A stretch of 64,000 nt of DNA from Cyanocohniella sp. LLY (lineage in GTDB: Bacteria; Cyanobacteriota; Cyanobacteriia; Cyanobacteriales; Nostocaceae). A model generated the notes under the pieces. The model did not search any database. It saw only the letters and a program-made list of their open reading frames with translations, and was not told the DNA's origin. Where the stretch lies: assembly GCA_022241785.1 (NCBI GenBank), contig JAKOMP010000005.1, positions 1 to 64,000 on the forward strand. Direction: 5' to 3'. Positions 1 to 64,000 of the stretch are shown piece after piece; position 1 is the first letter of the stretch; each line of letters begins with the position of its first letter. The position numbers and the translations under genes were made by a program.

Positions 1-125
1 CCTTTTAGCTTATTTTCGACTTCTATGACTATTTCATCATCAGTGATAAAGTCATAATTAATAACCTTGATATCTTCAAGATTAATAACTTTAGTAATAA
101 AGTGCAGCAAGGGATTAGATGGCAT
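1..125 (-). CDS. Partial ORF, possible transposase N-terminus
   Basis: A minus-strand frame opens with ATG at 125 and runs without a stop to the window edge, giving about 41 residues that begin MPSNPLLHFITKVINLED. The acidic, short N-terminus resembles from memory the start of ISL3-type transposases, but no catalytic or zinc-ribbon residues are in view, so this is a weak guess. The frame is also open for about 17 codons upstream of the ATG. It lies just downstream of the truncated Na/Pi cotransporter, which would fit an insertion that removed the end of that gene. Confidence 0.3.
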   Translation of the reverse strand, partial: MPSNPLLHFITKVINLEDIKVINYDFITDDEIVIEVENKLK

Positions 126-279
126 TTTTATTAAATCACTAATTCTTATCTCAACCTTTTTTATGTTTTCTAGTTCTAATTATTTTTGTATCTCTACCCT
201 AGACTCGCTTTGAGATGTTTCTTATTATAAAAATATGAGCAGTTATCTATTTTATTTATAGTATTTTATCATAACGACT

Positions 280-813
280 CTAGGAGAGCCATAAATCTAT
301 TGCCCCTGCACCTACAAGTATATTAGTCACCTGTGTAGCTGACCAAGATAGGAACTGAGTGAAAATTTCTAAAGGCAAAAAGATTAATGCAGCAATGATA
401 TTGAAATAATCTAATACCATTGAACCAGTAAATGCCCGCTGAAATTCTTCTCTGTTGTCATGGTGTCCTAAAGCCACAATGGTATTAGTCACGCTGGTGC
501 CAATATTTGCACCTATCATAATGGGAATTGCTGCTGCTGGTGTAATTGTTCCCGTTGCCACGATCGCAACAGTTAAAGAAGTCGTAGTTGATGAACTTTG
601 AACCAGAGTTGTAGCTAAAATTCCTACGAAAAAGCCAGTAATGGGATTAGCAGTAGTTTCTATTAGAGTTTCTGCTGCACCTTCTCCCAATAATTCAAAA
701 CCTTCGCCTAATAAATCCAGACTGACAAAGAACAAAACCAGGGCAATTATCAGGTAGAGTACATTCCACCACCTGCCTTGGGGTAAGGCTTGAAAAATTC
801 GATTCATGATCAA
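280..813 (-). CDS. Na/Pi cotransporter family protein, C-terminally truncated
   Basis: The 177-residue product matches the first half of the Na+/phosphate cotransporter (PNaS, NptA/YjbB-like) family, inner-membrane carriers that take up phosphate with sodium. Visible hallmarks are the QSSSTTTS motif at residues 72-79 and GANIGT at 101-106, with hydrophobic segments at about 17-33, 58-72, 82-103 and 133-150. Family members have two inverted QSSS repeats and are usually above 350 residues. Only one repeat is present here, and the chain stops after an atypical DLWLS end. The start could be ATG at 813 or 807. A possible transposase fragment lies just beyond the stop, so I infer a gene cut by a mobile element. 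Transport activity is doubtful. Confidence 0.7.
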   Translation of the reverse strand: MIMNRIFQALPQGRWWNVLYLIIALVLFFVSLDLLGEGFELLGEGAAETLIETTANPITGFFVGILATTLVQSSSTTTSLTVAIVATGTITPAAAIPIMIGANIGTSVTNTIVALGHHDNREEFQRAFTGSMVLDYFNIIAALIFLPLEIFTQFLSWSATQVTNILVGAGAIDLWLS

Positions 814-994
814 ACTGCCAGATTAAAATCTAATTTTTTTTGATTTTATCTAGAGATAATAATTGGCGGATTAATGAATAGTTATGAATTAGTTAATTAC
901 GATTATTTTAGGGATAATTCTTTCTATTTATAGATAATCTCTAAACCTTGAGGAAGAGATAATTTTTATCGATAAAGTTAATCTATCAGTCTTA

Positions 995-1186
995 GAGGAT
1001 GTTTGAAAAGTCCTTCATGATGTATCAAATACTTTTAGATCCCCCTAAATCCCCCTTGAAAAGGGGGACTTTGATTCATTTCCCCCCTTTTTCTACGCCG
1101 AAGGCGCATCCCCGAAGGGGTTTAGGGGGGCTAGGGGGGATCTGCAAGTGTTTAAAATCACAGCCAATCACTTTTCAAACACGCTC
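995..1186. mobile_element. MITE family A, copy 1
   Basis: A 192-bp non-coding element has imperfect terminal inverted repeats, GAGGATGTTTGAAAAGT at the left and ACTTTTCAAACACGCTC at the right (15 of 17 pairing). It is flanked by TTA on both sides, a 3-bp target duplication. A second copy lies at 19705-19866. This copy carries about 30 extra bases at 1093-1122, rich in GGCG and CCCCGAAGGGG palindromes, which are absent from copy 2. GAG termini and a TNA target recall the IS1031 group of IS5 elements; that affiliation is inference. An open frame through the element (999-1190) has no gene-like features. Confidence 0.85.
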
Positions 1187-1270
1187 TTAAGACTGTTGTT
1201 TAAATTAATGTTAATCAATTTTTATATAGGGTGTGTTGTTGCACAGCGCACCTGCAATCAGTATATAAAT

Positions 1271-2185
1271 TTAAGGTAATTTTGCCAAAGCAACTTGCTT
1301 GAGGATATTCATCGGCCCTTGGTTTTTGAGGATTTGCATTTCTGTTTCGTTACGTACCAGCAATGCACCCGCAAATCCTAAAGAGTTTACAGAAATTGAA
1401 GCAAAATGTTCCTGCGATCGCGGTACAATCATCATCCATTCTTTTGTAGCTAAAAGATTATAAGCACCAGATAATTTATTGCCGTTGACTATATTTAAAC
1501 CCACACTACTTAATAAACGGTAGTATAGCTCTAAAGTCTTGGCTGCGGCTACAAGCGGTGACTGGGCCCAATGGGGATCTAGTAATGCAAAAGCATGTAC
1601 AAAAGGCAGTTCTGGTATAGTTGCGATCGCCTTGGGAAATTTGGCTGATTTAAGTAACAATTCCATAGGTGTTTGCATCCCTGATGGTGCTAATGGTAAA
1701 GGTACTAATTGTAAATGCTTGTGTCGCTGGCTGGCTCCAGAAATCTTACCGCTGTTATAGAATGCCAAACCATCAAAATCAGCTAAACATGCCCACATAG
1801 CTGTAAAGTCTTCTAAAGTGAGTAAACTTTCTTGTTCTTCAAAAGCATGGGTAATGATTAACAAGTGATAGTCAACAACATTGAATTTATTCAAAATACA
1901 GACATGAGTAGCCGAAATATCTGCCACAAATAAATCCTCTTCATAGGGAAGAAAGGGATTAAACTCTTGAATAGAAGTAGTTTTTTTTTGCTGTTGTTGC
2001 TTGGCTGCATCTTTCCGTTCTAGGTTAGATAAAATACGTACCAAGAAGCTCACCCCATCTTGCTCAACAAATTCAAATTTTGTGGGTATTGAGAGCAATG
2101 CACCGCATTTTAAAGCGTGTTCAGTTGTTTGTTTGACACTTGTCCATAAAGTGCCGGATTGCAGTAATATTTTTGGCTGTGACAT
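1271..2185 (-). CDS. Ap4A phosphorylase / ATP adenylyltransferase family protein
   Basis: The 304-residue cytoplasmic protein belongs to the HIT-superfamily branch of diadenosine tetraphosphate phosphorylases, which split Ap4A with phosphate into ATP and ADP. The active-site block SQRHKHLQLVPLP lies at residues 152-164, with H155-x-H157-x-Q159 as the HxHxQ signature. NPFLPYEEDLFV at 76-87 is the usual N-terminal family motif, and the NSGKISGASQ stretch before the histidines matches the nucleotide-binding loop. Length is normal for the family. It stands alone, transcribed away from the J-domain gene. Physiologically it should lower Ap4A levels raised by stress. Substrate preference between Ap4A and adenylyl sulfate cannot be read from sequence. 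Confidence 0.85.
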   Translation of the reverse strand: MSQPKILLQSGTLWTSVKQTTEHALKCGALLSIPTKFEFVEQDGVSFLVRILSNLERKDAAKQQQQKKTTSIQEFNPFLPYEEDLFVADISATHVCILNKFNVVDYHLLIITHAFEEQESLLTLEDFTAMWACLADFDGLAFYNSGKISGASQRHKHLQLVPLPLAPSGMQTPMELLLKSAKFPKAIATIPELPFVHAFALLDPHWAQSPLVAAAKTLELYYRLLSSVGLNIVNGNKLSGAYNLLATKEWMMIVPRSQEHFASISVNSLGFAGALLVRNETEMQILKNQGPMNILKQVALAKLP

Positions 2186-2426
2186 AATTCAGTATCTAAT
2201 TTTCTGCACTACTACTCATCCATTGCTTACCAAGCTCCTTGGCGAAAACCTGACTTTTCAGGTCATGTGAAAAAGTCCACGGAAAATCTAACTTCCAAAT
2301 CAGGAATTCAAAGTCTCTCGCCTCGCAGGAGAGAGATTTAGAGAGAGGTTTTCCAGATACCGTGAAAAGTTAGGGCGAAAACAGGGAACAAGCAGTATTG
2401 ATTTTTGTTCCCTGTTAATTATTGAT

Positions 2427-3497
2427 TTAAAATATTATTTCATTTAACTCAGCAAACATCTCTTCTAGCATATCTTCCATAGTTTGCCGATTCATGTGAC
2501 GCAGCACCTCTGGCCCTCCCAGAAATTCTTTGATAGTCATTTTTTGTTCTCGAAATTTCTTCACAAAATCACGAATAGCAGTAATAACCTCAATCTCAGA
2601 TTCCACTTGTGCCAACATCTGACTAATCGGATCTATTCCTTCTTTCACAGCTTTGCGACAATCAGATACCATTGCGCCTTCTGGAGTAGTTTTCACCAAA
2701 CGCAGTTCTTGTTTCAATTTTTCATATTGAGTTTTCAGTAATTCATTTTGCTGTTCTATGCGATTGCATGTACGAGTTAAGTCATCCTCACTATTAGTAT
2801 CAATTAACTCTCCCACCTGATGTTGCTGTTCAATTTCCAACAATCTCGCCAAATCCCCTTCTTGGTAAGCCTTGTTGATTTCTTTCATGATTTCTGTGTG
2901 ACGCATTTGAGTTTCGTCATCTTTGACTTTATCTGGGTGAAATATTTCAGCTAAACTCAAAAATGTCTGGCGAATTTTGCGGGCGGAATCTGATTTATTT
3001 TTAGCAGTAATATCTGGTGTTGATTGTGATGCTTGATAGTGATGATATTCCTGATTCGTTTCGCCAAAAAAACCATCTTCTTGCTCATCATCTGCAAATA
3101 AGTCATCTAATTCTATATCTTCATCTTCATCTTCTTCATCAGTTCTTGGTTTGGGGCTGATAATTCCCGCTAACTGGAGTTGATAATAAACTGTCTCAAC
3201 ATCTTTTTTGCTTTGTTTACCAAACTTTCTGACAGCAAAAATTTCCGCAAACAAAGTATGAATTTCTCGGTCAATATCTACTACTTTTTGGAAACTGGGA
3301 CTACACCGATGAAATATATCTGTGGCTAAAGAACGCATCTGTTCAACAAAATTGTTGAGTTCAGTCCTTTTTCTCTTAATTTGTTTTAAAAGCCATTGAT
3401 GTTCTTTATCTAGGGCTTCTAGGCGAATATGGAGCGATGAAAGCGCCAGTGATGGCGTGGAATTAGTATTGTGTGGGGATGATAATTTGCGTGGCAT
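2427..3497 (-). CDS. J-domain (DnaJ-like) coiled-coil protein
   Basis: The 356-residue protein has a J-domain core near the middle: a helix from about 170, the HPD tripeptide at 187-189 (AEIFHPDK), then a helix ending in INKAYQEGD. HPD is the residue set that stimulates Hsp70 (DnaK) ATPase activity. The N-terminal 115 residues are charged helices with heptad-like spacing. An Asp/Glu-rich linker (EEDEDEDIELDD) covers 121-132, and another coiled coil covers about 240-310. There is no Gly/Phe region or zinc finger, so it is a class C J-protein whose flanking helices presumably choose the client. Similar proteins are common in filamentous cyanobacteria, but I know of no assigned client. Confidence 0.75.
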   Translation of the reverse strand: MPRKLSSPHNTNSTPSLALSSLHIRLEALDKEHQWLLKQIKRKRTELNNFVEQMRSLATDIFHRCSPSFQKVVDIDREIHTLFAEIFAVRKFGKQSKKDVETVYYQLQLAGIISPKPRTDEEDEDEDIELDDLFADDEQEDGFFGETNQEYHHYQASQSTPDITAKNKSDSARKIRQTFLSLAEIFHPDKVKDDETQMRHTEIMKEINKAYQEGDLARLLEIEQQHQVGELIDTNSEDDLTRTCNRIEQQNELLKTQYEKLKQELRLVKTTPEGAMVSDCRKAVKEGIDPISQMLAQVESEIEVITAIRDFVKKFREQKMTIKEFLGGPEVLRHMNRQTMEDMLEEMFAELNEIIF

Positions 3498-4127
3498 GGG
3501 ATGGTTAAGTGGGAATGAGCTTAAAAGGCATAAGACCGTTAAACCTTATACAGATCCTACAGCCATACAGATTTTACAACCGAAACATCAAGATGAATCA
3601 GTCAATACCTGGGCAAAAATTTGATACCCCGTGAAAAAGCCTACCGTGTATACACAAGTCCACCCTGAGCGAGTTTCCAGCCTAAAAAGATAGACTCAAA
3701 TTGCCGTAAACCGCGAACAAGGGTAGGCATTCCCCTACGGTGTACATATAAGTCCGATAATCCAGTCCCACAAAGTTTTGATCGAAAGCATCCCACTTTT
3801 TTGTATGTCATTGCGAGCGAAGCAAAGCAATCACAAAATCTCCAACTAAGAGCGAGTCCATGCGATTGCTGCGTCGTTCTTCCTTGCAATGACATTTATT
3901 ATCTCATTGTAAAATAAAAACTGGTATGCACTTGTTTTGATACCCCTAACCCAAATTTTGCACCCACTACACAGATTTGTGTATGCGGTAGCCTTGCAGG
4001 GGAGAAAGTCCGTTGGGCGGCTACGCCGACTTGTAGGAACTGGCGTAGTTTCCCCCATGAGCAACTGGCGTAGAGAGGAATGGAAGCGGGGTTTTTAAAA
4101 TGCGTCGAACGTTAAACTCACGTTAGG
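3498..4127. other. 630-bp repeat-rich intergenic region
   Basis: Between the J-domain gene and the photolyase-like pair I see no credible gene. It holds the family E repeat at 3805-3895, a GTGTATACAC palindrome near 3646, a CTGAGCGA-type short repeat near 3664, and repeated CTGGCGTAG units near 4040-4075. Open frames here (for example 3641-3895) translate repeat DNA and lack start signals or conserved features. Confidence 0.6.
3805..3895. repeat. Intergenic inverted-repeat element with GCAATGAC ends (family E)
   Basis: The left end ATGTCATTGCGAG (3805-3817) pairs with CTTGCAATGACAT (3883-3895), 12 of 13 positions. No convincing target duplication is seen. The right-hand segment (GATTGCT...GCAATGAC) recurs inside MITE B at 34114-34139 and inside MITE C at 60411-60446, and a lone GCAATGAC lies near 19950. 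This is a mosaic repeat of the kind common in Nostoc genomes. Confidence 0.65.
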
Positions 4128-4544
4128 TTATTCCCAAACATATTTTTCAGCAACTTTCCAATAACGTGAAAAGCGCTTCAGGTCGATATAGCCATCGTAT
4201 ACAAAAAAGGGTTCTATCTCCAGCACTTCTAGCTTTAAAGAAGGTTCAATTTGGTCACAGATATCGTTAAACCGAGGACTAGGACTAGCTGCTGTCACCA
4301 CTAAATCAGCATCATGTTCTTGGGCAAAAGCTAAAATTTCTTGTGCCACATCACCACGACGAATAACAACAGGTAACTCTAGTAAACATTCATAAATAAA
4401 TGCAATGCGTTTGAGAGTTAATTGCCATTCTTCAATCAAAGCTTCATCCCATACCCAAATTGCTGGTGCATTAGGATATTTTTGTAGTCCAGGATTATTA
4501 GGACTGAGGCAGTCTCCATGTATCCAAACAATTGGTTGACTCAT
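4128..4544 (-). CDS. Split photolyase-like N-terminal (alpha/beta) domain protein
   Basis: The 138-residue protein looks like a stand-alone photolyase/cryptochrome N-terminal Rossmann-like domain. It opens with the WIHGDCLSPNNP strand-loop, followed by WVWDEALIEEWQLTLKRIAF and the VIRRGDVAQEILAFAQEH segment, which corresponds to the strand and loop where photolyases bind an antenna chromophore. It starts three bases after the stop of the FAD-binding-domain gene, so translation is probably coupled and the two chains probably form one enzyme. In ordinary photolyases this domain is at the N-terminus of the same chain; here it is a separate, downstream gene. Function as a UV-damage repair enzyme or a blue-light sensor is inferred. 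Confidence 0.65.
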   Translation of the reverse strand: MSQPIVWIHGDCLSPNNPGLQKYPNAPAIWVWDEALIEEWQLTLKRIAFIYECLLELPVVIRRGDVAQEILAFAQEHDADLVVTAASPSPRFNDICDQIEPSLKLEVLEIEPFFVYDGYIDLKRFSRYWKVAEKYVWE

Positions 4545-4547
4545 GTT

Positions 4548-5390
4548 TTAGTTTTTACCTTTCTTCCCCCGTTGCCAACTTTGACTGTTAGGTTTCTTTG
4601 TAAATTCACCTTTAGGAAAAAGTCGCTCTTCTAATTCTTCGTAGCTACCTTCAAAATCACAATGACCATAAAGTGGACACTTTTGACAATAAATACCTTT
4701 GGTGTAACGTTCTAAATTTTCGCGGTTGAAAAAATAGGGTTTATGGCTAAAGGTGCTAGCCACCCATTGCCATGACATATTATTACTAGCAGGATCACCA
4801 TCTAACAGATGTTGGAGAAACCACTTAGCCCCAGCTTGCCAACGAATGCGTCGCCAATGGACAGTGTAAGCGGCTAGCCACATTCGGATATGATTGTGTA
4901 GATAGCCAGTTGACCGTAATTCACGGCTAAAGCTATCAATACAAACCATTCCTGTACTACCTTCTATGATGTCTAATGGGAAATTTGGCGCGTATTCTGA
5001 TGGGGCGTAACCAGTTTTATACTCTTCTTGGTCTTGCCAAATATCATTGCCTAGCTTGCCATATAACCTCTGCCAATAATCACGCCAGCCCAATTCATTA
5101 ATTAGTTTACTGGCATCTTGGTGGTTTTCTACTTGGTCAAGCACATAATCTTTAATTTCTCGTAAACTCAAAACCCCATAACGAATGTAGGGTGAAAGTC
5201 GCGTGACAGCACCTGTTAACAAGTTTCGTGTTTTGGCATAAGCTACTGGGTTTACTTTTTGCAGTACTTGTGTAGCAGCTTTACGTCCCCCGATGGTTTC
5301 ACTGATTTGGTCATCGCGTTCTGCTGCTTGGGGAAATTGTTCGCGGAGGTAAGCTATTAACTCATCGCGGTTTCTAAAGTCATTTCTCAT
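4548..5390 (-). CDS. Photolyase/cryptochrome FAD-binding domain protein
   Basis: The 280-residue protein is the helical FAD-binding half of a photolyase without the N-terminal domain. Family motifs include RLSPYIRYGVLS (64-75), ELGWRDYWQ (99-107), the STGYLHNHIRMW block, and LLDGDPASNNMSWQWVAS before KPYFF. Four cysteines stand out: C150 in GMVC, then C235-x2-C238 and C244 near the C-terminus. The 85-residue gap and the KPY...YCxxC context resemble the [4Fe-4S] ligands of bacterial FeS-type photolyases such as PhrB (C350/C438/C441/C454), so a cluster is plausible. The partner domain is encoded next, three bases downstream. Light-driven repair is likely but not proven. Confidence 0.8.
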   Translation of the reverse strand: MRNDFRNRDELIAYLREQFPQAAERDDQISETIGGRKAATQVLQKVNPVAYAKTRNLLTGAVTRLSPYIRYGVLSLREIKDYVLDQVENHQDASKLINELGWRDYWQRLYGKLGNDIWQDQEEYKTGYAPSEYAPNFPLDIIEGSTGMVCIDSFSRELRSTGYLHNHIRMWLAAYTVHWRRIRWQAGAKWFLQHLLDGDPASNNMSWQWVASTFSHKPYFFNRENLERYTKGIYCQKCPLYGHCDFEGSYEELEERLFPKGEFTKKPNSQSWQRGKKGKN

Positions 5391-5409
5391 GTTTTAACTA
5401 ATATGTAGT

Positions 5410-5676
5410 TCACAAATAATCAAAGTTTGTAGTCAGCGACTCTAGCTGTGTAAAACTAACTTTGGAAGAGAGCGATAAATCGCTTATTACGAACAAAAAT
5501 TTATTTTTGGGTATGAACATAATCCATAAAATAAAATTCGGAATTAGCCAAAATTTGAGCCAAGCATAAGCACCCATACTTAATGCTGTTGTAATCATCA
5601 GGGGTAAACCAACTTTAAGTCTGACTGCATCAGGAAGTAAAACAACTCCGGCTACAGTAATAATGCTGTATACCAA
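5410..5676 (-). CDS. Small hypothetical membrane protein
   Basis: This 88-residue frame would start at TTG (5676). Residues 1-60 form two or three hydrophobic stretches (VYSIITVAGVVLL, LPLMITTALSMGAY, FILWIMFI), and the remainder is polar. The frame is open for about 16 codons upstream but without an ATG, which suggests either an uncommon start or a gene remnant. It ends 20 bases before the FAD-binding photolyase-like gene on the same strand. I do not recognise a family. Confidence 0.35.
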   Translation of the reverse strand: MVYSIITVAGVVLLPDAVRLKVGLPLMITTALSMGAYAWLKFWLIPNFILWIMFIPKNKFLFVISDLSLSSKVSFTQLESLTTNFDYL

Positions 5677-5799
5677 AAGTCCTAATTGTAGGCGTTGGAA
5701 AACTTTAAGTGCTATGTGAAAATTTCATGCAAAGACTCACCAGCGTGCCGTAGGCTCTAGCACGAAGTGCGTTAGGCGCAAAGGAATATATAAGGTATT

Positions 5800-6699
5800 T
5801 TACATGCTGGATTTCTGACGGTTATTTTCCATCCCCTTGATGCCGTTGAGGAACATTGGCACAAATGTTTCCATAAAAGCTTGCGGATCACGTTGCCAAG
5901 CTGTTTGAGCCGCGCGCATTCTCGTAAATTGCAACTCAGGTGCTAACAAAGTTTGTGGTAAGCGTTCCATTAAATACTGGGGCCGTTCCCAAAGTGGCAT
6001 TGTATTTGCTATTTCCACGAGATGAGTCACCCGGCGCAGTTCTGCACCTAAGGTGATATCCATTCCCGATTCAAATGCCGCCTGTTCAATAGCTGCATAC
6101 TTTTGTTTAGCTTGCTCTACTTTTTGTTGGTGTTCTGGACTTTTACGAGCGATTTCTGTTAGCCAACGGTTCCCCCAACGCACATGTCCTGCTTCTTCTG
6201 GCAGAATTTTGGCAATGGTTTCGCGAATTTTGATGTTTTCTGTTGTTTGTGGCGCTTGTTTGAGGGCGTATATGTGAGCCGAGAAATACTCACAACCCCG
6301 TTTTTCGGTGACATTAATGGCTGCCAATGCAGCAATGATGCCATCTTCTCGGTCACTTTCCGTCTTGAAGGATTCTTTATCTATCAGACGCTCAAATTCG
6401 TCAATATAGGAAGTTCCAGGGGGAGTACCGATGTCAGCGTCTAAATCCAACAACAAATCAGTTAACCACATAGCATGACGAGCTTCATCACAGATGTGGT
6501 GAGATAAGTCCTGTAATAGTTCCTTTGGTTTGCCATTGAGTTTTTCAATGACATCGGTTAAATCTTTACAGCTGCGTTGTTCGCTGTAGCGGTAGCGATT
6601 GAGGGTAATGAGATGGATTTCGCGATCGCTAACTACCCGTTGGAGAATATCCCTGGCACTCAAGGAATTTTGAAATTTACGTGGATAAATAACTGTCAT
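5800..6699 (-). CDS. Ferritin-like diiron-domain protein
   Basis: The 299-residue protein carries the two E-x2-H motifs of a four-helix ferritin-like carboxylate-bridged diiron site: DEARH (E72, H75) and PEEAGH (E169, H172). E40 and E132 or E137 are candidate bridging ligands from the other two helices. This arrangement is typical of oxygen-activating or peroxide-handling diiron proteins. The C-terminal 100 residues (ERPQYLMERLPQTLLAPEL) are helical and unassigned. The gene is monocistronic, with HIP1 sites in and around it. It is not a classical ferritin or bacterioferritin, and the substrate is unknown. Cyanobacterial genomes carry close relatives annotated only as ferritin-like. Confidence 0.7.
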   Translation of the reverse strand: MTVIYPRKFQNSLSARDILQRVVSDREIHLITLNRYRYSEQRSCKDLTDVIEKLNGKPKELLQDLSHHICDEARHAMWLTDLLLDLDADIGTPPGTSYIDEFERLIDKESFKTESDREDGIIAALAAINVTEKRGCEYFSAHIYALKQAPQTTENIKIRETIAKILPEEAGHVRWGNRWLTEIARKSPEHQQKVEQAKQKYAAIEQAAFESGMDITLGAELRRVTHLVEIANTMPLWERPQYLMERLPQTLLAPELQFTRMRAAQTAWQRDPQAFMETFVPMFLNGIKGMENNRQKSSM

Positions 6700-7005
6700 A
6701 GTTGGGTTAATTTTTGTTAACTATATTAGTTTGATGGTAACTGGCAATAGCATTTAGTTGCCAAAAATCAAGCAATTTTCTTACTCCAGATATATGAGTT
6801 TAATTTCCTAAGTGTAAATAATTGTAACGAATAAAATGATCTACCTGGGGAAATGATTATTCTTCGGCATGACACGAAGCAAAAGCATAAATATCCACAA
6901 TTTATTGGTTTTTTGTGAGGTTAGGGGCAATTTTTCACTAATTTGCCGTGGACAATTGCTACTACAATTTTCTTTAAATGAATTTTTATTACAAAACATC
7001 ATTTT

Positions 7006-7019
7006 GTAACATTGGTTAC
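7006..7019 (+). promoter_or_regulatory. NtcA box upstream of gifA
   Basis: GTA at 7006-7008 and TAC at 7017-7019 are separated by exactly eight bases, the consensus for the nitrogen regulator NtcA. It lies 84 bases before the gifA start codon. NtcA is known to repress gif genes, so glutamine synthetase inactivation is released under nitrogen limitation. A TAN3T match lies about 13 bases downstream, closer than at activated promoters, which fits repression. The rest of 6700-7102 is AT-rich, without a gene. Confidence 0.7.
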
Positions 7020-7102
7020 AGAAATGTGTGTTAGTTTAGTAAATGAAGAGAGAAATAGTTAAGCATATATCACTAATCTAAAACCATAAGGAGGACTGTG
7101 TT

Positions 7103-7303
7103 ATGTCTATTCAAGATAGATCCCGTGCGCTAACAATGCTGCAATACAAGCAAGTCAAGAATCGGCAACAATCAATGCTGATGCGTGCTGCACAAGAACT
7201 CGGTCTTCCTGAAGAAATATCCGAATATTGGAATCCTATTCAAGGAAAGATCGATCCTACAACTCGGTTGATTTATGAAAGCAGCCACGTTGCTATGAGC
7301 TAG
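7103..7303 (+). CDS. gifA: Glutamine synthetase inactivating factor IF7 (GifA)
   Basis: The 66-residue, basic, probably disordered protein matches the cyanobacterial IF7 family: N-terminal SRAL, then KNRQQSMLMRAAQELG and a C-terminal YWNPIQGK segment. The three arginines known to matter in Synechocystis IF7 (R8, R21, R28) are all at the same positions. IF7 binds glutamine synthetase I and inactivates it when ammonium is plentiful. The gene faces glnA tail to tail, as in Anabaena sp. PCC 7120. It has a strong ribosome site (AAGGAGG at 7089-7095, seven bases before ATG) and an NtcA box. IF7 levels are also set by sRNA NsiR4 and proteolysis in other species; I could not identify an NsiR4 site here. 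Confidence 0.9.
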   Translation: MSIQDRSRALTMLQYKQVKNRQQSMLMRAAQELGLPEEISEYWNPIQGKIDPTTRLIYESSHVAMS

Positions 7304-7517
7304 TACCGCTGCCTTGGAAGTTAAAAGTTTACCCTGAGCGAAGTCGATGGGTCAAAGTCAAAAGGCTTTGATTTTGGGATTTTGAACTTACGCCCAGATG
7401 AAGTAGGTTTTGAGCCTTCCCAACAGAATCTGATGAAACCGATTTCTAGACGGACAATCTAGCCTCTTGGTTTCCCAATTGCAGTCAGCCTAGGTTCTTA
7501 CAGTGCTACAAGACGTG

Positions 7518-7549
7518 AAAAAAAAGCCACCCCATATATATAGGGTGGC
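7518..7549 (-). terminator. Rho-independent terminator of glnA
   Basis: A perfect GCCACCC/GGGTGGC stem (7526-7532 with 7543-7549) encloses an AT-rich loop. Read on the minus strand it is followed by eight Ts (7525-7518), a classic terminator 23 bases after the glnA stop. The plus-strand side has only As, so gifA transcripts would not use it efficiently. Confidence 0.85.
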
Positions 7550-7572
7550 AAAAAATTCACTAATTTTGGGAA

Positions 7573-8988
7573 TTAGCAATCGTAATAGAGATGAAACTCA
7601 TAGGGATGAGGACGCAACTGCAACTGCTTAATTTCGTTAGCTAGCTTGTAGTCAATCCAGTTTTCGATGAAGTCTTCTGAGAAAACGCCTGTTTCTGTCA
7701 AGAAAGCATGATCGTTTTCTAGTGCTTCCAATGCCAAATCCAGAGAACCCGGAGTTGAAGGAACCTTCGCCAGTTCTTCTGGAGAGAGTTCATAAATATT
7801 CTTATCTAAGGGTTCACCAGGATGGATTTTGTTCTTGATGCCATCGATACCAGCACAAAGCATAGCAGCGAATGCTAAGTAGGGGTTAGAAGTTGCATCA
7901 GGACAACGGAATTCCAATCGCTTGGCTTTGGGGTTATCGCCAGATAGAGGAATCCGCACAGAAGCAGAACGATTACCTTGAGAGTAAGCCAAGTTCACTG
8001 GTGCTTCATAACCAGGTACTAGACGTTTGTAAGAGTTAGTTGTGGGGTTGGTAATAGCCAAAAGTGCTGGTGCGTGCTTGAGGATACCACCAATGTAGTA
8101 AAGTCCCATTTCACTCAAACCAGCATACTTATCACCTGCAAATAAGGGTTTGCCATCTTTCCAGATGGACTGGTGACAGTGCATCCCAGAACCGTTATCG
8201 CCAAAAATGGGTTTTGGCATGAAGGTGACGGTTTTGCCATATTTCTTAGCAACGTTCTTGATGACATATTTGTAAGTCATCAGCCAGTCAGCTGCTTCAA
8301 TCAACTTACCAAAGCGGAAGCCTAGTTCGCACTGACCACCAGTAGCAACTTCGTGGTGTTGTTTTTCAATAGGTACGCCACAATCTGCCATTGTTAATAG
8401 CATCTCTGTACGGATATCTTGGAAGCTATCCGTTGGGGATACTGGGAAATAACCTTCTTTGAAGCGTGGTTTGTAACCCAAATTGGGGCTTTCTTTCTTA
8501 CCAGAATTCCAGCGACCTTCCACAGAGTCTACATGGTAGTAACCTTCGTGGGAATTTTGGTCAAAACGGACATCATCAAAGATAAAGAATTCAGCTTCAG
8601 GACCAAAGAAAGCTGTGTCACCAATGCCAGTAGAAACTAGGTAGTCTATTGCTTTTTGGGCAATCACACGGGGACAACGGCTGTACCATTCGCCCGTGCG
8701 GGGTTCTTTAATACTACAAACTATACTGAGCGTTGGCTCTTTCATGAAGGGGTCGATCCAAGCAGTGTTGGCATCGAGTACCATCATCATGTCTGATTCT
8801 TCGATGCCTTTCCAACCCCGAATGCTGGAACCGTCGAAGGCTACGCCATCAGAGAAGGAACTTTCATCGATTTGATTGTGGTACACGGTGAGGTGCTGCC
8901 AAGTACCAGGTGTATCGATGAATTTCAGATCAATCATCTGAATTTTTTGGTCTTGAATCATTTTCAAGACTTCTTGTGGGGTTGTCAT
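7573..8988 (-). CDS. glnA: Glutamine synthetase type I
   Basis: The 471-residue enzyme condenses glutamate and ammonium using ATP, the entry step of the GS-GOGAT cycle that assimilates ammonium, including that made by nitrogenase in heterocysts. The beta-grasp FDGSSI motif lies near residue 50, the [10 protein letters not shown] metal-binding strand near 130, [11 protein letters not shown] near 265, NRSASVRIP near 345 and the C-terminal RPHPYEF block near 465. Length is normal for dodecameric GSI. It is flanked by a consensus NtcA promoter upstream and a strong terminator downstream, and faces its inhibitor gene gifA. The arrangement glnA next to apcF and gifA matches Anabaena sp. PCC 7120 from memory. 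Confidence 0.97.
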
Positions 8989-9089
8989 TGTTACTCCTTC
9001 TCTACCAATTTCCTAACATAAAATCATAATCTTCCAAAGCATCCTAACCCAGATGATCTGAACCAAGTTGTTGATGACACACCTGAAAT

Positions 9090-9132
9090 ATCATAAATCC
9101 TAGACATTAGAGGATTTTGTAGTTTTTGTTAC
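9090..9132 (-). promoter_or_regulatory. NtcA-activated glnA promoter
   Basis: On the minus strand GTAACAAAAACTAC (9132-9119) is a perfect GTA-N8-TAC NtcA box. A TATGAT -10 hexamer (9095-9090) follows 23 bases later, close to the 22-base spacing of class II NtcA-activated promoters. The box closely resembles the one known before Anabaena glnA. It leaves a leader of about 95 bases. The remaining 9133-9350 stretch serves the divergent apcF gene. Confidence 0.85.
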
Positions 9133-9350
9133 AGCTTATCCGGTTTACAGGTTATATTAACCTTTTCCCTAACATCTGCACAAAACTTAAAGTTCATCTC
9201 ATTAGGGGACAACTTTGGCATAGAATCCTTAAATAGCGGATGAATTGTTTTTGTGCCGCATCTATTTTAAATGGCACAAAAATTTACGGGTGCATAAGTG
9301 CAGCCAAATTAATATCAAACCATAGATAGTAATGATTGGGAGAAGAAGGA

Positions 9351-9860
9351 ATGCGCGATGCAGTTACAAGCTTGATTAAGAATTATGACGTTGCTGGTCG
9401 GTATTTTGACCGGAATGCAATTGACAGCCTTAAATCTTATTTTGAAAGTGGTACAGCACGAGTAAAAGCAGCGGCGGCGATTAACTCAAATGCTGCCTCA
9501 TTGGTAAAACAGGCTGGTTCTAAGTTATTTGAAGAACAGCCAGAGTTGATTCGTCCAGGCGGAAATGCCTACACTACTCGTCGTTATGCCGCTTGTCTAC
9601 GAGATATGGACTATTACCTGCGCTATGCGACCTATGCGCTGGTTGCTGGCAATATGAATGTATTGGATGAGCGCGTACTGCAAGGGCTAAGAGAAACTTA
9701 CAATTCTTTAAGTGTACCCATTGGTCCCACTGTTTATGGTATCCAGATTCTTAAGGATTTGGTGAAGGCACAAGTAGCCGCGGATGGTGTGGCGGATACT
9801 GCCTTTGTTGATGAGCCGTTTGATTATATGACTCGTGAATTGAGCGAGAAAGATATTTAG
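9351..9860 (+). CDS. apcF: Allophycocyanin beta-18 subunit
   Basis: The 169-residue phycobiliprotein begins MRDAVTSLIKNYDVAGRYFD and is nearly identical from memory to Anabaena ApcF, the beta-18 subunit of the terminal-emitter trimers of the phycobilisome core. C82 in YAACLRDMDYYLRYAT is the phycocyanobilin attachment cysteine, and N72 in GGNAYTT is the normally methylated asparagine. I place the start at ATG 9351; a five-codon extension to a TTG at 9336 overlaps the GGGAGAAGAAGGA ribosome site. The gene is divergent from glnA and monocistronic, ending in two hairpins. It helps pass energy from the core toward photosystem II with ApcE and ApcD. Confidence 0.95.
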   Translation: MRDAVTSLIKNYDVAGRYFDRNAIDSLKSYFESGTARVKAAAAINSNAASLVKQAGSKLFEEQPELIRPGGNAYTTRRYAACLRDMDYYLRYATYALVAGNMNVLDERVLQGLRETYNSLSVPIGPTVYGIQILKDLVKAQVAADGVADTAFVDEPFDYMTRELSEKDI

Positions 9861-9865
9861 GACGC

Positions 9866-9942
9866 TTTGGGCAGGCAAGATGTCTGCCCCAAATATCGTA
9901 AATAGCGATCGCACGTTGGTTTTATGGGGCGATCGCTTTTTT
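9866..9942 (+). terminator. Double hairpin after apcF, second built from two HIP1 sites
   Basis: The first stem pairs TTTGGGCAG (9866-9874) with CTGCCCCAAA (9884-9893). The second pairs AGCGATCGC (9904-9912) with GCGATCGCT (9929-9937), which runs into TTTTTT (9937-9942). Both arms of the second stem are HIP1 octamers GCGATCGC. Together they should stop apcF transcription before the xisHI pair. Confidence 0.8.
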
Positions 9943-10065
9943 ATGAACCCTACCAGGCGTTGAAAAGGGCTTTATTTAAGTTTTCGCCGCCAGATTGTAA
10001 CATCGCGCCTCTGTCAAATAACTTTGCTAGATTAAATTTGTGTTTTTGGAACTATCTTTTGACTA

Positions 10066-10485
10066 ATGCCAGCCAGAGACATCTACCACGCCGCAGTCAT
10101 TAAAGCACTTACAGCAGATGGTTGGACAATAACCAACGATCCCTTATACCTTGCATACGGGGGTAGAGAACTTTACGTAGATATTGGAGCATAAAGAGTT
10201 ACCATTGCTGCTGAGAGAGATAATCAAAAAATAGCTGTTGAAATCAAAAGTTTTCTGAGTCCTTCTCCCGTGAATGATCTCCAGGAAGCTGTAGGACAGT
10301 ATGAAGTTTATCGCAGTATGCTTAAAGAACTACAACCAAAACGCCAACTTTATTTAGCCGTTCCCAAGCGAGTTTATGAAGGTATATTTTCCGAACGCTT
10401 TGGTCAGCTAATTCTTCATAGTATAGGAATAAACCTAGTTGTCTTTGACGAGCAACTAGAAAGGATTATCAGATGGATAAGCTAG
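10066..10485 (+). pseudogene. xisH: XisH family protein with an in-frame nonsense codon
   Basis: Reading from ATG 10066 gives MPARDIYHAAVIKALTADGW, the typical XisH start, in one unbroken frame of 140 codons except for TAA at codon 43 (10192-10194). There the sequence reads DIGA-stop-RVTIAAERDNQKIAVEIKSF. A single G-to-T change from GAA would explain the stop, since XisH proteins usually have Glu there. The frame then continues to the normal C-terminus at 10485. XisH has a restriction-endonuclease-like fold with the EIKSF core and was found as one of the factors needed for excision of the Anabaena fdxN element. Internal initiation downstream of the stop (for example ATG 10270) would lack the catalytic strand. 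Confidence 0.85.
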
Positions 10486-10808
10486 CTCGGTATCGTGAAA
10501 TTATTCGTCAGTTGATATTTGACTATGCCAGTCACAAGCCTGCTAACGGTCAAATAGATACAGAAGCAGTCCTTGACTCGGAGCGAGATCACTACGAAGT
10601 GTTACATATCGGTTGGGATGGCGTGCGCCGCGTACATGGTTCGGTGGTACATATAGATATTATTAATGATAAAGTGTGGATTCAATATGATGGGACTTCT
10701 GTTCCAGTGGCAGAGGCATTATTAGAAGCAGGTATCTTGCGCGAAGATATTGTTTTGGGATTTCATCCTGCTGAACTACGGAAATACACTGATTTTGCTG
10801 TATCTTAA
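10473..10808 (+). CDS. xisI: XisI-like protein
   Basis: The 111-residue protein matches the XisI family: MDKLARYREIIRQLIFDYAS, then the DHYEVLHIGWDG core and the C-terminal IQYDG...GILREDIVLGFHP block. XisI and XisH accompany XisF in excision of the 55-kb fdxN element in Anabaena heterocysts, but most genomes have extra XisH/XisI pairs not near any such element. Here no recombinase is seen. The start overlaps the xisH frame by 13 bases, so translation was probably coupled. With xisH interrupted, this gene may be an orphan partner. Role in the cell is unknown. Confidence 0.9.
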   Translation: MDKLARYREIIRQLIFDYASHKPANGQIDTEAVLDSERDHYEVLHIGWDGVRRVHGSVVHIDIINDKVWIQYDGTSVPVAEALLEAGILREDIVLGFHPAELRKYTDFAVS

Positions 10809-10906
10809 TTATATTCAGTTGTGTATTCTCGAAGAAGAAAGAAGCAACAAGTTAGGGCGATGCTTGCGGTGGGCTGCGCTGAGTTGCGATCATCGCTCTC
10901 AACCGC

Positions 10907-11182
10907 TTATTTTGTTTTGTGGATGCGACCAGCCCCGAACCTACGGACATAGCGAGAGCCAACACGCACAAACCAGATTTGTGCATCTGGGTAGCGAGTT
11001 TCAAGACGCTTTGACGCATTAATTTTATCAGTATCGATTTCCCAGCCACCTGTCTCGATGTCGATTGCAACAATTTTGCCATAATTATTTGCTTCGACTT
11101 GTGGGCGCACTTGAGAGTCGTAGATTTCATTACCGCGACGAGCAAATTCTTCTTTGCTGTAACGAGGTTGTCGTAATGGCAT
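10907..11182 (-). CDS. Conserved hypothetical small cyanobacterial protein
   Basis: The 91-residue protein begins MPLRQPRYSKEEFARRGNEI and ends near WFVRVGSRYVRRFGAG. I recognise this pattern (RYSKEEFARRGNEIY, KIVAIDIETG, RYPDAQ, VRVG) as a widespread cyanobacterial family of about 80-90 residues, often next to small protease-like or toxin-like genes, but with no established function. It is basic and soluble. No partner lies beside it on the same strand: xisI converges from the left, and a DUF29-like gene runs away on the right. It may be an orphan half of a two-gene module. Confidence 0.65.
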   Translation of the reverse strand: MPLRQPRYSKEEFARRGNEIYDSQVRPQVEANNYGKIVAIDIETGGWEIDTDKINASKRLETRYPDAQIWFVRVGSRYVRRFGAGRIHKTK

Positions 11183-11372
11183 AATAAATCTTTCGTAGTT
11201 TTAGACCACTGGTTAGGAAAAAAAATCCTCTAGCGTTTATTGTAAGCTGGATAGTTGAATGAGACTGGCTAAGGAATGCGATCGCTCCTAGATGAAACGC
11301 ATTAGCTTATGTTATCTGAACTAGAGCTGCTATAAGCCACAATAGAAGTTGCCGATGTTTGAGGCGCTGATT

Positions 11373-11807
11373 ATGGAAGAATTATTAACTCTGAAAGACT
11401 TGCTTGTTAAGGGCGATGTTCAAGGAGCGTTGGTTATTGTTGAAGAATTAACAGAAATGAGTCGAAATGATATTATTAAAACGATTCGCAGTTATGCCGT
11501 GATTCTTCTGTTACATTTAATTAAACAAAAAGCCGAAAAACGCTCGACGCGCTCTTGGGATGTCCCTATTCGCAATTCAGTTCGGGAAATTCAGCGAGAA
11601 AATAAGCGCCGCAAAGCTGGAGGTTATTACCTTTCACCTGAAGAATTACGGGAAACTTTAGAGGAAGCTTATTTAAATGCCATTGATGAAGCTTCCTTGG
11701 AAGTAGCAGAAGGTCGTTATGAGCCGGATGAGTTAGAAAAGTTGGTAAACCGCAAAGAAATTATTAATTGTGGTCTAGATTTAATATTGCTAGGAGAGTC
11801 AAGTTAA
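11373..11807 (+). CDS. DUF29-like protein
   Basis: The frame encodes about 144 helical residues from ATG 11373 (MEELLTLKDLLVKGDVQGAL), preceded by GAGG at a good distance. An in-frame ATG at 11355 is an alternative start. Internal blocks RSYAVILLLHLIKQKAEKRS and SVREIQRENKRRKAGGYYL match from memory a large cyanobacterial family assigned to DUF29. These proteins are highly multiplied in Nostocales and have no proven role. The stop codon TAA is followed at once by the TTG start of tlyA, so the two are probably cotranscribed and translationally coupled. Confidence 0.7.
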   Translation: MEELLTLKDLLVKGDVQGALVIVEELTEMSRNDIIKTIRSYAVILLLHLIKQKAEKRSTRSWDVPIRNSVREIQRENKRRKAGGYYLSPEELRETLEEAYLNAIDEASLEVAEGRYEPDELEKLVNRKEIINCGLDLILLGESS

Positions 11808-12626
11808 TTGGCTAAACAGAGACTCGATACATTATTAGTAGAGTTAAATTTATGTACTTCTCGCGCCTTAGCACAGCGATTAATTCAGGCGGGAGAGGTG
11901 ACTGTCAATCAGCAGGTAATTGATAAAGCTGGGACGGAAGTTGATACTGCGGCTCAAATTAAAATTAAAGAGCGATCGCGCTTCGTTTCTCGCGGGGGTG
12001 AAAAACTCGCCAAAGCTTTAGAATTATTTACAATCCCTGTAACAGAACGGATTTGTTTAGATGGTGGTATTTCTACAGGTGGTTTTACCGATTGTCTTCT
12101 GCAAGCTGGAGCAACAAAAGTTTACGGAATTGATGTCGGTTATGGACAAGTTGATTGGGGTTTAAGAAATGATTCACGGGTGATTTTACGCGAACGCACC
12201 AATTTACGTAATCTCACACCCGATGAGTTGTATGGTGAGGGTGACCAGATACCTGATCTGGCGGTGGTGGATGTATCGTTTATATCCTTAACCAAGATTT
12301 TGCCTGCTGTATGGCGATTAACTCAATCTCCCAGGGATGCAGTATTGCTAGTCAAGCCACAATTTGAAGTGGGAAAATCCCGTGTAGGCAAAAAAGGCGT
12401 TGTCCGCGATCCTCATGACCAAGCTGATGCCATTTTCCAGGTATTGCAAGTAGCTCACGAGTTAGGATGGCAATACAACGGCTTAACTTGGTCGCCCATT
12501 ACTGGCCCGGCGGGGAATATCGAATATCTTCTCTGGTTAAGAATGGACAGTGCAACACCACCGCCTGATTTAGATACGATTAAGCAAGTGACACAATCAG
12601 CAATGTCTGAGTTACGAGATCATTAA
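11808..12626 (+). CDS. tlyA: TlyA family rRNA 2'-O-methyltransferase (hemolysin A-like)
   Basis: The 272-residue protein has an N-terminal S4 RNA-binding domain (about 1-60: QRLDTLLVELNLCTSRALAQ) and an FtsJ-type Rossmann methyltransferase domain. Hallmarks are SRGGEKLAKAL, the SAM loop DGGISTGGFTDCLLQAGA, VVDVSFISLTKILP and LVKPQFEVGK. TlyA enzymes methylate ribose 2'-O of cytidines in 16S and/or 23S rRNA. No ATG is available; TTG at 11808 follows directly after the DUF29-like stop, with AGGAGAG about ten bases upstream as ribosome site. Its stop overlaps the convergent CP12 gene by four bases. The hemolysin name is historical. Confidence 0.9.
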   Translation: MAKQRLDTLLVELNLCTSRALAQRLIQAGEVTVNQQVIDKAGTEVDTAAQIKIKERSRFVSRGGEKLAKALELFTIPVTERICLDGGISTGGFTDCLLQAGATKVYGIDVGYGQVDWGLRNDSRVILRERTNLRNLTPDELYGEGDQIPDLAVVDVSFISLTKILPAVWRLTQSPRDAVLLVKPQFEVGKSRVGKKGVVRDPHDQADAIFQVLQVAHELGWQYNGLTWSPITGPAGNIEYLLWLRMDSATPPPDLDTIKQVTQSAMSELRDH

Positions 12627-12892
12627 ACATCGTAGATGAGACATTCTATTGCTTCTGGATGAGTATCACAGTAGCTTTCTAAAGCAGTTTTGCGTTGTTT
12701 TGATTGCTTTTGATGAGCTTTTTCAGCTTGCAATTCTTCCACAATATCCCAAGCCACTGCACAGCCAGCCGAATTGTCACCGTCTACTTCGCAGGTTTGA
12801 CGAGCTTCTACGATGGCTTCTAAAATGGCTTCCTGAAGAGTTGTTTTCCCAGAGTTAACAGCGGCTTGAAGGACTTCTAGGGATGTTGTCAT
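12623..12892 (-). CDS. CP12 domain protein, Calvin-cycle regulator
   Basis: The 89-residue protein has both CP12 cysteine pairs: C34 and C44 flanking the N-terminal helix, and C75-x8-C84 at the C-terminus. The core AVAWDIVEELQAE and terminal CDTHPEAIEC match the family. CP12 is a disordered linker that, when oxidised in the dark, joins GAPDH and phosphoribulokinase into an inactive complex and so halts the Calvin cycle. The linker here (EKAHQKQSKQRKTALES) is ordinary, and there is no fused CBS domain. The AWD_VEELQAE core supports true CP12. The gene stands alone and meets tlyA tail to tail with a four-base overlap. Confidence 0.92.
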   Translation of the reverse strand: MTTSLEVLQAAVNSGKTTLQEAILEAIVEARQTCEVDGDNSAGCAVAWDIVEELQAEKAHQKQSKQRKTALESYCDTHPEAIECLIYDV

Positions 12893-13287
12893 GATATTTT
12901 CACCTTTGGTTGAGTGAGGTTTTTTTTAAGTGCTGATTGCTGAGTATTGAGTCCCTAGTCCCTAGCCTCTACAGGCAGTCTATGAGGACTACTACTTCCA
13001 GTTTAGTGAGACTTCTTGAAAGAGTCTGGTAGTGAACACCGACAAAAGAGGCAGGGGAGCAGGGGGCAGGGGGCAGGGGGCAGGGGGCAGGGGAGAAGAC
13101 GCCATTCATGCTTGGTTCCGTCAAAATTCAGGATGAAAGGCAAAATTTTCACCCTCATTTTTTATTGGGTCATTTTCCTAATTTTGCATCGGAAATTGGC
13201 AATTTGAACCCATTGTCAGCAGAATTTGATAGAAATTTTTGAATAGCAATAATTGAGCTAATATTTTTTAGTTTTTATTAGTTTTTA
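12893..13287. repeat. Intergenic region with GGGGGCA tandem tract
   Basis: Positions 13050-13095 contain about five tandem GGGGGCA-type units preceded by a GGGGAGC unit. This is a simple repeat of the kind scattered between Nostoc genes. Similar tracts appear inside MITE D at 63774-63801 and, on the other strand, within the caspase-STAND gene near 50510. A frame at 13016-13207 only translates this tract. The remainder is AT-rich, without a recognisable gene. Confidence 0.65.
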
Positions 13288-14634
13288 TTAATACTTTGTG
13301 CCTAATTCTTGTTGTAAGCGATACAGAATTGTATTTTGGTCAACTTGAGAGAGGATTTCTTGAATTACTGTACTAGCTCCTAATTGTCCCCAAGTACAAC
13401 CTTTTTCTAGATATACTTGAGCCGCTTTACCTACTGTATATGCACCATAAGCGGCAATTCCCCCTTGAGCGATCGCAGTGCCAGCATAGGCAGTAATATT
13501 TGTAGGGTTATCACCACTAGTGAGAGCAGCGGTACTCTTACCGAAACCTAAAAACAAACTACTACCTAATTCCCCCAAAAGCAAGCCACCAGAACTCAAG
13601 AAAATCGTCTTTAAAATTTTACTGGCTTCATAACTAGTCATCGGCAAGCCATACAACCGTGCTAGAGAGCGAATTAAAGCTAAATCGGCAATGGTACCGG
13701 AGATCACATCTAAGACAGCGACAGGATTTAGCCCTACCGCTAAAGCTTTATATTTAGTAAATTTCCAAATAATCTCTTCGGCTTCCTTTTCGCGTAAGTT
13801 CATGGTTTTTTGAGCGATCGCCGCTTCTGCATCCCGTGCTTGAATCAGTGCATTTAACGCTAGAAGCGATCGCCCTTCTCGATTGAGAATCTGCAAAATT
13901 GTCTGTTTAAGTTCATCTACTTGGGGTTGTGGTGTCTCCCATTCATAGCTGACACGACCATCAGGCCACTCAACACGCACTTCCATTGGTGCTGGTTCCG
14001 CCGCCACCATGACAATTTCATCCGGTAATAAAGGCTGTGCTTGGGGATGTCCTGCACCCAGTTGTTGCAAGTTGTCATAAATTGCTGACCTATCTGTATC
14101 CGGATAAAGGTCTATCTTGTTAAATACCAAAATCAGTGGCTTTTGTGCCTGGCGCAACTCTAGTAATGCCCGATACTCAGTCCGAGTAATATCACCTGAT
14201 ACCACAAACAAAATTAAATCAGCCTGACGTGTGACATCTCGCGCCATGTCTGCCCGCGCTTCACCCGCAATTTCATCTAAACCAGGAGTATCAATTAATT
14301 CTACTAATACTTTACCACCTGGTTGCCATCTGACAGAACGTGGCCATTGAGTGACCCCATTGAGAGGCCCGGTTTGCAGAATTTTGTCTCCCAGTAAGGC
14401 ATTTAACACGGCTGACTTACCTCGACTCACCAAACCAAAGACAGCAATTCTGATGACATTTGAGTCTAGTTTATTGAGTGTGGAGTTCAAAGCATCTAAT
14501 TCTGGTTTTACCAAACCTGCCAATTCAGGGTTTGATGCAAACTGTCCTGACTTGCGGAGGTATCCATACCAAGACAAAGCTTGTCTAAGACTAGCACGGG
14601 CGCGGTTTAAATGACTTTCTTGCAGATTACGCAC
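13288..14634 (-). CDS. Era/dynamin-like GTPase with C-terminal DUF697-type membrane region
   Basis: The 448-residue protein has a complete GTPase domain: P-loop GLVSRGKS (67-74), G3 DTPG (115-118) and G4 NKID (172-175). The N-terminal 60 residues form a helical stalk. The last 170 residues hold hydrophobic, glycine-rich stretches (ALAVGLNPVAVLDVISGT, SSGGLLLGELGSSLFLG, IAQGGIAAYGAYTVG) like DUF697 proteins, which sit at membranes. Such cyanobacterial GTPases are thought to act in membrane remodelling or ion homeostasis, but no substrate process is established. Monocistronic; many HIP1 sites are in the coding sequence. Length is typical for the family. Confidence 0.8.
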   Translation of the reverse strand: MRNLQESHLNRARASLRQALSWYGYLRKSGQFASNPELAGLVKPELDALNSTLNKLDSNVIRIAVFGLVSRGKSAVLNALLGDKILQTGPLNGVTQWPRSVRWQPGGKVLVELIDTPGLDEIAGEARADMARDVTRQADLILFVVSGDITRTEYRALLELRQAQKPLILVFNKIDLYPDTDRSAIYDNLQQLGAGHPQAQPLLPDEIVMVAAEPAPMEVRVEWPDGRVSYEWETPQPQVDELKQTILQILNREGRSLLALNALIQARDAEAAIAQKTMNLREKEAEEIIWKFTKYKALAVGLNPVAVLDVISGTIADLALIRSLARLYGLPMTSYEASKILKTIFLSSGGLLLGELGSSLFLGFGKSTAALTSGDNPTNITAYAGTAIAQGGIAAYGAYTVGKAAQVYLEKGCTWGQLGASTVIQEILSQVDQNTILYRLQQELGTKY

Positions 14635-14771
14635 GGAATTGAGTTAATTCAAGGTTGGACAAACAACAGGCTATATATTCATTGTGATCTAATTTCTCAG
14701 CTATTAGGGTGTGTTTTCCAAGCCGCCAACATCCTCAAGGGTGGAGGATGGGATAAAAGCAATGACTAAAC

Positions 14772-15059
14772 TCAGAACAGAGGATCATGTTCATTATCCC
14801 AACACTTGTCTTCATCCCAACTTCTGCCAGTATGTTGACATTGATATTCTTCTTCTATCCAAGGAATTGATGTAGGATGGTGCGAGCCTTCGATTACATT
14901 GAATAAGGGGAATATTAAAGAGGGGAAACTCTTGAAGATCACAATTAATAGAGTGATCAAAAAACCGGATAAAATAACAACTCGGCTGTTACGGGGAAAT
15001 AGCTTTTCATAATTGTATGAGCCAATAGTTTTTAGTCGGGATTTTAAATTTAAAAACAT
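14772..15059 (-). CDS. Hypothetical single-pass membrane protein
   Basis: The 95-residue product has a basic N-terminus (about 27 residues), one strong transmembrane helix (VVILSGFLITLLIVIFKSF, about 27-45), and an acidic, cysteine-containing tail (C74 and C86, with WDEDKCWDNEHD near the end). The positive-inside pattern predicts the tail outside the cytoplasm. Two tail cysteines could form a disulfide. I do not recognise a family. It lies divergently from the phosphodiester glycosidase gene, with 195 bases between them. Confidence 0.5.
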   Translation of the reverse strand: MFLNLKSRLKTIGSYNYEKLFPRNSRVVILSGFLITLLIVIFKSFPSLIFPLFNVIEGSHHPTSIPWIEEEYQCQHTGRSWDEDKCWDNEHDPLF

Positions 15060-15254
15060 AAAGTTTTAACCTATGGATGAAATTTAAATCAGAATTCAGA
15101 CCATTGATATTGCAGTGAATTATGGAGAAAACTTATTTAAATTTCCAAGGTATCGACAAGAAGTTATTATACTTTTTACACATGGATAGTTAAATAAAGT
15201 TTTAATAAAAAATGAAGTAACCACTGTTCAGATGTAGAGAAGCGAGGAAAATCC

Positions 15255-16136
15255 GTGAAGAAATTTGGACTACTGGGTTTAATACTAATTAGTTGGGGAA
15301 TATGGTTTGGTTTACGTTCCTCAACACCCACCGGATCGTCAGTAGTAGCTAATACTACACCACGTCTACAAAAAAATATTCGCTACGAGCAACGCACTTT
15401 GCCTGAAAGCATAGTTCATATTTTATGGATACCCTCCAATAGCAAATTTTTCGTAACACCTGCTTTATCAACAACACTAAAGACTATAGAGGAATTTGCT
15501 GACAATCATCAAGCGATCGCCATCTTAAATGCTGGTTTTTTTGACCCGGCTAATCAAAAATCTACATCCTATGTTGTGCTTGCTGGCGAAATTGCTGCTG
15601 ACCCCAAACAAAACGAACGGCTGGTGAATAATCCCAACTTAAAGCCTTACCTCAGTCAAATTTTTAATCGCTCAGAATTTCGTCGCTATGAATGTGGACA
15701 AACTACTCGCTATGATATTGCCCTCCACAATGATGCCGCACCAGTAGGTTGTAAATTAATTGATGCTATGGGTGCGGGCCCAAGTTTATTACCAGAACTC
15801 ACATCTGTACAGGAAGGCTTTGTAGATCGTACCCAAGGAAGAGATGCAATAGGTAGTCAACAACCAAATGCCAGAACTGCCATAGGCATTACTAATGATG
15901 GCAGCATTGTTTTAGTCATGGTAGCGCAAAAACCGGCGATTTCTGCTTCTGGCATGTCCTTACCAAGACTGGCGGATTTTATGAAAACACTTGGCGCGCA
16001 AAAAGCCATGAATTTGGATGGAGGTAGTTCTTCTTCCTTGTATTACAATGGCAAAACTGTTTACGGGAGGATGAATGCGGAAGGAAATCCTGTGAAGCGT
16101 CCCGTTAAGTCAGTTTTACTAATTCAAGAAAATTAA
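15255..16136 (+). CDS. Phosphodiester glycosidase family protein (NAGPA-like)
   Basis: The 293-residue protein starts at GTG with GAGGA upstream and has an N-terminal signal anchor (GLLGLILISWGIWFGL). The body matches the DUF2233/NAGPA family: AILNAGFFDP, then DAMGAGPSLLP, NARTAIGI and the C-terminal NLDGGSSSSLYYNG block that holds the catalytic and metal residues in relatives of N-acetylglucosamine-1-phosphodiester alpha-N-acetylglucosaminidase. It should act in the periplasm or on the cell surface on glycan phosphodiesters; the real substrate is unknown. Cyanobacterial genomes usually have several copies. No operon partner. Confidence 0.8.
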   Translation: MKKFGLLGLILISWGIWFGLRSSTPTGSSVVANTTPRLQKNIRYEQRTLPESIVHILWIPSNSKFFVTPALSTTLKTIEEFADNHQAIAILNAGFFDPANQKSTSYVVLAGEIAADPKQNERLVNNPNLKPYLSQIFNRSEFRRYECGQTTRYDIALHNDAAPVGCKLIDAMGAGPSLLPELTSVQEGFVDRTQGRDAIGSQQPNARTAIGITNDGSIVLVMVAQKPAISASGMSLPRLADFMKTLGAQKAMNLDGGSSSSLYYNGKTVYGRMNAEGNPVKRPVKSVLLIQEN

Positions 16137-16137
16137 C

Positions 16138-16168
16138 AAAAAAGTAACCACAGATAGTATCTGTGGTT
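16138..16168 (-). terminator. Terminator between convergent genes
   Basis: AACCACAGATA (16146-16156) and TATCTGTGGTT (16158-16168) form a perfect 11-bp palindrome. On the minus strand it is followed by a run of Ts (16143-16138), so it fits best as terminator for the gene at 16252-16581. It may also slow plus-strand transcripts of the glycosidase gene. Confidence 0.65.
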
Positions 16169-16251
16169 TCATCTCCACAACATTTAGATTGTCTAACGAT
16201 GGCAAAATAGAAACGCCATTGCCTACGCCTCTATATTTGCAATGTAAGAAA

Positions 16252-16581
16252 TTACCACCATGTGCGATTGCCATTTTCATCTACTCTGGCTTGCCGAATT
16301 ACATCAGAAATTTCTTCAGCGTCTTTAACATGGTGGAGTGCTTTTTTCTCGCCATCAGGCTCATCGACAACGAAATAAGTTGGTACTGTAATGTGGTCAC
16401 CTGTAATATCTGGTGAATCTACAGCCACCTGTTTGGCTTTCTCTTCAACTGATTGTGGTTGTTCATCAATGCGATCGCCTGGATTGGCTGTTAAGTTTTT
16501 TTCCTTAGCTGTTGGTTCTTGGCGTGAATGCCAATCTTCACTAACTGGTTGGTTAATTTGATTTTCGTTTTCTTTATTCAT
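16252..16581 (-). CDS. Hypothetical hydrophilic protein
   Basis: The 109-residue product is strongly hydrophilic and likely disordered in its first 55 residues (rich in E, Q, N, K). A more ordered C-terminal half follows (TVPTYFVVDEPDGEKKALHH...ISDVIRQARVDENG) ending in TWW. No signal peptide or membrane segment is visible. Similar small proteins are common in Nostocales, but I know no function. It is followed by its own terminator. The 300 bases upstream (16582-16884) hold no gene that I can see. Confidence 0.6.
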   Translation of the reverse strand: MNKENENQINQPVSEDWHSRQEPTAKEKNLTANPGDRIDEQPQSVEEKAKQVAVDSPDITGDHITVPTYFVVDEPDGEKKALHHVKDAEEISDVIRQARVDENGNRTWW

Positions 16582-16884
16582 GGTTATTAGAAAAATTAAA
16601 ATTTCTACATTAACTAAGACTAATTTAGCAAATTACAGACAAAATGAGTTCCTTCCTAAGTAAGAGTTTGCGATGAAATTAGATAACAGGGAACAGGGAA
16701 TATGTTGGAAAGTCTCTTGCTGTATGGTTTTTCTGATAAATTCATGACTTAGCTTTTACTGGAAATGCGATAAAACCTCAAGGCTTTCTAGGAGATTTTT
16801 TCACTATCGACAAATAACCATAAATTTGGATATCCAGTACATTAAAAGTGTTAAATCACCTCTTACGGAAGATAGAAACTAAGT

Positions 16885-17862
16885 TTAATTAGCAGATTTA
16901 AAAGGTGTATATTTTCCACCTAATGCTTCTACTATGGTGCGAGTATTTGCTGCCATCATTTTGATGTAGGAATCGCCTTCACTTCCTGGTTCACCAATGG
17001 AATCAGAGTATAATTCGCGGGGTGCTAACTGGACACCTGCTTCTTGAGCCACAGTTTTGATTAAAGCCGGGTTAATTGTAGTTTCGGCAAAGATTGCAGG
17101 TACATCTGATTTTTTAATTGACTCTACCAATCGCTGTACCGTTTGGGCGCTGGGTTGTTCTTCGGTGCTAATACCAATTAAAGTCCCGGCGATGGCAATG
17201 CCGTAAGCTTGTCCATAATATTGAAAAGCATCATGGGTGGTGATGAGTTGGCGTTGTGCGGGGGGAATAGTTTGCACCTGTTGATTAATCCAACTGTGCA
17301 ACTGCTGTAATTCACTAGTCAGTTGTGATGCTCTTTGGGTAAAATCTTCTCGGTCTGCGGGAGATAATTCAATTAAAGCATCTCGGATGGCATTGACCAT
17401 AGCGATGGCATTCTCCGCATTACCCCAAACGTGAGGATCGGGGGTATTTTGTCCTTGGCTTGCGTCTAGTTTTAAGGGTGTAACAACTTCCCCTACTGCT
17501 AACTTTCGCGCTTCACTTCCCGCAGCATTCATTAATTTAATGATTCCTGGTTCTAGGTTGTAGCCGTTATACAAAATCAAATCGGCTGTTTCTAAAATTC
17601 TGCTATCTGCTGGTGTCGGTTCGTAAACGTGGGGATCTACCCCTGGTTTCAGCAGACTAGTTAGTTGAATTTCATCGCCCCCAATTTCTTCAGCCAAATT
17701 AGCAATGATGGTACTAGTTGCGACAACTAGCGGTTGACCATCAGCCCCAGGCGCAATGCGGCTAGAGTCTACCTGTGTACACCCATTGATGGATAGCCCT
17801 AACATAACTCTTACCAACGTTTGCCATAAGTATCCAGCTTTTGACCGAGTTTTCCCATTCAT
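16885..17862 (-). CDS. Metal (Zn/Mn) ABC transporter substrate-binding lipoprotein
   Basis: The 325-residue protein has a lipoprotein signal (hydrophobic 12-27, C28 as lipidation site) and the cluster A-I metal-binding fold. The expected ligands are H78 (DPHVYEP), H144 (DPHVWGN), H210 (TTHDAF) and D287 (YSDSIG). An H-H-H-D set is seen in TroA/ZnuA-type zinc or zinc/manganese proteins, whereas PsaA/MntC-type manganese proteins have Glu at the third position. There is no His-rich loop of classical ZnuA. It is divergent from the ABC ATPase and permease genes at 17959-19662, which complete the importer. The metal is therefore uncertain, and the ligand set favours zinc. Confidence 0.85.
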   Translation of the reverse strand: MNGKTRSKAGYLWQTLVRVMLGLSINGCTQVDSSRIAPGADGQPLVVATSTIIANLAEEIGGDEIQLTSLLKPGVDPHVYEPTPADSRILETADLILYNGYNLEPGIIKLMNAAGSEARKLAVGEVVTPLKLDASQGQNTPDPHVWGNAENAIAMVNAIRDALIELSPADREDFTQRASQLTSELQQLHSWINQQVQTIPPAQRQLITTHDAFQYYGQAYGIAIAGTLIGISTEEQPSAQTVQRLVESIKKSDVPAIFAETTINPALIKTVAQEAGVQLAPRELYSDSIGEPGSEGDSYIKMMAANTRTIVEALGGKYTPFKSAN

Positions 17863-17958
17863 GGACTTGTTACACTGAATTTCATATTTTTCTCATTTTC
17901 AGGTTACATTATTCTCATAATCTTTTCATTTTTTCCTGCAAATTGCCGCCAAAAGCCC
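17863..17958. promoter_or_regulatory. Divergent metal-transporter promoter region
   Basis: The 96-bp gap must hold both promoters of the importer. It is AT-rich and contains ATTAT-N4-ATAAT (ATTATTCTCATAAT, about 17909-17922) and repeated TTCTCAT motifs. The inverted repeat could be a metalloregulator site, but it does not match the usual 7-1-7 Zur box, so I do not assign a regulator. Confidence 0.4.
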
Positions 17959-18771
17959 ATGATAACTGTTAATTTTCCCTTCCAATCTCAGTCAAGTCTT
18001 GCTCCTGTTTACTCTATGAAAGATACCCCAACACCAACAAATGCCAGTATTAATATTGCCCATGTAGGGGTGCATTACCGGACACAAGCAGCTTTGACAG
18101 ACATTAACTGTATTGTCAAACCAGGCAAGATAACAGGGATTTTTGGACCTAATGGTGCGGGAAAAAGTACCTTAATGAAAGCCATGTTGGGTTTAGTTCC
18201 TTTAAGTAGTGGTTCAGTACTGTATCAGGAAAAACCATTAATGCAACAATTAGAGAAAGTTGCATATATCCCCCAGCGTAGCCAAATTGATTGGACTTAT
18301 CCGGCAACAGTTTGGGACGTGGTGATGATGGGACGAGTCAAAAAAACAGGTTGGTTGCGGAGCTTTTCAGCGGTTAGTCGCCAAGAAACGAAAAATGCCC
18401 TCAAACGAGTGGGTATGTTTGAATACCGGGATCGTCCCATTGGTGAATTATCCGGGGGACAACAACAACGGGTATTTTTAGCTAAAGCATTGACACAACA
18501 AGCAGAGATTTTCTGTTTTGATGAACCGTTGGTAGGCATTGATCAAAAAACACAATTTATCATTTTTGAAGTCTTTCATGAACTCGCCACTGCTGGTAAA
18601 ATTGTCTTGGTAGTTAACCACGATTTAGGCGAATCAATTACTCACTTTGATGATTTAACTTTACTCAATTGTGAATTAATCGCCACAGGTGGACGACAAC
18701 AAGTACTGACCAAAGAAAATTTATATCGTGCTTATAACGGTCAGGTAATGTATTTTTCTGATGCTGCGTAA
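17959..18771 (+). CDS. Metal ABC transporter ATP-binding protein
   Basis: The 270-residue ATPase has Walker A GPNGAGKS (63-70), the Q-loop segment YIPQRSQIDWTYP typical of Mn/Zn importers, signature LSGGQQQR near 165, Walker B IFCFDEP near 185 and the switch histidine in VVNHDLGE. It drives the permease encoded 45 bases downstream and uses the lipoprotein encoded divergently. Alternative start ATG at 18016 (MKDTPTPTNAS) would give a length closer to most relatives. The first 20 residues are not conserved-looking. Confidence 0.9.
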   Translation: MITVNFPFQSQSSLAPVYSMKDTPTPTNASINIAHVGVHYRTQAALTDINCIVKPGKITGIFGPNGAGKSTLMKAMLGLVPLSSGSVLYQEKPLMQQLEKVAYIPQRSQIDWTYPATVWDVVMMGRVKKTGWLRSFSAVSRQETKNALKRVGMFEYRDRPIGELSGGQQQRVFLAKALTQQAEIFCFDEPLVGIDQKTQFIIFEVFHELATAGKIVLVVNHDLGESITHFDDLTLLNCELIATGGRQQVLTKENLYRAYNGQVMYFSDAA

Positions 18772-18816
18772 AATTGATATTAATTTTTGCCTGAGCGGAT
18801 TATCAAATAAATTTCT

Positions 18817-19662
18817 ATGCTAGAAGCATTAATTGAGCCATTGCAATATGGTTTTATGCAGCGATCGCTCATCATTGCCATTATAGTCGGCTTGCTGTGT
18901 GCCGTTGTGGGCAGTTACTTGATGGTGCAAAGACTAGCCTTACTGGGCGATGCTATCAGCCATTCTGTATTACCAGGACTAGCGATCGCCTTTATGGTGG
19001 GAGCAAATATATATATAGGGGCCTTAATTGCCGGGATTATCAGTACAATGGCCATCGCCTGGATTAAAACGCGATCGCCTATCAAGGAAGATGCCGCAAT
19101 GGGCATCGTGTTTTCGGCTTTTTTTGCCCTGGGTATTACCTTAATTACTGTTGTTCAAAAAACTCAAAAAATCGACCTGAATCACTTTCTTTTTGGTAAC
19201 ATTCTGGGAGTTACCAGTGATGAAGTTCGAGACACGGCTATTATTGCCGTCTTAGTTTTAATAGTTATTGTTTTATTATATAAAGAACTTTTATTTTACA
19301 CCTTTGATCCCTTAGGCGCTCAAGCAGCAGGTTTGCCAGTCAATAAATTAAATTTTGGTTTGATGTTGTTGATTGCTTTAACAATTGTTGCCAGCATGAA
19401 AACTGTAGGTGTCATCTTAGTTTTGTCACTGTTAATTACACCGGGAGCCACAGCTTATCTTTTAGTCAAGCGCTTACATGAAGTAATGATTTTAGGCGCA
19501 TTCGTTGGTGTAATTTCTAGTATTAGTGGTATGTACCTCAGCTACTTTTATAATTTACCCTCTGGCCCGGCGATTGTGTTAGTCGCATCAGGATTATTTC
19601 TTTTAGCATTATTATTTAGTCCTAGACATGGCGTTTTGATCCCAAATAGGAATAAAAAATAA
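18817..19662 (+). CDS. Metal ABC transporter permease
   Basis: The 281-residue protein has about eight hydrophobic helices and matches the ZnuB/MntB permease family: VGSYLMVQRLALLGDAISHSVLPGLA near the first third, then KTRSPIKEDAAMGIVFSAFF and the C-terminal SLLITPGATAYLLVKR. The conserved GDAISH and PGA motifs line the ATPase contact and the metal path in this family. It forms an operon with the ATPase gene and completes a three-gene importer for zinc or manganese. MITE A copy 2 lies 42 bases after the stop. Confidence 0.9.
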   Translation: MLEALIEPLQYGFMQRSLIIAIIVGLLCAVVGSYLMVQRLALLGDAISHSVLPGLAIAFMVGANIYIGALIAGIISTMAIAWIKTRSPIKEDAAMGIVFSAFFALGITLITVVQKTQKIDLNHFLFGNILGVTSDEVRDTAIIAVLVLIVIVLLYKELLFYTFDPLGAQAAGLPVNKLNFGLMLLIALTIVASMKTVGVILVLSLLITPGATAYLLVKRLHEVMILGAFVGVISSISGMYLSYFYNLPSGPAIVLVASGLFLLALLFSPRHGVLIPNRNKK

Positions 19663-19704
19663 AATTGGGTTAAAAGAAATGAAGCTGCGCCTTATTGCCC
19701 CTCA

Positions 19705-19866
19705 GAGGATGTTTGAAAAGTCCTTCATGATGTATCAAATACTTTTAGATCCCCCTAAATCCCCCTTGAAAAGGGGGACTTTGATTCATTTCCCCCCTTT
19801 TTAAGGGGGGCTAGGGGGGATCTGCGAGTGTTTAAAATCACAGCCAATCACTTTTCAAACACGCTC
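19705..19866. mobile_element. MITE family A, copy 2
   Basis: A 162-bp copy has the same ends as the 995-1186 element and near-identical internal sequence, flanked by TCA on both sides (19702-19704 and 19867-19869). It lacks the 30-base internal palindromic insert of copy 1, so it probably represents the ancestral form. TTA and TCA flanks together support a TNA target rule. The rest of 19867-20006 holds no gene. Confidence 0.85.
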
Positions 19867-20006
19867 TCAGACTAGAAGTCTGGGGTTATACAAACAAAGC
19901 CTGCCTACGCAGGCTAGTTAGACGCATCTTCATCCAGAAATGGTATTACACTCGCAATGACTTCAAAAAGTGGGATGCTCCCCAACGATGATTTATGGCT
20001 TGGAGT

Positions 20007-21200
20007 TTATGCCGATTGGCAAAAGTTTTTTATCCTCTCAATCAATTGATCAATCTCAGACTCTAAAGTCAAATAATGAACAGTAGCGCGGACACAATCA
20101 GGATCAGCAAGTGTGCGAGTTAAGATTTTTTGGGACTCTAAAAATTGTACTAACTGAAAATGAATGCGCGATTTTGACTGGGTGAGTTGAAACGAGACAA
20201 TACCGCTTTCGGGGGGAGAAGTTCGCAAACATTGAACATCGGGTAAAGTTGTTAAACTTTCCCATAAATACTTGCTATTGCGGCAAATTTGCTGATAACG
20301 TTCTTCTGGGGTTCCCCATTGTTGATGAATAGCGATCGCCTGTGTTAATCCCACATACAATGGATACGCTGATGTCGATACTTCATATCTGCGCCCATCG
20401 GGTTGCCAATTCACAGGTTTACCTTGAGAATCTACTGTAATGCCTCGCAAACCGATAAACGTGGGGTGCAAGCTGTCTCTGACTTCAGGACGCACATACA
20501 AACCACCTATACCAGCCGGGCCACATAACCATTTGTGACCGGTGAAAGCATAGAAATCTACCCCCAACTCAGGCAAGTTTAAAGGTAATAAACCTACAGA
20601 CTGGGCAGCATCAACTAAAACTAAAGAATTATTCTTTCTGCACACTTCTACAATTTTGTCAAGCGGTAAAACTTGACCTGTATTCCAGAAGACATGACTT
20701 AAAATCACTAAGCGAGTATGAGGGCGCAAGTGTTGAGCAATCACTGTTACAGGGTCGCCTGTATTTAATGTTGCCTTTAGGGGACAAGTAGTAACTTCCA
20801 CAGCAAATCTGCGTTGAATTTCTTCTGCGGTTGCTATCACCCCTGGATGTTCACAGTCGGAAAGCAGTATATGGTCACCAGGTTGCCATTCAATACCCCA
20901 CATAGCAATATTGCAACCAACAGTGACATTTTCCGTGAGTGTAATGGTTTCTGGTGGTGCTTGCAACTGAGAAGCGATCGCTTCCCTCATAGCTTGCTTT
21001 TCTTGAGTCAGCCAAGTATAAGCCTCATTGCCAAAGGGGCCTGTTTGCTGGACATAAGTTTGAGCCTGGGTAATAGCATTCATTGCCCCTTGAGGCATGG
21101 GCCCTTGCCCACCATAATTAAGATAAGTTTTATTCGCTAAAGCCGGAAATTGCTCTCGGTGGTGATGTAATCTGGTTTGTGCAGCTGAAATACTAGTCAT
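20007..21200 (-). CDS. L-cysteine/cystine C-S lyase-like PLP enzyme (class V aminotransferase fold)
   Basis: The 397-residue protein is a fold-type I PLP enzyme of the NifS/class V group, with schiff-base lysine K223 in TGHKWLCGP and the DAAQSVG aspartate at about 197. The N-terminal LNYGGQGPMP and SDCEHPGVIAT segments resemble Synechocystis C-DES, a cysteine/cystine lyase that releases sulfide or persulfide for Fe-S assembly, rather than desulfurases with a mobile-loop cysteine. No SufS-type active cysteine loop is evident near the C-terminus. A different role, such as an isopenicillin-N-epimerase-like reaction, cannot be excluded. Single gene, divergent from the nuclease gene. Confidence 0.7.
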   Translation of the reverse strand: MTSISAAQTRLHHHREQFPALANKTYLNYGGQGPMPQGAMNAITQAQTYVQQTGPFGNEAYTWLTQEKQAMREAIASQLQAPPETITLTENVTVGCNIAMWGIEWQPGDHILLSDCEHPGVIATAEEIQRRFAVEVTTCPLKATLNTGDPVTVIAQHLRPHTRLVILSHVFWNTGQVLPLDKIVEVCRKNNSLVLVDAAQSVGLLPLNLPELGVDFYAFTGHKWLCGPAGIGGLYVRPEVRDSLHPTFIGLRGITVDSQGKPVNWQPDGRRYEVSTSAYPLYVGLTQAIAIHQQWGTPEERYQQICRNSKYLWESLTTLPDVQCLRTSPPESGIVSFQLTQSKSRIHFQLVQFLESQKILTRTLADPDCVRATVHYLTLESEIDQLIERIKNFCQSA

Positions 21201-21363
21201 TTGCCAATATCAATTTTTTCACTCTTCCAGTCTGCCACTCAATACGACTTTACTATCTTTCACTGCATCATCCCATCACCTCATCACCCACAGCAAGGGA
21301 ATATTTTTTGATTTACAACTTTACTTATGCCCAGATTGAGCTAATTCTTGCTAACTTAAAGGG

Positions 21364-22869
21364 ATGCTAATTAATGCTGAACACCTACTGCAATATCAAC
21401 GCTGTAAACGCCGACCTGTTTTAGATACTCACGGCGATAGACCGCAGCGTGACGCCCCCAATGAGTTGCTAGTCAAACTACAACAAGACAAAATCGCTCA
21501 TCGTTTGAGTATTATTGCAGGGTTGAGCGATTATTATCAACCAGATTACCCACGAGGTAACTGGAAAGCAGGACAAGCAGAAACTTTAGAGTTAATGCAG
21601 CGCGGTGTTAAGTACATTTATCAAGGTGTGCTTTTAACAAATTATCAAGATTTAGTAGACACACCCAATGAAGATATCTCACTATCTCCGCAATATGACA
21701 GATATACCTTCCTCAGCCGCCCCGATTTACTCGTAAAACAGCCAGGACAATCTTGCTTTGGCGATTGGATGTACGTTCCGGCCAACATAGAATTAGGTAA
21801 GCGTCCAAAGCAGGAATATCAAGTTGTTATTGCCTTTCACTCCCAAATATTGGCAAAAATGCAGGGCGTGACACCGGAAATAGCTTGGCTGATATTGCGT
21901 ACCAAAAATAGCGATTATGCAGTGGGTTTAGATAAATGGATACCACTGATGCAAGGCATTTTGTGGGAGTACATCCAAGCTTTAGAGTTACCAGAACCAC
22001 CAGAGGTGTTTATTTCCCGTCAGAAGTGTAATTTGTGCCATTGGTATAGTCAATGCTATGCGATCGCCCAATCGCAAAAACACCTCTCATTATTACCGGG
22101 AGTCACACCTGTTCGTTACAATCAACTCCAAGCCTTGTCAATCAACACAGTGGAATCTCTGGCTAATACCAGTCCCCTCATCCTAGAAAATCTGCCTGGT
22201 TTCGATAGCTCAGTGGCACCCAAAATCATAGTCCAGGCTCAATCTGTACTGGAAAAACGACCATTTATTTTACCCAGTCCATTACCAACTGAGGATATTA
22301 CATTTACTGCACCTGTAGAGCTTTATTTTGATATTGAAGCCCAGCCAGATTTAGATTTAAATTATTTGTTGGGAGTCTTAGTAGTTAATAGACAAACCAA
22401 CACAGAAGAGTTTTATTCCTTCCTCGCCGAAAGACCAGAAGAAGAAGAATTAATTTGGCAACAATTTTTAGACTTAGTTTGGCAATATCCCGAAGCGCCA
22501 ATTTATCATTTTTGTGTCTATGAATTTGATACAATCAAACGCCTAGCAAAACAATACCGAACTCCCAACGCCTTAGTGCGTCCTGTACTGAATCGATTGG
22601 TGGATGTGTATGAACAATTAACTCGGAGTGTAGCCTTACCCATAGAAAGCTACGCCTTAAAAGCCATAGCTCGGTGGTTGGGCTTTGAGTGGCGCGAAAA
22701 AGAAGCTAGTGGTGCTAAATGTATTTATTGGTATGACCAGTGGTTAGAAACAGGCGATCGCACTTTACTAGAAGTGATCCAAAGTTACAACGAAGATGAT
22801 TGCCGTGCCACCCGTAGTGTCAAGGAATGGCTGGTTAACTTTATTCTCAATGAATATCAAGCTGGCTAG
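21364..22869 (+). CDS. TM0106-family RecB-like / RNase H-like nuclease
   Basis: The 501-residue protein has a RecB/Cas4-like N-terminal half (LINAEHLLQYQRCKRRPVLD at the start, a CNLCHWYSQC cysteine cluster at about 222-231), a helix-hairpin-helix-like middle (LPGVTPVRYNQLQALSINT) and a C-terminal RNase H-like 3'-5' exonuclease-type domain. The first acidic motif is YFDIEAQPD near 321-329, then HFCVYEFDTIKR near 380, and a final NEDDCRAT near 477. This domain order is the TM0106 family, predicted to process nucleic acids. Cellular role unknown; no CRISPR locus or helicase lies nearby in the window. Confidence 0.8.
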   Translation: MLINAEHLLQYQRCKRRPVLDTHGDRPQRDAPNELLVKLQQDKIAHRLSIIAGLSDYYQPDYPRGNWKAGQAETLELMQRGVKYIYQGVLLTNYQDLVDTPNEDISLSPQYDRYTFLSRPDLLVKQPGQSCFGDWMYVPANIELGKRPKQEYQVVIAFHSQILAKMQGVTPEIAWLILRTKNSDYAVGLDKWIPLMQGILWEYIQALELPEPPEVFISRQKCNLCHWYSQCYAIAQSQKHLSLLPGVTPVRYNQLQALSINTVESLANTSPLILENLPGFDSSVAPKIIVQAQSVLEKRPFILPSPLPTEDITFTAPVELYFDIEAQPDLDLNYLLGVLVVNRQTNTEEFYSFLAERPEEEELIWQQFLDLVWQYPEAPIYHFCVYEFDTIKRLAKQYRTPNALVRPVLNRLVDVYEQLTRSVALPIESYALKAIARWLGFEWREKEASGAKCIYWYDQWLETGDRTLLEVIQSYNEDDCRATRSVKEWLVNFILNEYQAG

Positions 22870-22960
22870 GGGCTAGGGGTTCCCTGATTTAATTTACTTG
22901 GGAACGGTTCTAGTTATGTTCCAGCAAACGTTAAAAAAAAGATGTGTTATAAAAAAAAGG

Positions 22961-22995
22961 ACTATACTCTGATGTTTTTAGCACCAGAGTATAGT
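22961..22995. other. Perfect 11-bp stem-loop
   Basis: ACTATACTCTG (22961-22971) pairs exactly with CAGAGTATAGT (22985-22995). On the minus strand it is followed by CC and then eight Ts, so it has the form of a minus-strand terminator, although both neighbouring genes are on the plus strand. See the leader structure downstream. Confidence 0.6.
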
Positions 22996-23086
22996 AAAGT
23001 GCTTAATTTTCCTAACTTTAGCTTATTATTTTCCGTAAAATCTCGTGGATAGAAAAGTGACAGGTTCTATAGTGTCACATCAGCAG

Positions 23087-23125
23087 CGCTCTGATTAATT
23101 TTTAGTTAGTCCAGAGCGTTTTTTT
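23087..23125 (+). terminator. Terminator-like hairpin just before the NDH-2 gene
   Basis: CGCTCTGATTAA (23087-23098) pairs with TTAGTCCAGAGCG (23106-23118), a 12-bp stem with one G-T pair and one bulged C, followed by TTTTTTT. It ends about 24 bases before the ATG of the oxidoreductase. It either ends the nuclease transcript 220 bases after its stop, with a very short promoter beyond (TATATATGTAAT), or acts as an attenuator in the NDH-2 leader. A GTGACA/TGTCAC stem lies upstream at about 23057-23078. Confidence 0.65.
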
Positions 23126-23148
23126 ATATATGTAATCACGCAAACTTC

Positions 23149-24411
23149 ATGAAAAGTCCCCGCATTGTCATTGTTGGTGCTGGATTTGGTGGATTACAAG
23201 CTGCCCAATCTTTAGCGAATTCTGGAGCAGACGTATTATTAATTGATCGTCATAATTATCACACTTTTGTCCCTCTGCTATATCAGGTTGCTACAAGTCA
23301 ATTGGAACCAGAGTATATTGCTTATCCTATCCGCACGATTTTGCGGCGATTTGCTGGAAAACGAGACAACGGTAAGCCCAAAGTCCAGTTTTGCATGGCT
23401 GAGGTGGAGAAAATTGATCTTACCGCGCAAATTGTCAAAACAGATCATGCAGCGATCGCTTATGATTTTCTGGTAATGGCTACTGGCTGTCAAGCTCAGT
23501 TTTTAGAGGTTCCTGGAGCCGCAGAATATGCTTTTGCTCTGAAAACTTTAAAACAGGCGGTGGCATTACGCAACCAAATTATCTCTTGTTTTGAACGCGC
23601 TAGTCAGGAAACAAATCGATTGCGCCAAGAACAATTACTGACATTTGTGATTGTCGGCGGTGGCGCGACTGGTGTGGAAATGGCGGGAGCCTTAGTAGAA
23701 ATGCTACGAGGTAAGTTACGCCGAGATTATCCCACATTAGATATAGAACAAGTGAGACTGTTTTTAGTGCAATCAGGCGATCGCTTGTTAACGGAATTGC
23801 CGCAAAAATTAGGAGTTTATACGTATAAAAAATTACGCAAGTTGGGAGTAAAAGTTTACTTACAAACCAAAGTCAGCGAAGTCACCCCAGGATCGGTGCA
23901 TTTGCAAAACCATGAAGTAATTCCCAGTGCTACCGTAATTTGGACAGCCGGTTTAGAAGCCAACTCACCGGAAACATCGGAAGAATTAGCCACCGCTAAA
24001 AAAGGTAAATTAGTGGTTCATCCCACCCTGCAAGTGTTAGAGCAACCCAATGTTTATGCTATTGGGGATTTAGCTTATTTAGAGCAAAACGGTAAACCAC
24101 TATCTGGGGTAGCGCCAGAAGCACTGCAACAAGGCGTTACGGTGGCGCGCAATATTCAAAAGCAGCTACAAGGTAAAGCGCCAAAACCCTTTAGCTATTT
24201 CAACAAAGGTAGATTAGCAATTATTGGCTGTCACTCTGGTGTCGGCAAAATTGGCAACTTCACATTTACAGGCTTTTTGGCTTGGCTGATGTGGCTAGGA
24301 GTCCACTTAGTATACCTACCGGGATACCGTAGCCGCTTGCTAGTATTACTCACTTGGCTTTATACCTATTTATTAGGCGATCGCGCTGTGCGTTTACTTC
24401 TATCCATGTAA
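23149..24411 (+). CDS. Type II NAD(P)H dehydrogenase (NDH-2-like FAD oxidoreductase)
   Basis: The 420-residue protein has two dinucleotide folds: VGAGFGGLQAA (9-19) for FAD and VGGGATGVEMAG (about 170-181) for NAD(P)H. ATGCQAQFLEVPGA and the YAIGDLAYLE FAD motif lie between and after them. The hydrophobic C-terminus (FLAWLMWLGVHLVYLPGYRSRLLVLLTW) is the membrane-docking region of NDH-2 enzymes, which pass electrons to quinone without pumping protons. It lies behind a terminator-like hairpin and is followed 58 bases on by a DoxX-like gene. Which Ndb class it is, and whether it accepts NADH or NADPH, cannot be told. Confidence 0.85.
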   Translation: MKSPRIVIVGAGFGGLQAAQSLANSGADVLLIDRHNYHTFVPLLYQVATSQLEPEYIAYPIRTILRRFAGKRDNGKPKVQFCMAEVEKIDLTAQIVKTDHAAIAYDFLVMATGCQAQFLEVPGAAEYAFALKTLKQAVALRNQIISCFERASQETNRLRQEQLLTFVIVGGGATGVEMAGALVEMLRGKLRRDYPTLDIEQVRLFLVQSGDRLLTELPQKLGVYTYKKLRKLGVKVYLQTKVSEVTPGSVHLQNHEVIPSATVIWTAGLEANSPETSEELATAKKGKLVVHPTLQVLEQPNVYAIGDLAYLEQNGKPLSGVAPEALQQGVTVARNIQKQLQGKAPKPFSYFNKGRLAIIGCHSGVGKIGNFTFTGFLAWLMWLGVHLVYLPGYRSRLLVLLTWLYTYLLGDRAVRLLLSM

Positions 24412-24469
24412 ACATTATTTCTGAAATTGCCGTCAATCAAATTACATTCCTAGCGTCGGAGTTAAGTTA

Positions 24470-25009
24470 ATGAATGAACACAAACCACACATTAGTCTAA
24501 GACCAAATGATATTGCGATCGCTTATTTGTTGTTGCGACTACTTATTGGGTTTAATTTCTTGAATCGAGGCATTACTCGCACCACAGATATTCCTGGATT
24601 TGTGGCAGAAACTGTTGAACAACTCCAAAATTCTTACATACCAGAATTTTTGGTAACAATCAATTCCTATTTAGTGCCTCCTGTGCAATTAATCGTAGGT
24701 ATATTAATCACTTTGGGATTAGCTACTCGTGGTGCTTTGATAGCAACATTTATCTTGATGATCATGTTGAAAATTGGTGTCACCTCAATCCAAAACTGGG
24801 GTGCAGCCACTTCGATGTTAAGTTATGGTCTTGTTTTGTTCATCTTACTTGCAGGTCTGAGCTTCAATATTTATTCAATTGATCACTGGATAAAAACCAA
24901 AAAAACCGCTCCTGCATCTACAACATCTTATGAACAAAGTAGAAACAACTTTTTTGCTTTCAAATTTGGCAAAAAGCGTCGGCGGCACCGTTTACCCTCT
25001 CAATACTAG
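24470..25009 (+). CDS. DoxX family membrane protein
   Basis: The 179-residue protein has four predicted helices and fits the DoxX/DoxD-like fold: an N-terminal AIAYLLLRLLIGFNFLNRGITR segment, then LVPPVQLIVGILITLGL, LIATFILMIMLKI and YGLVLFILLAGLSF. The tail is basic and polar (RNNFFAFKFGKKRRRHR). DoxX relatives are small membrane partners of quinone or thiosulfate oxidoreductases, so pairing with the upstream NDH-2 is sensible. Spacing of 58 bases and same strand suggest an operon. Electron-transfer function is inferred from context. Confidence 0.7.
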   Translation: MNEHKPHISLRPNDIAIAYLLLRLLIGFNFLNRGITRTTDIPGFVAETVEQLQNSYIPEFLVTINSYLVPPVQLIVGILITLGLATRGALIATFILMIMLKIGVTSIQNWGAATSMLSYGLVLFILLAGLSFNIYSIDHWIKTKKTAPASTTSYEQSRNNFFAFKFGKKRRRHRLPSQY

Positions 25010-25029
25010 TTTTAACTAACTTTTTTGTG

Positions 25030-25050
25030 GAACAGGCATCTTGCCTGTTC
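25030..25050 (+). terminator. Hairpin after the DoxX gene
   Basis: GAACAGGCA (25030-25038) and TGCCTGTTC (25042-25050) form a perfect 9-bp stem with a three-base loop, 21 bases after the stop. There is no T-run, so termination is weaker or the hairpin stabilises the 3' end. The GCAGGCAAGAT-type hairpin after apcF is a related sequence, so this may be a dispersed repeat. Confidence 0.5.
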
Positions 25051-25181
25051 TAGACTGATTCTGTAGATATTTTAGAAGAGGCGATCGCCTATAGGACTCC
25101 TATTTAATTATTGAAAAAACTCTGTATACTCAAAAAATCTTCTTTCCTACTCCCCACTCCCAGCCTACGCAATTTTACTTC

Positions 25182-26360
25182 ATGAAGCTAATCAAAAAAA
25201 AATTAAAGTTTCCCCGAATTATATATTTTGGTATTGCAATTTTAATTCTTAGTATTTTATTCATAAATTTATCTACAGATGCCGTTGAAATTAGTAGTAT
25301 AGAATTTATTGGTGAAGCAACTATACCCAAAGGATTAATTTTTCAAAAAACTGAAGTCGGTGGCTTATCGGGAATTACCTACGATGCCAAAAACGATTTG
25401 TATTATGCCATTTCCGATGATCGAGGACAAAAAGCACCAGCCCGTTTCTACACTCTGAAAATAGACTTAAGCCAAGGTTCTTTAAAGAATGGTGATGTTC
25501 AGCCTGTAGGTGTAACTACTTTATTAAATCAAAATGGTCAAACATTTCCTGCGGGTGAAACCGACACAGAAGGGATTGCTTTCACTAATCGAGAAACCGT
25601 CTTCATTTCTTCTGAAGGCGATGTCAGACAATTAATTAATCCTTTTATTAAACAATTTTCTTTATCTTCTGGGAAGCTACTAGGAAAATTACCCATACCA
25701 AATAAATTCTTGCCCAATAAAAATGGTAATCAAGGTATTCGCAACAATTTAGCTTTTGAAAGCCTCACCATTACCCCCAACAATCAGCATTTATTTACAG
25801 CTACCGAAAATGCCTTAATTCAAGATGGGCCAGCCGCTAAACCAAATCTGGGTAGTCCTTGCCGAATTTTGCAGTATAATCTGCGAACTAATCAGCCAGA
25901 AAAAGAATTTCTGTACCAAACAGAACCCGTCCCGCAAATTTTAAATCTCACTGGTAGGTTTGCTAGTGGATTACCTGATTTATTAGCTTTGGATAATCAA
26001 GGACACTTCTTGAGTATAGAACGGTCTTTTGCAGGTTTGGGATTTGCTGTTTCCCTATTTCAAGTTTCTTTAGAAGGCGCTGATGAAATTCAAAATATCA
26101 ACAGCCTGTTAGCAGTTGAATCTGCAAAAATCCAACCAGTCAGCAAAAAACTGTTATTAAATCTGAGCAAGTTAGATGTATTGCTAGACAACATCGAAGG
26201 TTTAACTCTCGGTCCTCGGCTACCAGATGGACAGCGCTCATTAATTCTTGTTAGTGACAATAATTTTCATTCACTACAACGTAACCAAATTCTTGCTTTT
26301 AAACTAAAAATAGAATCACCAATTATGAGATTTTTACGGCGTTTATTACCTAACTTATAG
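25182..26360 (+). CDS. Esterase-like activity of phytase family protein
   Basis: The 392-residue protein has an N-terminal signal anchor (IIYFGIAILILSILFINL) and a beta-propeller-like body that matches the esterase-like phytase domain (PF13449). Family blocks are VGGLSGITYDAKNDLYYAISDDRG, TDTEGIAFTN, ESLTITPNNQHLFTATENAL, and the C-terminal DNIEGLTLGPRLPDG with LILVSDNNF. It should face the periplasm. The family name is structural; phytase or esterase activity is unproven for most members. No neighbour gives a clear pathway. A phosphate role would fit the phosphatase gene at 34.8 kb, but the distance is large. Confidence 0.75.
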   Translation: MKLIKKKLKFPRIIYFGIAILILSILFINLSTDAVEISSIEFIGEATIPKGLIFQKTEVGGLSGITYDAKNDLYYAISDDRGQKAPARFYTLKIDLSQGSLKNGDVQPVGVTTLLNQNGQTFPAGETDTEGIAFTNRETVFISSEGDVRQLINPFIKQFSLSSGKLLGKLPIPNKFLPNKNGNQGIRNNLAFESLTITPNNQHLFTATENALIQDGPAAKPNLGSPCRILQYNLRTNQPEKEFLYQTEPVPQILNLTGRFASGLPDLLALDNQGHFLSIERSFAGLGFAVSLFQVSLEGADEIQNINSLLAVESAKIQPVSKKLLLNLSKLDVLLDNIEGLTLGPRLPDGQRSLILVSDNNFHSLQRNQILAFKLKIESPIMRFLRRLLPNL

Positions 26361-26753
26361 CCCTAAATTGACCGTAATAATTTTATCTTTTGAATTTGGG
26401 ATATACTCACTATGCTGAGTACGCTGTACTAACTTAAATTTAAAATTAAAAACTGTTTTCCCGTGGATTCACTGTTATGACTAGGCAATTTGATCTAGTT
26501 GATTTATTGGTTCAGTGAATTTCCTCATACGCTTACTATACTCAATATGTTACATAATATTTAAGACTTTTTGCATAAGGATACGTAACCTTTTTATAGA
26601 AAGTTAACCTATGATTATTTTAATCTTTATCTTAGATGATTTATTTTATAAGTCTATTGAGATATTCATTGATTACAATGAAAAGATTAAAGGTACGCTT
26701 CCATACCTATTGTTAGGGTTAACAAATTATTTTATAGCGTAAAATTTCCCAAG
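26361..26753. other. 393-bp AT-rich intergenic region before the kinase pair
   Basis: No gene is visible. An 8-bp inverted repeat ATTCACTG (26467-26474) / CAGTGAAT (26513-26520) encloses 38 bases and could be a regulator site or transcript hairpin for the kinase operon. The remainder is low-GC sequence without further recognised signals. Confidence 0.4.
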
Positions 26754-28349
26754 ATGCTGAATCCTAAAACTGAAGTAGACGTTTATATTGGAAAATTTTT
26801 AAATAATCGCTATTTAATAAAAGATTTGATTGGCAAAGGGGGAATGGGTAGAGTTTACTTAGCAGAAGATGTAGCTAAGGGTGGGATGCTAGTAGCTGTA
26901 AAAATTTTGATGATGAGTTTGGGAAATCAGCAAATATCCCAACGTTTTGCTAGAGAAATTTTTATTGGCGCTCAACTTGGTCGTAAAAGTAAAAATATTG
27001 TCCGAGTTTTGAGTTATGGCGTTACAGAAGATAAAACGCCCTTTTATGTTATGGAATATCTTCAGGGAAAAAATTTAAAAAATATCCTTAAAATTCAACC
27101 ACTAGCACCATCAAAATTTTTAGATATTGGTTCTCAGATTTGTTTAGGTTTACAGTGCGCTCACCAAGGTATTAGCCTCAAGGGCGAGATTTATCCGATT
27201 GTGCATCGAGATATTAAACCAGAAAATATATTTATTACTGAAGATGCTAAACAAGGCGAAATTGTGCGGATTCTTGATTTTGGCATTGCTAAGTTCTTAA
27301 CAGAACGTAGTGGTATGACTCTCACCGATTCTTTTATTGGTAGTTTACCTTACTGTTCTCCAGAACATATGGAAGGGCGCAAATTATTAGATGTCCGCTC
27401 TGATATATATAGTTTGGGAGTATTAATGTTTGAAATGCTCACAGGAAAACATCCGTTTCAAACACAAACTAATTCCTTTGGTAGTTGGTATCAAGCCCAT
27501 CGGTTTCAACTTCCTCCTACATTTGAAGAAGTAAACCCCCAAGTTAAAATACCACCAGAATTACAAAAATTAGTCATCAAGTGTTTGGCAAAAGAAGTAG
27601 GCGATCGCCCGCAAAATATTGGTCAAATCCTAGACGATTTAGAAGCAATTAAAGTTAAATTTGATGCACAAAATAATAGCGATATTGAAAGTCCGAAACC
27701 TATATCACCATTGCAATTAGTACCTCTAACTTCTGTCACCGAAAAAGAGTGTTTACAGAAAACTTGGCCCAAAAACAAACCAATTGCGCCTATAGGATTT
27801 CCTCATTTATTGCATAGTACTCAAGGCATTTTACCTACTTTTTGGGCAATGCTACCCCAACAGGAAATTTCCAGTTTCTTAGAAAAAACTCATAGTACTG
27901 AATTTATTGCCAAAATGAATATATATCCCATGTTAATGTGGGTGACAGTGCTATATGATGCCCAGCTTTCTTTAACACGTTGGTTATCTTATTTTCTCGA
28001 CATGAAAGATAATCGAGGGCAAAAAATAGTAAAAATTTTAGCAGATACAGGCTATTATCACCTATTGTTCTTTGCCTTAGAAGAACCGACGCGTTGCGCC
28101 CATGTCATGACTTTAACTTTAACTGCTGTCCAACGTCAGCAACTTACAGATTGGTTAATGCTAAACCAAAAATCAACTGCTTTAATCTCTGCAAGCCAAG
28201 CTAAAACTCTTTTAAAATCAGAGTATGAAAAACTGAAAATAGAAATTATGAAAAAATTGTCAGTCAATCACCCAATTCAAAGTAATGATTTTAAAACTTG
28301 GGTGTCCAAAATATTTGGAAGATTTTTAAAATTTATTAAACATGATTAA
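26754..28349 (+). CDS. Ser/Thr protein kinase with uncharacterised C-terminal domain (kinase 1)
   Basis: The 531-residue protein has a complete Hanks-type kinase domain (about 20-305): G-loop GKGGMGRVYLAED (27-39), K50 in VAVK, HRDIKPEN at 151-158, DFG at 175-177 and the APE-like PEH. There is no transmembrane helix, so it is cytoplasmic. From about 335 a second domain shared with the next kinase begins (WPKNKPI...FPHLL...TQG, then MLMWVTVLY and YFLDM), ending in a helical, basic tail. I do not recognise that domain. The gene precedes a paralogue 156 bases downstream. Targets are unknown; the C-terminal domain probably binds the substrate or a signal. Confidence 0.85.
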   Translation: MLNPKTEVDVYIGKFLNNRYLIKDLIGKGGMGRVYLAEDVAKGGMLVAVKILMMSLGNQQISQRFAREIFIGAQLGRKSKNIVRVLSYGVTEDKTPFYVMEYLQGKNLKNILKIQPLAPSKFLDIGSQICLGLQCAHQGISLKGEIYPIVHRDIKPENIFITEDAKQGEIVRILDFGIAKFLTERSGMTLTDSFIGSLPYCSPEHMEGRKLLDVRSDIYSLGVLMFEMLTGKHPFQTQTNSFGSWYQAHRFQLPPTFEEVNPQVKIPPELQKLVIKCLAKEVGDRPQNIGQILDDLEAIKVKFDAQNNSDIESPKPISPLQLVPLTSVTEKECLQKTWPKNKPIAPIGFPHLLHSTQGILPTFWAMLPQQEISSFLEKTHSTEFIAKMNIYPMLMWVTVLYDAQLSLTRWLSYFLDMKDNRGQKIVKILADTGYYHLLFFALEEPTRCAHVMTLTLTAVQRQQLTDWLMLNQKSTALISASQAKTLLKSEYEKLKIEIMKKLSVNHPIQSNDFKTWVSKIFGRFLKFIKHD

Positions 28350-28505
28350 TCAATATGTGTAGCAATCAGAATATAAAAATCCGGATATATAGACATAAAA
28401 AATAGCAAAAATCAAGAGGAAATTTTCATAACTCATTGAGGAATGCTATATAAAAAATTTTATCTAATAAAACTTTAAAATGCGGCGACAATAGAGGTTG
28501 TACAA

Positions 28506-30032
28506 GTGAATCAAAGTGCATTTACTTCTCCACATAATACAGGGTTGCTGGCCAAGCGCTATCAACTCAAGCACTTAATTGGCAGGGGTGGTATGGGAGA
28601 AGTTTTTTTAGCAGATGATATTTTGTTAGGGGGAATACCAGTTGCCATTAAATTCCTTTCTCAAACTGTTTCGAGCGCCAAAATGAAACAGGATTTTGCC
28701 CGTGAAGCCTTAATGAGTGCAGCATTGAGTCAAAAAAGCCTACATATTGTCCGGGCGCATGATTACGGCATCAGTGAAGAGGGTAAACTTTTTTACGTGA
28801 TGGAATATCTCAATGGCAAAAGTTTAAAAGATTTAATTCCCATGCCTTTGCTTAAGTTTGTCACCTTGGCGCGTCAGATTTGTTTGGGGTTACAATGCGC
28901 TCATCAAGGTATTAATATCGATGGAAAAATTTATCCTTTAGTTCATAGAGATATCAAACCAGCTAATATATTAGTTGTCCCCGATCCGATATTAGGTCAG
29001 TTAGTCAAAATTCTAGATTTTGGCATAGCCAAATTTTTAAACTCTACTGCTACTATTAGCACCAACAAAGGTTTTAACGGCACTTTGCCCTACTCATCTC
29101 CCGAACAATTAGAGGGCAGCGAATTAGATAGTCGCTCTGATATATATAGTGTGGGAGTATTAATGTTTGAAATGCTCACAGGTGCTAAACCCTGGGAGCC
29201 AGAAACAGATTTATTTGGGGCTTGGTATAAAGCACATCATTTTGAAGCCCCGCGAGCGATCGCAGAGCTGAATCCTCAACTAAAAATACCCCAGCAGCTG
29301 AATAATTTAATTATGGCTTGTCTGGCGAAAATACCAAGCGATCGCCCCCAGAATATGACTGCCATCTTACAAGTATTAAATAGTGTAGAAAAGTCTATTT
29401 GTCCTGGTTGGCCCACAACCTTAGCTACCCCATCCACCCGTAATATACCTGTAACGACTGGATTACCTATATTCAGAGAAAAAAATTGCAAGCAACTTGC
29501 ATGGCCACAAAATAAACCGATTCAAGAAATTGTTTTTCCTCAGTTGCTAGATACTGCACAAGGAAGTATGGCCACACTATGGTTGATGTTGTCTCAACAA
29601 GAGATCCAAAAACGTGCCGATTCTCAGGTTTGTCACCAATTTATATTTATCACCTCTCCACATCCGATGCTGTTGTGGGTGACAGCACTTTACACTCTAG
29701 CACTGGTCCCGAAATGGTTACCCTGTTATCTGGATATGCAAAATCTCCCAAATCAAGCATTGGTGTATGCATTAGCAAATAAAGAAAGCTACCCTTTGAT
29801 TTGCTTTACCCTAGAACCGCCCCATTCCTGCGTCAAAGTTCTTAGTAGTCAAATAGATCCTCTTCAGCAGCAAATGTTGAAAAGCTGGGTAGCACAAAGT
29901 AAAGGTTTACCACCTTCATCTCAAGCTCATTTGAGCAAAAATATATTAAAGCAGCAGTATAAACAAATGCAAACCCAGATGTTAAAACAAATGGCATTAA
30001 ATCCTCAGGTTGTAGTGACAGTTTCTAAGTAA
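28506..30032 (+). CDS. Ser/Thr protein kinase with uncharacterised C-terminal domain (kinase 2)
   Basis: The 508-residue protein starts at GTG. Kinase motifs are complete: G-loop GRGGMGEVFLADD, K49 in VAIK, HRDIKPAN at 147-154, DFG at 171-173, PEQ in the APE position. It shares with kinase 1 the same C-terminal domain from about 312 (WPQNKPI, FPQLLDTAQG, MLLWVTALY, YLDM, SWVAQSK), so the pair arose by tandem duplication of a whole gene. Divergence is substantial, especially in the tail. No membrane segment is seen. It ends five bases before the convergent stop of the outer-membrane protein gene. Confidence 0.85.
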   Translation: MNQSAFTSPHNTGLLAKRYQLKHLIGRGGMGEVFLADDILLGGIPVAIKFLSQTVSSAKMKQDFAREALMSAALSQKSLHIVRAHDYGISEEGKLFYVMEYLNGKSLKDLIPMPLLKFVTLARQICLGLQCAHQGINIDGKIYPLVHRDIKPANILVVPDPILGQLVKILDFGIAKFLNSTATISTNKGFNGTLPYSSPEQLEGSELDSRSDIYSVGVLMFEMLTGAKPWEPETDLFGAWYKAHHFEAPRAIAELNPQLKIPQQLNNLIMACLAKIPSDRPQNMTAILQVLNSVEKSICPGWPTTLATPSTRNIPVTTGLPIFREKNCKQLAWPQNKPIQEIVFPQLLDTAQGSMATLWLMLSQQEIQKRADSQVCHQFIFITSPHPMLLWVTALYTLALVPKWLPCYLDMQNLPNQALVYALANKESYPLICFTLEPPHSCVKVLSSQIDPLQQQMLKSWVAQSKGLPPSSQAHLSKNILKQQYKQMQTQMLKQMALNPQVVVTVSK

Positions 30033-30037
30033 GTTGT

Positions 30038-32392
30038 TCAAAAACGACCCCTCACAAATACGCTGAAAATATTCTCCTTTGCTCCTAATTGATTACCCAA
30101 ACTATCAGTGCCATAGTCATACTCATTATTTCTCCACGATAGATTGAGTGTGGGACTATTCTGATTTTGTCCGAGTGTAAAACTTGCTGTTGTACCATAC
30201 ACAGAGCGTCCAGCATTTTCATTAATGGGTGCATAATATGCGGATAAAGCAAAGTTGCGGTTAAATTGAATACCCAAACTTGTGACTAGAGTATTTTTAA
30301 TCGAATCGGGGACAACATCTCCCACGTAGCTAGTTAACGCCAACCAAGTATTACCTAAATTAACTCTTGTTCTCAATGTCAATGAATTCACAAAGTCGTT
30401 GGGGCGAGTTTCTCTATCAAAAGCATAATTAACCCCAGTGGATAGGACTAAATTGCTATTTTGACTCAAGGGGATGCGTTTAGCAATATTACCTAAGACT
30501 TGACTGTAGTAGTCAACATCAGGATTAAGATAGGCAATTACACCACCGGAAAAACTCCATCCATTGGAGGTATTTTTAGTAAAATCTGCACCGCCATAAG
30601 CTTTAATTTGGTCGGCACCTATGATACCAGTGTAATATCTCAAAACATCCTGTGTTCCTGTAATATTTCCTGTAAAACTGAGATGCGGTACATATTGGGT
30701 GGCTTCTCGATATCTGTTAGATGTTACATTATTCACTTCTTGATTTAAAATAGTCACATAGACTTGAGTGTAGAAGTTTTGTAATTCTGCTGTGGAAAAA
30801 TTTTGATTATTAATAGTAGAAACAAAACTCACATTGGAGTCAAACCCCCCTTCTTCACCACCTTCTGATAAAACTGTTTGGGGGCTAATTTGTTCAAAAC
30901 GCCTACTAAGTTCAGAACTACGTTTAATTACAGGAGACGCACCTAACCAGATACCATTAAAATTAGCAGCAGGTATTTGTGTTAAGTTTGTTGCTTTGGG
31001 CGGAACACTCTGCGCTCGTCCGATACCTCCATGATAAGCAGTAAAACTATTAGCAGGTAGCCGGACATTATTAGCAGCTAAAAATAAATTATTATTGACA
31101 TTAGAATTGACTCGATTCGCTGATCCGGCAATGCTAGGGTTAATATCTGGAAACAAACTATATCCTAGTTGCAAGGCTGTATTAAGTAAAGTATTTTCGT
31201 CATTTAAGATGAATCCAAATCCCCGTACTGTACGCCCTATCACAGCTTCACGATCATTGACTTTGATAATTTGTCTAATTCTAGAATAAACTGCGGCTGG
31301 TGTATTTTCTATTTCTTCTCTTCTAGTGATAGAAAGTTGATTTCCAGTACTATTACCAAGAAATGAACCTGTATTGGGTAAAGATAAGTTTATACCAATT
31401 TCTTGTCCATTAGCCCCAGATTGAAAACCCGGTTGCTGAATTGCAGCTAGTGTTTCTGGCGCTACTACATCACCTACTGTTGCAGTTTGAAAAATCCGAT
31501 TTGGTATCAGGGTATCAGGGTTAATATCAGTAGATGTTAAACCAGGAGTATATGTACATATATCATCTGGGTTAGTATCTGGTAATATACAAGAAGCAGT
31601 CAGGCTTAATTGTAGATCTGTACCCAATACAGTTTGGGGTTCTTTGAGATTAACAATAATCTCTCTGGCTTTTCTCACCGTTTGCAGTTGTAGATATTCT
31701 CCGGTTTGATCTACAGTAAAAATATTATTGGTTGTTAAATTTTCTTGGACTTGGCTATTAAGTTTGATAATTCCGTTAACATTAAAAGTAGTATTTTGAA
31801 GATTACTAAAGCTTGAACCTACACCTAGTTGCCCTTGAGTTAAATGATTAATTAATACACCATTAAGAGGGATGCTAGTTGTGCGCGGACGTATTTTTTG
31901 CGGATCAGCGACTCTGGGGGGAATAATATAATTTTGATCTATTTGGGTTGGTTCTTTTCTGGGAGATATTTGCTCAACTTCTAATTCATCAACCTGTGGC
32001 TGTGGATCTGATGGTGGCTTTAGTGGATCTAGTTGTCCAGTATTAGATTCTGTTTGACTAAGTATATTAGGAGGACAAGATTGGATCGGGGAATTAATTT
32101 TATCTAAATCCGAAACTGCGTTAAATTCTTGTTGTCGGGCGTGGCTGGTAGGACAAGATTGGATCGGGGAATTAATTTTATCTAAATCTGCTACTCTTAA
32201 TGTTTGAGTGGGATTCTCTTCTTCAGCGGTTGGGGACAAGTTTAATTTGCCATTACTATTTAAACTGTCCAACTCTAATGTATTTCCAGGTATCTGAGCG
32301 CAGACTGTTTTGGAAAAGAATATTGTTGCTGAACTAAATAACAGTACAAATGCTAGTTTTAAATTTTTGCGAAGCGAATTACTTATAAACAT
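30038..32392 (-). CDS. Predicted outer-membrane beta-barrel protein
   Basis: The 784-residue protein has a cleavable-looking signal peptide (LAFVLLFSSATIFFSKTVCA) followed by a proline/glutamine-rich linker of about 150 residues, then long beta-rich sequence with alternating polar and hydrophobic residues. It ends in ENIFSVFVRGRF; the final Phe is typical of barrels folded by the BAM complex. The linker contains a duplicated DLDKINSPIQSCP motif caused by a 39-bp DNA repeat. I recognise the general type as a cyanobacterial outer-membrane family without known function. Convergent with kinase 2 and downstream of the small secreted protein gene on the same strand. Confidence 0.7.
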   Translation of the reverse strand: MFISNSLRKNLKLAFVLLFSSATIFFSKTVCAQIPGNTLELDSLNSNGKLNLSPTAEEENPTQTLRVADLDKINSPIQSCPTSHARQQEFNAVSDLDKINSPIQSCPPNILSQTESNTGQLDPLKPPSDPQPQVDELEVEQISPRKEPTQIDQNYIIPPRVADPQKIRPRTTSIPLNGVLINHLTQGQLGVGSSFSNLQNTTFNVNGIIKLNSQVQENLTTNNIFTVDQTGEYLQLQTVRKAREIIVNLKEPQTVLGTDLQLSLTASCILPDTNPDDICTYTPGLTSTDINPDTLIPNRIFQTATVGDVVAPETLAAIQQPGFQSGANGQEIGINLSLPNTGSFLGNSTGNQLSITRREEIENTPAAVYSRIRQIIKVNDREAVIGRTVRGFGFILNDENTLLNTALQLGYSLFPDINPSIAGSANRVNSNVNNNLFLAANNVRLPANSFTAYHGGIGRAQSVPPKATNLTQIPAANFNGIWLGASPVIKRSSELSRRFEQISPQTVLSEGGEEGGFDSNVSFVSTINNQNFSTAELQNFYTQVYVTILNQEVNNVTSNRYREATQYVPHLSFTGNITGTQDVLRYYTGIIGADQIKAYGGADFTKNTSNGWSFSGGVIAYLNPDVDYYSQVLGNIAKRIPLSQNSNLVLSTGVNYAFDRETRPNDFVNSLTLRTRVNLGNTWLALTSYVGDVVPDSIKNTLVTSLGIQFNRNFALSAYYAPINENAGRSVYGTTASFTLGQNQNSPTLNLSWRNNEYDYGTDSLGNQLGAKENIFSVFVRGRF
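32072..32188. repeat. In-frame 39-bp direct repeat inside the outer-membrane protein gene
   Basis: Two copies of a 39-bp sequence (32072-32110 and 32150-32188, starting AGGACAAGATTGGATCGGGG) lie 78 bp apart, exactly 26 codons. They encode the duplicated DLDKINSPIQSCP peptide. Their near identity suggests a recent slippage or duplication in the linker. Confidence 0.8.
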
Positions 32393-32516
32393 TTGTAACA
32401 GAAATTCCCGAGATACCTTGAAAAATTAAATTTTCAGTCTATTTGTAAATGAAATTGCACTATTGTCATTTAGCCTATGTGACTAGAATTTATGAATGTT
32501 TTAGATACAATAAGCT

Positions 32517-32541
32517 AGAGACACGAGGCTATCGTGTCTCT
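32517..32541. other. Perfect 10-bp stem-loop between two minus-strand genes
   Basis: AGAGACACGA (32517-32526) pairs exactly with TCGTGTCTCT (32532-32541) around a five-base loop. It sits between the secreted Ala-rich protein gene and the outer-membrane protein gene, both on the minus strand. No T-run follows on either side, so a processing or mRNA-stability role is as likely as termination. Confidence 0.6.
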
Positions 32542-32669
32542 AACAGATAAACACAAAAGGGTTGGGGTAGAGAGAATTTGAGGACAGTATCAGTTTGTCG
32601 CCTAAATTCTTGATACCCTGATCATTTTCTGGGATTTACCGGAAAATAGATACATTTTGCCTAACAAAA

Positions 32670-33092
32670 CTAAAATCCAGTTTCAATAGATCCAATGGGG
32701 GTTTCGGTGAAGGTAGCAATGGAGTTAGCTTGGCTGTCTCCTAAAGCTGTATCTACACCACCTGTGAGAGTAACGTTGTTGTAAGTTTCGCTCTCACTAA
32801 AATCAGAGTCTGAGAAGGAATAAAACCCGTTATCGCTGACTAATTCGATGACGCCAGCACTACCCAAAGCGGAAGCTGAAACAATACCAAAATTACCGGT
32901 AGCTGTAGCAGCTGCATCATTTTTACCGACAGCTCCAGCAGCAGCCACTTCAGTTACCAAACCATCAGCGTCAAGTGTAGCTGCTACAGCTGCTGCCGCA
33001 CCACCTTCACCAGCAGAGGCTACAGAACCGAAGCCAAATACACTAGCGGAAACTGCAACTAACGCGATCGCTACTTTTTTGTTGAATTTCAT
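32670..33092 (-). CDS. Small secreted Ala/Gly-rich protein
   Basis: The 140-residue product has a clear Sec signal peptide (KKVAIALVAVSASVFGFGSVASA, cleavage after about residue 27) and a mature chain rich in Ala, Gly, Ser and Thr with no cysteine and no lysine after the N-terminal region. It resembles exported beta-rich or self-assembling proteins, but I recognise no family. Its upstream region holds a Pho-box-like pair of repeats with a TATAAT at a suitable distance. A link to phosphate starvation and to the nearby secreted phosphatase is therefore possible but unproven. Confidence 0.65.
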   Translation of the reverse strand: MKFNKKVAIALVAVSASVFGFGSVASAGEGGAAAAVAATLDADGLVTEVAAAGAVGKNDAAATATGNFGIVSASALGSAGVIELVSDNGFYSFSDSDFSESETYNNVTLTGGVDTALGDSQANSIATFTETPIGSIETGF

Positions 33093-33263
33093 CGACTTCT
33101 ATTCCTAATTATTTAAACTTCAATGTGCTGACGATGTACGCATCTGGTATTTGTGCTGGGGAAAATTTCACTATCTCAGTTACTGTTAGCAAAAATTGTT
33201 TTTTCAACATAATTTGTTGAATTTAAGGTATGGTTACTCTTCAGTATCTGGTGTGAACAAAAC

Positions 33264-33302
33264 ATTATATTTCAGCACAACTTAGGTTAAGTTTTGGTTA
33301 AA
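33264..33302 (-). promoter_or_regulatory. Candidate Pho box and -10 for the secreted Ala-rich protein gene
   Basis: On the minus strand TTTAACCA (33302-33295) and CTTAACCT (33291-33284) both match the cyanobacterial Pho-box unit YTTAAYYW exactly and repeat with the expected 11-bp period. A TATAAT follows at 33269-33264. A third unit at the next register is poor (TTGTGCTG). The site is about 170 bases upstream of the start codon. Confidence 0.55.
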
Positions 33303-34280
33303 ACTTGCAGTGCGTAAATCTTATGACAAAGTTATATTACTTAAAAGCAATTACTTAGTCAAGCGGTTAAAAATTAATTTAAAATAATTACGTATTTAAG
33401 CAATCAACTAGCTGTACTTAACCTGATTTTAAAATACCAAAAATCCATTTTTGACAATTGAAACTAAACATCAAGAAATAAATAAAATTAATTTTAAGTT
33501 ATCAATATTGAATTAATTTAAGAATAAATAGCGAAAATCAGCCAAATTTTTGGTTTTTTTACCTGAGAAGCAACAGTTGCTATCAGCAGCAGTTATTTTA
33601 TGATATGCAATAAATTTATACGCTCCAAAGCCTTGTTATTTCTAGAAAAATCGCTACTCAGGCTCTTGAATAAAGTATGGTATTCAAGTATTTTTTTGTA
33701 TTCTCTACAACAAATAATGGCTATAGTAGCTTTATCCGATTTGTGAGCATTATTAACAGCCAAACACACTGAAACTGTCAAGTCAAGTAAGAAACAATTT
33801 AGAAATTCTTGATAAAATCTAGACGCAGCGCTAATGCTGTAAATGATTTAAAAAGGGATAAAGGCTGAAAATTTTTTACAGCATCTTTAACTTAGTTACA
33901 TTAAAGCACTCACTAATACTCACTATTTGATGAATATTTGAGGTTAACAAAAGATTAATAAAAAAGAAAGCTTTGGTTTTTATTTCTATATATTGCTGAT
34001 TGTTAGCGGAGCAAATCGTTACTTACCACAAAATAGGGCGCATTAATCAAAATGCACCCTAATATTTAAATTTGATAGGACTTACGCACTCGCTACGAAA
34101 ATCAAGGCTTTGAGATTGCTTCCCTACGGTCGCAATGACGAAAATACGTGGTTGGTTACGTAAGTCCTGTTTGATTACAGTAATGACAGAACTAGAGTCA
34201 GGGCGAACTGACAAAAGCCCTCCGGGCATCCAAGAAATAGCGCTTGCGCGATCGCCTGATCTAATTGCATCTCCCAGCCT
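33303..34280. other. Large gene-free AT-rich region
   Basis: Nearly 1 kb without a convincing gene. A 62-codon minus-strand frame at 33593-33781 has no ribosome site or recognisable motifs. An imperfect hairpin, TAGGGCGCATT with AATGCACCCTA, lies at about 34033-34060, and MITE B copy 1 is at 34076-34169. HIP1-like GCGATCGCC occurs near 34249. Unannotated small RNAs could lie here, but nothing in the sequence proves it. Confidence 0.5.
34076..34169. mobile_element. MITE family B, copy 1
   Basis: The element has ends AGGACTTACGCA and TACGTAAGTCCT, with TTTGA directly repeated on both sides (34071-34075 and 34170-34174), a 5-bp target duplication. Total length is 94 bp. Its interior carries the GATTGCT...CGCAATGAC segment also found in the family E repeat and in MITE C. 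Confidence 0.8.
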
Positions 34281-34736
34281 TTAGTAATCGATTTCTTCGA
34301 GGTTGTGTTCCTCATCCATTGCTACATCTAAGAATGTACCTGTTTTGCCATGAACCTGAGTTCTAAAACTGTACTCTTTTTTGTCGTAAGGTAACTTAAC
34401 CTTGAGTAGATAGTCTGCATCTGGTAATTTCTTAAACCAGAAGTTGCCATGTTCATCAGTACGAGTCGTTTGGGGTGGGAGGGTATTGATGGTGACTTTG
34501 GCATTTTTCACCAAGTCTTCTCCGGGTACACCTTTCCAGAGATGGGTATCGGCGAGCTTACCGTAAATTACGCTATCGCCTTGGGGCTGATTCCAGAAAC
34601 CCATAGCCGGCTGCTGAATGGCGATCGCGGCGATGGCCACACTTAAAACTAACAAGCCACTAAATAATCGTCGTAGTTGCTTGGAACGAAAGCGCCAAAA
34701 ATTAGGCTGGAGTTTTAGTTTCATCATGTTTTGCAC
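34281..34736 (-). CDS. Exported carboxypeptidase-regulatory-like (Ig-like) domain protein
   Basis: The 151-residue protein has an N-terminal basic region and signal/anchor helix (LFSGLLVLSVAIAAIAI). A single beta-sandwich domain follows, with VIYGKLADTHLW, LVKNAKVTINTLPPQTTRTDEHGNFWFKKLPDADYLLKV and YSFRTQVHG; the TDEHGNFWFKKLP turn is typical of carboxypeptidase-regulatory-like or Cna-B-like folds. It lies 42 bases downstream of the secreted alkaline phosphatase on the same strand, so it is probably in the same operon and works in the periplasm. Binding partner unknown. Confidence 0.6.
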   Translation of the reverse strand: MQNMMKLKLQPNFWRFRSKQLRRLFSGLLVLSVAIAAIAIQQPAMGFWNQPQGDSVIYGKLADTHLWKGVPGEDLVKNAKVTINTLPPQTTRTDEHGNFWFKKLPDADYLLKVKLPYDKKEYSFRTQVHGKTGTFLDVAMDEEHNLEEIDY

Positions 34737-34778
34737 CTACTTGCAATGGGGAATTAACGATTGCGAATTGTTTTGAGA

Positions 34779-36884
34779 TTAACGAACTGGGCGCACTGGG
34801 CGAACAGGAGGTGTAGGACGAACTGGACGCTGGGGTGCTGGTCTGGTATCACTTAACAACTGAGCTAAGTTATTGCGATCGCGTACACCGGAAATCGCTG
34901 CCGCCATGCGTTGGAATACTTGAATGTTATCAATCGTACCGTTAAATAATGTGCTACCTGGCCCTTCAGAGGCGATCGCTACATCATCACCAGTATGGTT
35001 CGCAACGGTGGTTGCACGTTGCAAGTCTGCTGTTAGTAGTAGTCCATCAGGATCACGTAGGGGATTGACTTGAGTACCATCGCCTCCGATAGCTGGCGCT
35101 CGGTTGAGGTCGTCAGTTAAGAAGTCAGTACGGAAAACTGGACGCGCTGAAACACCAATGGCTATTTTGTTGGGTGGAGTAGCATCATCGGGGAAGCCGT
35201 TACCATCAGCATCAACATAGTCGGTAAAACCAGCATTACCGAAGGAACGCATAGCATCTCTAAGGTCAACTCTACCTTCACGGATACCAACGCTGTCTAC
35301 AGTACCACCAATGGTTTGACCTTGGGCATGGTCGGAAGTGACAACTAACAGGGTGTTACCACCTCTTTTAGCATATTCACGTCCCACTTTCACTGATTCA
35401 TCCAGAGCTAAAACTTCGTATAGTGTCCGGTCAACATCTAGGGGGTGTGCTAATTTGTCACTTTGAGAAGATTCTATTTGCAAAATCCAACCTTCAGGAT
35501 GCAATTGATCTAAAACAGCAATTGCTTTGCGCTCCATTTCTGCAAGTGTAGGAATGGTGGCAAATTCTGGGGGGATAGGAGGATCTAATTCGCTAGCACC
35601 ACGTCCTTCTATTGTGGCTCTACCTCTAGAAATTAATAAATCAAGTTCAGAAGGAATATTTAAAGCGCCTAAAGCTGAACCTTCACGAAAGTCTCCCAAA
35701 AACAATCCCAACATCGGGCGGTTGTTGGGGGCGCTATTCATTTCACTGACATTTTTGACTATGTTGTAGCCTAAATCTTTAGCAACTAAACTCAGGTCTT
35801 GACCATCTTGACGGAATGCAGTGTCTCTAAATTCAGTAATGCGTGATTCAGGAACGTAGTCACGGGCGCCAGGGCCTAAAACCACATCAACGGGTTGAGC
35901 TAATTCTTTCCAACTTTGGTAGCCAGTGGCAGGTAAGTTAAAATCATCATCAAAGTAGTCAAAGTAAGTTTGGGCGATGGCATTACCTTGACCACGGGCG
36001 ATGATATTAGTACCAAATGCTCCTGGTGTCGCATCGGTAGTGTAAGCAGTAGTAGCTAAACCAATCCCCCAGTTGTACTTCCGCTTCATATATTGCAGTA
36101 AAGTTTCAACGCGGGGATTGTCGAAAGGATTCTCAGGAGTATTATCGGGGACAGCATTCATCGCATTATTAATGGTTTTTACCCCCGAAGCCCAAGCACC
36201 CGCTGTATTAGCAGAGTCAGGAATAATACTATCTAGTGAGTGGGTAGACATTAAGCCTAGTTCTGGCATTTGCTCAAATTGCATATGGCCAGCAGGTTGT
36301 CCATCTTTGACCCCGTACTGCATGATACGTGCCGCAGTCCGTAGGGGAACCCCCATACCGTCACCGACATAAAAAATAATGCGGTTGAGTCCGCCTGCGG
36401 GTTGGAAACGCTGTACTTTATAGGTGTTACGAGCCACAACGTTTCTACCATCAATATTTACTCTGGCTTCTACTTCATAAGTACCAGGGCTATCGAATGA
36501 GTAGTTTCGCAGTGTTTGACCAAAGAGTGTTGATTCTGATGGCTTACCAACTTCAATTTCACCACCAGATAATTGCAACTGTTCGTTAATACCTTCTCTA
36601 AAAGTATTGGTGAAGTCGGTTCCATTGATTCTCAGAGAAGTTAAAGTTGGTTCCTGTCCAGATTCTGCGGGGAATGTAGTTTCTACCCTTAAATCTAAAC
36701 GTTGGTCTACCAAAAAAGTGGTATTGTTGGTTGGCCAAATTCTGACTTCTTTTTCTAAGTCATTAAATGGTTGGGAACTAGCAGGGATTGTTGTCACCAA
36801 CCAGCAGAGTAACACTAATACGAGTGCTTTTCCTGCTGTTTGCCATCGAGTCCAAGCAGACTCGAATCCGGAAATATCTTTCAT
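34779..36884 (-). CDS. Secreted alkaline phosphatase (PhoA superfamily)
   Basis: The 701-residue protein has an N-terminal signal (about 19-38, LVLVLLCWLVTTIPASSQ), then about 120 residues of beta-rich sequence and an alkaline-phosphatase core. Core motifs are IIFYVGDGMG (first metal Asp), the nucleophile motif DSANTAGAWASG with Ser, ESSQSDKLAH, VTSDHAQGQT (zinc Asp-His) and ANHTGDDVAIASEGPGS (third-histidine motif). It releases phosphate from organic esters outside the cell. The tail is a Pro/Arg-rich repeat (RPVRPTPPVRPVRPVR). No Pho box is apparent immediately upstream. It shares an operon with the Ig-like gene. Confidence 0.88.
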   Translation of the reverse strand: MKDISGFESAWTRWQTAGKALVLVLLCWLVTTIPASSQPFNDLEKEVRIWPTNNTTFLVDQRLDLRVETTFPAESGQEPTLTSLRINGTDFTNTFREGINEQLQLSGGEIEVGKPSESTLFGQTLRNYSFDSPGTYEVEARVNIDGRNVVARNTYKVQRFQPAGGLNRIIFYVGDGMGVPLRTAARIMQYGVKDGQPAGHMQFEQMPELGLMSTHSLDSIIPDSANTAGAWASGVKTINNAMNAVPDNTPENPFDNPRVETLLQYMKRKYNWGIGLATTAYTTDATPGAFGTNIIARGQGNAIAQTYFDYFDDDFNLPATGYQSWKELAQPVDVVLGPGARDYVPESRITEFRDTAFRQDGQDLSLVAKDLGYNIVKNVSEMNSAPNNRPMLGLFLGDFREGSALGALNIPSELDLLISRGRATIEGRGASELDPPIPPEFATIPTLAEMERKAIAVLDQLHPEGWILQIESSQSDKLAHPLDVDRTLYEVLALDESVKVGREYAKRGGNTLLVVTSDHAQGQTIGGTVDSVGIREGRVDLRDAMRSFGNAGFTDYVDADGNGFPDDATPPNKIAIGVSARPVFRTDFLTDDLNRAPAIGGDGTQVNPLRDPDGLLLTADLQRATTVANHTGDDVAIASEGPGSTLFNGTIDNIQVFQRMAAAISGVRDRNNLAQLLSDTRPAPQRPVRPTPPVRPVRPVR

Positions 36885-37024
36885 CGATCAACAGACCTCA
36901 TAGTAATTAGCAACCAATTAATAAATTGGTGATAGTTATGCTTTGACTGGTAAAAAAAAGCCAATAAGCATCATGTTTAAAACGGAATTTAAAGGAGAAA
37001 ATTATTCATTCCTGCAATTGATAT

Positions 37025-38005
37025 TTAATTTAATTTGTTGGCAGCTAACATCAAAGATAAATCTTGGTGAAATAACGGATGTAAGGGAATATTGGCAGGT
37101 TTTGGAGGTGCAGCTAATTGTAAAGTCGTTTCTGTAATTCCAAAGATTTTTTGGAGGTGATTTTGCAACTTATTAAGTAGGCGATCGCGTTCTTGATTGG
37201 TTGTACATTCCACAGTCAAATTTGCACAAAGCATGACTTTATTGCTGCTAATTGTCCAGATATGTAGTTTTTCTACTTGTACAACTTGGGGAAAAGATTG
37301 GATTAATATTTCCACTTCAACTGGGTTAATTGACTTGGGTGCATATTCCAAAAAAATCTTTAAACTTTCTTGGACTAAAGGTAATGCACTGACACCTGTA
37401 AAAGTTGCCACTACTAAACTAATGGCGACATCAGCCCACCACCAATCCCACAGATGAATAACTACAGCCGCAATAATTACCCCTACAGAACTAGCTGTGT
37501 CGGCGATAATATGTAGTAAAGCTCCCCGCAAATTTAAATCATTATGAGTGTGGGGATGTAGCAAACTAATATTCAATAAATTGACGATTAAACCCGTTAC
37601 TGCAACTACCAACATTGGTAAGCCTAAAATTGTCCCTGGGTGTTGCCAGCGTTGGATTGCTTCCCAAGTAATAAAAGTAGTGATCGCGAGTAAAGTCAAT
37701 CCATTTAATAAAGCTGCTAAAACTTCAACACGCTGATGGCCAAATGTTGCCTTACCCTTGGCTGGTTTTTGGGCTAAGTAACTAGCAAATAGTGATATTA
37801 CCAAAGCTGTAATATCCGAAAACATGTGTCCGGCATCGGCTTGTAAAGATAAGCTTTGACTCCACAAACCTACACTCCATTCGGCAACAAAGAAACAAGT
37901 TAATAAGCCTGCTGTCAACCACAAAATCTTGGTTTTTTGCTGACTTTGCAACGTTTTTTCAGAATCATTTGTACAGCCACAACCACACCATTCAAGTGAA
38001 AACAT
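37025..38005 (-). CDS. Cation diffusion facilitator (zinc/cadmium exporter)
   Basis: From ATG 38005 (MFSLEWCGCGC) the product has about 326 residues; an ATG at 38032 is an alternative, but AAGG lies at good distance from the chosen one. Six transmembrane helices precede a cytoplasmic C-terminal domain. Metal-site motifs are DAGHMFSD in helix 2 and HIIADTASS in helix 5, the HD-HD set of zinc/cadmium CDF transporters. The Cys-rich N-terminus (CGCGC) may be a metal sensor. It exports Zn2+ from the cytoplasm in exchange for protons. The window also encodes a possible zinc importer at 17-19.7 kb. Confidence 0.88.
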   Translation of the reverse strand: MFSLEWCGCGCTNDSEKTLQSQQKTKILWLTAGLLTCFFVAEWSVGLWSQSLSLQADAGHMFSDITALVISLFASYLAQKPAKGKATFGHQRVEVLAALLNGLTLLAITTFITWEAIQRWQHPGTILGLPMLVVAVTGLIVNLLNISLLHPHTHNDLNLRGALLHIIADTASSVGVIIAAVVIHLWDWWWADVAISLVVATFTGVSALPLVQESLKIFLEYAPKSINPVEVEILIQSFPQVVQVEKLHIWTISSNKVMLCANLTVECTTNQERDRLLNKLQNHLQKIFGITETTLQLAAPPKPANIPLHPLFHQDLSLMLAANKLN

Positions 38006-38307
38006 GATCCCAAACCTTATTAGTAGCAGCACAAAACTGACTCACCAGTATAGTTTGCGGTAAGTATATCTCTATCCATAGAGTATGAAAATTTTGCCCA
38101 TCAAAGACAATCTTTGACGCAGCTATAACTGAGATTTTTATCTCCTAATTTTTGAGAAAATGGCTCAAAATTGTTTATGGAGATAAGTAAGTTTTTATAT
38201 GGGAATGTCTGAACACCGGAACATATATAAGATTATTATGAAACACAGGTAATTGAATTTAAGAAAAGGTAAAATACAGAATAAGATCTGGGTAATGTTG
38301 ACTAATC

Positions 38308-38427
38308 CAGGACTTACGCAAAATTATGAAAGAATAAACCGCAAAGGACACATAGACGCGCTAGCGGCTTCCCGCAGGGTAGGACACGAAGTTAAGAAGG
38401 TTTGAGAGAGTTCTTGCGTAAGTCCTA
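38308..38427. mobile_element. MITE family B, copy 2
   Basis: The ends AGGACTTACGCAA and TTGCGTAAGTCCT are perfect 13-bp inverted repeats, flanked by TAATC on both sides (38303-38307 and 38428-38432). The interior differs from copy 1 and holds a CGCGCTAGCGGCTTCCCGC segment of dispersed-repeat type. The rest of 38033-38439 shows no gene. Confidence 0.85.
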
Positions 38428-38439
38428 TAATCTACTAAA

Positions 38440-41400
38440 TTATTCCCATTCTTGAAGTTCATCCTTCATGTTGCGAACAAACGAACTTATTTGAGTGCGA
38501 TGAGTTTCAAAGTTGGCCGCAATGGTAATCAGGATGATACCCACTAGCAAACCCACAACCCATTTGGCGAAGGAATAGCGTAAGCTAAAAATCACTAGTT
38601 GATCAATACTGATAATAAAGAAAGTAGCTGTACCAACATAGAGAAAAGCCCTAATTCGTAAAGCTAATCCAGCAAAAATAGCCACAAGGCTAAAAATTCC
38701 TGGTATCCAGGGTGTGCCTCGATTAAATAAAATTGTCCATCCACAAATTATACCAATGCCGAGTAGGCGTAAACTATGGCGCACTGCTTTGTATTCTGGT
38801 AACTTCAGTTGAGTGTCTACTTGGGCAACATACAGCAGTGATAAGCCAATGGGTGTCACATACCACAAATCATTACTCAAGAGTAAGTCATTAAACCAGC
38901 GCCACAAAGCTGCATTAATTAATGCCGCACTGATATATGTCCAGCGAATATTTTCACCCACCTTGGCCAAGAAGATATAAAAGCCAGCCGCTAGCAGTAA
39001 GGTAATGGGATAAACTTGCAGTCTGGTTTCCCATAAAATGATTAGCGGTATGATGTAGGCGACTTGTTGCCAAGGTCTTTTCGACCAACCCCAACGCTCC
39101 CAAGGTAAGATGTAGAGAAAATAGGCAACTACGCAAGCGATCGCACCGTTCCAAGGCACTAAGGGGCCAGCTAACCATTGTCCAACGGCTGTTTCGCGCC
39201 AGTAAACTCTCATGGCTGCTACCTGTAATAATCCCAGGTAAACCCACATTTCTCCCATTGTAATGGTGCCAAAGAAGCTGGGTACATCAGGCGATCGCCG
39301 TCCTTGAAAGAAGGCATATCTAATCAAAAATGCCCCAGTTGCTAATCCCACCAAACGGTTAACATCGATAGGGAGGGGAATCGCCGCCATTAATAAGCAG
39401 CTACTCCATAACCAGTGGAGATGGGCGATACCTTTAAGTTCTTGGTAAGTCAGACGTAAGTAGCTGACAATCCAGGGGGTGAGGATGCGATAAGCATACA
39501 TGATGCTAGTGCCTAGAGCAGACATGGCAATTAAACCATCACCTAATCCGCCACCTGAGGCTTGCAACATCTGATAAAACAGCAGTTCATAAGCAGCAAG
39601 GGAAACACCAATCAGTCCTAAATACAGCAGCGGTTTGAAATTCTCCCGTCTGCGCCCCACGCCAACGAGAATCAAAGCTACGCCTAAAGTACACAACCCT
39701 GTCCAGTTGGTAAAGGTATCTAAACGCAGCACGACACTAAATGCACCATAGATTAAGGGTAAAATGTGTAAGCTACTAGGTAATCTTTCTAGTTGGTATC
39801 GTCGTCGCCACCATTCGCCTAGCAGTTGAGTGATTAAACCTAAAGCAATGTTAGCGATCGCAATGTGAATAATTGCCCGTTCTCCAAAACCCAGTACCTC
39901 GGCGATGAACAATTCCACACCCCAACCGATGCCATAAAATGCCCAATTGCTTGGTGATTGCCAACTACGGTAAGTAATTGCGGCTAAAGTAATCACTGTG
40001 GCAGTTAAGTACCATAATCCTGGTGTCACTATCCCCTGATAAACCAACGTCGAATGTAACGTCATCCCCAGTAACTCAACGCTACACAAGGCGATAGCCC
40101 ATTGATCGCTGGCGACTGCATATATAGTTGCTAATTCCCCATCACGTTGGTTTAGTGTTGTTCTGGCTAACCATAAACTGAAAATGGCGATCGCACCCGC
40201 AACAAACCACCCGGCTATTGTCAGGCGAACGGGTATATTTGCCCACAATAAGGCCCCGATAAAACTTAAGGCAAAACCGATAGTCAGTTTCGCCGTTGCT
40301 TGATTTCTTAAATAACGCGTATTGGCAAACATCACCGCCGTAGCCACACCCAAACCAATCAATCTGGTTGTTGGTAAAGGCAAAGTCAATAGCTGGGTCA
40401 TAATGACAGTTATGACACTAAAGAAAGTGGTCATCGGGCGACGCTGTGCATTTGTCCGACTAGCTAAGGCTGTGAGAGTGACAGGCGTAATTAGCCAAAT
40501 CACACCCCAATCAGCCCAAGGGTTAACATTGCCATACCAAACTAATTCAGCGTTGAACCACAGTAGTGAAAAACTCAGAGTGGCTAGTGCTAAACCGATA
40601 TACCATGCACTATGTCGCCATAATCCATCGCCACTCAAGGCAAATACCCATTCTCCCACCATGAGTGTCAACAAAATGCCCGCCCAAATATGTACAGCCA
40701 GAGTTGGTAATAACCAATGAATAGTTGAACCAAGTGTGAGTACTCCCACGATATGGGTGAGAAACACCAAAAAGGGCAGAGAACGGCGTTTGGTGATAAC
40801 TGCGAGAGTGATGGTAGAAAATAGTAAATTAAGCGTTAACAGTGTGGGATTAACCAGGGCAATTGTAGTTAAGCAAATGCCCAATAATAAACTTAAAATT
40901 TCGCCAAATCGAGCTAATTCGGGCTTTTGGGCGCGATGTAGTCGATGGGACACCACCACCATAAAAATTAAGTAGGGAAATAAAGCTACACTCAGCAATG
41001 CCCAAGGTTCATTTTGAGCATAAGTGAGTTGTGTACCCACTGCGATCGCTAATTTCTGGAACTCAGCCGGGACTAATCGCCAACCCAGCCAAACTGTCTG
41101 TAAGCCAATGGCAAAAAATGCTGCCAAGTCAACCCGCAAGCTATATCTCTGCAAGCGACTACCCACAAACCATAAACCTAATCCACTAACAGCTATGGTT
41201 TGTCCAGGATGATTAACTACCGATACCAACCAACCGAGAACAAGTAAAATTACCCCCAGAGATTGCCAAGGTATTTGGGGGGATGAGGATTGTCTGTATT
41301 GTGCTAACCAAGTTACCAACCAACCGCAAATGCCAATGGCTAAACCTAACTGAGTTACATCTACTCTAGTAACAAAAATTGCTCGTACTAATAATAATCC

Positions 41401-42303
41401 CAACCCATAGATAATTACGGCAGCAAATAAACTCATCCCCAATGTTGGCTGCTGCTGACTTTGATTGGCTGGAGTGTTTGAGGGCTGCGGTTGGTAACGA
41501 TAGTGATAAATAGTAATAATAGTTGTACCTATCATTGCCACGTAAATAGCAATTACGGGAAAGTTGGGTAGTTGCCAACCCCAATGCAGATAACTCAGTC
41601 CTAAAATATTGAATAAAGGTAATTTCCCTGTTGGTAAATTGGCAAAAACAGCCCGATTTTTGCAGAGTACAACAGTAATTAATGTCAGGATAGGACAGGC
41701 GATCGCCAGTGTCAACCAATCCCCAGGATATCGCCACAACTGAAAGCTATCCATTGCCCAAAAGTTCACCGGTACTAACAACAGGGTGACAATTAACAAT
41801 GTTTGCGCTGTTAAGTTGAGATTATTTTGCCTGTTAGCCCAAAAGCTAAATCCCCAGAAACTCAAGGTATAAGCGAATAATACCCCATACTGTCCAGAGG
41901 CAGGAAACCTTTCCCACTGACTAGCAGCCAGTACGCCTGAGGAAACCACAACTAAAAATAAACCTAAAAACAATAGCCAACGGACACTTAATTCTGCTCC
42001 CAAAGATTGCAACATTGAGGTGACAAAGTTGGGTTCAGGTGGTGGTTTGGGAGTTTGTCTGCGGCTATTAGATGTTAAAGCCTCTACAGGCAAAGGTTTT
42101 ACAGCATCAGAAATAGCTGTTTCCGGTTGAACTTGGGGGATGAATATTACCGGACAGACAAGAAACTCTCGGCATATTTGTCTAACTTGAGTATCCGAGA
42201 TCAAACCTAAGCGTAGCCAGATATCCAATCCTGCCAATAGCTGGGGATGGGAAGACGGTAGCCTGAGTTCAATTTTGACAAGGTGGTCAAGAGGCAATGA
42301 CAT
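38440..42303 (-). CDS. Very large polytopic membrane protein of unknown function
   Basis: The 1287-residue protein has a soluble N-terminal region of about 110 residues (Pro/Gln-rich from 65, with HPQLLAGLDIWLRLGLIS near the start) followed by some 30 or more hydrophobic segments to near the C-terminus and a short acidic tail (MKDELQEWE). Short polar loops containing Trp and Arg separate the helices. It looks like a scaffold- or transporter-like membrane protein with repeated units of unknown origin. I recognise large cyanobacterial orphan proteins of this kind only by appearance. No operon partner, and no enzymatic motif seen. Confidence 0.7.
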   Translation of the reverse strand: MSLPLDHLVKIELRLPSSHPQLLAGLDIWLRLGLISDTQVRQICREFLVCPVIFIPQVQPETAISDAVKPLPVEALTSNSRRQTPKPPPEPNFVTSMLQSLGAELSVRWLLFLGLFLVVVSSGVLAASQWERFPASGQYGVLFAYTLSFWGFSFWANRQNNLNLTAQTLLIVTLLLVPVNFWAMDSFQLWRYPGDWLTLAIACPILTLITVVLCKNRAVFANLPTGKLPLFNILGLSYLHWGWQLPNFPVIAIYVAMIGTTIITIYHYRYQPQPSNTPANQSQQQPTLGMSLFAAVIIYGLGLLLVRAIFVTRVDVTQLGLAIGICGWLVTWLAQYRQSSSPQIPWQSLGVILLVLGWLVSVVNHPGQTIAVSGLGLWFVGSRLQRYSLRVDLAAFFAIGLQTVWLGWRLVPAEFQKLAIAVGTQLTYAQNEPWALLSVALFPYLIFMVVVSHRLHRAQKPELARFGEILSLLLGICLTTIALVNPTLLTLNLLFSTITLAVITKRRSLPFLVFLTHIVGVLTLGSTIHWLLPTLAVHIWAGILLTLMVGEWVFALSGDGLWRHSAWYIGLALATLSFSLLWFNAELVWYGNVNPWADWGVIWLITPVTLTALASRTNAQRRPMTTFFSVITVIMTQLLTLPLPTTRLIGLGVATAVMFANTRYLRNQATAKLTIGFALSFIGALLWANIPVRLTIAGWFVAGAIAIFSLWLARTTLNQRDGELATIYAVASDQWAIALCSVELLGMTLHSTLVYQGIVTPGLWYLTATVITLAAITYRSWQSPSNWAFYGIGWGVELFIAEVLGFGERAIIHIAIANIALGLITQLLGEWWRRRYQLERLPSSLHILPLIYGAFSVVLRLDTFTNWTGLCTLGVALILVGVGRRRENFKPLLYLGLIGVSLAAYELLFYQMLQASGGGLGDGLIAMSALGTSIMYAYRILTPWIVSYLRLTYQELKGIAHLHWLWSSCLLMAAIPLPIDVNRLVGLATGAFLIRYAFFQGRRSPDVPSFFGTITMGEMWVYLGLLQVAAMRVYWRETAVGQWLAGPLVPWNGAIACVVAYFLYILPWERWGWSKRPWQQVAYIIPLIILWETRLQVYPITLLLAAGFYIFLAKVGENIRWTYISAALINAALWRWFNDLLLSNDLWYVTPIGLSLLYVAQVDTQLKLPEYKAVRHSLRLLGIGIICGWTILFNRGTPWIPGIFSLVAIFAGLALRIRAFLYVGTATFFIISIDQLVIFSLRYSFAKWVVGLLVGIILITIAANFETHRTQISSFVRNMKDELQEWE

Positions 42304-42386
42304 AAGCCAACTGTATCGGTAGATACTTCAATCATCATGGGATTAACATACATTTATGCGATCGCTGTGCCACTTATTTTTGCTTA

Positions 42387-42537
42387 GGGACTTCCAGAAA
42401 TTAAATTATCCAATTTACTTGGATGCAAGAAGGTTGTCTTTCTCCCCCCTGCTCCCCGCTCCCCCGGTTACTGAGCGCAGTCGAAGTATGCTCCCCTGCT
42501 TACCCAGTGATTGGACATTTATTTAGTTTGAAGTCCC
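42387..42537. mobile_element. MITE family D, copy 1
   Basis: The ends GGGACTTCCAGAAA and GAAGTCCC (reverse of GGGACTTC) delimit a 151-bp element flanked by TTA on both sides (42384-42386 and 42538-42540). The interior contains CCCCCTGCTCCCCGCTCCCCC-like tracts and a GAGCGCAGTCGAAGTA dispersed repeat. Copy 2 lies at 63736-63862. No other gene is visible in 42304-42654. Confidence 0.75.
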
Positions 42538-42654
42538 TTACATCTGCTCTCCAAGAAACTTAATATATAGGATTCCGGAAAAGCGCTATTAGTATAAGTA
42601 GTATAAAATTAACCAACTTTTAAGTGAACTCAACATTATTACCCAAGGTAGTAT

Positions 42655-43920
42655 ATGAAGGGGCTAATTCGGTCATTAAGTCAGAAGCTAATTGTTAGCA
42701 CTCTGTTAACTTTATCTTGGATGACTCCAGTACTGGCAGAGTCAGACCAGTTATTAACCCGTGCTGAAGTCTATAAGCTGATTAAGATTGTAGAACTGCT
42801 ATTGCATAACCAAACTGCACGCCCAGCCCAACCGCAAGATGTGATGGTACCGCGAGATGCAGTCAGAACAGGTGAAAGTTCAGAAGCTCAATTATTTTTT
42901 AACGATAAGTCTTTAATTCGGGTAGATCAAAGTAGTACTTTCCGCTTTGAACCAGGGTTACGTCGCTTTAAATTGCGAAATCTCCTGGCTTTGAATGAAA
43001 TGATCTTTAAGCTGGAAAATGGTACAGCCTTGGTTTTAAGTCCGCCTGGTAGTGTAGGTACAGAAGTAGAAACACCAGAAAGTCAAATTCAAATATTGGC
43101 AGTCCAGCCCACAACTGCACAGAAAAATAATACATTGATGGCTGCCAACAAAAACAATAAAATCAGCCAAAATAATCTCTTTCTCCCTGCACAAAAGGCT
43201 AGTGCTGTCATGGTGATACATGACCAGACACGCAACGCCACACAGGTATTTGCTTTGACTGATGGAGATATTAAAATATCCGACCAACAAGGTAAAAAAA
43301 CCGTAGCCTTACAAGGTGGTCAGACGGTAGCAGTGAGAAATGGTGTGGTGGGTAACGTCCAGGAATTTGACTTGCAAAGTTTTTATCGCAGTATTTCCTT
43401 AACTACAGGTTTGGGGCCAGGACAAGAAAATGCTGTGGCGCAAGAATCAGTTCCAGTACAGGAAACACTCAAGGCGGTGCGAATTGAAACATTAGCCGCT
43501 TTAAGAAATCAAGCCCAAAGATTCCGGGGTTTTACTAGAACATTCTTGGCAGATGCACTTAATGGTTCAGAAGGTGATTTAAATCCGCGTCCACCAGTTT
43601 CCGTGAGAATTACTAACCCCCAAGTCACTAATGGGACTTTTGTGAGAAATCAAGACAATACGGTAAATTTTACTCCAGATGGTAGTTCTGTTCCCCAAAC
43701 TAATATCTCAGTTGATTTTGACCAGAACACAGTCACCATTGATGGTAATACAGGTATTAGTAATAACGCGGGATTAAGTGGCAATAATGCCAGTGGTTCA
43801 GTGATTAATGCTAACGGTCAAATTACCCAAATAGAAGTGTTTGGAGTCAATGGAGAAGCCCCAGGAGTGGGTATTCCCTATCGTGGTAGTTTAACTACTG
43901 GGATTGCACGCGATCGCTAA
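42655..43920 (+). CDS. FecR domain-containing exported protein
   Basis: The 421-residue protein has a signal peptide (LIVSTLLTLSWMTPVLA) and an N-terminal FecR-like beta region: VMVPRDAVRTGESSEAQLFFNDKSLIRVDQSSTFRFEPG, followed by alternating strand blocks (LENGTALVLSPPGSVGTEVETPESQ). The C-terminal half is Asn/Gly/Thr-rich and beta-like, without a helix. FecR usually couples an outer-membrane receptor to an anti-sigma/sigma pair, but no sigma factor is near. The gene lies 42 bases upstream of an SLH-OprB porin, so it probably acts in the periplasm or cell wall with it. Function otherwise inferred. Confidence 0.8.
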   Translation: MKGLIRSLSQKLIVSTLLTLSWMTPVLAESDQLLTRAEVYKLIKIVELLLHNQTARPAQPQDVMVPRDAVRTGESSEAQLFFNDKSLIRVDQSSTFRFEPGLRRFKLRNLLALNEMIFKLENGTALVLSPPGSVGTEVETPESQIQILAVQPTTAQKNNTLMAANKNNKISQNNLFLPAQKASAVMVIHDQTRNATQVFALTDGDIKISDQQGKKTVALQGGQTVAVRNGVVGNVQEFDLQSFYRSISLTTGLGPGQENAVAQESVPVQETLKAVRIETLAALRNQAQRFRGFTRTFLADALNGSEGDLNPRPPVSVRITNPQVTNGTFVRNQDNTVNFTPDGSSVPQTNISVDFDQNTVTIDGNTGISNNAGLSGNNASGSVINANGQITQIEVFGVNGEAPGVGIPYRGSLTTGIARDR

Positions 43921-43962
43921 TTTTTTGACATACTTTTTTATATCAGGTGTGAGGTATAAATT

Positions 43963-45618
43963 ATGAATAAAAAAGCTTTATTGCTTCTATTGGGAGCGGC
44001 AGTATTTTGCTTGATTGAAACTGCATATGCAGAAACTTATCATCCTCTAACAATTGCCTCAGATGGATCTTTTTTAGAAAGTGACCAGGGCAATTTTTTT
44101 TCTGGAGATCATGTAAATTTTGTAGTTACAGATGCAGATGATTCTGTAATAGTTCAATCACCCGATAGTAGCCTAGAGCAAGTGACATCAGTATCACAAT
44201 TATCTGATGTGCAACCGAGTGACTGGGCTTTTTTGGCTTTACAATCTTTAGTAGAACGTTATGGCGTAATTGCTGGTTATCCTGACGGCACATTTAAAGG
44301 CGACCGCGCCATGACCCGCTATGAATTTGCCGCCGGATTAAATACGGTGATGGATGCCATTGAGACAGGGTTAGGAATTAGTGCATTCATTAATTTAGCG
44401 AGACAAGAAGATTTAGAAATTATCAAAAACTTGCAACAAGAATTTGCCCCAGAATTAGCAGTTTTAAGAAATAGAATTGATAATTTAGAAGCGCGCACCG
44501 CCAACATAACAGCACAGCAATTTTCCACCACAGTAATTTTGGGTGGACAAGCAATTTTTGGTTTAGCAACTGGTTCTGGTGGCGACCCTCCAGGAAGAGG
44601 CGAAGCTAATACAATTTTTACCCACCTCACCCAATTACAACTAGCTGCTTCCTTCACAGGGAAAGACCGTTTTCGCTTGGCTTTAGTATCAGGAAATTCT
44701 GCTAACGATAGCTTTGGCAATCCTAATGCCTTTAACACCAACATGGCGAGATTGTCTTGGCAAGCAGATTATGACAATGACGTACGGTTAGATTCTCTAG
44801 AATATCGTGTTGCGGGATTAGGCGATCGCGTGGTTTTTACTTTTAAACCTGTAGGCTTTAGTTTAAGTAGTGTTCTCAGTGTCAACTCACCTTATGCGGG
44901 CGCTGGTCAAGGTGCAATTTCCTTATTTGCCGGTTCCACACCTATATTTAAAATTGGAAGTCTGGGTGCTGGTGTAGGCTTTGACTGGTTAGCATCTGAT
45001 ACCATCCGTTTACAGTTTGCTTACGGGACAAGAAACAGCAACGATAGTAACGGGGGTTTATTTGGTGCAGACCATAGTGCGTTGGGAGTGCAGGTACTTT
45101 ACAAGCCAAATCCTTCATTAATTACAGGTTTAGCTTATGTGAATGCTTATTCTAAAACTGGTCAATTAGATACGGGTACAGGTAGCAGTAATGCAGATAC
45201 ATCTGGTGGAATTAATGAACCTGCTCAAATCCATGCTCTGAATGCTAGTCTGCAATGGCAATTAACTGAGAAAATAGTTTTTGGTGCTTGGGGTGGGTTG
45301 ATGGTGACTGATTCGGTTGTATCTGATGCGGCTGTTCTCAGTAGTACTTATTTATTATCTTTGGGTTTATATGACCCCTTTGGAAGAAAGGGTGACTTGT
45401 TTGGTGTTCTGGTTGGTCTACCGCCAAAATTGAATGCAGGTTTTTTAATTCCCGCAGTTGATACAGGCCATTCTACTCACTATGAGGTGTTTTACCGTTA
45501 TTTAGTGAGTGATAATATTGCCATTACTCCTGGCTTTTTTATTGTGACCGATCCTGGTCATATTTCCCGCAATAATGACATCTTTGTGGGTACTATTCGG
45601 ACTACTTTTAGTTTTTAG
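43963..45618 (+). CDS. Iron-uptake-type SLH/OprB porin
   Basis: The 551-residue protein has a signal peptide (LLLLLGAAVFCLIETAYA), an S-layer-homology domain at about 75-130 (DVQPSDWAFLALQSLVERYG, YPDGTFKGDRAMTRYEFAAG) that holds to peptidoglycan-linked polymer, a coiled-coil region (IIKNLQQEFAPELAVLRNRI) and a long beta-barrel domain of OprB type ending in IRTTFSF with a terminal Phe. These are the major outer-membrane proteins of cyanobacteria and carry ions or small solutes. The operon with the FecR gene suggests regulated or iron-linked use. The degraded toxin remnant lies 24 bases after the stop on the other strand. Confidence 0.88.
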   Translation: MNKKALLLLLGAAVFCLIETAYAETYHPLTIASDGSFLESDQGNFFSGDHVNFVVTDADDSVIVQSPDSSLEQVTSVSQLSDVQPSDWAFLALQSLVERYGVIAGYPDGTFKGDRAMTRYEFAAGLNTVMDAIETGLGISAFINLARQEDLEIIKNLQQEFAPELAVLRNRIDNLEARTANITAQQFSTTVILGGQAIFGLATGSGGDPPGRGEANTIFTHLTQLQLAASFTGKDRFRLALVSGNSANDSFGNPNAFNTNMARLSWQADYDNDVRLDSLEYRVAGLGDRVVFTFKPVGFSLSSVLSVNSPYAGAGQGAISLFAGSTPIFKIGSLGAGVGFDWLASDTIRLQFAYGTRNSNDSNGGLFGADHSALGVQVLYKPNPSLITGLAYVNAYSKTGQLDTGTGSSNADTSGGINEPAQIHALNASLQWQLTEKIVFGAWGGLMVTDSVVSDAAVLSSTYLLSLGLYDPFGRKGDLFGVLVGLPPKLNAGFLIPAVDTGHSTHYEVFYRYLVSDNIAITPGFFIVTDPGHISRNNDIFVGTIRTTFSF

Positions 45619-45642
45619 TGGCTGATAGTTTCATGCAAAGAA

Positions 45643-45723
45643 TTATTCTTTTATTCGCTTGAGGGTATTTTCTTCTCCTTTGAAAAAATCACTAATTATG
45701 CAAGTATCTAGTAGATAACCCAT
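45643..45723 (-). pseudogene. VapC-like PIN toxin remnant
   Basis: Just after the antitoxin gene a 26-codon frame reads MGYLLDTCIISDFF and ends in TAA at 45645-45643. This is the start of a PIN-domain RNase: the conserved LLDTCIIS carries the first catalytic Asp (D6). The rest of the toxin is absent; the neighbouring sequence runs straight into the porin gene. The toxin gene is therefore reduced to a fragment. Confidence 0.75.
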
Positions 45724-45729
45724 ACATAA

Positions 45730-45945
45730 TTAAAGTTCTATTTCATTTGGTGGTATCAGTTCATCTCGATATGATTCAAATATAATACTTTCTTTTACAC
45801 CTGAATATTGCATAATTATTTCTGGCCATTGGCTGGGTTTAGTTTCTAGGAAGGTGACGAACACTAAACTTTCAGTGATACCCTGTGGTGTTTCAGCTAA
45901 TTCAATTTTGCCGTTTTTATAAATTCCTTGAATTGTTTTTAACAT
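45730..45945 (-). CDS. Antitoxin-like small protein (DUF104/AF2212-like)
   Basis: The 71-residue protein begins MLKTIQGIYKNGKIELAE, the usual start of small DNA-binding antitoxins of the DUF104/AF2212-like type that pair with PIN toxins. It lies six bases upstream of the toxin fragment, so the pair was an operon. The C-terminal half normally binds and blocks the toxin; with the toxin lost it may be an orphan. A lone MITE C end lies in the promoter region. Confidence 0.75.
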   Translation of the reverse strand: MLKTIQGIYKNGKIELAETPQGITESLVFVTFLETKPSQWPEIIMQYSGVKESIIFESYRDELIPPNEIEL

Positions 45946-45973
45946 ACAGCTTACCTCCTATATTAATTTTAAC

Positions 45974-46020
45974 CTAAGTAAGTCGGCAAGAAAAAATCAA
46001 ACTATGTTAAGCAATGTACA
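45974..46020. mobile_element. Lone end of MITE family C
   Basis: TAAGTAAGTCGGC (about 45975-45987) followed by CA-rich sequence and AACTATGT matches the left end of the 60348-60477 element for about 40 bases. No matching right end appears nearby, so this is a solo or eroded end. It sits about 30 bases upstream of the antitoxin start and might affect its promoter. Confidence 0.6.
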
Positions 46021-46037
46021 ATACTTAAAATTCATTT

Positions 46038-46086
46038 CGTAGTCAGGGCTACAGCCCTTATTTGAGGACTAAAGTCCTCACTACAA
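46038..46086. repeat. Pair of short palindromes in intergenic DNA
   Basis: AGGGCTACAGCCCT followed by GAGGACTAAAGTCCTC forms two small palindromes back to back. This composite is a common dispersed repeat in filamentous cyanobacteria. No gene is visible in 45988-46381. Confidence 0.6.
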
Positions 46087-46381
46087 ACCTTTAATTATTT
46101 ACTTCGTCCTAGTTATTGCTTCTTTTGCTTTATTTACCTAGCTTTAAACATTCATATATCCACCGTCAACTACCAGGGTCAGCGCACCTTAATAATCATT
46201 GACAAAAACATAAATTCGTGAGTTGTTTGCACAGTAAGGATTTGAGGCTAAATTAACCAGGGATTACCTCTTGGATTGTTAAGATACGGCAGGATAATTA
46301 TTAAGCTAAATTTACAATTATCCAGTCTCGGAATAACCTCAAAGAACGGAAATGCGTAGAATACACAAAACACTGGTTATG

Positions 46382-47140
46382 TCAATAGCATTTGAGATGC
46401 GCTTGCCCTGCGTCAACTACTAAGTCAGCCGCAGTCATATAAGATGATTCATCACTGGCGAGGAAAACAACCGCAGATGCAATTTCCTCTTTTTGTCCGG
46501 CGCGTTCCAAGGGTACAACTTGGGTAATCGAATTAGCAAAAATATCAATTTCTTCTGGAGACATTCCTGTTTTGCCTTGAAAGTCTGTTAAGACTATGCC
46601 AGGACTCAAACTATTAACTCTAATTTTCCTGTTACCTAATTCAGCAGCTAAATTTCTAGCAAAAGACCTGACAGCTGCTTTCGTTGCACAATAGATACTT
46701 GCTGCCATCATGCCTTTTTCATGTACTGAAGAAGCATTGAGAATTATACTAGCTCCTTTTTCCAGCAATGGCGCTAATTTTTGAACAGTAAAAAACATTC
46801 CTTTAACATTAATATCAAACTGCTCATCATAACTTGCTTCATCAACATCATTAAGTGGGGCAAATAAACCAATTCCCGCATTAGCAAATAGAATCTCAAG
46901 GCTACCAAACTCTAATTTTACCCTATCTGCTAAAGCATCTAAATCACTAAGTAATCGGACATCTACACGCACTGTAATTACATTTTCACCGAGTTTCTGG
47001 GCTGCTGTTTTTAAACGTTCTTCATTTTGCCCAGTAATAATTACCCTCGCACCTTCTTCTACAAACTTCTTAGCAGTTTCAAACCCAATACCTGTGGTTC
47101 CACCTGTAATTACAGCTGTCTTATTACTTAACCGTGCCAT
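46382..47140 (-). CDS. SDR family NAD(P)-dependent oxidoreductase
   Basis: From ATG 47140 the product has 252 residues and is a classical short-chain dehydrogenase. The preceding in-frame ATG at 47179 lacks the ribosome site GAGGGG, which lies five bases before the chosen start. Motifs: TGGTTGIGFE (dinucleotide loop), NAGIG after strand 4, catalytic serine in LNASSVHE, and Y150-x3-K154 in YCATK. The substrate is not indicated, as SDRs reduce many ketones, sugars and fatty-acyl compounds. Single gene between the TA remnant and the caspase-STAND gene. Confidence 0.88.
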   Translation of the reverse strand: MARLSNKTAVITGGTTGIGFETAKKFVEEGARVIITGQNEERLKTAAQKLGENVITVRVDVRLLSDLDALADRVKLEFGSLEILFANAGIGLFAPLNDVDEASYDEQFDINVKGMFFTVQKLAPLLEKGASIILNASSVHEKGMMAASIYCATKAAVRSFARNLAAELGNRKIRVNSLSPGIVLTDFQGKTGMSPEEIDIFANSITQVVPLERAGQKEEIASAVVFLASDESSYMTAADLVVDAGQAHLKCY

Positions 47141-47229
47141 ATTCACCCCTCTTGTTGGCATTACATAAGTGTAAATCAATCGGGCTAATTTATAGCAGCA
47201 AGAAAGTCACAAATATCTTTGCTTGAGAA

Positions 47230-50200
47230 TTAATCATTTCGACAAATCAAGCGATCGCCTGGACTAACATTGGCATTATGATGAAGATAATTGGCAATAC
47301 GATCACATCCTTGCTGCATCAAATCATCTAAATCGAGATTCCACACCATCACACCTGCATCATCACCACCACTCACCAATGCTTTCCCATCGGGACTGAA
47401 ACTCAAGCTGTTAACTTTACCCTGATGTCCCAAGAGAGTTTTCAATAACGTACCATCTTTAATACTCCATAACCTGATAGTATTGTCAGCACTGCCAGAA
47501 GCCAATGTTTGACCATTAAAACTCAGACTAGTTACACCGTCTGTATGTCCAGTCAGAGTATGAATTAATTCACCATCAGCTACACGCCAAAGTTTGATGG
47601 TATTATCCCAACTAGCGGTAGCCAAAAGTTTGCTATCTGGACTGAATTTTACAGAGGCGATCGCTAACCCATGACTAGTTAAATTTTTTACTAAATTACC
47701 ATTAACATCCCATAATTTGACTGTATTATCAGCACTCCCAGAAGCCAGTAGATTACCATCAGAACTAAAATTGACGCTTGTCACTTCATCAGTATGCCCA
47801 GTCAAGGTGTTTAATAACTTACCACTATTAACATCCCATAATTTGACTGTATTATCAGCACTCCCAGAAGCCAGCAAATTACCATCGGAACTAAAACTAA
47901 TGCTAGTTACTCTATCTTCATGACTCGTGAGGATTTTGATTAACTGTTGATTATTGCTATCCCAGATTTTAATATTTTTATCAGCGCTAGCTGTAGCTAA
48001 AGTTTTGCCATCTGGACTGAAAATTACTGCATCAGCAATATCATTATGTGCTGAAAACTCCTTAACTAGAGATGTGTCTTTTTGCCAAATTTTAATATCA
48101 CCATTCCAACTTGCGGAGGCAAAATTTGTACCATCTGGACTGAAGCTAATACTGCGAATATCATTGTTTTTTAGGTGTTTATCTTGCCCTAGTTGCCAAA
48201 GTTTAATAGTGTGATCAGCACCAGCAGAAGCGATAATTTGACCATCAATACTAAAGCTAATATCTCTAACTGCTTCACCATGTCCTTGAATTGTTTTTAA
48301 TAAGTTACCATTTAATTGCCATATTTTAATAGTTTCGTCATTACTAGCAGAAGCTAAAATTTGATTATCTGGACTAAATTTAATGCTATTGACTTGCTCA
48401 CTGTGAGCTTCTATATTTTGTAATACTTTACCTTGCTCATTCCATATTTTAATAGTTTTGTCACCACTAGCAGAAGCTAAAACTTGATTATCTGGACTGA
48501 ATTGCACCCGGGTAATCCGTCCTTGATGTCCTCTGAGAGTTGTAATTAAATTACCATCATCTACTTGCCAAAGTTTTACTAAATTATCTTCACCACCAGA
48601 AGCAATAATTTTACTATCAGGACTAAAGTTAACTGTATTTACCCAGCCATCATGAGCTTTCCACGAATTAATTAACCTGCCGTCAGTTTGCCAGATTTTT
48701 ACAGTGTTATCCAGGCTTGCTGAAGCCAGTATTTTGCTATCAGCACTGAAACTTACATCGGTAACAATGTCATTTTGTCCAGTGAAGATTTTGATTAACT
48801 GACCATGAATATCATAAATTTTAATATTATTATCAGCATCAGCAGCAGCTAATAACTTACCATCAGGACTAAACGCAATAGCTGTAACTCTGCTTTGACT
48901 CCCGGAAATAGTCGTTATTAAACTCCCATCTTGGCGCCAGAGCTTAATGGTTCTATCATCACTAGCAGAAGCTAAAATCTCACCATCTGGACTAAAAGTT
49001 ACGGCATTAACTTGTTGACTATGACCGGGAATACGGTGAATTTCTTGACTTTGGTAAATAGCTTGTTGAAAAGTCGCCGCCGTAGATAATTTAATCTCTG
49101 GTGATGGTGAAAAAACTTGTTTAATTTCTCGCCCAGCCTTAACACTAGCAATCACAGCTTCTAATTGTTGATGAGATAATAAAAATGCTTGGGATGATGC
49201 ATTTAAAGCCGCAATTTCTCTTAATTGAGCCGCTTGTTTTTGCAAATAAGCCAAACCGCCAAAACCACTAGCCGCAATTCCTAAAACACTGATAACTATC
49301 ACCGCTATTTGAGCTTGTCGCAGACGCTTTTTTTGCTCACGTTGTTGATGTTCTCTAGCAGCTAAACAAGCAGAGATAAAATATTGCACATCAGCAGATA
49401 ATTCATCTATATATTTGACAAAAATTTCTTCTGCTTCCGCCAAACGGTTACCTTGTAACAAAAAATCTGACTGCTGCTGATTATGTTGCCACAAAGCAGC
49501 TGATTGTTCAATTTGACGCTGCGATCGCAATCGACTACGATTTTCTTCTAACCACCAGCGTAATGTTGACCAGTGGCGGATGAGGATTTCGTGAGCAACT
49601 TCAATAGTGACCGCCCCAGATGCAGTGATAGAGTCAACTTGTTCGCCTTTGCTACCCTCAACTACAGCCTCATTTTCTAAATTCACTACAATTAACTTCG
49701 CCGCAGTTAAAGCGACAAGAGTCCTTTCTACCAAAGCCTGGGGATACTTCTGCACAACCAACTCAGATTTCAAGACTCGCCGTCTAGTATCTTCTGTACC
49801 TTCCCCTAATTGTGTGAGTGAGAGAAAAATCCAGCGCGCGCATTCTTGAGCGGGACTATCTAAACTATCGTAAACTTCCTGGGCTTTGCGTTCCAATGCG
49901 CCTTTGATACCGCCAATTTGCTGTTTATAAGCAGCTAAAGTTAATTCACCTGCTTGGCGAAATTCCCACAATTGCTCAAGCACAAATTCCAACAGTGGTA
50001 AATCTCCCGCTGAGTGGTTTAACTCTTGTAAGAGAACTTCCACTAGTCCTGGTTCTACCTTTAACCCCACTTGTTCCGCTGGGTTGAGCATCACACGACG
50101 GTAATCTTCATCACTCAACTTGGGAGGTACTAACACACTTGATTCTTGCAATAACTGAGCCAGTGCGGGTATTTCCAAACAAGCAGCGATAAAATCAGCT

Positions 50201-52422
50201 CGTACAGTCAAAACCAACTTAAATTTATCAGCCGCATATTTGATTGCTCCCAACAGCAAGTCTAAAAACCGTTGTCTATCTTCACTGGGTGCGAGGGTGA
50301 ATAATTCTTCACACTGGTCTACCACCAAAACCACCATCGGCTCAGGGCGGCTACGTAGCCAATAGACAAAGCCTTCTACTCCTTGGTAGAGCATGGCTTC
50401 CAGGATGTGGGAAGATGTAGACGCTGCAACGCCTTCCCGCAGGGCGGGAGATGAGGGAGATGAAAAACAAAGATGTTGGTAATCACCAAAAGTCTTTCCC
50501 CCTGCACCCTGCCCCCTGCCCCCCTGCCTCTTCATCCCTACTCTCCACTCCCTACTCCCTACTCCCAATGCTTCCAATGCTTCCACAGGACTTGTACCGG
50601 GACGAATGTTGATAATTAACCAGGAGTCACTACCAGGGAGTTGTTTACCCAGGCGCAACTGAGCTATTAGTCCTGCTTGGACTACAGAAGATTTACCGCT
50701 ACCGGATGCGCCAACTACAGCCAGGAAGGATTTGTGGGCTAGTTGACTTAGTAACTGCTGAGTTAAGGATTCTCTACCGTAGAAATATTGGGCGTCGTCT
50801 TCGCTAAAGGCTTTTAATCCCCGGTAGGGGCAAATTCTTAAATCTAATGTGGCTTTTTTATGGTAGGAGCTACTGGGAGGAATGATTTCTATCACCCCTT
50901 GGGTACCAGATAGCCAAATATGCAGTGGTGAGGGGGTAACTTGTGTATGTGTTGCTAAATGAATTTGTAATTGGGTAATCCAAGCTGCTACTGATAAACC
51001 ATCGGTTTTTTTTGCTGCTTTTAAAGTCTCGATGAGTGCTTGGGTAAATAGTTCTGAGTTGTTTTTAGGAAAAGTCGCAGCAATGATGCACTGTCCTTTT
51101 TCGGTATCAAGTTGCAATTCTTCTAGCCACTCTTGTAGGGACACACTGTGGGAACCCAATGGACAATCTAAAATAATGATTTGCTGGGTAACTGAAGAAC
51201 GGCGTAACTGCTGTCTTAACCAAGAACGACTTAACCAAATCTCATCTAACAATACGAAAGCTGCTTCTCCTGATGGGGTTTCTTCGATTCGCCCACGCAG
51301 ATATAACAATACTATTGCTGGTTCTGTGGTTTTCGGTTGCTGTGATTGATGGGTGGAACGCAAACAGGTTTTGATGGTTGCACGAATATCTTTGGCGGTG
51401 GTGGTTCCAGAACGGGGTAAATACTCTAACTCAAAGGCTCCAGCATCACCCAAAACTTTACTAAAATCTAATGCTGCTTGCGAGCCTCTAATGCCTTCTA
51501 ATACTAATGCTATTCTAGGGGGTAAAGATTCTGCGATCGCCGGGATATTTCCTAAGATTAATTCGCCAATACCTTCAACAATGCGTTTAGGCGTTTGCAG
51601 AGGATATTCACTATAAAGTTGAGTATCTCCTTTACCACGTTTTTGCTGGTTGATTAACCTTAACTGTTGATTAGTTTTATCAATATATTGCAAGGTTTGG
51701 TGATACACATAGCGATAAAGCCCATCAGCCGAAATTACACCTTGAGCATCGGCAGCATCTCCGTGCAAACCCCGCATTAAATAATAAGTAAATACCCCAT
51801 GTCCCAGTTCGGGAAACTCCCAAGATAGCTGGTCTGTGTCGCAAGAAAGTAAAGCATAAAAACCCCTACTTTTAGCAGCGCGTTGCTGTAATACTGCCAC
51901 CAGTTGCTTTGTGGGGTTTAGTCCTCGTAATGTCATGCCCCCACTATGGCAAGCATCCAGCCAGATTAATTGATTTTGAACGCCACTATTAGCCAATAAT
52001 TGTAACAATTCTTGAACAGCTAAACCTGTCGTTTCCAGATGATCTTTTTGTGTATCTGCTAAACAAAGAAATGCTTGCTGAGTATGAGTTTGCAGCATTC
52101 CATGACCAGAAAAGTAAAAGAGAATTGTATCCTGTGGTTGAGCTTTGGTAGTGATTTGCTGTAAGCTGGCGCGTACTGTTGCTAAAAGCGGCGGTTGCGG
52201 AGCAAAATCGTGATAAATATTAATATTTTTTTGGGCGAATTGCTCTTGAGTGGCGCTGGTTAAAGCTGTTGCTAATACCTGACAATCAACGGCTGAGTAA
52301 CGTAGACACGGTAATTGCTCATCTTGATATTGATTCACTCCCACCAACAATAACCACAGTTTAGGAGTAATTTTAGGCTGAATTTGAGTTGAACGACCAG
52401 TAGTAACACCTAGTGGGGGCAT
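47230..52422 (-). CDS. Caspase-like / STAND NTPase / WD40 repeat protein
   Basis: The 1730-residue protein has four parts. (1) Residues about 20-265: caspase-like (peptidase C14) domain with His in YFSGHG near 107 and Cys in DACHSG near 157. (2) About 300-510: an alpha/beta region of unknown type. (3) About 530-1030: a STAND-type NTPase with P-loop GASGSGKSS near 570 and Walker [11 protein letters not shown] near 705, then one membrane-like helix near 1040. (4) About 1130-1710: fourteen WD40 repeats, enough for two seven-bladed propellers. Residues about 618-672 derive from intergenic repeat DNA. Such proteins are thought to act in programmed cell death or defence; here no partner gene is obvious. 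Confidence 0.9.
50409..50576 (-). repeat. Intergenic-type repeat DNA inserted in the STAND coding sequence
   Basis: Within the NTPase domain the minus strand reads GGGAGTAGGGAGTAGGGAG, GGCAGGGGGGCAGGGGGCAGG and GCGGGAAGGCGTTGCAGCGT, all typical of Nostoc intergenic repeats (compare 13050-13095). The insert encodes about 50 residues between Walker A and Walker B without breaking the frame. Confidence 0.8.
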
Positions 52423-52695
52423 TTTGCAGAGGAGGGGATGAGGGGGAAAAGACCTGATTGTTTTTCCTTATATATTATTTAGGATTGATTTGTACATAAT
52501 CATGCAGGCGATCGCTAGCATAGTCTACTTAAAAGTAGAAGTTTTACCTCGTCTTTCTATGGTTATGTTATTTTGATTCATTAGTTTCCTCAAAAAAAAT
52601 GGAGTAAATATACTCATTAGCATTACTGTGTGACTTGTATTTTGAGATAAATCTAGTTTTTTTAGATATTTTTAAATTACCGGAGAGATTAATAA

Positions 52696-53886
52696 ATGAA
52701 GATACTGGCGCTGAGTTGGGAATTTCCACCGAGGATAGTGGGCGGAATTTCCCGTCATGTTGCGGAATTATACCCAGAAATAGTCAAGCGAGGGCATGAA
52801 ATTCACCTGATTACCGCAGAGTTCGGTCAGGCATCGATGTATGAAATAGTCGAGGGTATACATATACATCGGGTACCTGTGGCACCTAGTAACGATTTTT
52901 TTCACTGGGTAGTCAATCTCAACCAAAGTATGGGACATCATGGTGGGAAGTTAATTTTGGAGGAAGGAAAGTTTGATGTAATTCATGCTCATGATTGGTT
53001 AGTTGGAGATGCGGCGATCGCTTTAAAGCATAATTTTAAAATTCCCCTAATTGCGACCATTCACGCCACTGAATTTGGGCGACATAACGGTATTCACACG
53101 GACATTCAACGATATATTCATGACAAAGAAAATCTTTTAGCTTACAATGCTTGGCGAATTATTGTATGTACCGAATATATGCGACGGGAAATCGAACGAG
53201 CGCTACAAAGTCCTGGGAACAAAATAGATGTCATTTATAACGGCATTCGTCCAGAAAAAAAACAGCACCGTGAAGATTTTCATGCTCAAGATTTTCGTCG
53301 TCAATTTGCTGCCGACCATGAAAAAATTGTCTATTATGTTGGTCGCATGACATATGAAAAGGGTGTATCTGTATTACTTAATGCTGCACCCAAGGTACTT
53401 TGGCAAATGGCAGGTAACGTTAAATTTGTGATTATCGGTGGCGGTAATACTGAACATCTCAAGCGTCAAGCCTGGGATTTGGGAATTTGGCATAAATGTT
53501 ATTTTACTGGTTTTATTTCTGATTCATACTTAGACCGATTTCAAACCATTGCCGACTGTGCCGTTTTTCCCAGTCTTTATGAACCCTTTGGTATTGTGGC
53601 CTTAGAAAGCTTTGCCTCTCGCGTTCCCGTAGTGGTTTCCGATACAGGTGGATTCCCAGAAGTAGTGCAACATACGAAAACAGGCATTGTCACTGGAGTC
53701 AATAACCCCGAATCTCTAGCTTGGGGAATTTTGGAGGTTTTGTATAATCCAGGTTATCGGCAATGGTTGATTGATAACGCTTATACAGATTTAGGACAAC
53801 GCTTTAGCTGGCCCAAACTAGCCAAGCAAACAGAAGCAGTATATCAGCGAGTTGTGCAAGAGCGATCGCAAACTGTCTGGCTGTAA
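52696..53886 (+). CDS. Family 4 glycosyltransferase
   Basis: The 396-residue protein begins MKILALSWEFPPRIVGGISR, the GT4/starch-synthase-type donor-loop start, and has the GT-B two-domain fold. Family blocks are HAHDWLVGDAA near 96, VYYVGRMTYEKGVSVLLNAAP near 215, and the donor-site PSLYEPFGIVALESFASRVPVV (E-x7-E) near 300. It transfers a nucleotide-activated sugar, probably to a polysaccharide or lipid. Substrate unknown. Single gene; the upstream region (52423-52695) holds a CTACTT/AAGTAG palindrome at 52525-52538 but no gene. Confidence 0.9.
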   Translation: MKILALSWEFPPRIVGGISRHVAELYPEIVKRGHEIHLITAEFGQASMYEIVEGIHIHRVPVAPSNDFFHWVVNLNQSMGHHGGKLILEEGKFDVIHAHDWLVGDAAIALKHNFKIPLIATIHATEFGRHNGIHTDIQRYIHDKENLLAYNAWRIIVCTEYMRREIERALQSPGNKIDVIYNGIRPEKKQHREDFHAQDFRRQFAADHEKIVYYVGRMTYEKGVSVLLNAAPKVLWQMAGNVKFVIIGGGNTEHLKRQAWDLGIWHKCYFTGFISDSYLDRFQTIADCAVFPSLYEPFGIVALESFASRVPVVVSDTGGFPEVVQHTKTGIVTGVNNPESLAWGILEVLYNPGYRQWLIDNAYTDLGQRFSWPKLAKQTEAVYQRVVQERSQTVWL

Positions 53887-54048
53887 ATCTGACAATTAAT
53901 GCGGAGATTTTCGGCACTTAGCGTAGAGAATTAAAGATTACTCAGCGCTATTGAGCGTTAACAAACAGTACAACCACTGTACGCTGGAAATTCTCCCCTT
54001 TCTGGTGCGAAAGTGAGCAATAATTGTGGTTTGCACCAGCAGATTTTT

Positions 54049-55080
54049 ATGACAAAGGTATTCCCAAACATAGCAAAGTGGTTAAGGAATCTCGGAACCA
54101 AGTTGATGAAGATGGGAACCTCAATCATTGCCCGTCTTCGAGCATTCCTGACACCCGACGTCCCTAGCAAAACTTTCGATCTCCGATTCCCCTCGTCCAG
54201 TCCTTTAGCAGGCCCCGTGCATATTTTAGGTGGGGGTGGCCCCGATGTGGAAGAAGCTATCCAGTGGATGATTCATCAAGTTAGGGGATCTACTAGCTAC
54301 TCTACCAAAGTAAATGTTGTGGTACTCCGCACTTATGGTAGCGATGATTACAATCGGCTAATTTACAATATGCAGGGTGTGAATCTTGTTGAGACACTGG
54401 TTATTAGTAATCGGCAAGAGGCAAACAGACCTGACATTATTGAGAAAGTGAGAAATGCCGGCGTAATTTTCTTTGCTGGCGGCGACCAATGTGAATACAT
54501 CCGCAGTTGGAAAAACACCAAATTAGAAACCGCTATCGAATCAGTTTATGCCAGAGGCGGTGGCATTGGTGGCACTAGTGCAGGTGCGATGATTCAAAGC
54601 GATTTCGTTTATGATGCCTGTGCTTCCTCCGAAGAAGGCATAGAAACCAGAGACGCCCTCGAAGACCCTTACCGAGATATTACTTTTACTTACGACTTTT
54701 TCCCCTGGAGTCATTTGCGGGGAACCATCATCGATACCCACTTCGACAGGCGCAAAAGAATGGGGCGAATTATGGCTTTCATTGCCCGTCAAATCCAGGA
54801 TGGCATATCCAAAAGCGCCTTAGGCGTAGCCATTAGCGAAGAGACATCAGTTGTCGTCGATAAATACGGTCAGGCAAAAGTCATGGGCCGGGGTGCAGCT
54901 TATTTTGTCTTAGGAGATCATCCACCCGAAGTATGTCAACCCCGAACGCCGCTGACATTTACCGACTACAAAATTTGGCGCGTTCCCCGTGGAGACACCT
55001 TTAACCTGAGGAACCTACCCGCCAAAGGTTATTACCTCAGAAGCGTGAAACGAGGGCGGTTTGATTCAGATCCCTATTGA
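54049..55080 (+). CDS. Cyanophycinase-like serine peptidase (S51 family)
   Basis: From ATG 54049 the protein has about 343 residues; GTG 54013 would add 12. The S51-type core has HILGGGGPDVEEAIQWM, the FFAGGDQCEYIRSW segment, and nucleophile Ser in GGTSAGA, followed by DTHFDRRKRMGR. Cyanophycinases cut the cyanophycin polymer (Asp-Arg storage peptide) into dipeptides. This branch differs from standard CphB in its N-terminal basic segment (MKMGTSIIARLRAFL), so I call it cyanophycinase-like. In diazotrophs the family links to nitrogen storage. Convergent overlap of seven bases with the desulfurase gene. Confidence 0.75.
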   Translation: MTKVFPNIAKWLRNLGTKLMKMGTSIIARLRAFLTPDVPSKTFDLRFPSSSPLAGPVHILGGGGPDVEEAIQWMIHQVRGSTSYSTKVNVVVLRTYGSDDYNRLIYNMQGVNLVETLVISNRQEANRPDIIEKVRNAGVIFFAGGDQCEYIRSWKNTKLETAIESVYARGGGIGGTSAGAMIQSDFVYDACASSEEGIETRDALEDPYRDITFTYDFFPWSHLRGTIIDTHFDRRKRMGRIMAFIARQIQDGISKSALGVAISEETSVVVDKYGQAKVMGRGAAYFVLGDHPPEVCQPRTPLTFTDYKIWRVPRGDTFNLRNLPAKGYYLRSVKRGRFDSDPY

Positions 55081-56243
55081 ACCAACAGTACTTGTTTGCG
55101 TAAACTTTCAATAGTAGCGATCGCATGTTTTGCTACAGTATCAATCTCTGCTTGGGTGGTAAATCGTCCGATGCCAAACCGCACTGAAGCATAAGCTAGT
55201 TTTTCCGAGTGTCCCAAGGCTGTAAGAACGTGAGAGGGGGCTGTGGTGGCTGAGGAACAAGCCGAACCAGAAGATACCGCCATCACTGGTTGTAAGCCTA
55301 GCAATAGTGCAGCCCCATCTACCCCCTCGACACTAATATTCAAATTTCCCGCTAATCTTTGAGTAGGATGTCCGTTGAGATAAACACCTTCTAACTGCGA
55401 AAGCCCTTGCCATAATCTTTCCCTAAGTTCAGTTAAACGTTGATTTTCCGTAACTTGTTCTGTTAAAGCAATTTCCACAGCCTTACCAAAACCCACAATT
55501 TGCGGTGGATACAAAGTCCCAGAACGCATACCCCGTTCATGTCCACCGCCATGCTGTTGGGCTGCGAGTTTCACTCTAGGGTCACGTCTTTGCACATACA
55601 AAGCCCCGATTCCCTTAGGCCCATACACCTTATGTGCAGTCAGCGACATTAAATTAACATTCATCGCCCGCACATCCAAAGGAACCTTACCAATAGCTTG
55701 GGCAGCATCCGAGTGAAAAATAATATTATGATGACGGCAAATTTCCCCAATTTCTGCCAACGGTTGTAACACACCAATTTCATTATTAGCAGCCATCACC
55801 GACACCAAAATAGTCTCAGGACGTACAGCCTTTTCTAAAGCAACCAAATCAATTAATCCATCTCTTTGCACAGGCAAAATAGTAACATCAAAACCCAAAT
55901 TCTTTAAATAATTACAAGGGTCAAGAACCGCACTATGTTCAGTAGCCACAGTAATAATATGCTGTCCTTGAGAAAAATACGCTTCAGCCACACCTTTAAT
56001 CGCCAAATTATTAGCTTCCGTAGCCCCACTAGTAAACACAATTTCCTCCGGCGTAGCATTAATAGCAGCGGCTAAAACCTCCCTAGTTTGCTTCACAGCC
56101 GCTTCCGCCTCCCAACCATAAACATGACCCACACTAGAGGGATTACCAAAATGCTCTGTAAAATAAGGAAGCATCGCCGCCAACACACGCTCATCCACAG
56201 GAGTAGTAGCGTGACAATCAAGATATATAGGACGAATAGACAT
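55074..56243 (-). CDS. Cysteine desulfurase (NifS/IscS-like)
   Basis: The 389-residue PLP enzyme has LDCHATTPVD at the N-terminus, HSDAAQAIGK, PLP lysine K205 in SLTAHKVYGP, and active cysteine C329 in SSGSACSSA, which carries the persulfide. It provides sulfur for Fe-S clusters, thiolation and cofactors. The active-site loop is of the longer IscS/NifS type rather than SufS. No nif or isc scaffold genes lie next to it, so it is likely a general desulfurase. The stop overlaps the cyanophycinase-like gene end by seven bases. Confidence 0.9.
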   Translation of the reverse strand: MSIRPIYLDCHATTPVDERVLAAMLPYFTEHFGNPSSVGHVYGWEAEAAVKQTREVLAAAINATPEEIVFTSGATEANNLAIKGVAEAYFSQGQHIITVATEHSAVLDPCNYLKNLGFDVTILPVQRDGLIDLVALEKAVRPETILVSVMAANNEIGVLQPLAEIGEICRHHNIIFHSDAAQAIGKVPLDVRAMNVNLMSLTAHKVYGPKGIGALYVQRRDPRVKLAAQQHGGGHERGMRSGTLYPPQIVGFGKAVEIALTEQVTENQRLTELRERLWQGLSQLEGVYLNGHPTQRLAGNLNISVEGVDGAALLLGLQPVMAVSSGSACSSATTAPSHVLTALGHSEKLAYASVRFGIGRFTTQAEIDTVAKHAIATIESLRKQVLLVQ

Positions 56244-56402
56244 AATTTAAATTAATTCAAGTTAACTTTTGTAAAATATAATAATATAGACTTATTTATA
56301 TTAATCCTAAATCATCCGTAACTATCCATATTAATTCTTCTCTCAGCGTCCTCCGTGCCTCTGTGGTTAGTAAAAAACAATTTCTTATATTGAACACTAA
56401 TA

Positions 56403-58562
56403 ATGCTCCAAACACTAATTATTGATAATTACGATTCCTACACATATAACCTATATCAAATGTTAGCAGAAGTGAATAACAAGAAACCCCTTGTAATTCG
56501 CAACGATCAAATCAACTGGCAACAACTACAAAAACTCACCTTTGACAACATAATCATATCCCCCGGCCCAGGTCGCCCAGAAAAAACCAAAGACTTTGGC
56601 ATCTGCCAACAAATACTGCAAAATCAACTTAATATACCAATACTAGGAGTTTGCCTTGGACATCAAGGAATAGCTCATTATTACGGTGGTAAAGTCATTC
56701 ATGCACCAGAAGTCAGACACGGCAGATTAAGTTCTATCTACCATAATAACGATAATTTATTTGCAGAAATACCCACACCCTTTAATGTAGTTCGTTATCA
56801 TTCATTACTAGTTGCAGATGAATTACCCAACTGTTTAGAAAAACTAGCTTGGACAGAAGAAGGACTCATCATGGCATTACGCCATAAACATCTACCATTA
56901 TGGGGAGTGCAATTTCATCCAGAATCTATTTGCACAGAATATGGCTATAGAATATTACAAAACTTCCAAGAAATAACCCAGGAATTTATATTAAATAATC
57001 AGCCTCAAAAAACAATCAATCAAAAAATAACTTTCCCCAAAACCCCTACATCTTCAAATAAACAACCAAACCAAGAATTTTTAGTTTATAGTCAAAAACT
57101 GAATTACTATCCTGATGCAGAGCAGACTTTCATACACCTTTTTGGTCAAGATATCAACGCATTTTGGTTAGATAGTAGCCGAGTAGAAACAGGTTTATCA
57201 CGTTTCTCATTCATGGGAGGAAGTGGCGGAAAACACAGTTTAATTTTGCATTATTCCACCAAAAACCAAAAAATCATTATTAATCAATCGGGAAAAATCA
57301 CCTATAGTAAAGAAAGTATTTTTGAATTTATCAAACAGCAAATAAATCACCGCAACTGCCAATCTCATGATTTACCATTTGATTTTAATTGTGGGTTTGT
57401 CGGCTACTTTGGTTATGAACTCAAGGCTGAATGTGGATCTAATTTGGTACATCAATCATCCCTACCTGATGCCATCTTTTTGTTAGCTGACCAAATAATT
57501 GTCTTTGATCATCAAAAACAAACTACTTATTTAGTTTGTCTCACTACCAAAGATGCAAAAGCCGAAGCAGAATCTTGGTTTAACTTGATTACACAAAAAC
57601 TTTATACACTTCCTCCCCTACCATCACTAGAAGCAGAAATAAATTCCCAGCCTGTGACTTTTCGCTTAAGTCGGTCTTACCAGACATACAAAAATGATAT
57701 TGCTAAATGTCTGCAAGAAATTCATGAAGGAGAAACATACCAAGTTTGTTTAACAAATCAACTCTACACAGATACAACTCCTGACCCTCTAAGCTTTTAT
57801 CGTAGATTACGTCAAGTTAACCCAGCACCTTATTCTGCTTTTCTCCGCTTTGGTGACATAAGTATTGCTTGTTCTTCACCAGAAAGATTTTTGCGAATTG
57901 ATTCATCAGGATGGGTAGAAACTAAGCCTATTAAGGGAACTGTAAAACGGGGACAGACTCCCGAAGAAGATTTTTTATTACGGGAACGTTTACGTAATAG
58001 TGAAAAAGACCAAGCCGAAAATTTGATGATTGTCGATTTATTACGCAATGATTTAGGCAGAGTATGTGAAATAGGCAGTGTCCATGTACCCAAATTAATG
58101 GATGTAGAAACTTACGCCACAGTGCATCAAATGGTAACAACTATTCGTGGTCATTTAGGTCCAGAAATGACAGCTACAGACTGTATTCAACAGGCTTTCC
58201 CTGGTGGCTCAATGACAGGAGCACCCAAACTCAGAACAATGGAAATTATTGATCAACTTGAACAAGAACCACGGGGAGTTTATTCAGGTGCTATCGGCTT
58301 TTTAAGTTTGAATGGCGCAGCAGATTTAAATATAGTTATTCGTACCGCAGTATTTACCCCCGATAAAACTTCCATAGGCATGGGGGGTGGTATTGTGGCT
58401 TTATCTGATGCCGAAATGGAATTTCAAGAAACTCTCCTCAAAGCCAATGCTTTAATTGAGGCGATGCTGTTGACGGTTCATGGAGAGTTTCATCCTAGTC
58501 TTTATGAGATTGTGGGACTTGAGGTAACTAATAATTCTTGTAATTTAGTTAAGACGGCTTGA
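56403..58562 (+). CDS. Fused aminodeoxychorismate synthase (PabA-PabB)
   Basis: The 719-residue protein joins a glutamine amidotransferase (about 1-195; nucleophile C84 in GVCLGHQGI, GVQFHPES with catalytic His and Glu near 183) to a chorismate-binding domain (about 230-700). The PabB half has PIKGTVKRG near 512, the ENLMIVDLLRNDLGRV block and GGSMTGAPKLRTMEI, which bind chorismate and Mg2+. It makes 4-amino-4-deoxychorismate for p-aminobenzoate and folate. The PIKGT motif supports PabB rather than anthranilate synthase, which would have a different sequence there. The 3' end overlaps the peroxiredoxin gene on the other strand by 61 bases. Confidence 0.9.
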   Translation: MLQTLIIDNYDSYTYNLYQMLAEVNNKKPLVIRNDQINWQQLQKLTFDNIIISPGPGRPEKTKDFGICQQILQNQLNIPILGVCLGHQGIAHYYGGKVIHAPEVRHGRLSSIYHNNDNLFAEIPTPFNVVRYHSLLVADELPNCLEKLAWTEEGLIMALRHKHLPLWGVQFHPESICTEYGYRILQNFQEITQEFILNNQPQKTINQKITFPKTPTSSNKQPNQEFLVYSQKLNYYPDAEQTFIHLFGQDINAFWLDSSRVETGLSRFSFMGGSGGKHSLILHYSTKNQKIIINQSGKITYSKESIFEFIKQQINHRNCQSHDLPFDFNCGFVGYFGYELKAECGSNLVHQSSLPDAIFLLADQIIVFDHQKQTTYLVCLTTKDAKAEAESWFNLITQKLYTLPPLPSLEAEINSQPVTFRLSRSYQTYKNDIAKCLQEIHEGETYQVCLTNQLYTDTTPDPLSFYRRLRQVNPAPYSAFLRFGDISIACSSPERFLRIDSSGWVETKPIKGTVKRGQTPEEDFLLRERLRNSEKDQAENLMIVDLLRNDLGRVCEIGSVHVPKLMDVETYATVHQMVTTIRGHLGPEMTATDCIQQAFPGGSMTGAPKLRTMEIIDQLEQEPRGVYSGAIGFLSLNGAADLNIVIRTAVFTPDKTSIGMGGGIVALSDAEMEFQETLLKANALIEAMLLTVHGEFHPSLYEIVGLEVTNNSCNLVKTA

Positions 58563-58999
58563 GCATGACCTTTAGTTTTCACATTCGGCCAAGCATAAGC
58601 AATGATTTTATCAGGTGAAATCAAAAAAGTTGACCGGGCAACACCCATATATTCTTTACCCATAAATTTTTTCAAGCGCCAAGCACCATAAGCTTCAATT
58701 AGATGATGTTCTGGGTCACTTAAGAGCGTAATTGATAAATTATGTTTGTCAATAAATTTACAATGCGCTTTACCAGAATCTGGACTTACGCCTAAGATTT
58801 TTGCTCCCAAGACGTTAAATTCTGCCTGCAACGCGGTAAAATCTTTAGCTTCGGTAGTACAACCGGGTGTATCATCTTTTGGGTAAAAATAAAGCACAAG
58901 CCATTGACCACTGAAATTATCTAGACTGACAAGGTTGTCATTTTGGTCAGGAGTAGAGAAATTAAGCGCGGGTTGTCCAGTTTGGGGAATGTTGCTCAT
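58502..58999 (-). CDS. Bacterioferritin-comigratory-protein (PrxQ-like) peroxiredoxin
   Basis: The 165-residue thioredoxin-fold protein has the peroxidatic cysteine C47 in DDTPGCTTE, the family motif, with VLYFYPKD just before. The usual PrxQ resolving cysteine five residues later is replaced by Lys (CTTEAK), so it is either a one-Cys enzyme or uses C80 (GKAHC). It reduces hydrogen and organic peroxides. The last 20 codons lie on the antisense strand of the pabAB end. Single gene otherwise. Confidence 0.9.
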   Translation of the reverse strand: MSNIPQTGQPALNFSTPDQNDNLVSLDNFSGQWLVLYFYPKDDTPGCTTEAKDFTALQAEFNVLGAKILGVSPDSGKAHCKFIDKHNLSITLLSDPEHHLIEAYGAWRLKKFMGKEYMGVARSTFLISPDKIIAYAWPNVKTKGHAQAVLTKLQELLVTSSPTIS

Positions 59000-59398
59000 G
59001 GTTGGGTGAAGAGGCGATCGCCTTTTTATTTAAGTGTAAAAAATATTGTCCGGGAGTGGATTTATTTTACACGGCTACTTAACTGGTAGGGTGCGTTATG
59101 GATTAAAGTCCTAACGGAAAAATATTGATGGTGCGTTGCGCTGGGCGACAACAAACCCTACTTGTGATTAGATTATTTGTGTATACACCGTAGGGGTCAG
59201 GGAAGGAAAGCGAAGTATTAGGATGAGGATATAGTGTTTTTGGTAGAAGGCCCCAGAAGAGAACCAAGGACAGAGAACAGTCATCAGTTCAGGTAAGATG
59301 TTAGCTTTACCTTGGTAATTGTGGTTAAGTTGAACATCAAGTATCATGCAATCTGGTTACCCTATTGGTAGGGTAGTTTACACGCGGAGGATGGAAAA
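59000..59398. other. 399-bp intergenic region
   Basis: Repeated GGTGCGTT units (59095-59140), a GTGTATACAC palindrome (about 59199) and a short GGTAACC-rich stretch are present, but no gene. GGAGG lies about ten bases before the next start codon at 59399. Confidence 0.45.
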
Positions 59399-59677
59399 AT
59401 GAGGGTTTGGCTGGCCTGTTTTTTAGTGTTGTTTGCCTTGGCAGAACTGTTTGACTGGTTAAAAGCCTTTAATCTGCCGTTACCTATTTACATTTTGGGT
59501 GGAGCATTTTTAGCTGTTGCTTCTAACTATGACAAAATTATTGGCTCTTACTTTAGTGATACAAGTATCAACGTATCGCCTGAACAACCACAGTTAAATG
59601 CACCGAATCAATCACTAGACGCGATTTCTTTTGCTAGCCCTGTAAAACAAGTGCAACAATCGGAAACACAACTTTAA
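59399..59677 (+). CDS. Small conserved membrane protein
   Basis: The 92-residue product has two hydrophobic segments (MRVWLACFLVLFALAELF and LPIYILGGAFLAVASN) and a polar, probably cytoplasmic or disordered tail rich in Ser and Gln. GGAGG precedes the ATG. I recall similar short proteins in Nostocales but no function. No operon partner. Confidence 0.6.
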   Translation: MRVWLACFLVLFALAELFDWLKAFNLPLPIYILGGAFLAVASNYDKIIGSYFSDTSINVSPEQPQLNAPNQSLDAISFASPVKQVQQSETQL

Positions 59678-59969
59678 ATATTGCTGTGTATTTAGGCTTT
59701 AATGCCATCACTTACTTTACCCATTGCTTTTTCATAACCTATATAAAGGTCAAGCATAATTGAACCAGGAGATGAGGATATTAACCTAACTTGAGGCTGG
59801 GTTGAATGCATAATTCATAATTAAAGAAGTTTCAAGGCTTTGGAACTGACAGAAGCAATATTGTTAACTCATAACTCCTATAGTTTGCCAGATTTATCAC
59901 TATCCCGTAGCCAAAAATATTACAACTCAACCTGAATATAAAACCCATCCTCTAACCCCAGAAAGCACC

Positions 59970-60197
59970 ATGATTCAAAAGACTTATCAACTACCTCTGA
60001 CCTTTAAGCAAATCCTGAATCTGGTCTTACAACTTCCATCACAAGAACAAGAACAACTCATTCAAGAAATAAAGAAAAAATCTCCAAAAAATAAAGATGA
60101 AGATTTCTTGCGTGTTTTTGACAGAATCGGCAAAAATGCTCAAGCCAAAGGACTAACCGAAGAAGTTCTAGAAGAATTACTCGCCGATGAATCATAA
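59970..60197 (+). CDS. VapB-like antitoxin
   Basis: The 75-residue hydrophilic protein begins MIQKTYQLPLTFKQILNLVLQ and is followed, with an 11-base overlap, by a PIN toxin gene, the usual order of VapBC modules. The C-terminus (AKGLTEEVLEELLADES) is the typical toxin-blocking helix. The partner toxin gene is broken by a MITE, so the antitoxin is now orphaned unless another toxin is bound. Confidence 0.8.
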   Translation: MIQKTYQLPLTFKQILNLVLQLPSQEQEQLIQEIKKKSPKNKDEDFLRVFDRIGKNAQAKGLTEEVLEELLADES

Positions 60198-60823
60198 ACT
60201 AATTGTTATTGACACAAATGTTTTAATTAGTGCTGTCCTAAGTCCAGAAGGAACATCCCGTAAAGCCCTAAATAAAGCCTATCAAGAATTTAAAATTACT
60301 CAAAGTGATGAAACTTATGAAGAATTAAAGACACGAATTTACAAACATAAGTAAGTCGGCACAAATAAACCTAACTATGTAACAAAATATAAAAACTCCA
60401 AAACCCTTGCGATTGCTTCGTTACACTCAGTTTCACTCGCAATGACATACATTGAGATTTTCACGCCGACTTACTTAAGTTACTAGAATGAAGACAGACA
60501 ATATTTTTTGGATATAAACCTCGTCCATCACGAAAAGTGGAGTTTTGGTCATTGCGACGCCAGGAAGCAATCTCATAATCTTGACGACAAACTACAGTTT
60601 TCAAAGCAGACAAGGTTTAGGTAAAAAATACAGTCAATTTATAGAAATCAAATCTCAAATAAACACTTGTAGAGATCCAGATGACAACAAATTTTTAGAA
60701 CTCGCTAAAGATGCCAATGCAGAGTTTCTAATTACAGGAGATCAAGACCTGTTATCACTCAGGACTATAGCCGAATATCAAAACCAGATCATTACTCCCA
60801 TAGCCTTTATAGCCATTGATTAG
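60187..60823 (+). pseudogene. VapC-like PIN toxin disrupted by MITE C
   Basis: The N-terminal part MNHKLIVIDTNVLISAVLSP with D9, and the ETYEELKTRIYKHK stretch, is intact from ATG 60187 but meets a stop at 60352-60354 inside the MITE. The PIN C-terminal part resumes further on (IEIKSQINTCRDPDDNKF, then ITGDQDLL) and ends at 60823. The middle remains out of frame after removal of the MITE, with additional sequence decay near 60480-60600. D-x3-D-type acidic residues of both ends are recognisable. The toxin is not functional. Confidence 0.85.
60348..60477. mobile_element. MITE family C (inside a PIN toxin gene)
   Basis: The ends TAAGTAAGTCGGC and GCCGACTTACTTA (60348-60360 and 60465-60477) are a perfect 13-bp inverted repeat over 130 bp. 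If TA is the target, it is duplicated as the outermost two bases at each end, as for Tc1/IS630-type elements; this is the likely reading. The interior carries the GATTGCT...CGCAATGAC segment. It stands within the toxin gene. A lone end is at about 45974. Confidence 0.8.
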
Positions 60824-60994
60824 TTCATATTGCTTTTAAGCTCGTTTTGACAATCAAATCACAGCGATCGCCTAGAATCATCTGGGAATTGCTAAATTAG
60901 ATCAAGTTTGGGTTAATTAGCTTTTAACCCTGATTCCGGTGCTTTGGTTCCGGGTGGGCAACATCTACTAAACTTAGGCTATTGCCGCAACACC

Positions 60995-63181
60995 GTGATT
61001 AATGGAATATTAGAACGACTCCGAACCGCGTTTGCCAAAGACAAGATTTACCGTGATCCTGCTCCCCATAAGAACTGGTTACAAGTGATTTTAGTCACCA
61101 GCCTGGGAGTTACAGCCTTGGTATGGGGCGTTAGAGAACTGAAATGGTTACAGTCTGGGGAATTAAAAGCTTATGACACAATGCTGCGATCGCGTCCGAT
61201 GGAGCCACTCGATTCTCGCATCTTATTAGTGACAATTACTGAAGAAGATATAGTAAAACAAAAATGGCCCTTGTCGGATGCCACAATCAATCAACTGTTA
61301 GTCAAACTAGAGTCTTATCAACCTCGTGTCATTGGTTTAAATTTTTATTTAGCGGACAACTTGCAAAGTCAAGATAATATCATTGGTACATGCTTATTCA
61401 GCAGTATAGGCAGAGAAGAAATTCCCCCGCCAGCAAATTTACCAATCGAAAATGTTGGTTTCAACGATTTAATTCCTGATCACGAAGCAGAGCAAATTAT
61501 TCGCCGCAGTTTATTATTTGCCACTTCCCAAGATAGTCAATGTAAAACTTCTTTTTCATTTGCGGCTTTATTAGCCATTAATTATTTAGAAAAAGCGGGT
61601 TTTAAATTAGATTTTACTGATGAACATAATTTCGCAATAGGTAATACGCACTTTCCCACGCTGAATGCTAATTCTGGTAGCTATATAAGATTAGATGCCG
61701 CAGGTTACCAACTATTATTGAATTACCGCCATCCTAATAATTTGGCACAACAAGTAACTTTGACACAAGTTCTCAATGGTCAAATTCAGCCTGATTTGGT
61801 AAAAGACAAACTAGTAATTATTGGCACAACTGCTGCCAGTCTTAATACGGGATTATATACACCTTATAGCGCCGCACCTGACCAACCAAGCAGAACACAA
61901 TCTGTATTAATTCATGCACAGATAGCCAGTCAGATTATCAGTAAAGTTCTAGATGGTAGACCTTTAATTTGGTACTGGACTGAGTGGGCGGAAATTTTGT
62001 GGTTATTTAGTTGGTCAATTATTGGTAGTTTTTTAGGCTGGCGATGGCGACATCCTTTGTTATTGCTAGTAGTGGGAGGTACAACCTTAGGCGGCTTGGT
62101 GGCCATCTGCACTGGTGTATTATTTCTCCAAGCTGGTTGGATACCCCTGATTCCCCCGGCGATCGCTTTAGTGATGAGTGGGTTGGGTACGATAATTTAC
62201 ACTACCTACCAAACTCAGCAGCAAACGCGGGTAATTATGTTACAAGTTGAACAACAACAAGAAGCAATTGAACAGTTAAATATTTTATTAAAAGATACTA
62301 CAACTACAGCAATTCATGACGTACATTTTCATACTGCATCTACAACCACAACCCCAGGAAAAATAACTGGGGATTTACTATTGGGTGGACGTTACCAAAT
62401 ATCTAAAGTGCTGGGTGCGGGCGGATTTGGTCGGACTTATTTGGCAAAAGATACTCAGCGTCCAGGGCATCCAATTTGTGTAGTTAAACAGTTAATGCCA
62501 GCACGTCGAGATACAAGATTTTTGTCAGTTGCGCGGAGGTTATTTAAAACTGAAGCAGAAATTTTAGAAGTGTTAGGAAAACATCAGCAAATTCCCGAAT
62601 TGCTAGCTTATTTTGAAGTTAATGAAGAATTTTATTTAGTCCAAGAATACATTTCTGGACATACTCTGAATGAAGAATTGCCTCCCGCGGAGATTGTCAA
62701 GAATGAATCTGGTGTCATAGATATGCTCAAAGGAATTTTAGAAGTTCTGGTATTTGTGCATGAACATCGAGTCATTCATCGTGATCTTAAACCAACTAAT
62801 ATTATTAGATGTGCTGAAGATAATCGACTAGTATTAATTGATTTTGGTGCAGTTAAATTAATCCAACCGCCGACTAGTGAAGAAACAGAATTAGCAACAG
62901 TCGCTATTGGTACACGGGGTTATGCACCACCAGAGCAATTTGCTGGTCATCCCCGCTTATCTAGTGATATTTATGCTTTGGGAATGATAGGTATTCAAGC
63001 TATTACGGGAATACCACCTCAAGAACTTCAATTAAATTCAGATACAGGCAATGTTATGTGGCGACAAACAGTACAAGTTAGTGATGAATTAGCCGAAATT
63101 TTAGACAAAATGGTACGTTATAATTTTAGCGATCGCTATCAATCAGCCGCAGCCGTACTTCAAGATTTAAATCAAATTTAG
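60995..63181 (+). CDS. CHASE2-domain Ser/Thr protein kinase
   Basis: From GTG 60995 the protein has about 728 residues; the frame is open upstream to about 60944. Layout: one N-terminal membrane helix (LQVILVTSLGVTALVWGV), an extracellular CHASE2 sensor (about 60-350), three membrane helices (WLFSWSIIGSFLGW, LLLLVVGGTTLGGLVAICTGVLFL, IPPAIALVMSGLGTIIYTTY), a short coiled coil and a cytoplasmic kinase domain. Kinase motifs: GAGGFGRTYLAKD, VVKQL lysine, HRDLKPTN, DFGAVKL. It probably senses an extracytoplasmic signal and phosphorylates cytoplasmic targets. Signal and targets are not known. Confidence 0.85.
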   Translation: MINGILERLRTAFAKDKIYRDPAPHKNWLQVILVTSLGVTALVWGVRELKWLQSGELKAYDTMLRSRPMEPLDSRILLVTITEEDIVKQKWPLSDATINQLLVKLESYQPRVIGLNFYLADNLQSQDNIIGTCLFSSIGREEIPPPANLPIENVGFNDLIPDHEAEQIIRRSLLFATSQDSQCKTSFSFAALLAINYLEKAGFKLDFTDEHNFAIGNTHFPTLNANSGSYIRLDAAGYQLLLNYRHPNNLAQQVTLTQVLNGQIQPDLVKDKLVIIGTTAASLNTGLYTPYSAAPDQPSRTQSVLIHAQIASQIISKVLDGRPLIWYWTEWAEILWLFSWSIIGSFLGWRWRHPLLLLVVGGTTLGGLVAICTGVLFLQAGWIPLIPPAIALVMSGLGTIIYTTYQTQQQTRVIMLQVEQQQEAIEQLNILLKDTTTTAIHDVHFHTASTTTTPGKITGDLLLGGRYQISKVLGAGGFGRTYLAKDTQRPGHPICVVKQLMPARRDTRFLSVARRLFKTEAEILEVLGKHQQIPELLAYFEVNEEFYLVQEYISGHTLNEELPPAEIVKNESGVIDMLKGILEVLVFVHEHRVIHRDLKPTNIIRCAEDNRLVLIDFGAVKLIQPPTSEETELATVAIGTRGYAPPEQFAGHPRLSSDIYALGMIGIQAITGIPPQELQLNSDTGNVMWRQTVQVSDELAEILDKMVRYNFSDRYQSAAAVLQDLNQI

Positions 63182-63194
63182 CTAAAACATAAAT

Positions 63195-63638
63195 TTACTG
63201 ATTGCAATTGATCCATTTTGTCAATAAGTAACGGTCATGGTCTTTATATCCTGCTTTTCGATATACAGACTGAGCTATAGTATTAGTTTTTTCTACCTCT
63301 AAATGTAATGCTTTGATTCCTTTTTGCTCACATATCCTTTCGCACAATTGTAAACTTTGTTTACCGAGTCCTTGCCGACGATATTTTTCTTGTAGATAAA
63401 GCTCATCAACAAACGCATCACGTCCATGAAACTCTAAACTATAACCAAATGTAAGAACAACATATCCAACTACATCTTCACCACAGTAGATGAGATGAAT
63501 TATTCCCAAAGTATCATTATTTAATATCTCATCTAGAGATTTGCGAGCTACCTGTTCATCGAACTTGAGACGTTCATGGACATAAAACTCTTGCATCATC
63601 TCAATTAACAAATCAATATCTGTACTTTTTGCCAACAC
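63195..63638 (-). CDS. GNAT family N-acetyltransferase
   Basis: The 147-residue protein starts at GTG and has the GNAT fold. The acetyl-CoA loop appears as RRQGLGKQSLQLCERIC (R/Q-x2-G-x-G/A), preceded by FVDELYLQEKYR and followed by ALHLEVEKTNTIAQSVYRKAGYK. It transfers acetyl groups to an amine of an unknown substrate. It lies convergent with the CHASE2 kinase gene. Confidence 0.85.
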   Translation of the reverse strand: MLAKSTDIDLLIEMMQEFYVHERLKFDEQVARKSLDEILNNDTLGIIHLIYCGEDVVGYVVLTFGYSLEFHGRDAFVDELYLQEKYRRQGLGKQSLQLCERICEQKGIKALHLEVEKTNTIAQSVYRKAGYKDHDRYLLTKWINCNQ

Positions 63639-63958
63639 ATTCTAATTCTCCAGATATTTACTCAATTTTGAATCAAACTCAACGCTTGCGAGTTAGTGAT
63701 GGAAAAATTAAATTTATTTTAGATGATTGCCCGAAGGGACTTCCAATTAAAAAAATAATCAGTCACTGTGTAGGCAGGGGAGCAGGGGAGCAGGGGAGCA
63801 GGGGGAAAAGAAAAGAAAAATATCACCTGAATAAATTGAGTAATTTATTCTCTGGAAGTCCCGAACGCTTCCACATTGCTGATGAAGAAGTTATTCAGGG
63901 TACGCCTTTACCACCAATGAGCATCTCCTCACTGCATTTATACTGTTGTTTACAGTGA
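63629..63958 (+). other. ORF interrupted by MITE D
   Basis: A frame from TTG 63629 stays open through the MITE, but the MITE-free joint would give a different C-terminus ending soon after (DCPNASTLLMKK). The first part (DIYSILNQTQRLRVSDGKIKF) looks slightly protein-like, without a known family. I cannot tell whether it was a gene. It overlaps the start of the GNAT gene on the opposite strand. Confidence 0.3.
63736..63862. mobile_element. MITE family D, copy 2
   Basis: A 127-bp element with ends GGGACTTCCA and TGGAAGTCCC is flanked by GAA on both sides (63733-63735 and 63863-63865). The interior contains three GGGGAGCA units and an AT-rich arm. Copy 1 is at 42387-42537. Confidence 0.75.
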
Positions 63959-64000
63959 GGTAGTATAAATTATGCCCAGCGTAGTATGGCAGCCATTGGT

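Follow-up and report, generated by a model that had tools for sequence, protein, structure and literature searches.

How does G-rich repeat DNA of the kind that lies between genes come to lie in frame inside the NTPase of a conserved protein, and does the protein change with it? The locus that raises this question lies on the minus strand of a 64,000-nucleotide stretch of Cyanocohniella sp. LLY (contig JAKOMP010000005.1, positions 1 to 64,000; hereafter the window). A sequence-only reading of the window had proposed that intergenic repeat DNA was captured in frame within a STAND NTPase; dozens of dispersed copies in the same genome and an open reading frame bear this out.

The host gene and its captured segment

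The host ORF (47230-52422, minus strand) runs uninterrupted across the captured segment and encodes 1730 aa, so the reading frame does survive, as had been claimed. Its nSTAND1 domain (PF20703) is essentially full length (Pfam E 4e-123, profile positions 1-378 of 379), and a profile match above the cut-off together with Walker A and Walker B motifs places the protein among the nSTAND1 NTPases. A Peptidase_C14 domain (E 1.7e-15) and the caspase His/Cys motifs SGHG and DACHSG, both visible in the translation, place it likewise among caspase-like proteins, and Pfam recognizes 14 WD40 repeats. Tandem DNA duplications of 126 and 123 bp in the WD40 part (window 47701-47945 and 48319-48555) point to recent blade duplication. 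The adjoining genes, read by eye, resemble an SDR dehydrogenase, a glycosyltransferase, and a cyanophycinase-like protein. The features of the locus are as follows:

47230..52422, minus strand: caspase (Peptidase_C14) - nSTAND1 NTPase - WD40 repeat protein, host of the insert (ORF and Pfam)
50689..50712, minus strand: Walker A, GASGSGKS, residues 571-578, nearly invariant across 25 orthologues
50563..50586, minus strand: 9-bp tandem duplication GAAGCATTG (EALEAL) that overlaps the insert at its 5' edge (TRF and alignment)
50411..50573, minus strand: captured segment (loop 1), residues about 617-672 (own-genome matches and orthologue alignment)
50535..50568, minus strand: module 1, GGGAGTA heptamer array, 4-5 units (TRF and own-genome copies)
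50493..50531, minus strand: module 2, GGCAGGG / GGGGGCA array (TRF and exact genomic 14-mers)
50464..50501, minus strand: module 3, AT-rich non-simple core GGGGGGAAAGACTTTYGGTGAGTACCAACATCTTTGTTTTT, common to dispersed copies (alignment of 39 own-genome copies)
50445..50463, minus strand: module 4, TCATCTCCC array (alignment of own-genome copies)
50411..50444, minus strand: 3' G/C-rich stretch with GCGGGAAGGCG, of weak repeat status
50299..50322, minus strand: Walker B region, VDQCEELF, residues about 701-708 (orthologue alignment)
49621..49674, minus strand: loop 2, residues 917-934, in the wing hairpin, the family's second hot site (pLDDT below 50 and orthologue comparison)

Loop 1 lies between Walker A and Walker B and comprises 52 residues, compared with a constant 14 in a clade with a fixed loop. 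Its coding DNA is G-rich first and then C-rich, and is free of stops in one sense frame only, the remaining two containing stops. TRF resolves module 1 as 4.6 units of period 7 (50535-50566), the tandem 7-nt G-rich arrangement that characterizes the G-rich heptamer (STRR) arrays of Nostoc. At the 9-bp duplication GAAGCATTG the codons differ from those of relatives, which keep EALAQRL.

Used as a 181-bp query, the segment finds 50 further matches in its own genome (E < 0.001, best E 1e-28), the best of them covering about 80-130 bases at 81-91% identity. The alignment of 39 of these copies defines a unit that opens with G-rich heptamers at its 5' side, continues through a GGCAGGG block and about 40 bp of AT-rich core, and closes with a C-rich TCATCTCCC array, and the 14-mer GGCAGGGGGCAGGG occurs 84 times in the genome, compared with no occurrence of its reversed control. 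This unit of heptamer array, GGCAGGG array, AT-rich core, and TCATCTCCC array exceeds what the sequence-only reading had named, namely three minus-strand strings (GGGAGTAGGG at 50550/50557, GGCAGGGGGGCAGG at 50515, and GCGGGAAGGCG at 50430) said to be the same as intergenic repeats of the window. Elsewhere in the window the exact strings are absent, but close relatives of them are present at 13046-13100 (94% over 35 nt), 63772-63808 (89%), 25138-25161, and more weakly at 38353-38389. The stretches at 13046-13100 and 63772-63808 are themselves arrays of the captured type, with GGCAGGG and GCAGGGGA units. Genome-wide, repeat status is strongly supported for the segment but poorly for the third string, GCGGGAAGGCG, which we rejected as a repeat after it gave 5 matches at up to 3 mismatches compared with 2 in the control. 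The start of the 3' stretch that holds it also follows the element in one own-genome copy (L129) and gives the weak match at 38353-38389.

None of the own-genome copies examined lies within a conserved gene. Where long frames run over copies, either the conserved part lies downstream of the element or no recognizable protein is encoded; longer ORFs considered as further coding cases (e.g., L148 and L149) were dropped on by-eye inspection, which placed the element upstream of the conserved protein's apparent start. How often coding captures occur across the whole genome is estimated from samples. Across 20 related genomes, the simple arrays that flank the AT core match widely, and the core itself is nearly private to the lineage: among the matches listed, the sole one spanning it is in LEGE 11386, the closest relative, whose contigs end within the insert. 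At one such contig end (L150, G010:C183, 45780-45807), an apparent Nextera adapter sequence marks the assembly break. The segment is homologous to non-coding dispersed repeats of the same genome and absent from orthologues with the frame kept, as expected of a small dispersed repeat captured in frame.

AlphaFold2, supplied with an alignment of 52 sequences, predicts the NTPase core confidently, mostly above pLDDT 90 (217 of the 461 modeled residues reach at least 90), and assigns pLDDT below 50 to residues 625-665 and 917-934. In this model, the captured segment is predicted to form a disordered loop between two helices, outside the NTPase core, and residues 917-934 a loop between two strands, in the hairpin of the winged-helix part. 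A fold search yielded general AAA+/STAND structures at low TM-scores, none of them informative about the loop. The sequence-only reading had left it undecided whether the insert is a neutral loop or has changed the NTPase; the full-length nSTAND1 match and the predicted disorder beside a confident core favor the neutral loop.

Loop contents across orthologues

Conservation of the peptide in distant orthologues would speak against capture, and this was not seen: distant orthologues hold an unrelated, constant loop of 14 residues. Loop 1 is exactly this long, and of the LVDSGTEKEKA type, in 29 sequences, with a median GGG/CCC density of 2.4 per 100 nt; in the 20 sequences whose loops have at least 17 residues (up to 66) the median is 17 per 100 nt, compared with 2.2 for the remainder of the gene. 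Orthologues from many filamentous cyanobacterial genera contain repeats here, including (GGGGAGCA)n, (GGGACAAG)n, 9-mers such as GGGGAGGCA, and GGGGAAT-type arrays, and the frame is open in every case seen. The loop 1 inserts of four relatives were searched against their own genomes and all four proved to be dispersed there, as different families; those of Tolypothrix brevis, Nostoc punctiforme NIES-2108, and Nostoc CMAA1605 each have at least 40 dispersed copies. The fourth, from Mastigocoleus MO_188.B34 (L076), is the cleanest case of loop 1 capture. Its loop contains 69 extra nt, a 73-bp TAGCCCCC...GGGGGGCTA palindrome with inverted ends that is unrelated to the other repeats; the palindrome is dispersed in both this genome and that of its sister M. 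testarum, in copies 80-90% identical, and in M. testarum the site is empty, between flanks 94-96% identical to those of MO_188.B34. The element begins and ends in TA, but the 69-nt length difference from the sister misfits a clean TA target duplication.

The loop was excluded from a quick tree of 76 relatives, on which gain is not separable from loss. The repeat/no-repeat state requires at least 7 changes on this tree when states are assigned by hand, 6 of them forced by well supported branches, and 9 under four objective density rules. Loop content turns over even inside filled clades: in the sister pair Nostoc T09 and 106C (L038/L097), the flanks are 93-95% identical and loop 1 only 47%, which is near the value for unrelated sequences under such an alignment. 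Judged by these comparisons, repeats have landed in loop 1 again and again and are probably tolerated there, which is not the pattern of a one-off accident.

Capture recurs across genera, beyond the single insertion described by the sequence-only reading, and the gene has a second loop with similar behavior. In the window copy, loop 2 is modest and lacks arrays; in many relatives (e.g., L002, L036, L059, L074, L083, L101, and L102) it holds inserts of G-array, AT, and C-array sequence, and three of these (L059, L083, and L102) combine a fixed loop 1 with a filled loop 2. At the same loci, repeat-dense windows make up 0.81% of caspase-STAND family genes, 0.58% of intergenic DNA, and 0.05% of neighboring ORFs, where one of the few matches is a family paralogue, judged by sequence. 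Arrays in coding sequence are often built of phase-neutral 9-bp units (L031, L036, L058, L069, L083, and L102), and those in nearby intergenic DNA mostly of 7- and 14-bp units.

Other proteins contain comparable inserts. In this genome, the RsgA GTPase (L165, G000:C147:114800-115945) has an in-frame repeat insert in an N-terminal loop that is hypervariable across Nostocaceae (orthologues L203-L231), which extends the hot-loop effect beyond immune-like proteins to a housekeeping GTPase. An NRPS adenylation domain of the same genome (L177, G000:C13 near 55106) reads an in-frame RGRGQGAGSRGETEDQSCNSE ahead of its LYKTGDLARYLPDG motif, and a Usp/CBS-domain protein of Tolypothrix brevis (L254, 134-1300, minus strand) contains an in-frame GGQVGQGG...SPSSPSSPSS insert; both are likely further captures.

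Origin and effect of the inserts

We consider it highly probable that these inserts reflect neutral, frame-filtered capture of dispersed non-coding composite repeats at a permissive, disordered STAND loop, with no new catalytic role. A copy of the composite repeat would enter the solvent-exposed, disordered loop between two helices that separates Walker A from Walker B, perhaps by ectopic recombination or template switching between repeat arrays or, in Mastigocoleus, by insertion of a small palindromic element. Slippage may afterwards lengthen or shorten the arrays, purifying selection would discard copies that shift the frame or bear a stop, and an insert would be retained if the protein stays readable with its length and frame. 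Of 117 frames read in the 39 own-genome copies, 62 are free of stops. With about 1 in 3 random captures keeping phase and about 1 in 2 open, we infer that roughly 1 in 6 would be readable by chance, so that selection against the rest suffices and no exotic process is necessary.

Could the loops instead have grown in place, by replication slippage of a native G-rich/C-rich sequence and without any capture? Short native loops already read GGGGAG...CCCCATCTC, unit number differs between close relatives (e.g., L031/L036 and L057/L092), and 9-bp units are commoner in coding than in nearby intergenic arrays (13 of 43 compared with 1 of 21, p = 0.025, with kinship ignored and flanks unselected). This bias is only a hint, and as proof of frame-selected slippage we set it aside: the p value is weak and 9-mers also occur between genes in the genomes that have them. 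Slippage cannot supply the roughly 40-bp non-simple AT core that the window insert has in common with dozens of intergenic copies, nor the Mastigocoleus palindrome with its dispersed copies and the empty site of the sister species, and the AT core refutes it as the whole story. We regard de novo expansion as unlikely, and slippage as a likely secondary process following capture.

Neutral tolerance at a permissive loop is the simplest reading of function. The family's array density could nevertheless mean that the loops act, and repeat capture might then vary the surface of an immune-like conflict protein, in the manner of diversity-generating retroelements (DGR). Such a role would fit the strong enrichment of inserts in the family over neighboring genes, the existence of two separate hot loops, the proposal that proteins combining caspase, STAND, and propeller domains are conflict systems (PMC7159879), and the use of nSTAND1 proteins as DGR targets elsewhere (PMC10907252). 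It fits poorly with loops that sit in the NTPase and wing rather than in the WD40 sensor, with peptides that are driven by composition, with loops of just 4-16 residues in many orthologues, and with a similar hot loop in the housekeeping RsgA, and we consider adaptive diversification distinctly improbable. We also give little weight to a scenario in which a few loops of filamentous cyanobacterial proteins (two in caspase-STAND proteins, one in RsgA) are standing hot sites where lineage-active intergenic repeats are repeatedly swapped in frame, so that loop diversity arises rapidly and selection on the STAND switch uses it. That the inserts act instead as DNA or RNA, with a G-tract quadruplex or an mRNA hairpin modulating expression of the host gene, seems very improbable. 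Related heptamers of Nostoc PCC 7120 form quadruplexes in vitro (PMC4692102), and the inserts of L101 (z -3.4) and L076 (z -4.0) fold better than shuffles, but the window insert does not (z -0.58), nor do those of L092, L097, and L036; such repeats are under-represented in coding strands (PMC4692102), and a search of the insert for structured RNA matched no Rfam family. Contigs of several relatives (L044, L064, and L096) end inside the loops, as assembly or sequencing artefacts might, but inserts also occur in single-contig genomes (L002 in G032 and L003 in G028), they are always in frame, and that of the window is interior to a 138-kb contig, which leaves artefact scarcely credible.

These loops, which occur empty, short, or filled in different relatives, offer a natural series in which to follow the conversion of repeat into protein, its rate of turnover, and the response of a STAND NTPase. 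They also carry the warnings that short-read assemblies break in genes of the host family and that proteomes of filamentous cyanobacteria may contain repeat-derived peptides.

Comparison with known repeat systems

Nostoc-type cyanobacterial genomes reportedly contain very small mobile repeats, the small dispersed repeats (SDR; Elhai et al., 2008, as cited elsewhere), which the modules of the window would resemble in being very small repeats of such genomes. The GGGGA(C/T)T repeats of Nostoc and the STRR heptamers of heterocystous cyanobacteria are also similar, consisting of G-rich heptamer units that are mostly intergenic and belong to the same group of organisms. The Nostoc heptamers form quadruplexes in vitro and are depleted in ORFs (PMC4692102); the sections of that study consulted do not describe recurrent in-frame capture at fixed loops of proteins. 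Within nSTAND1 proteins themselves, DGR-diversified STAND conflict proteins (PMC10907252) likewise combine a hypervariable segment with a multicellular bacterial host, but here both length and content vary, and in the NTPase rather than the sensor.

Small repeats captured in frame have precedents in Rickettsia palindromic elements (RPEs; Ogata et al., 2000) and in enterobacterial and Neisseria MITEs (PMC2229807). A segment captured in guanylate kinase reportedly left the enzyme active with altered substrate affinity, and RPEs have also been reported within RNA genes (PMC2229807). The Mastigocoleus palindrome TAGCCCCC...GGGGGGCTA would be of the general MITE type (PMC2229807). The window insert resembles RPEs as a small dispersed intergenic repeat that lies in frame in a conserved protein and is apparently tolerated, but it is not an RPE proper, having neither a long stem-loop (z -0.58) nor a reported terminal inverted repeat. 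The literature searched, with Elhai et al. (2008) outside that search, contained no report of recurrent capture at fixed loops in cyanobacteria. Within that limit, the kind of event is already known from RPEs, and recurrent capture at one loop is a new variant of it. RPEs are palindromic and enter different genes, and descriptions of in-frame capture usually concern single events scattered among genes; in the present case, inserts that are mostly G-array/AT/C-array composites rather than clean palindromes, and that belong to multiple families, have re-entered one and the same loop across genera.
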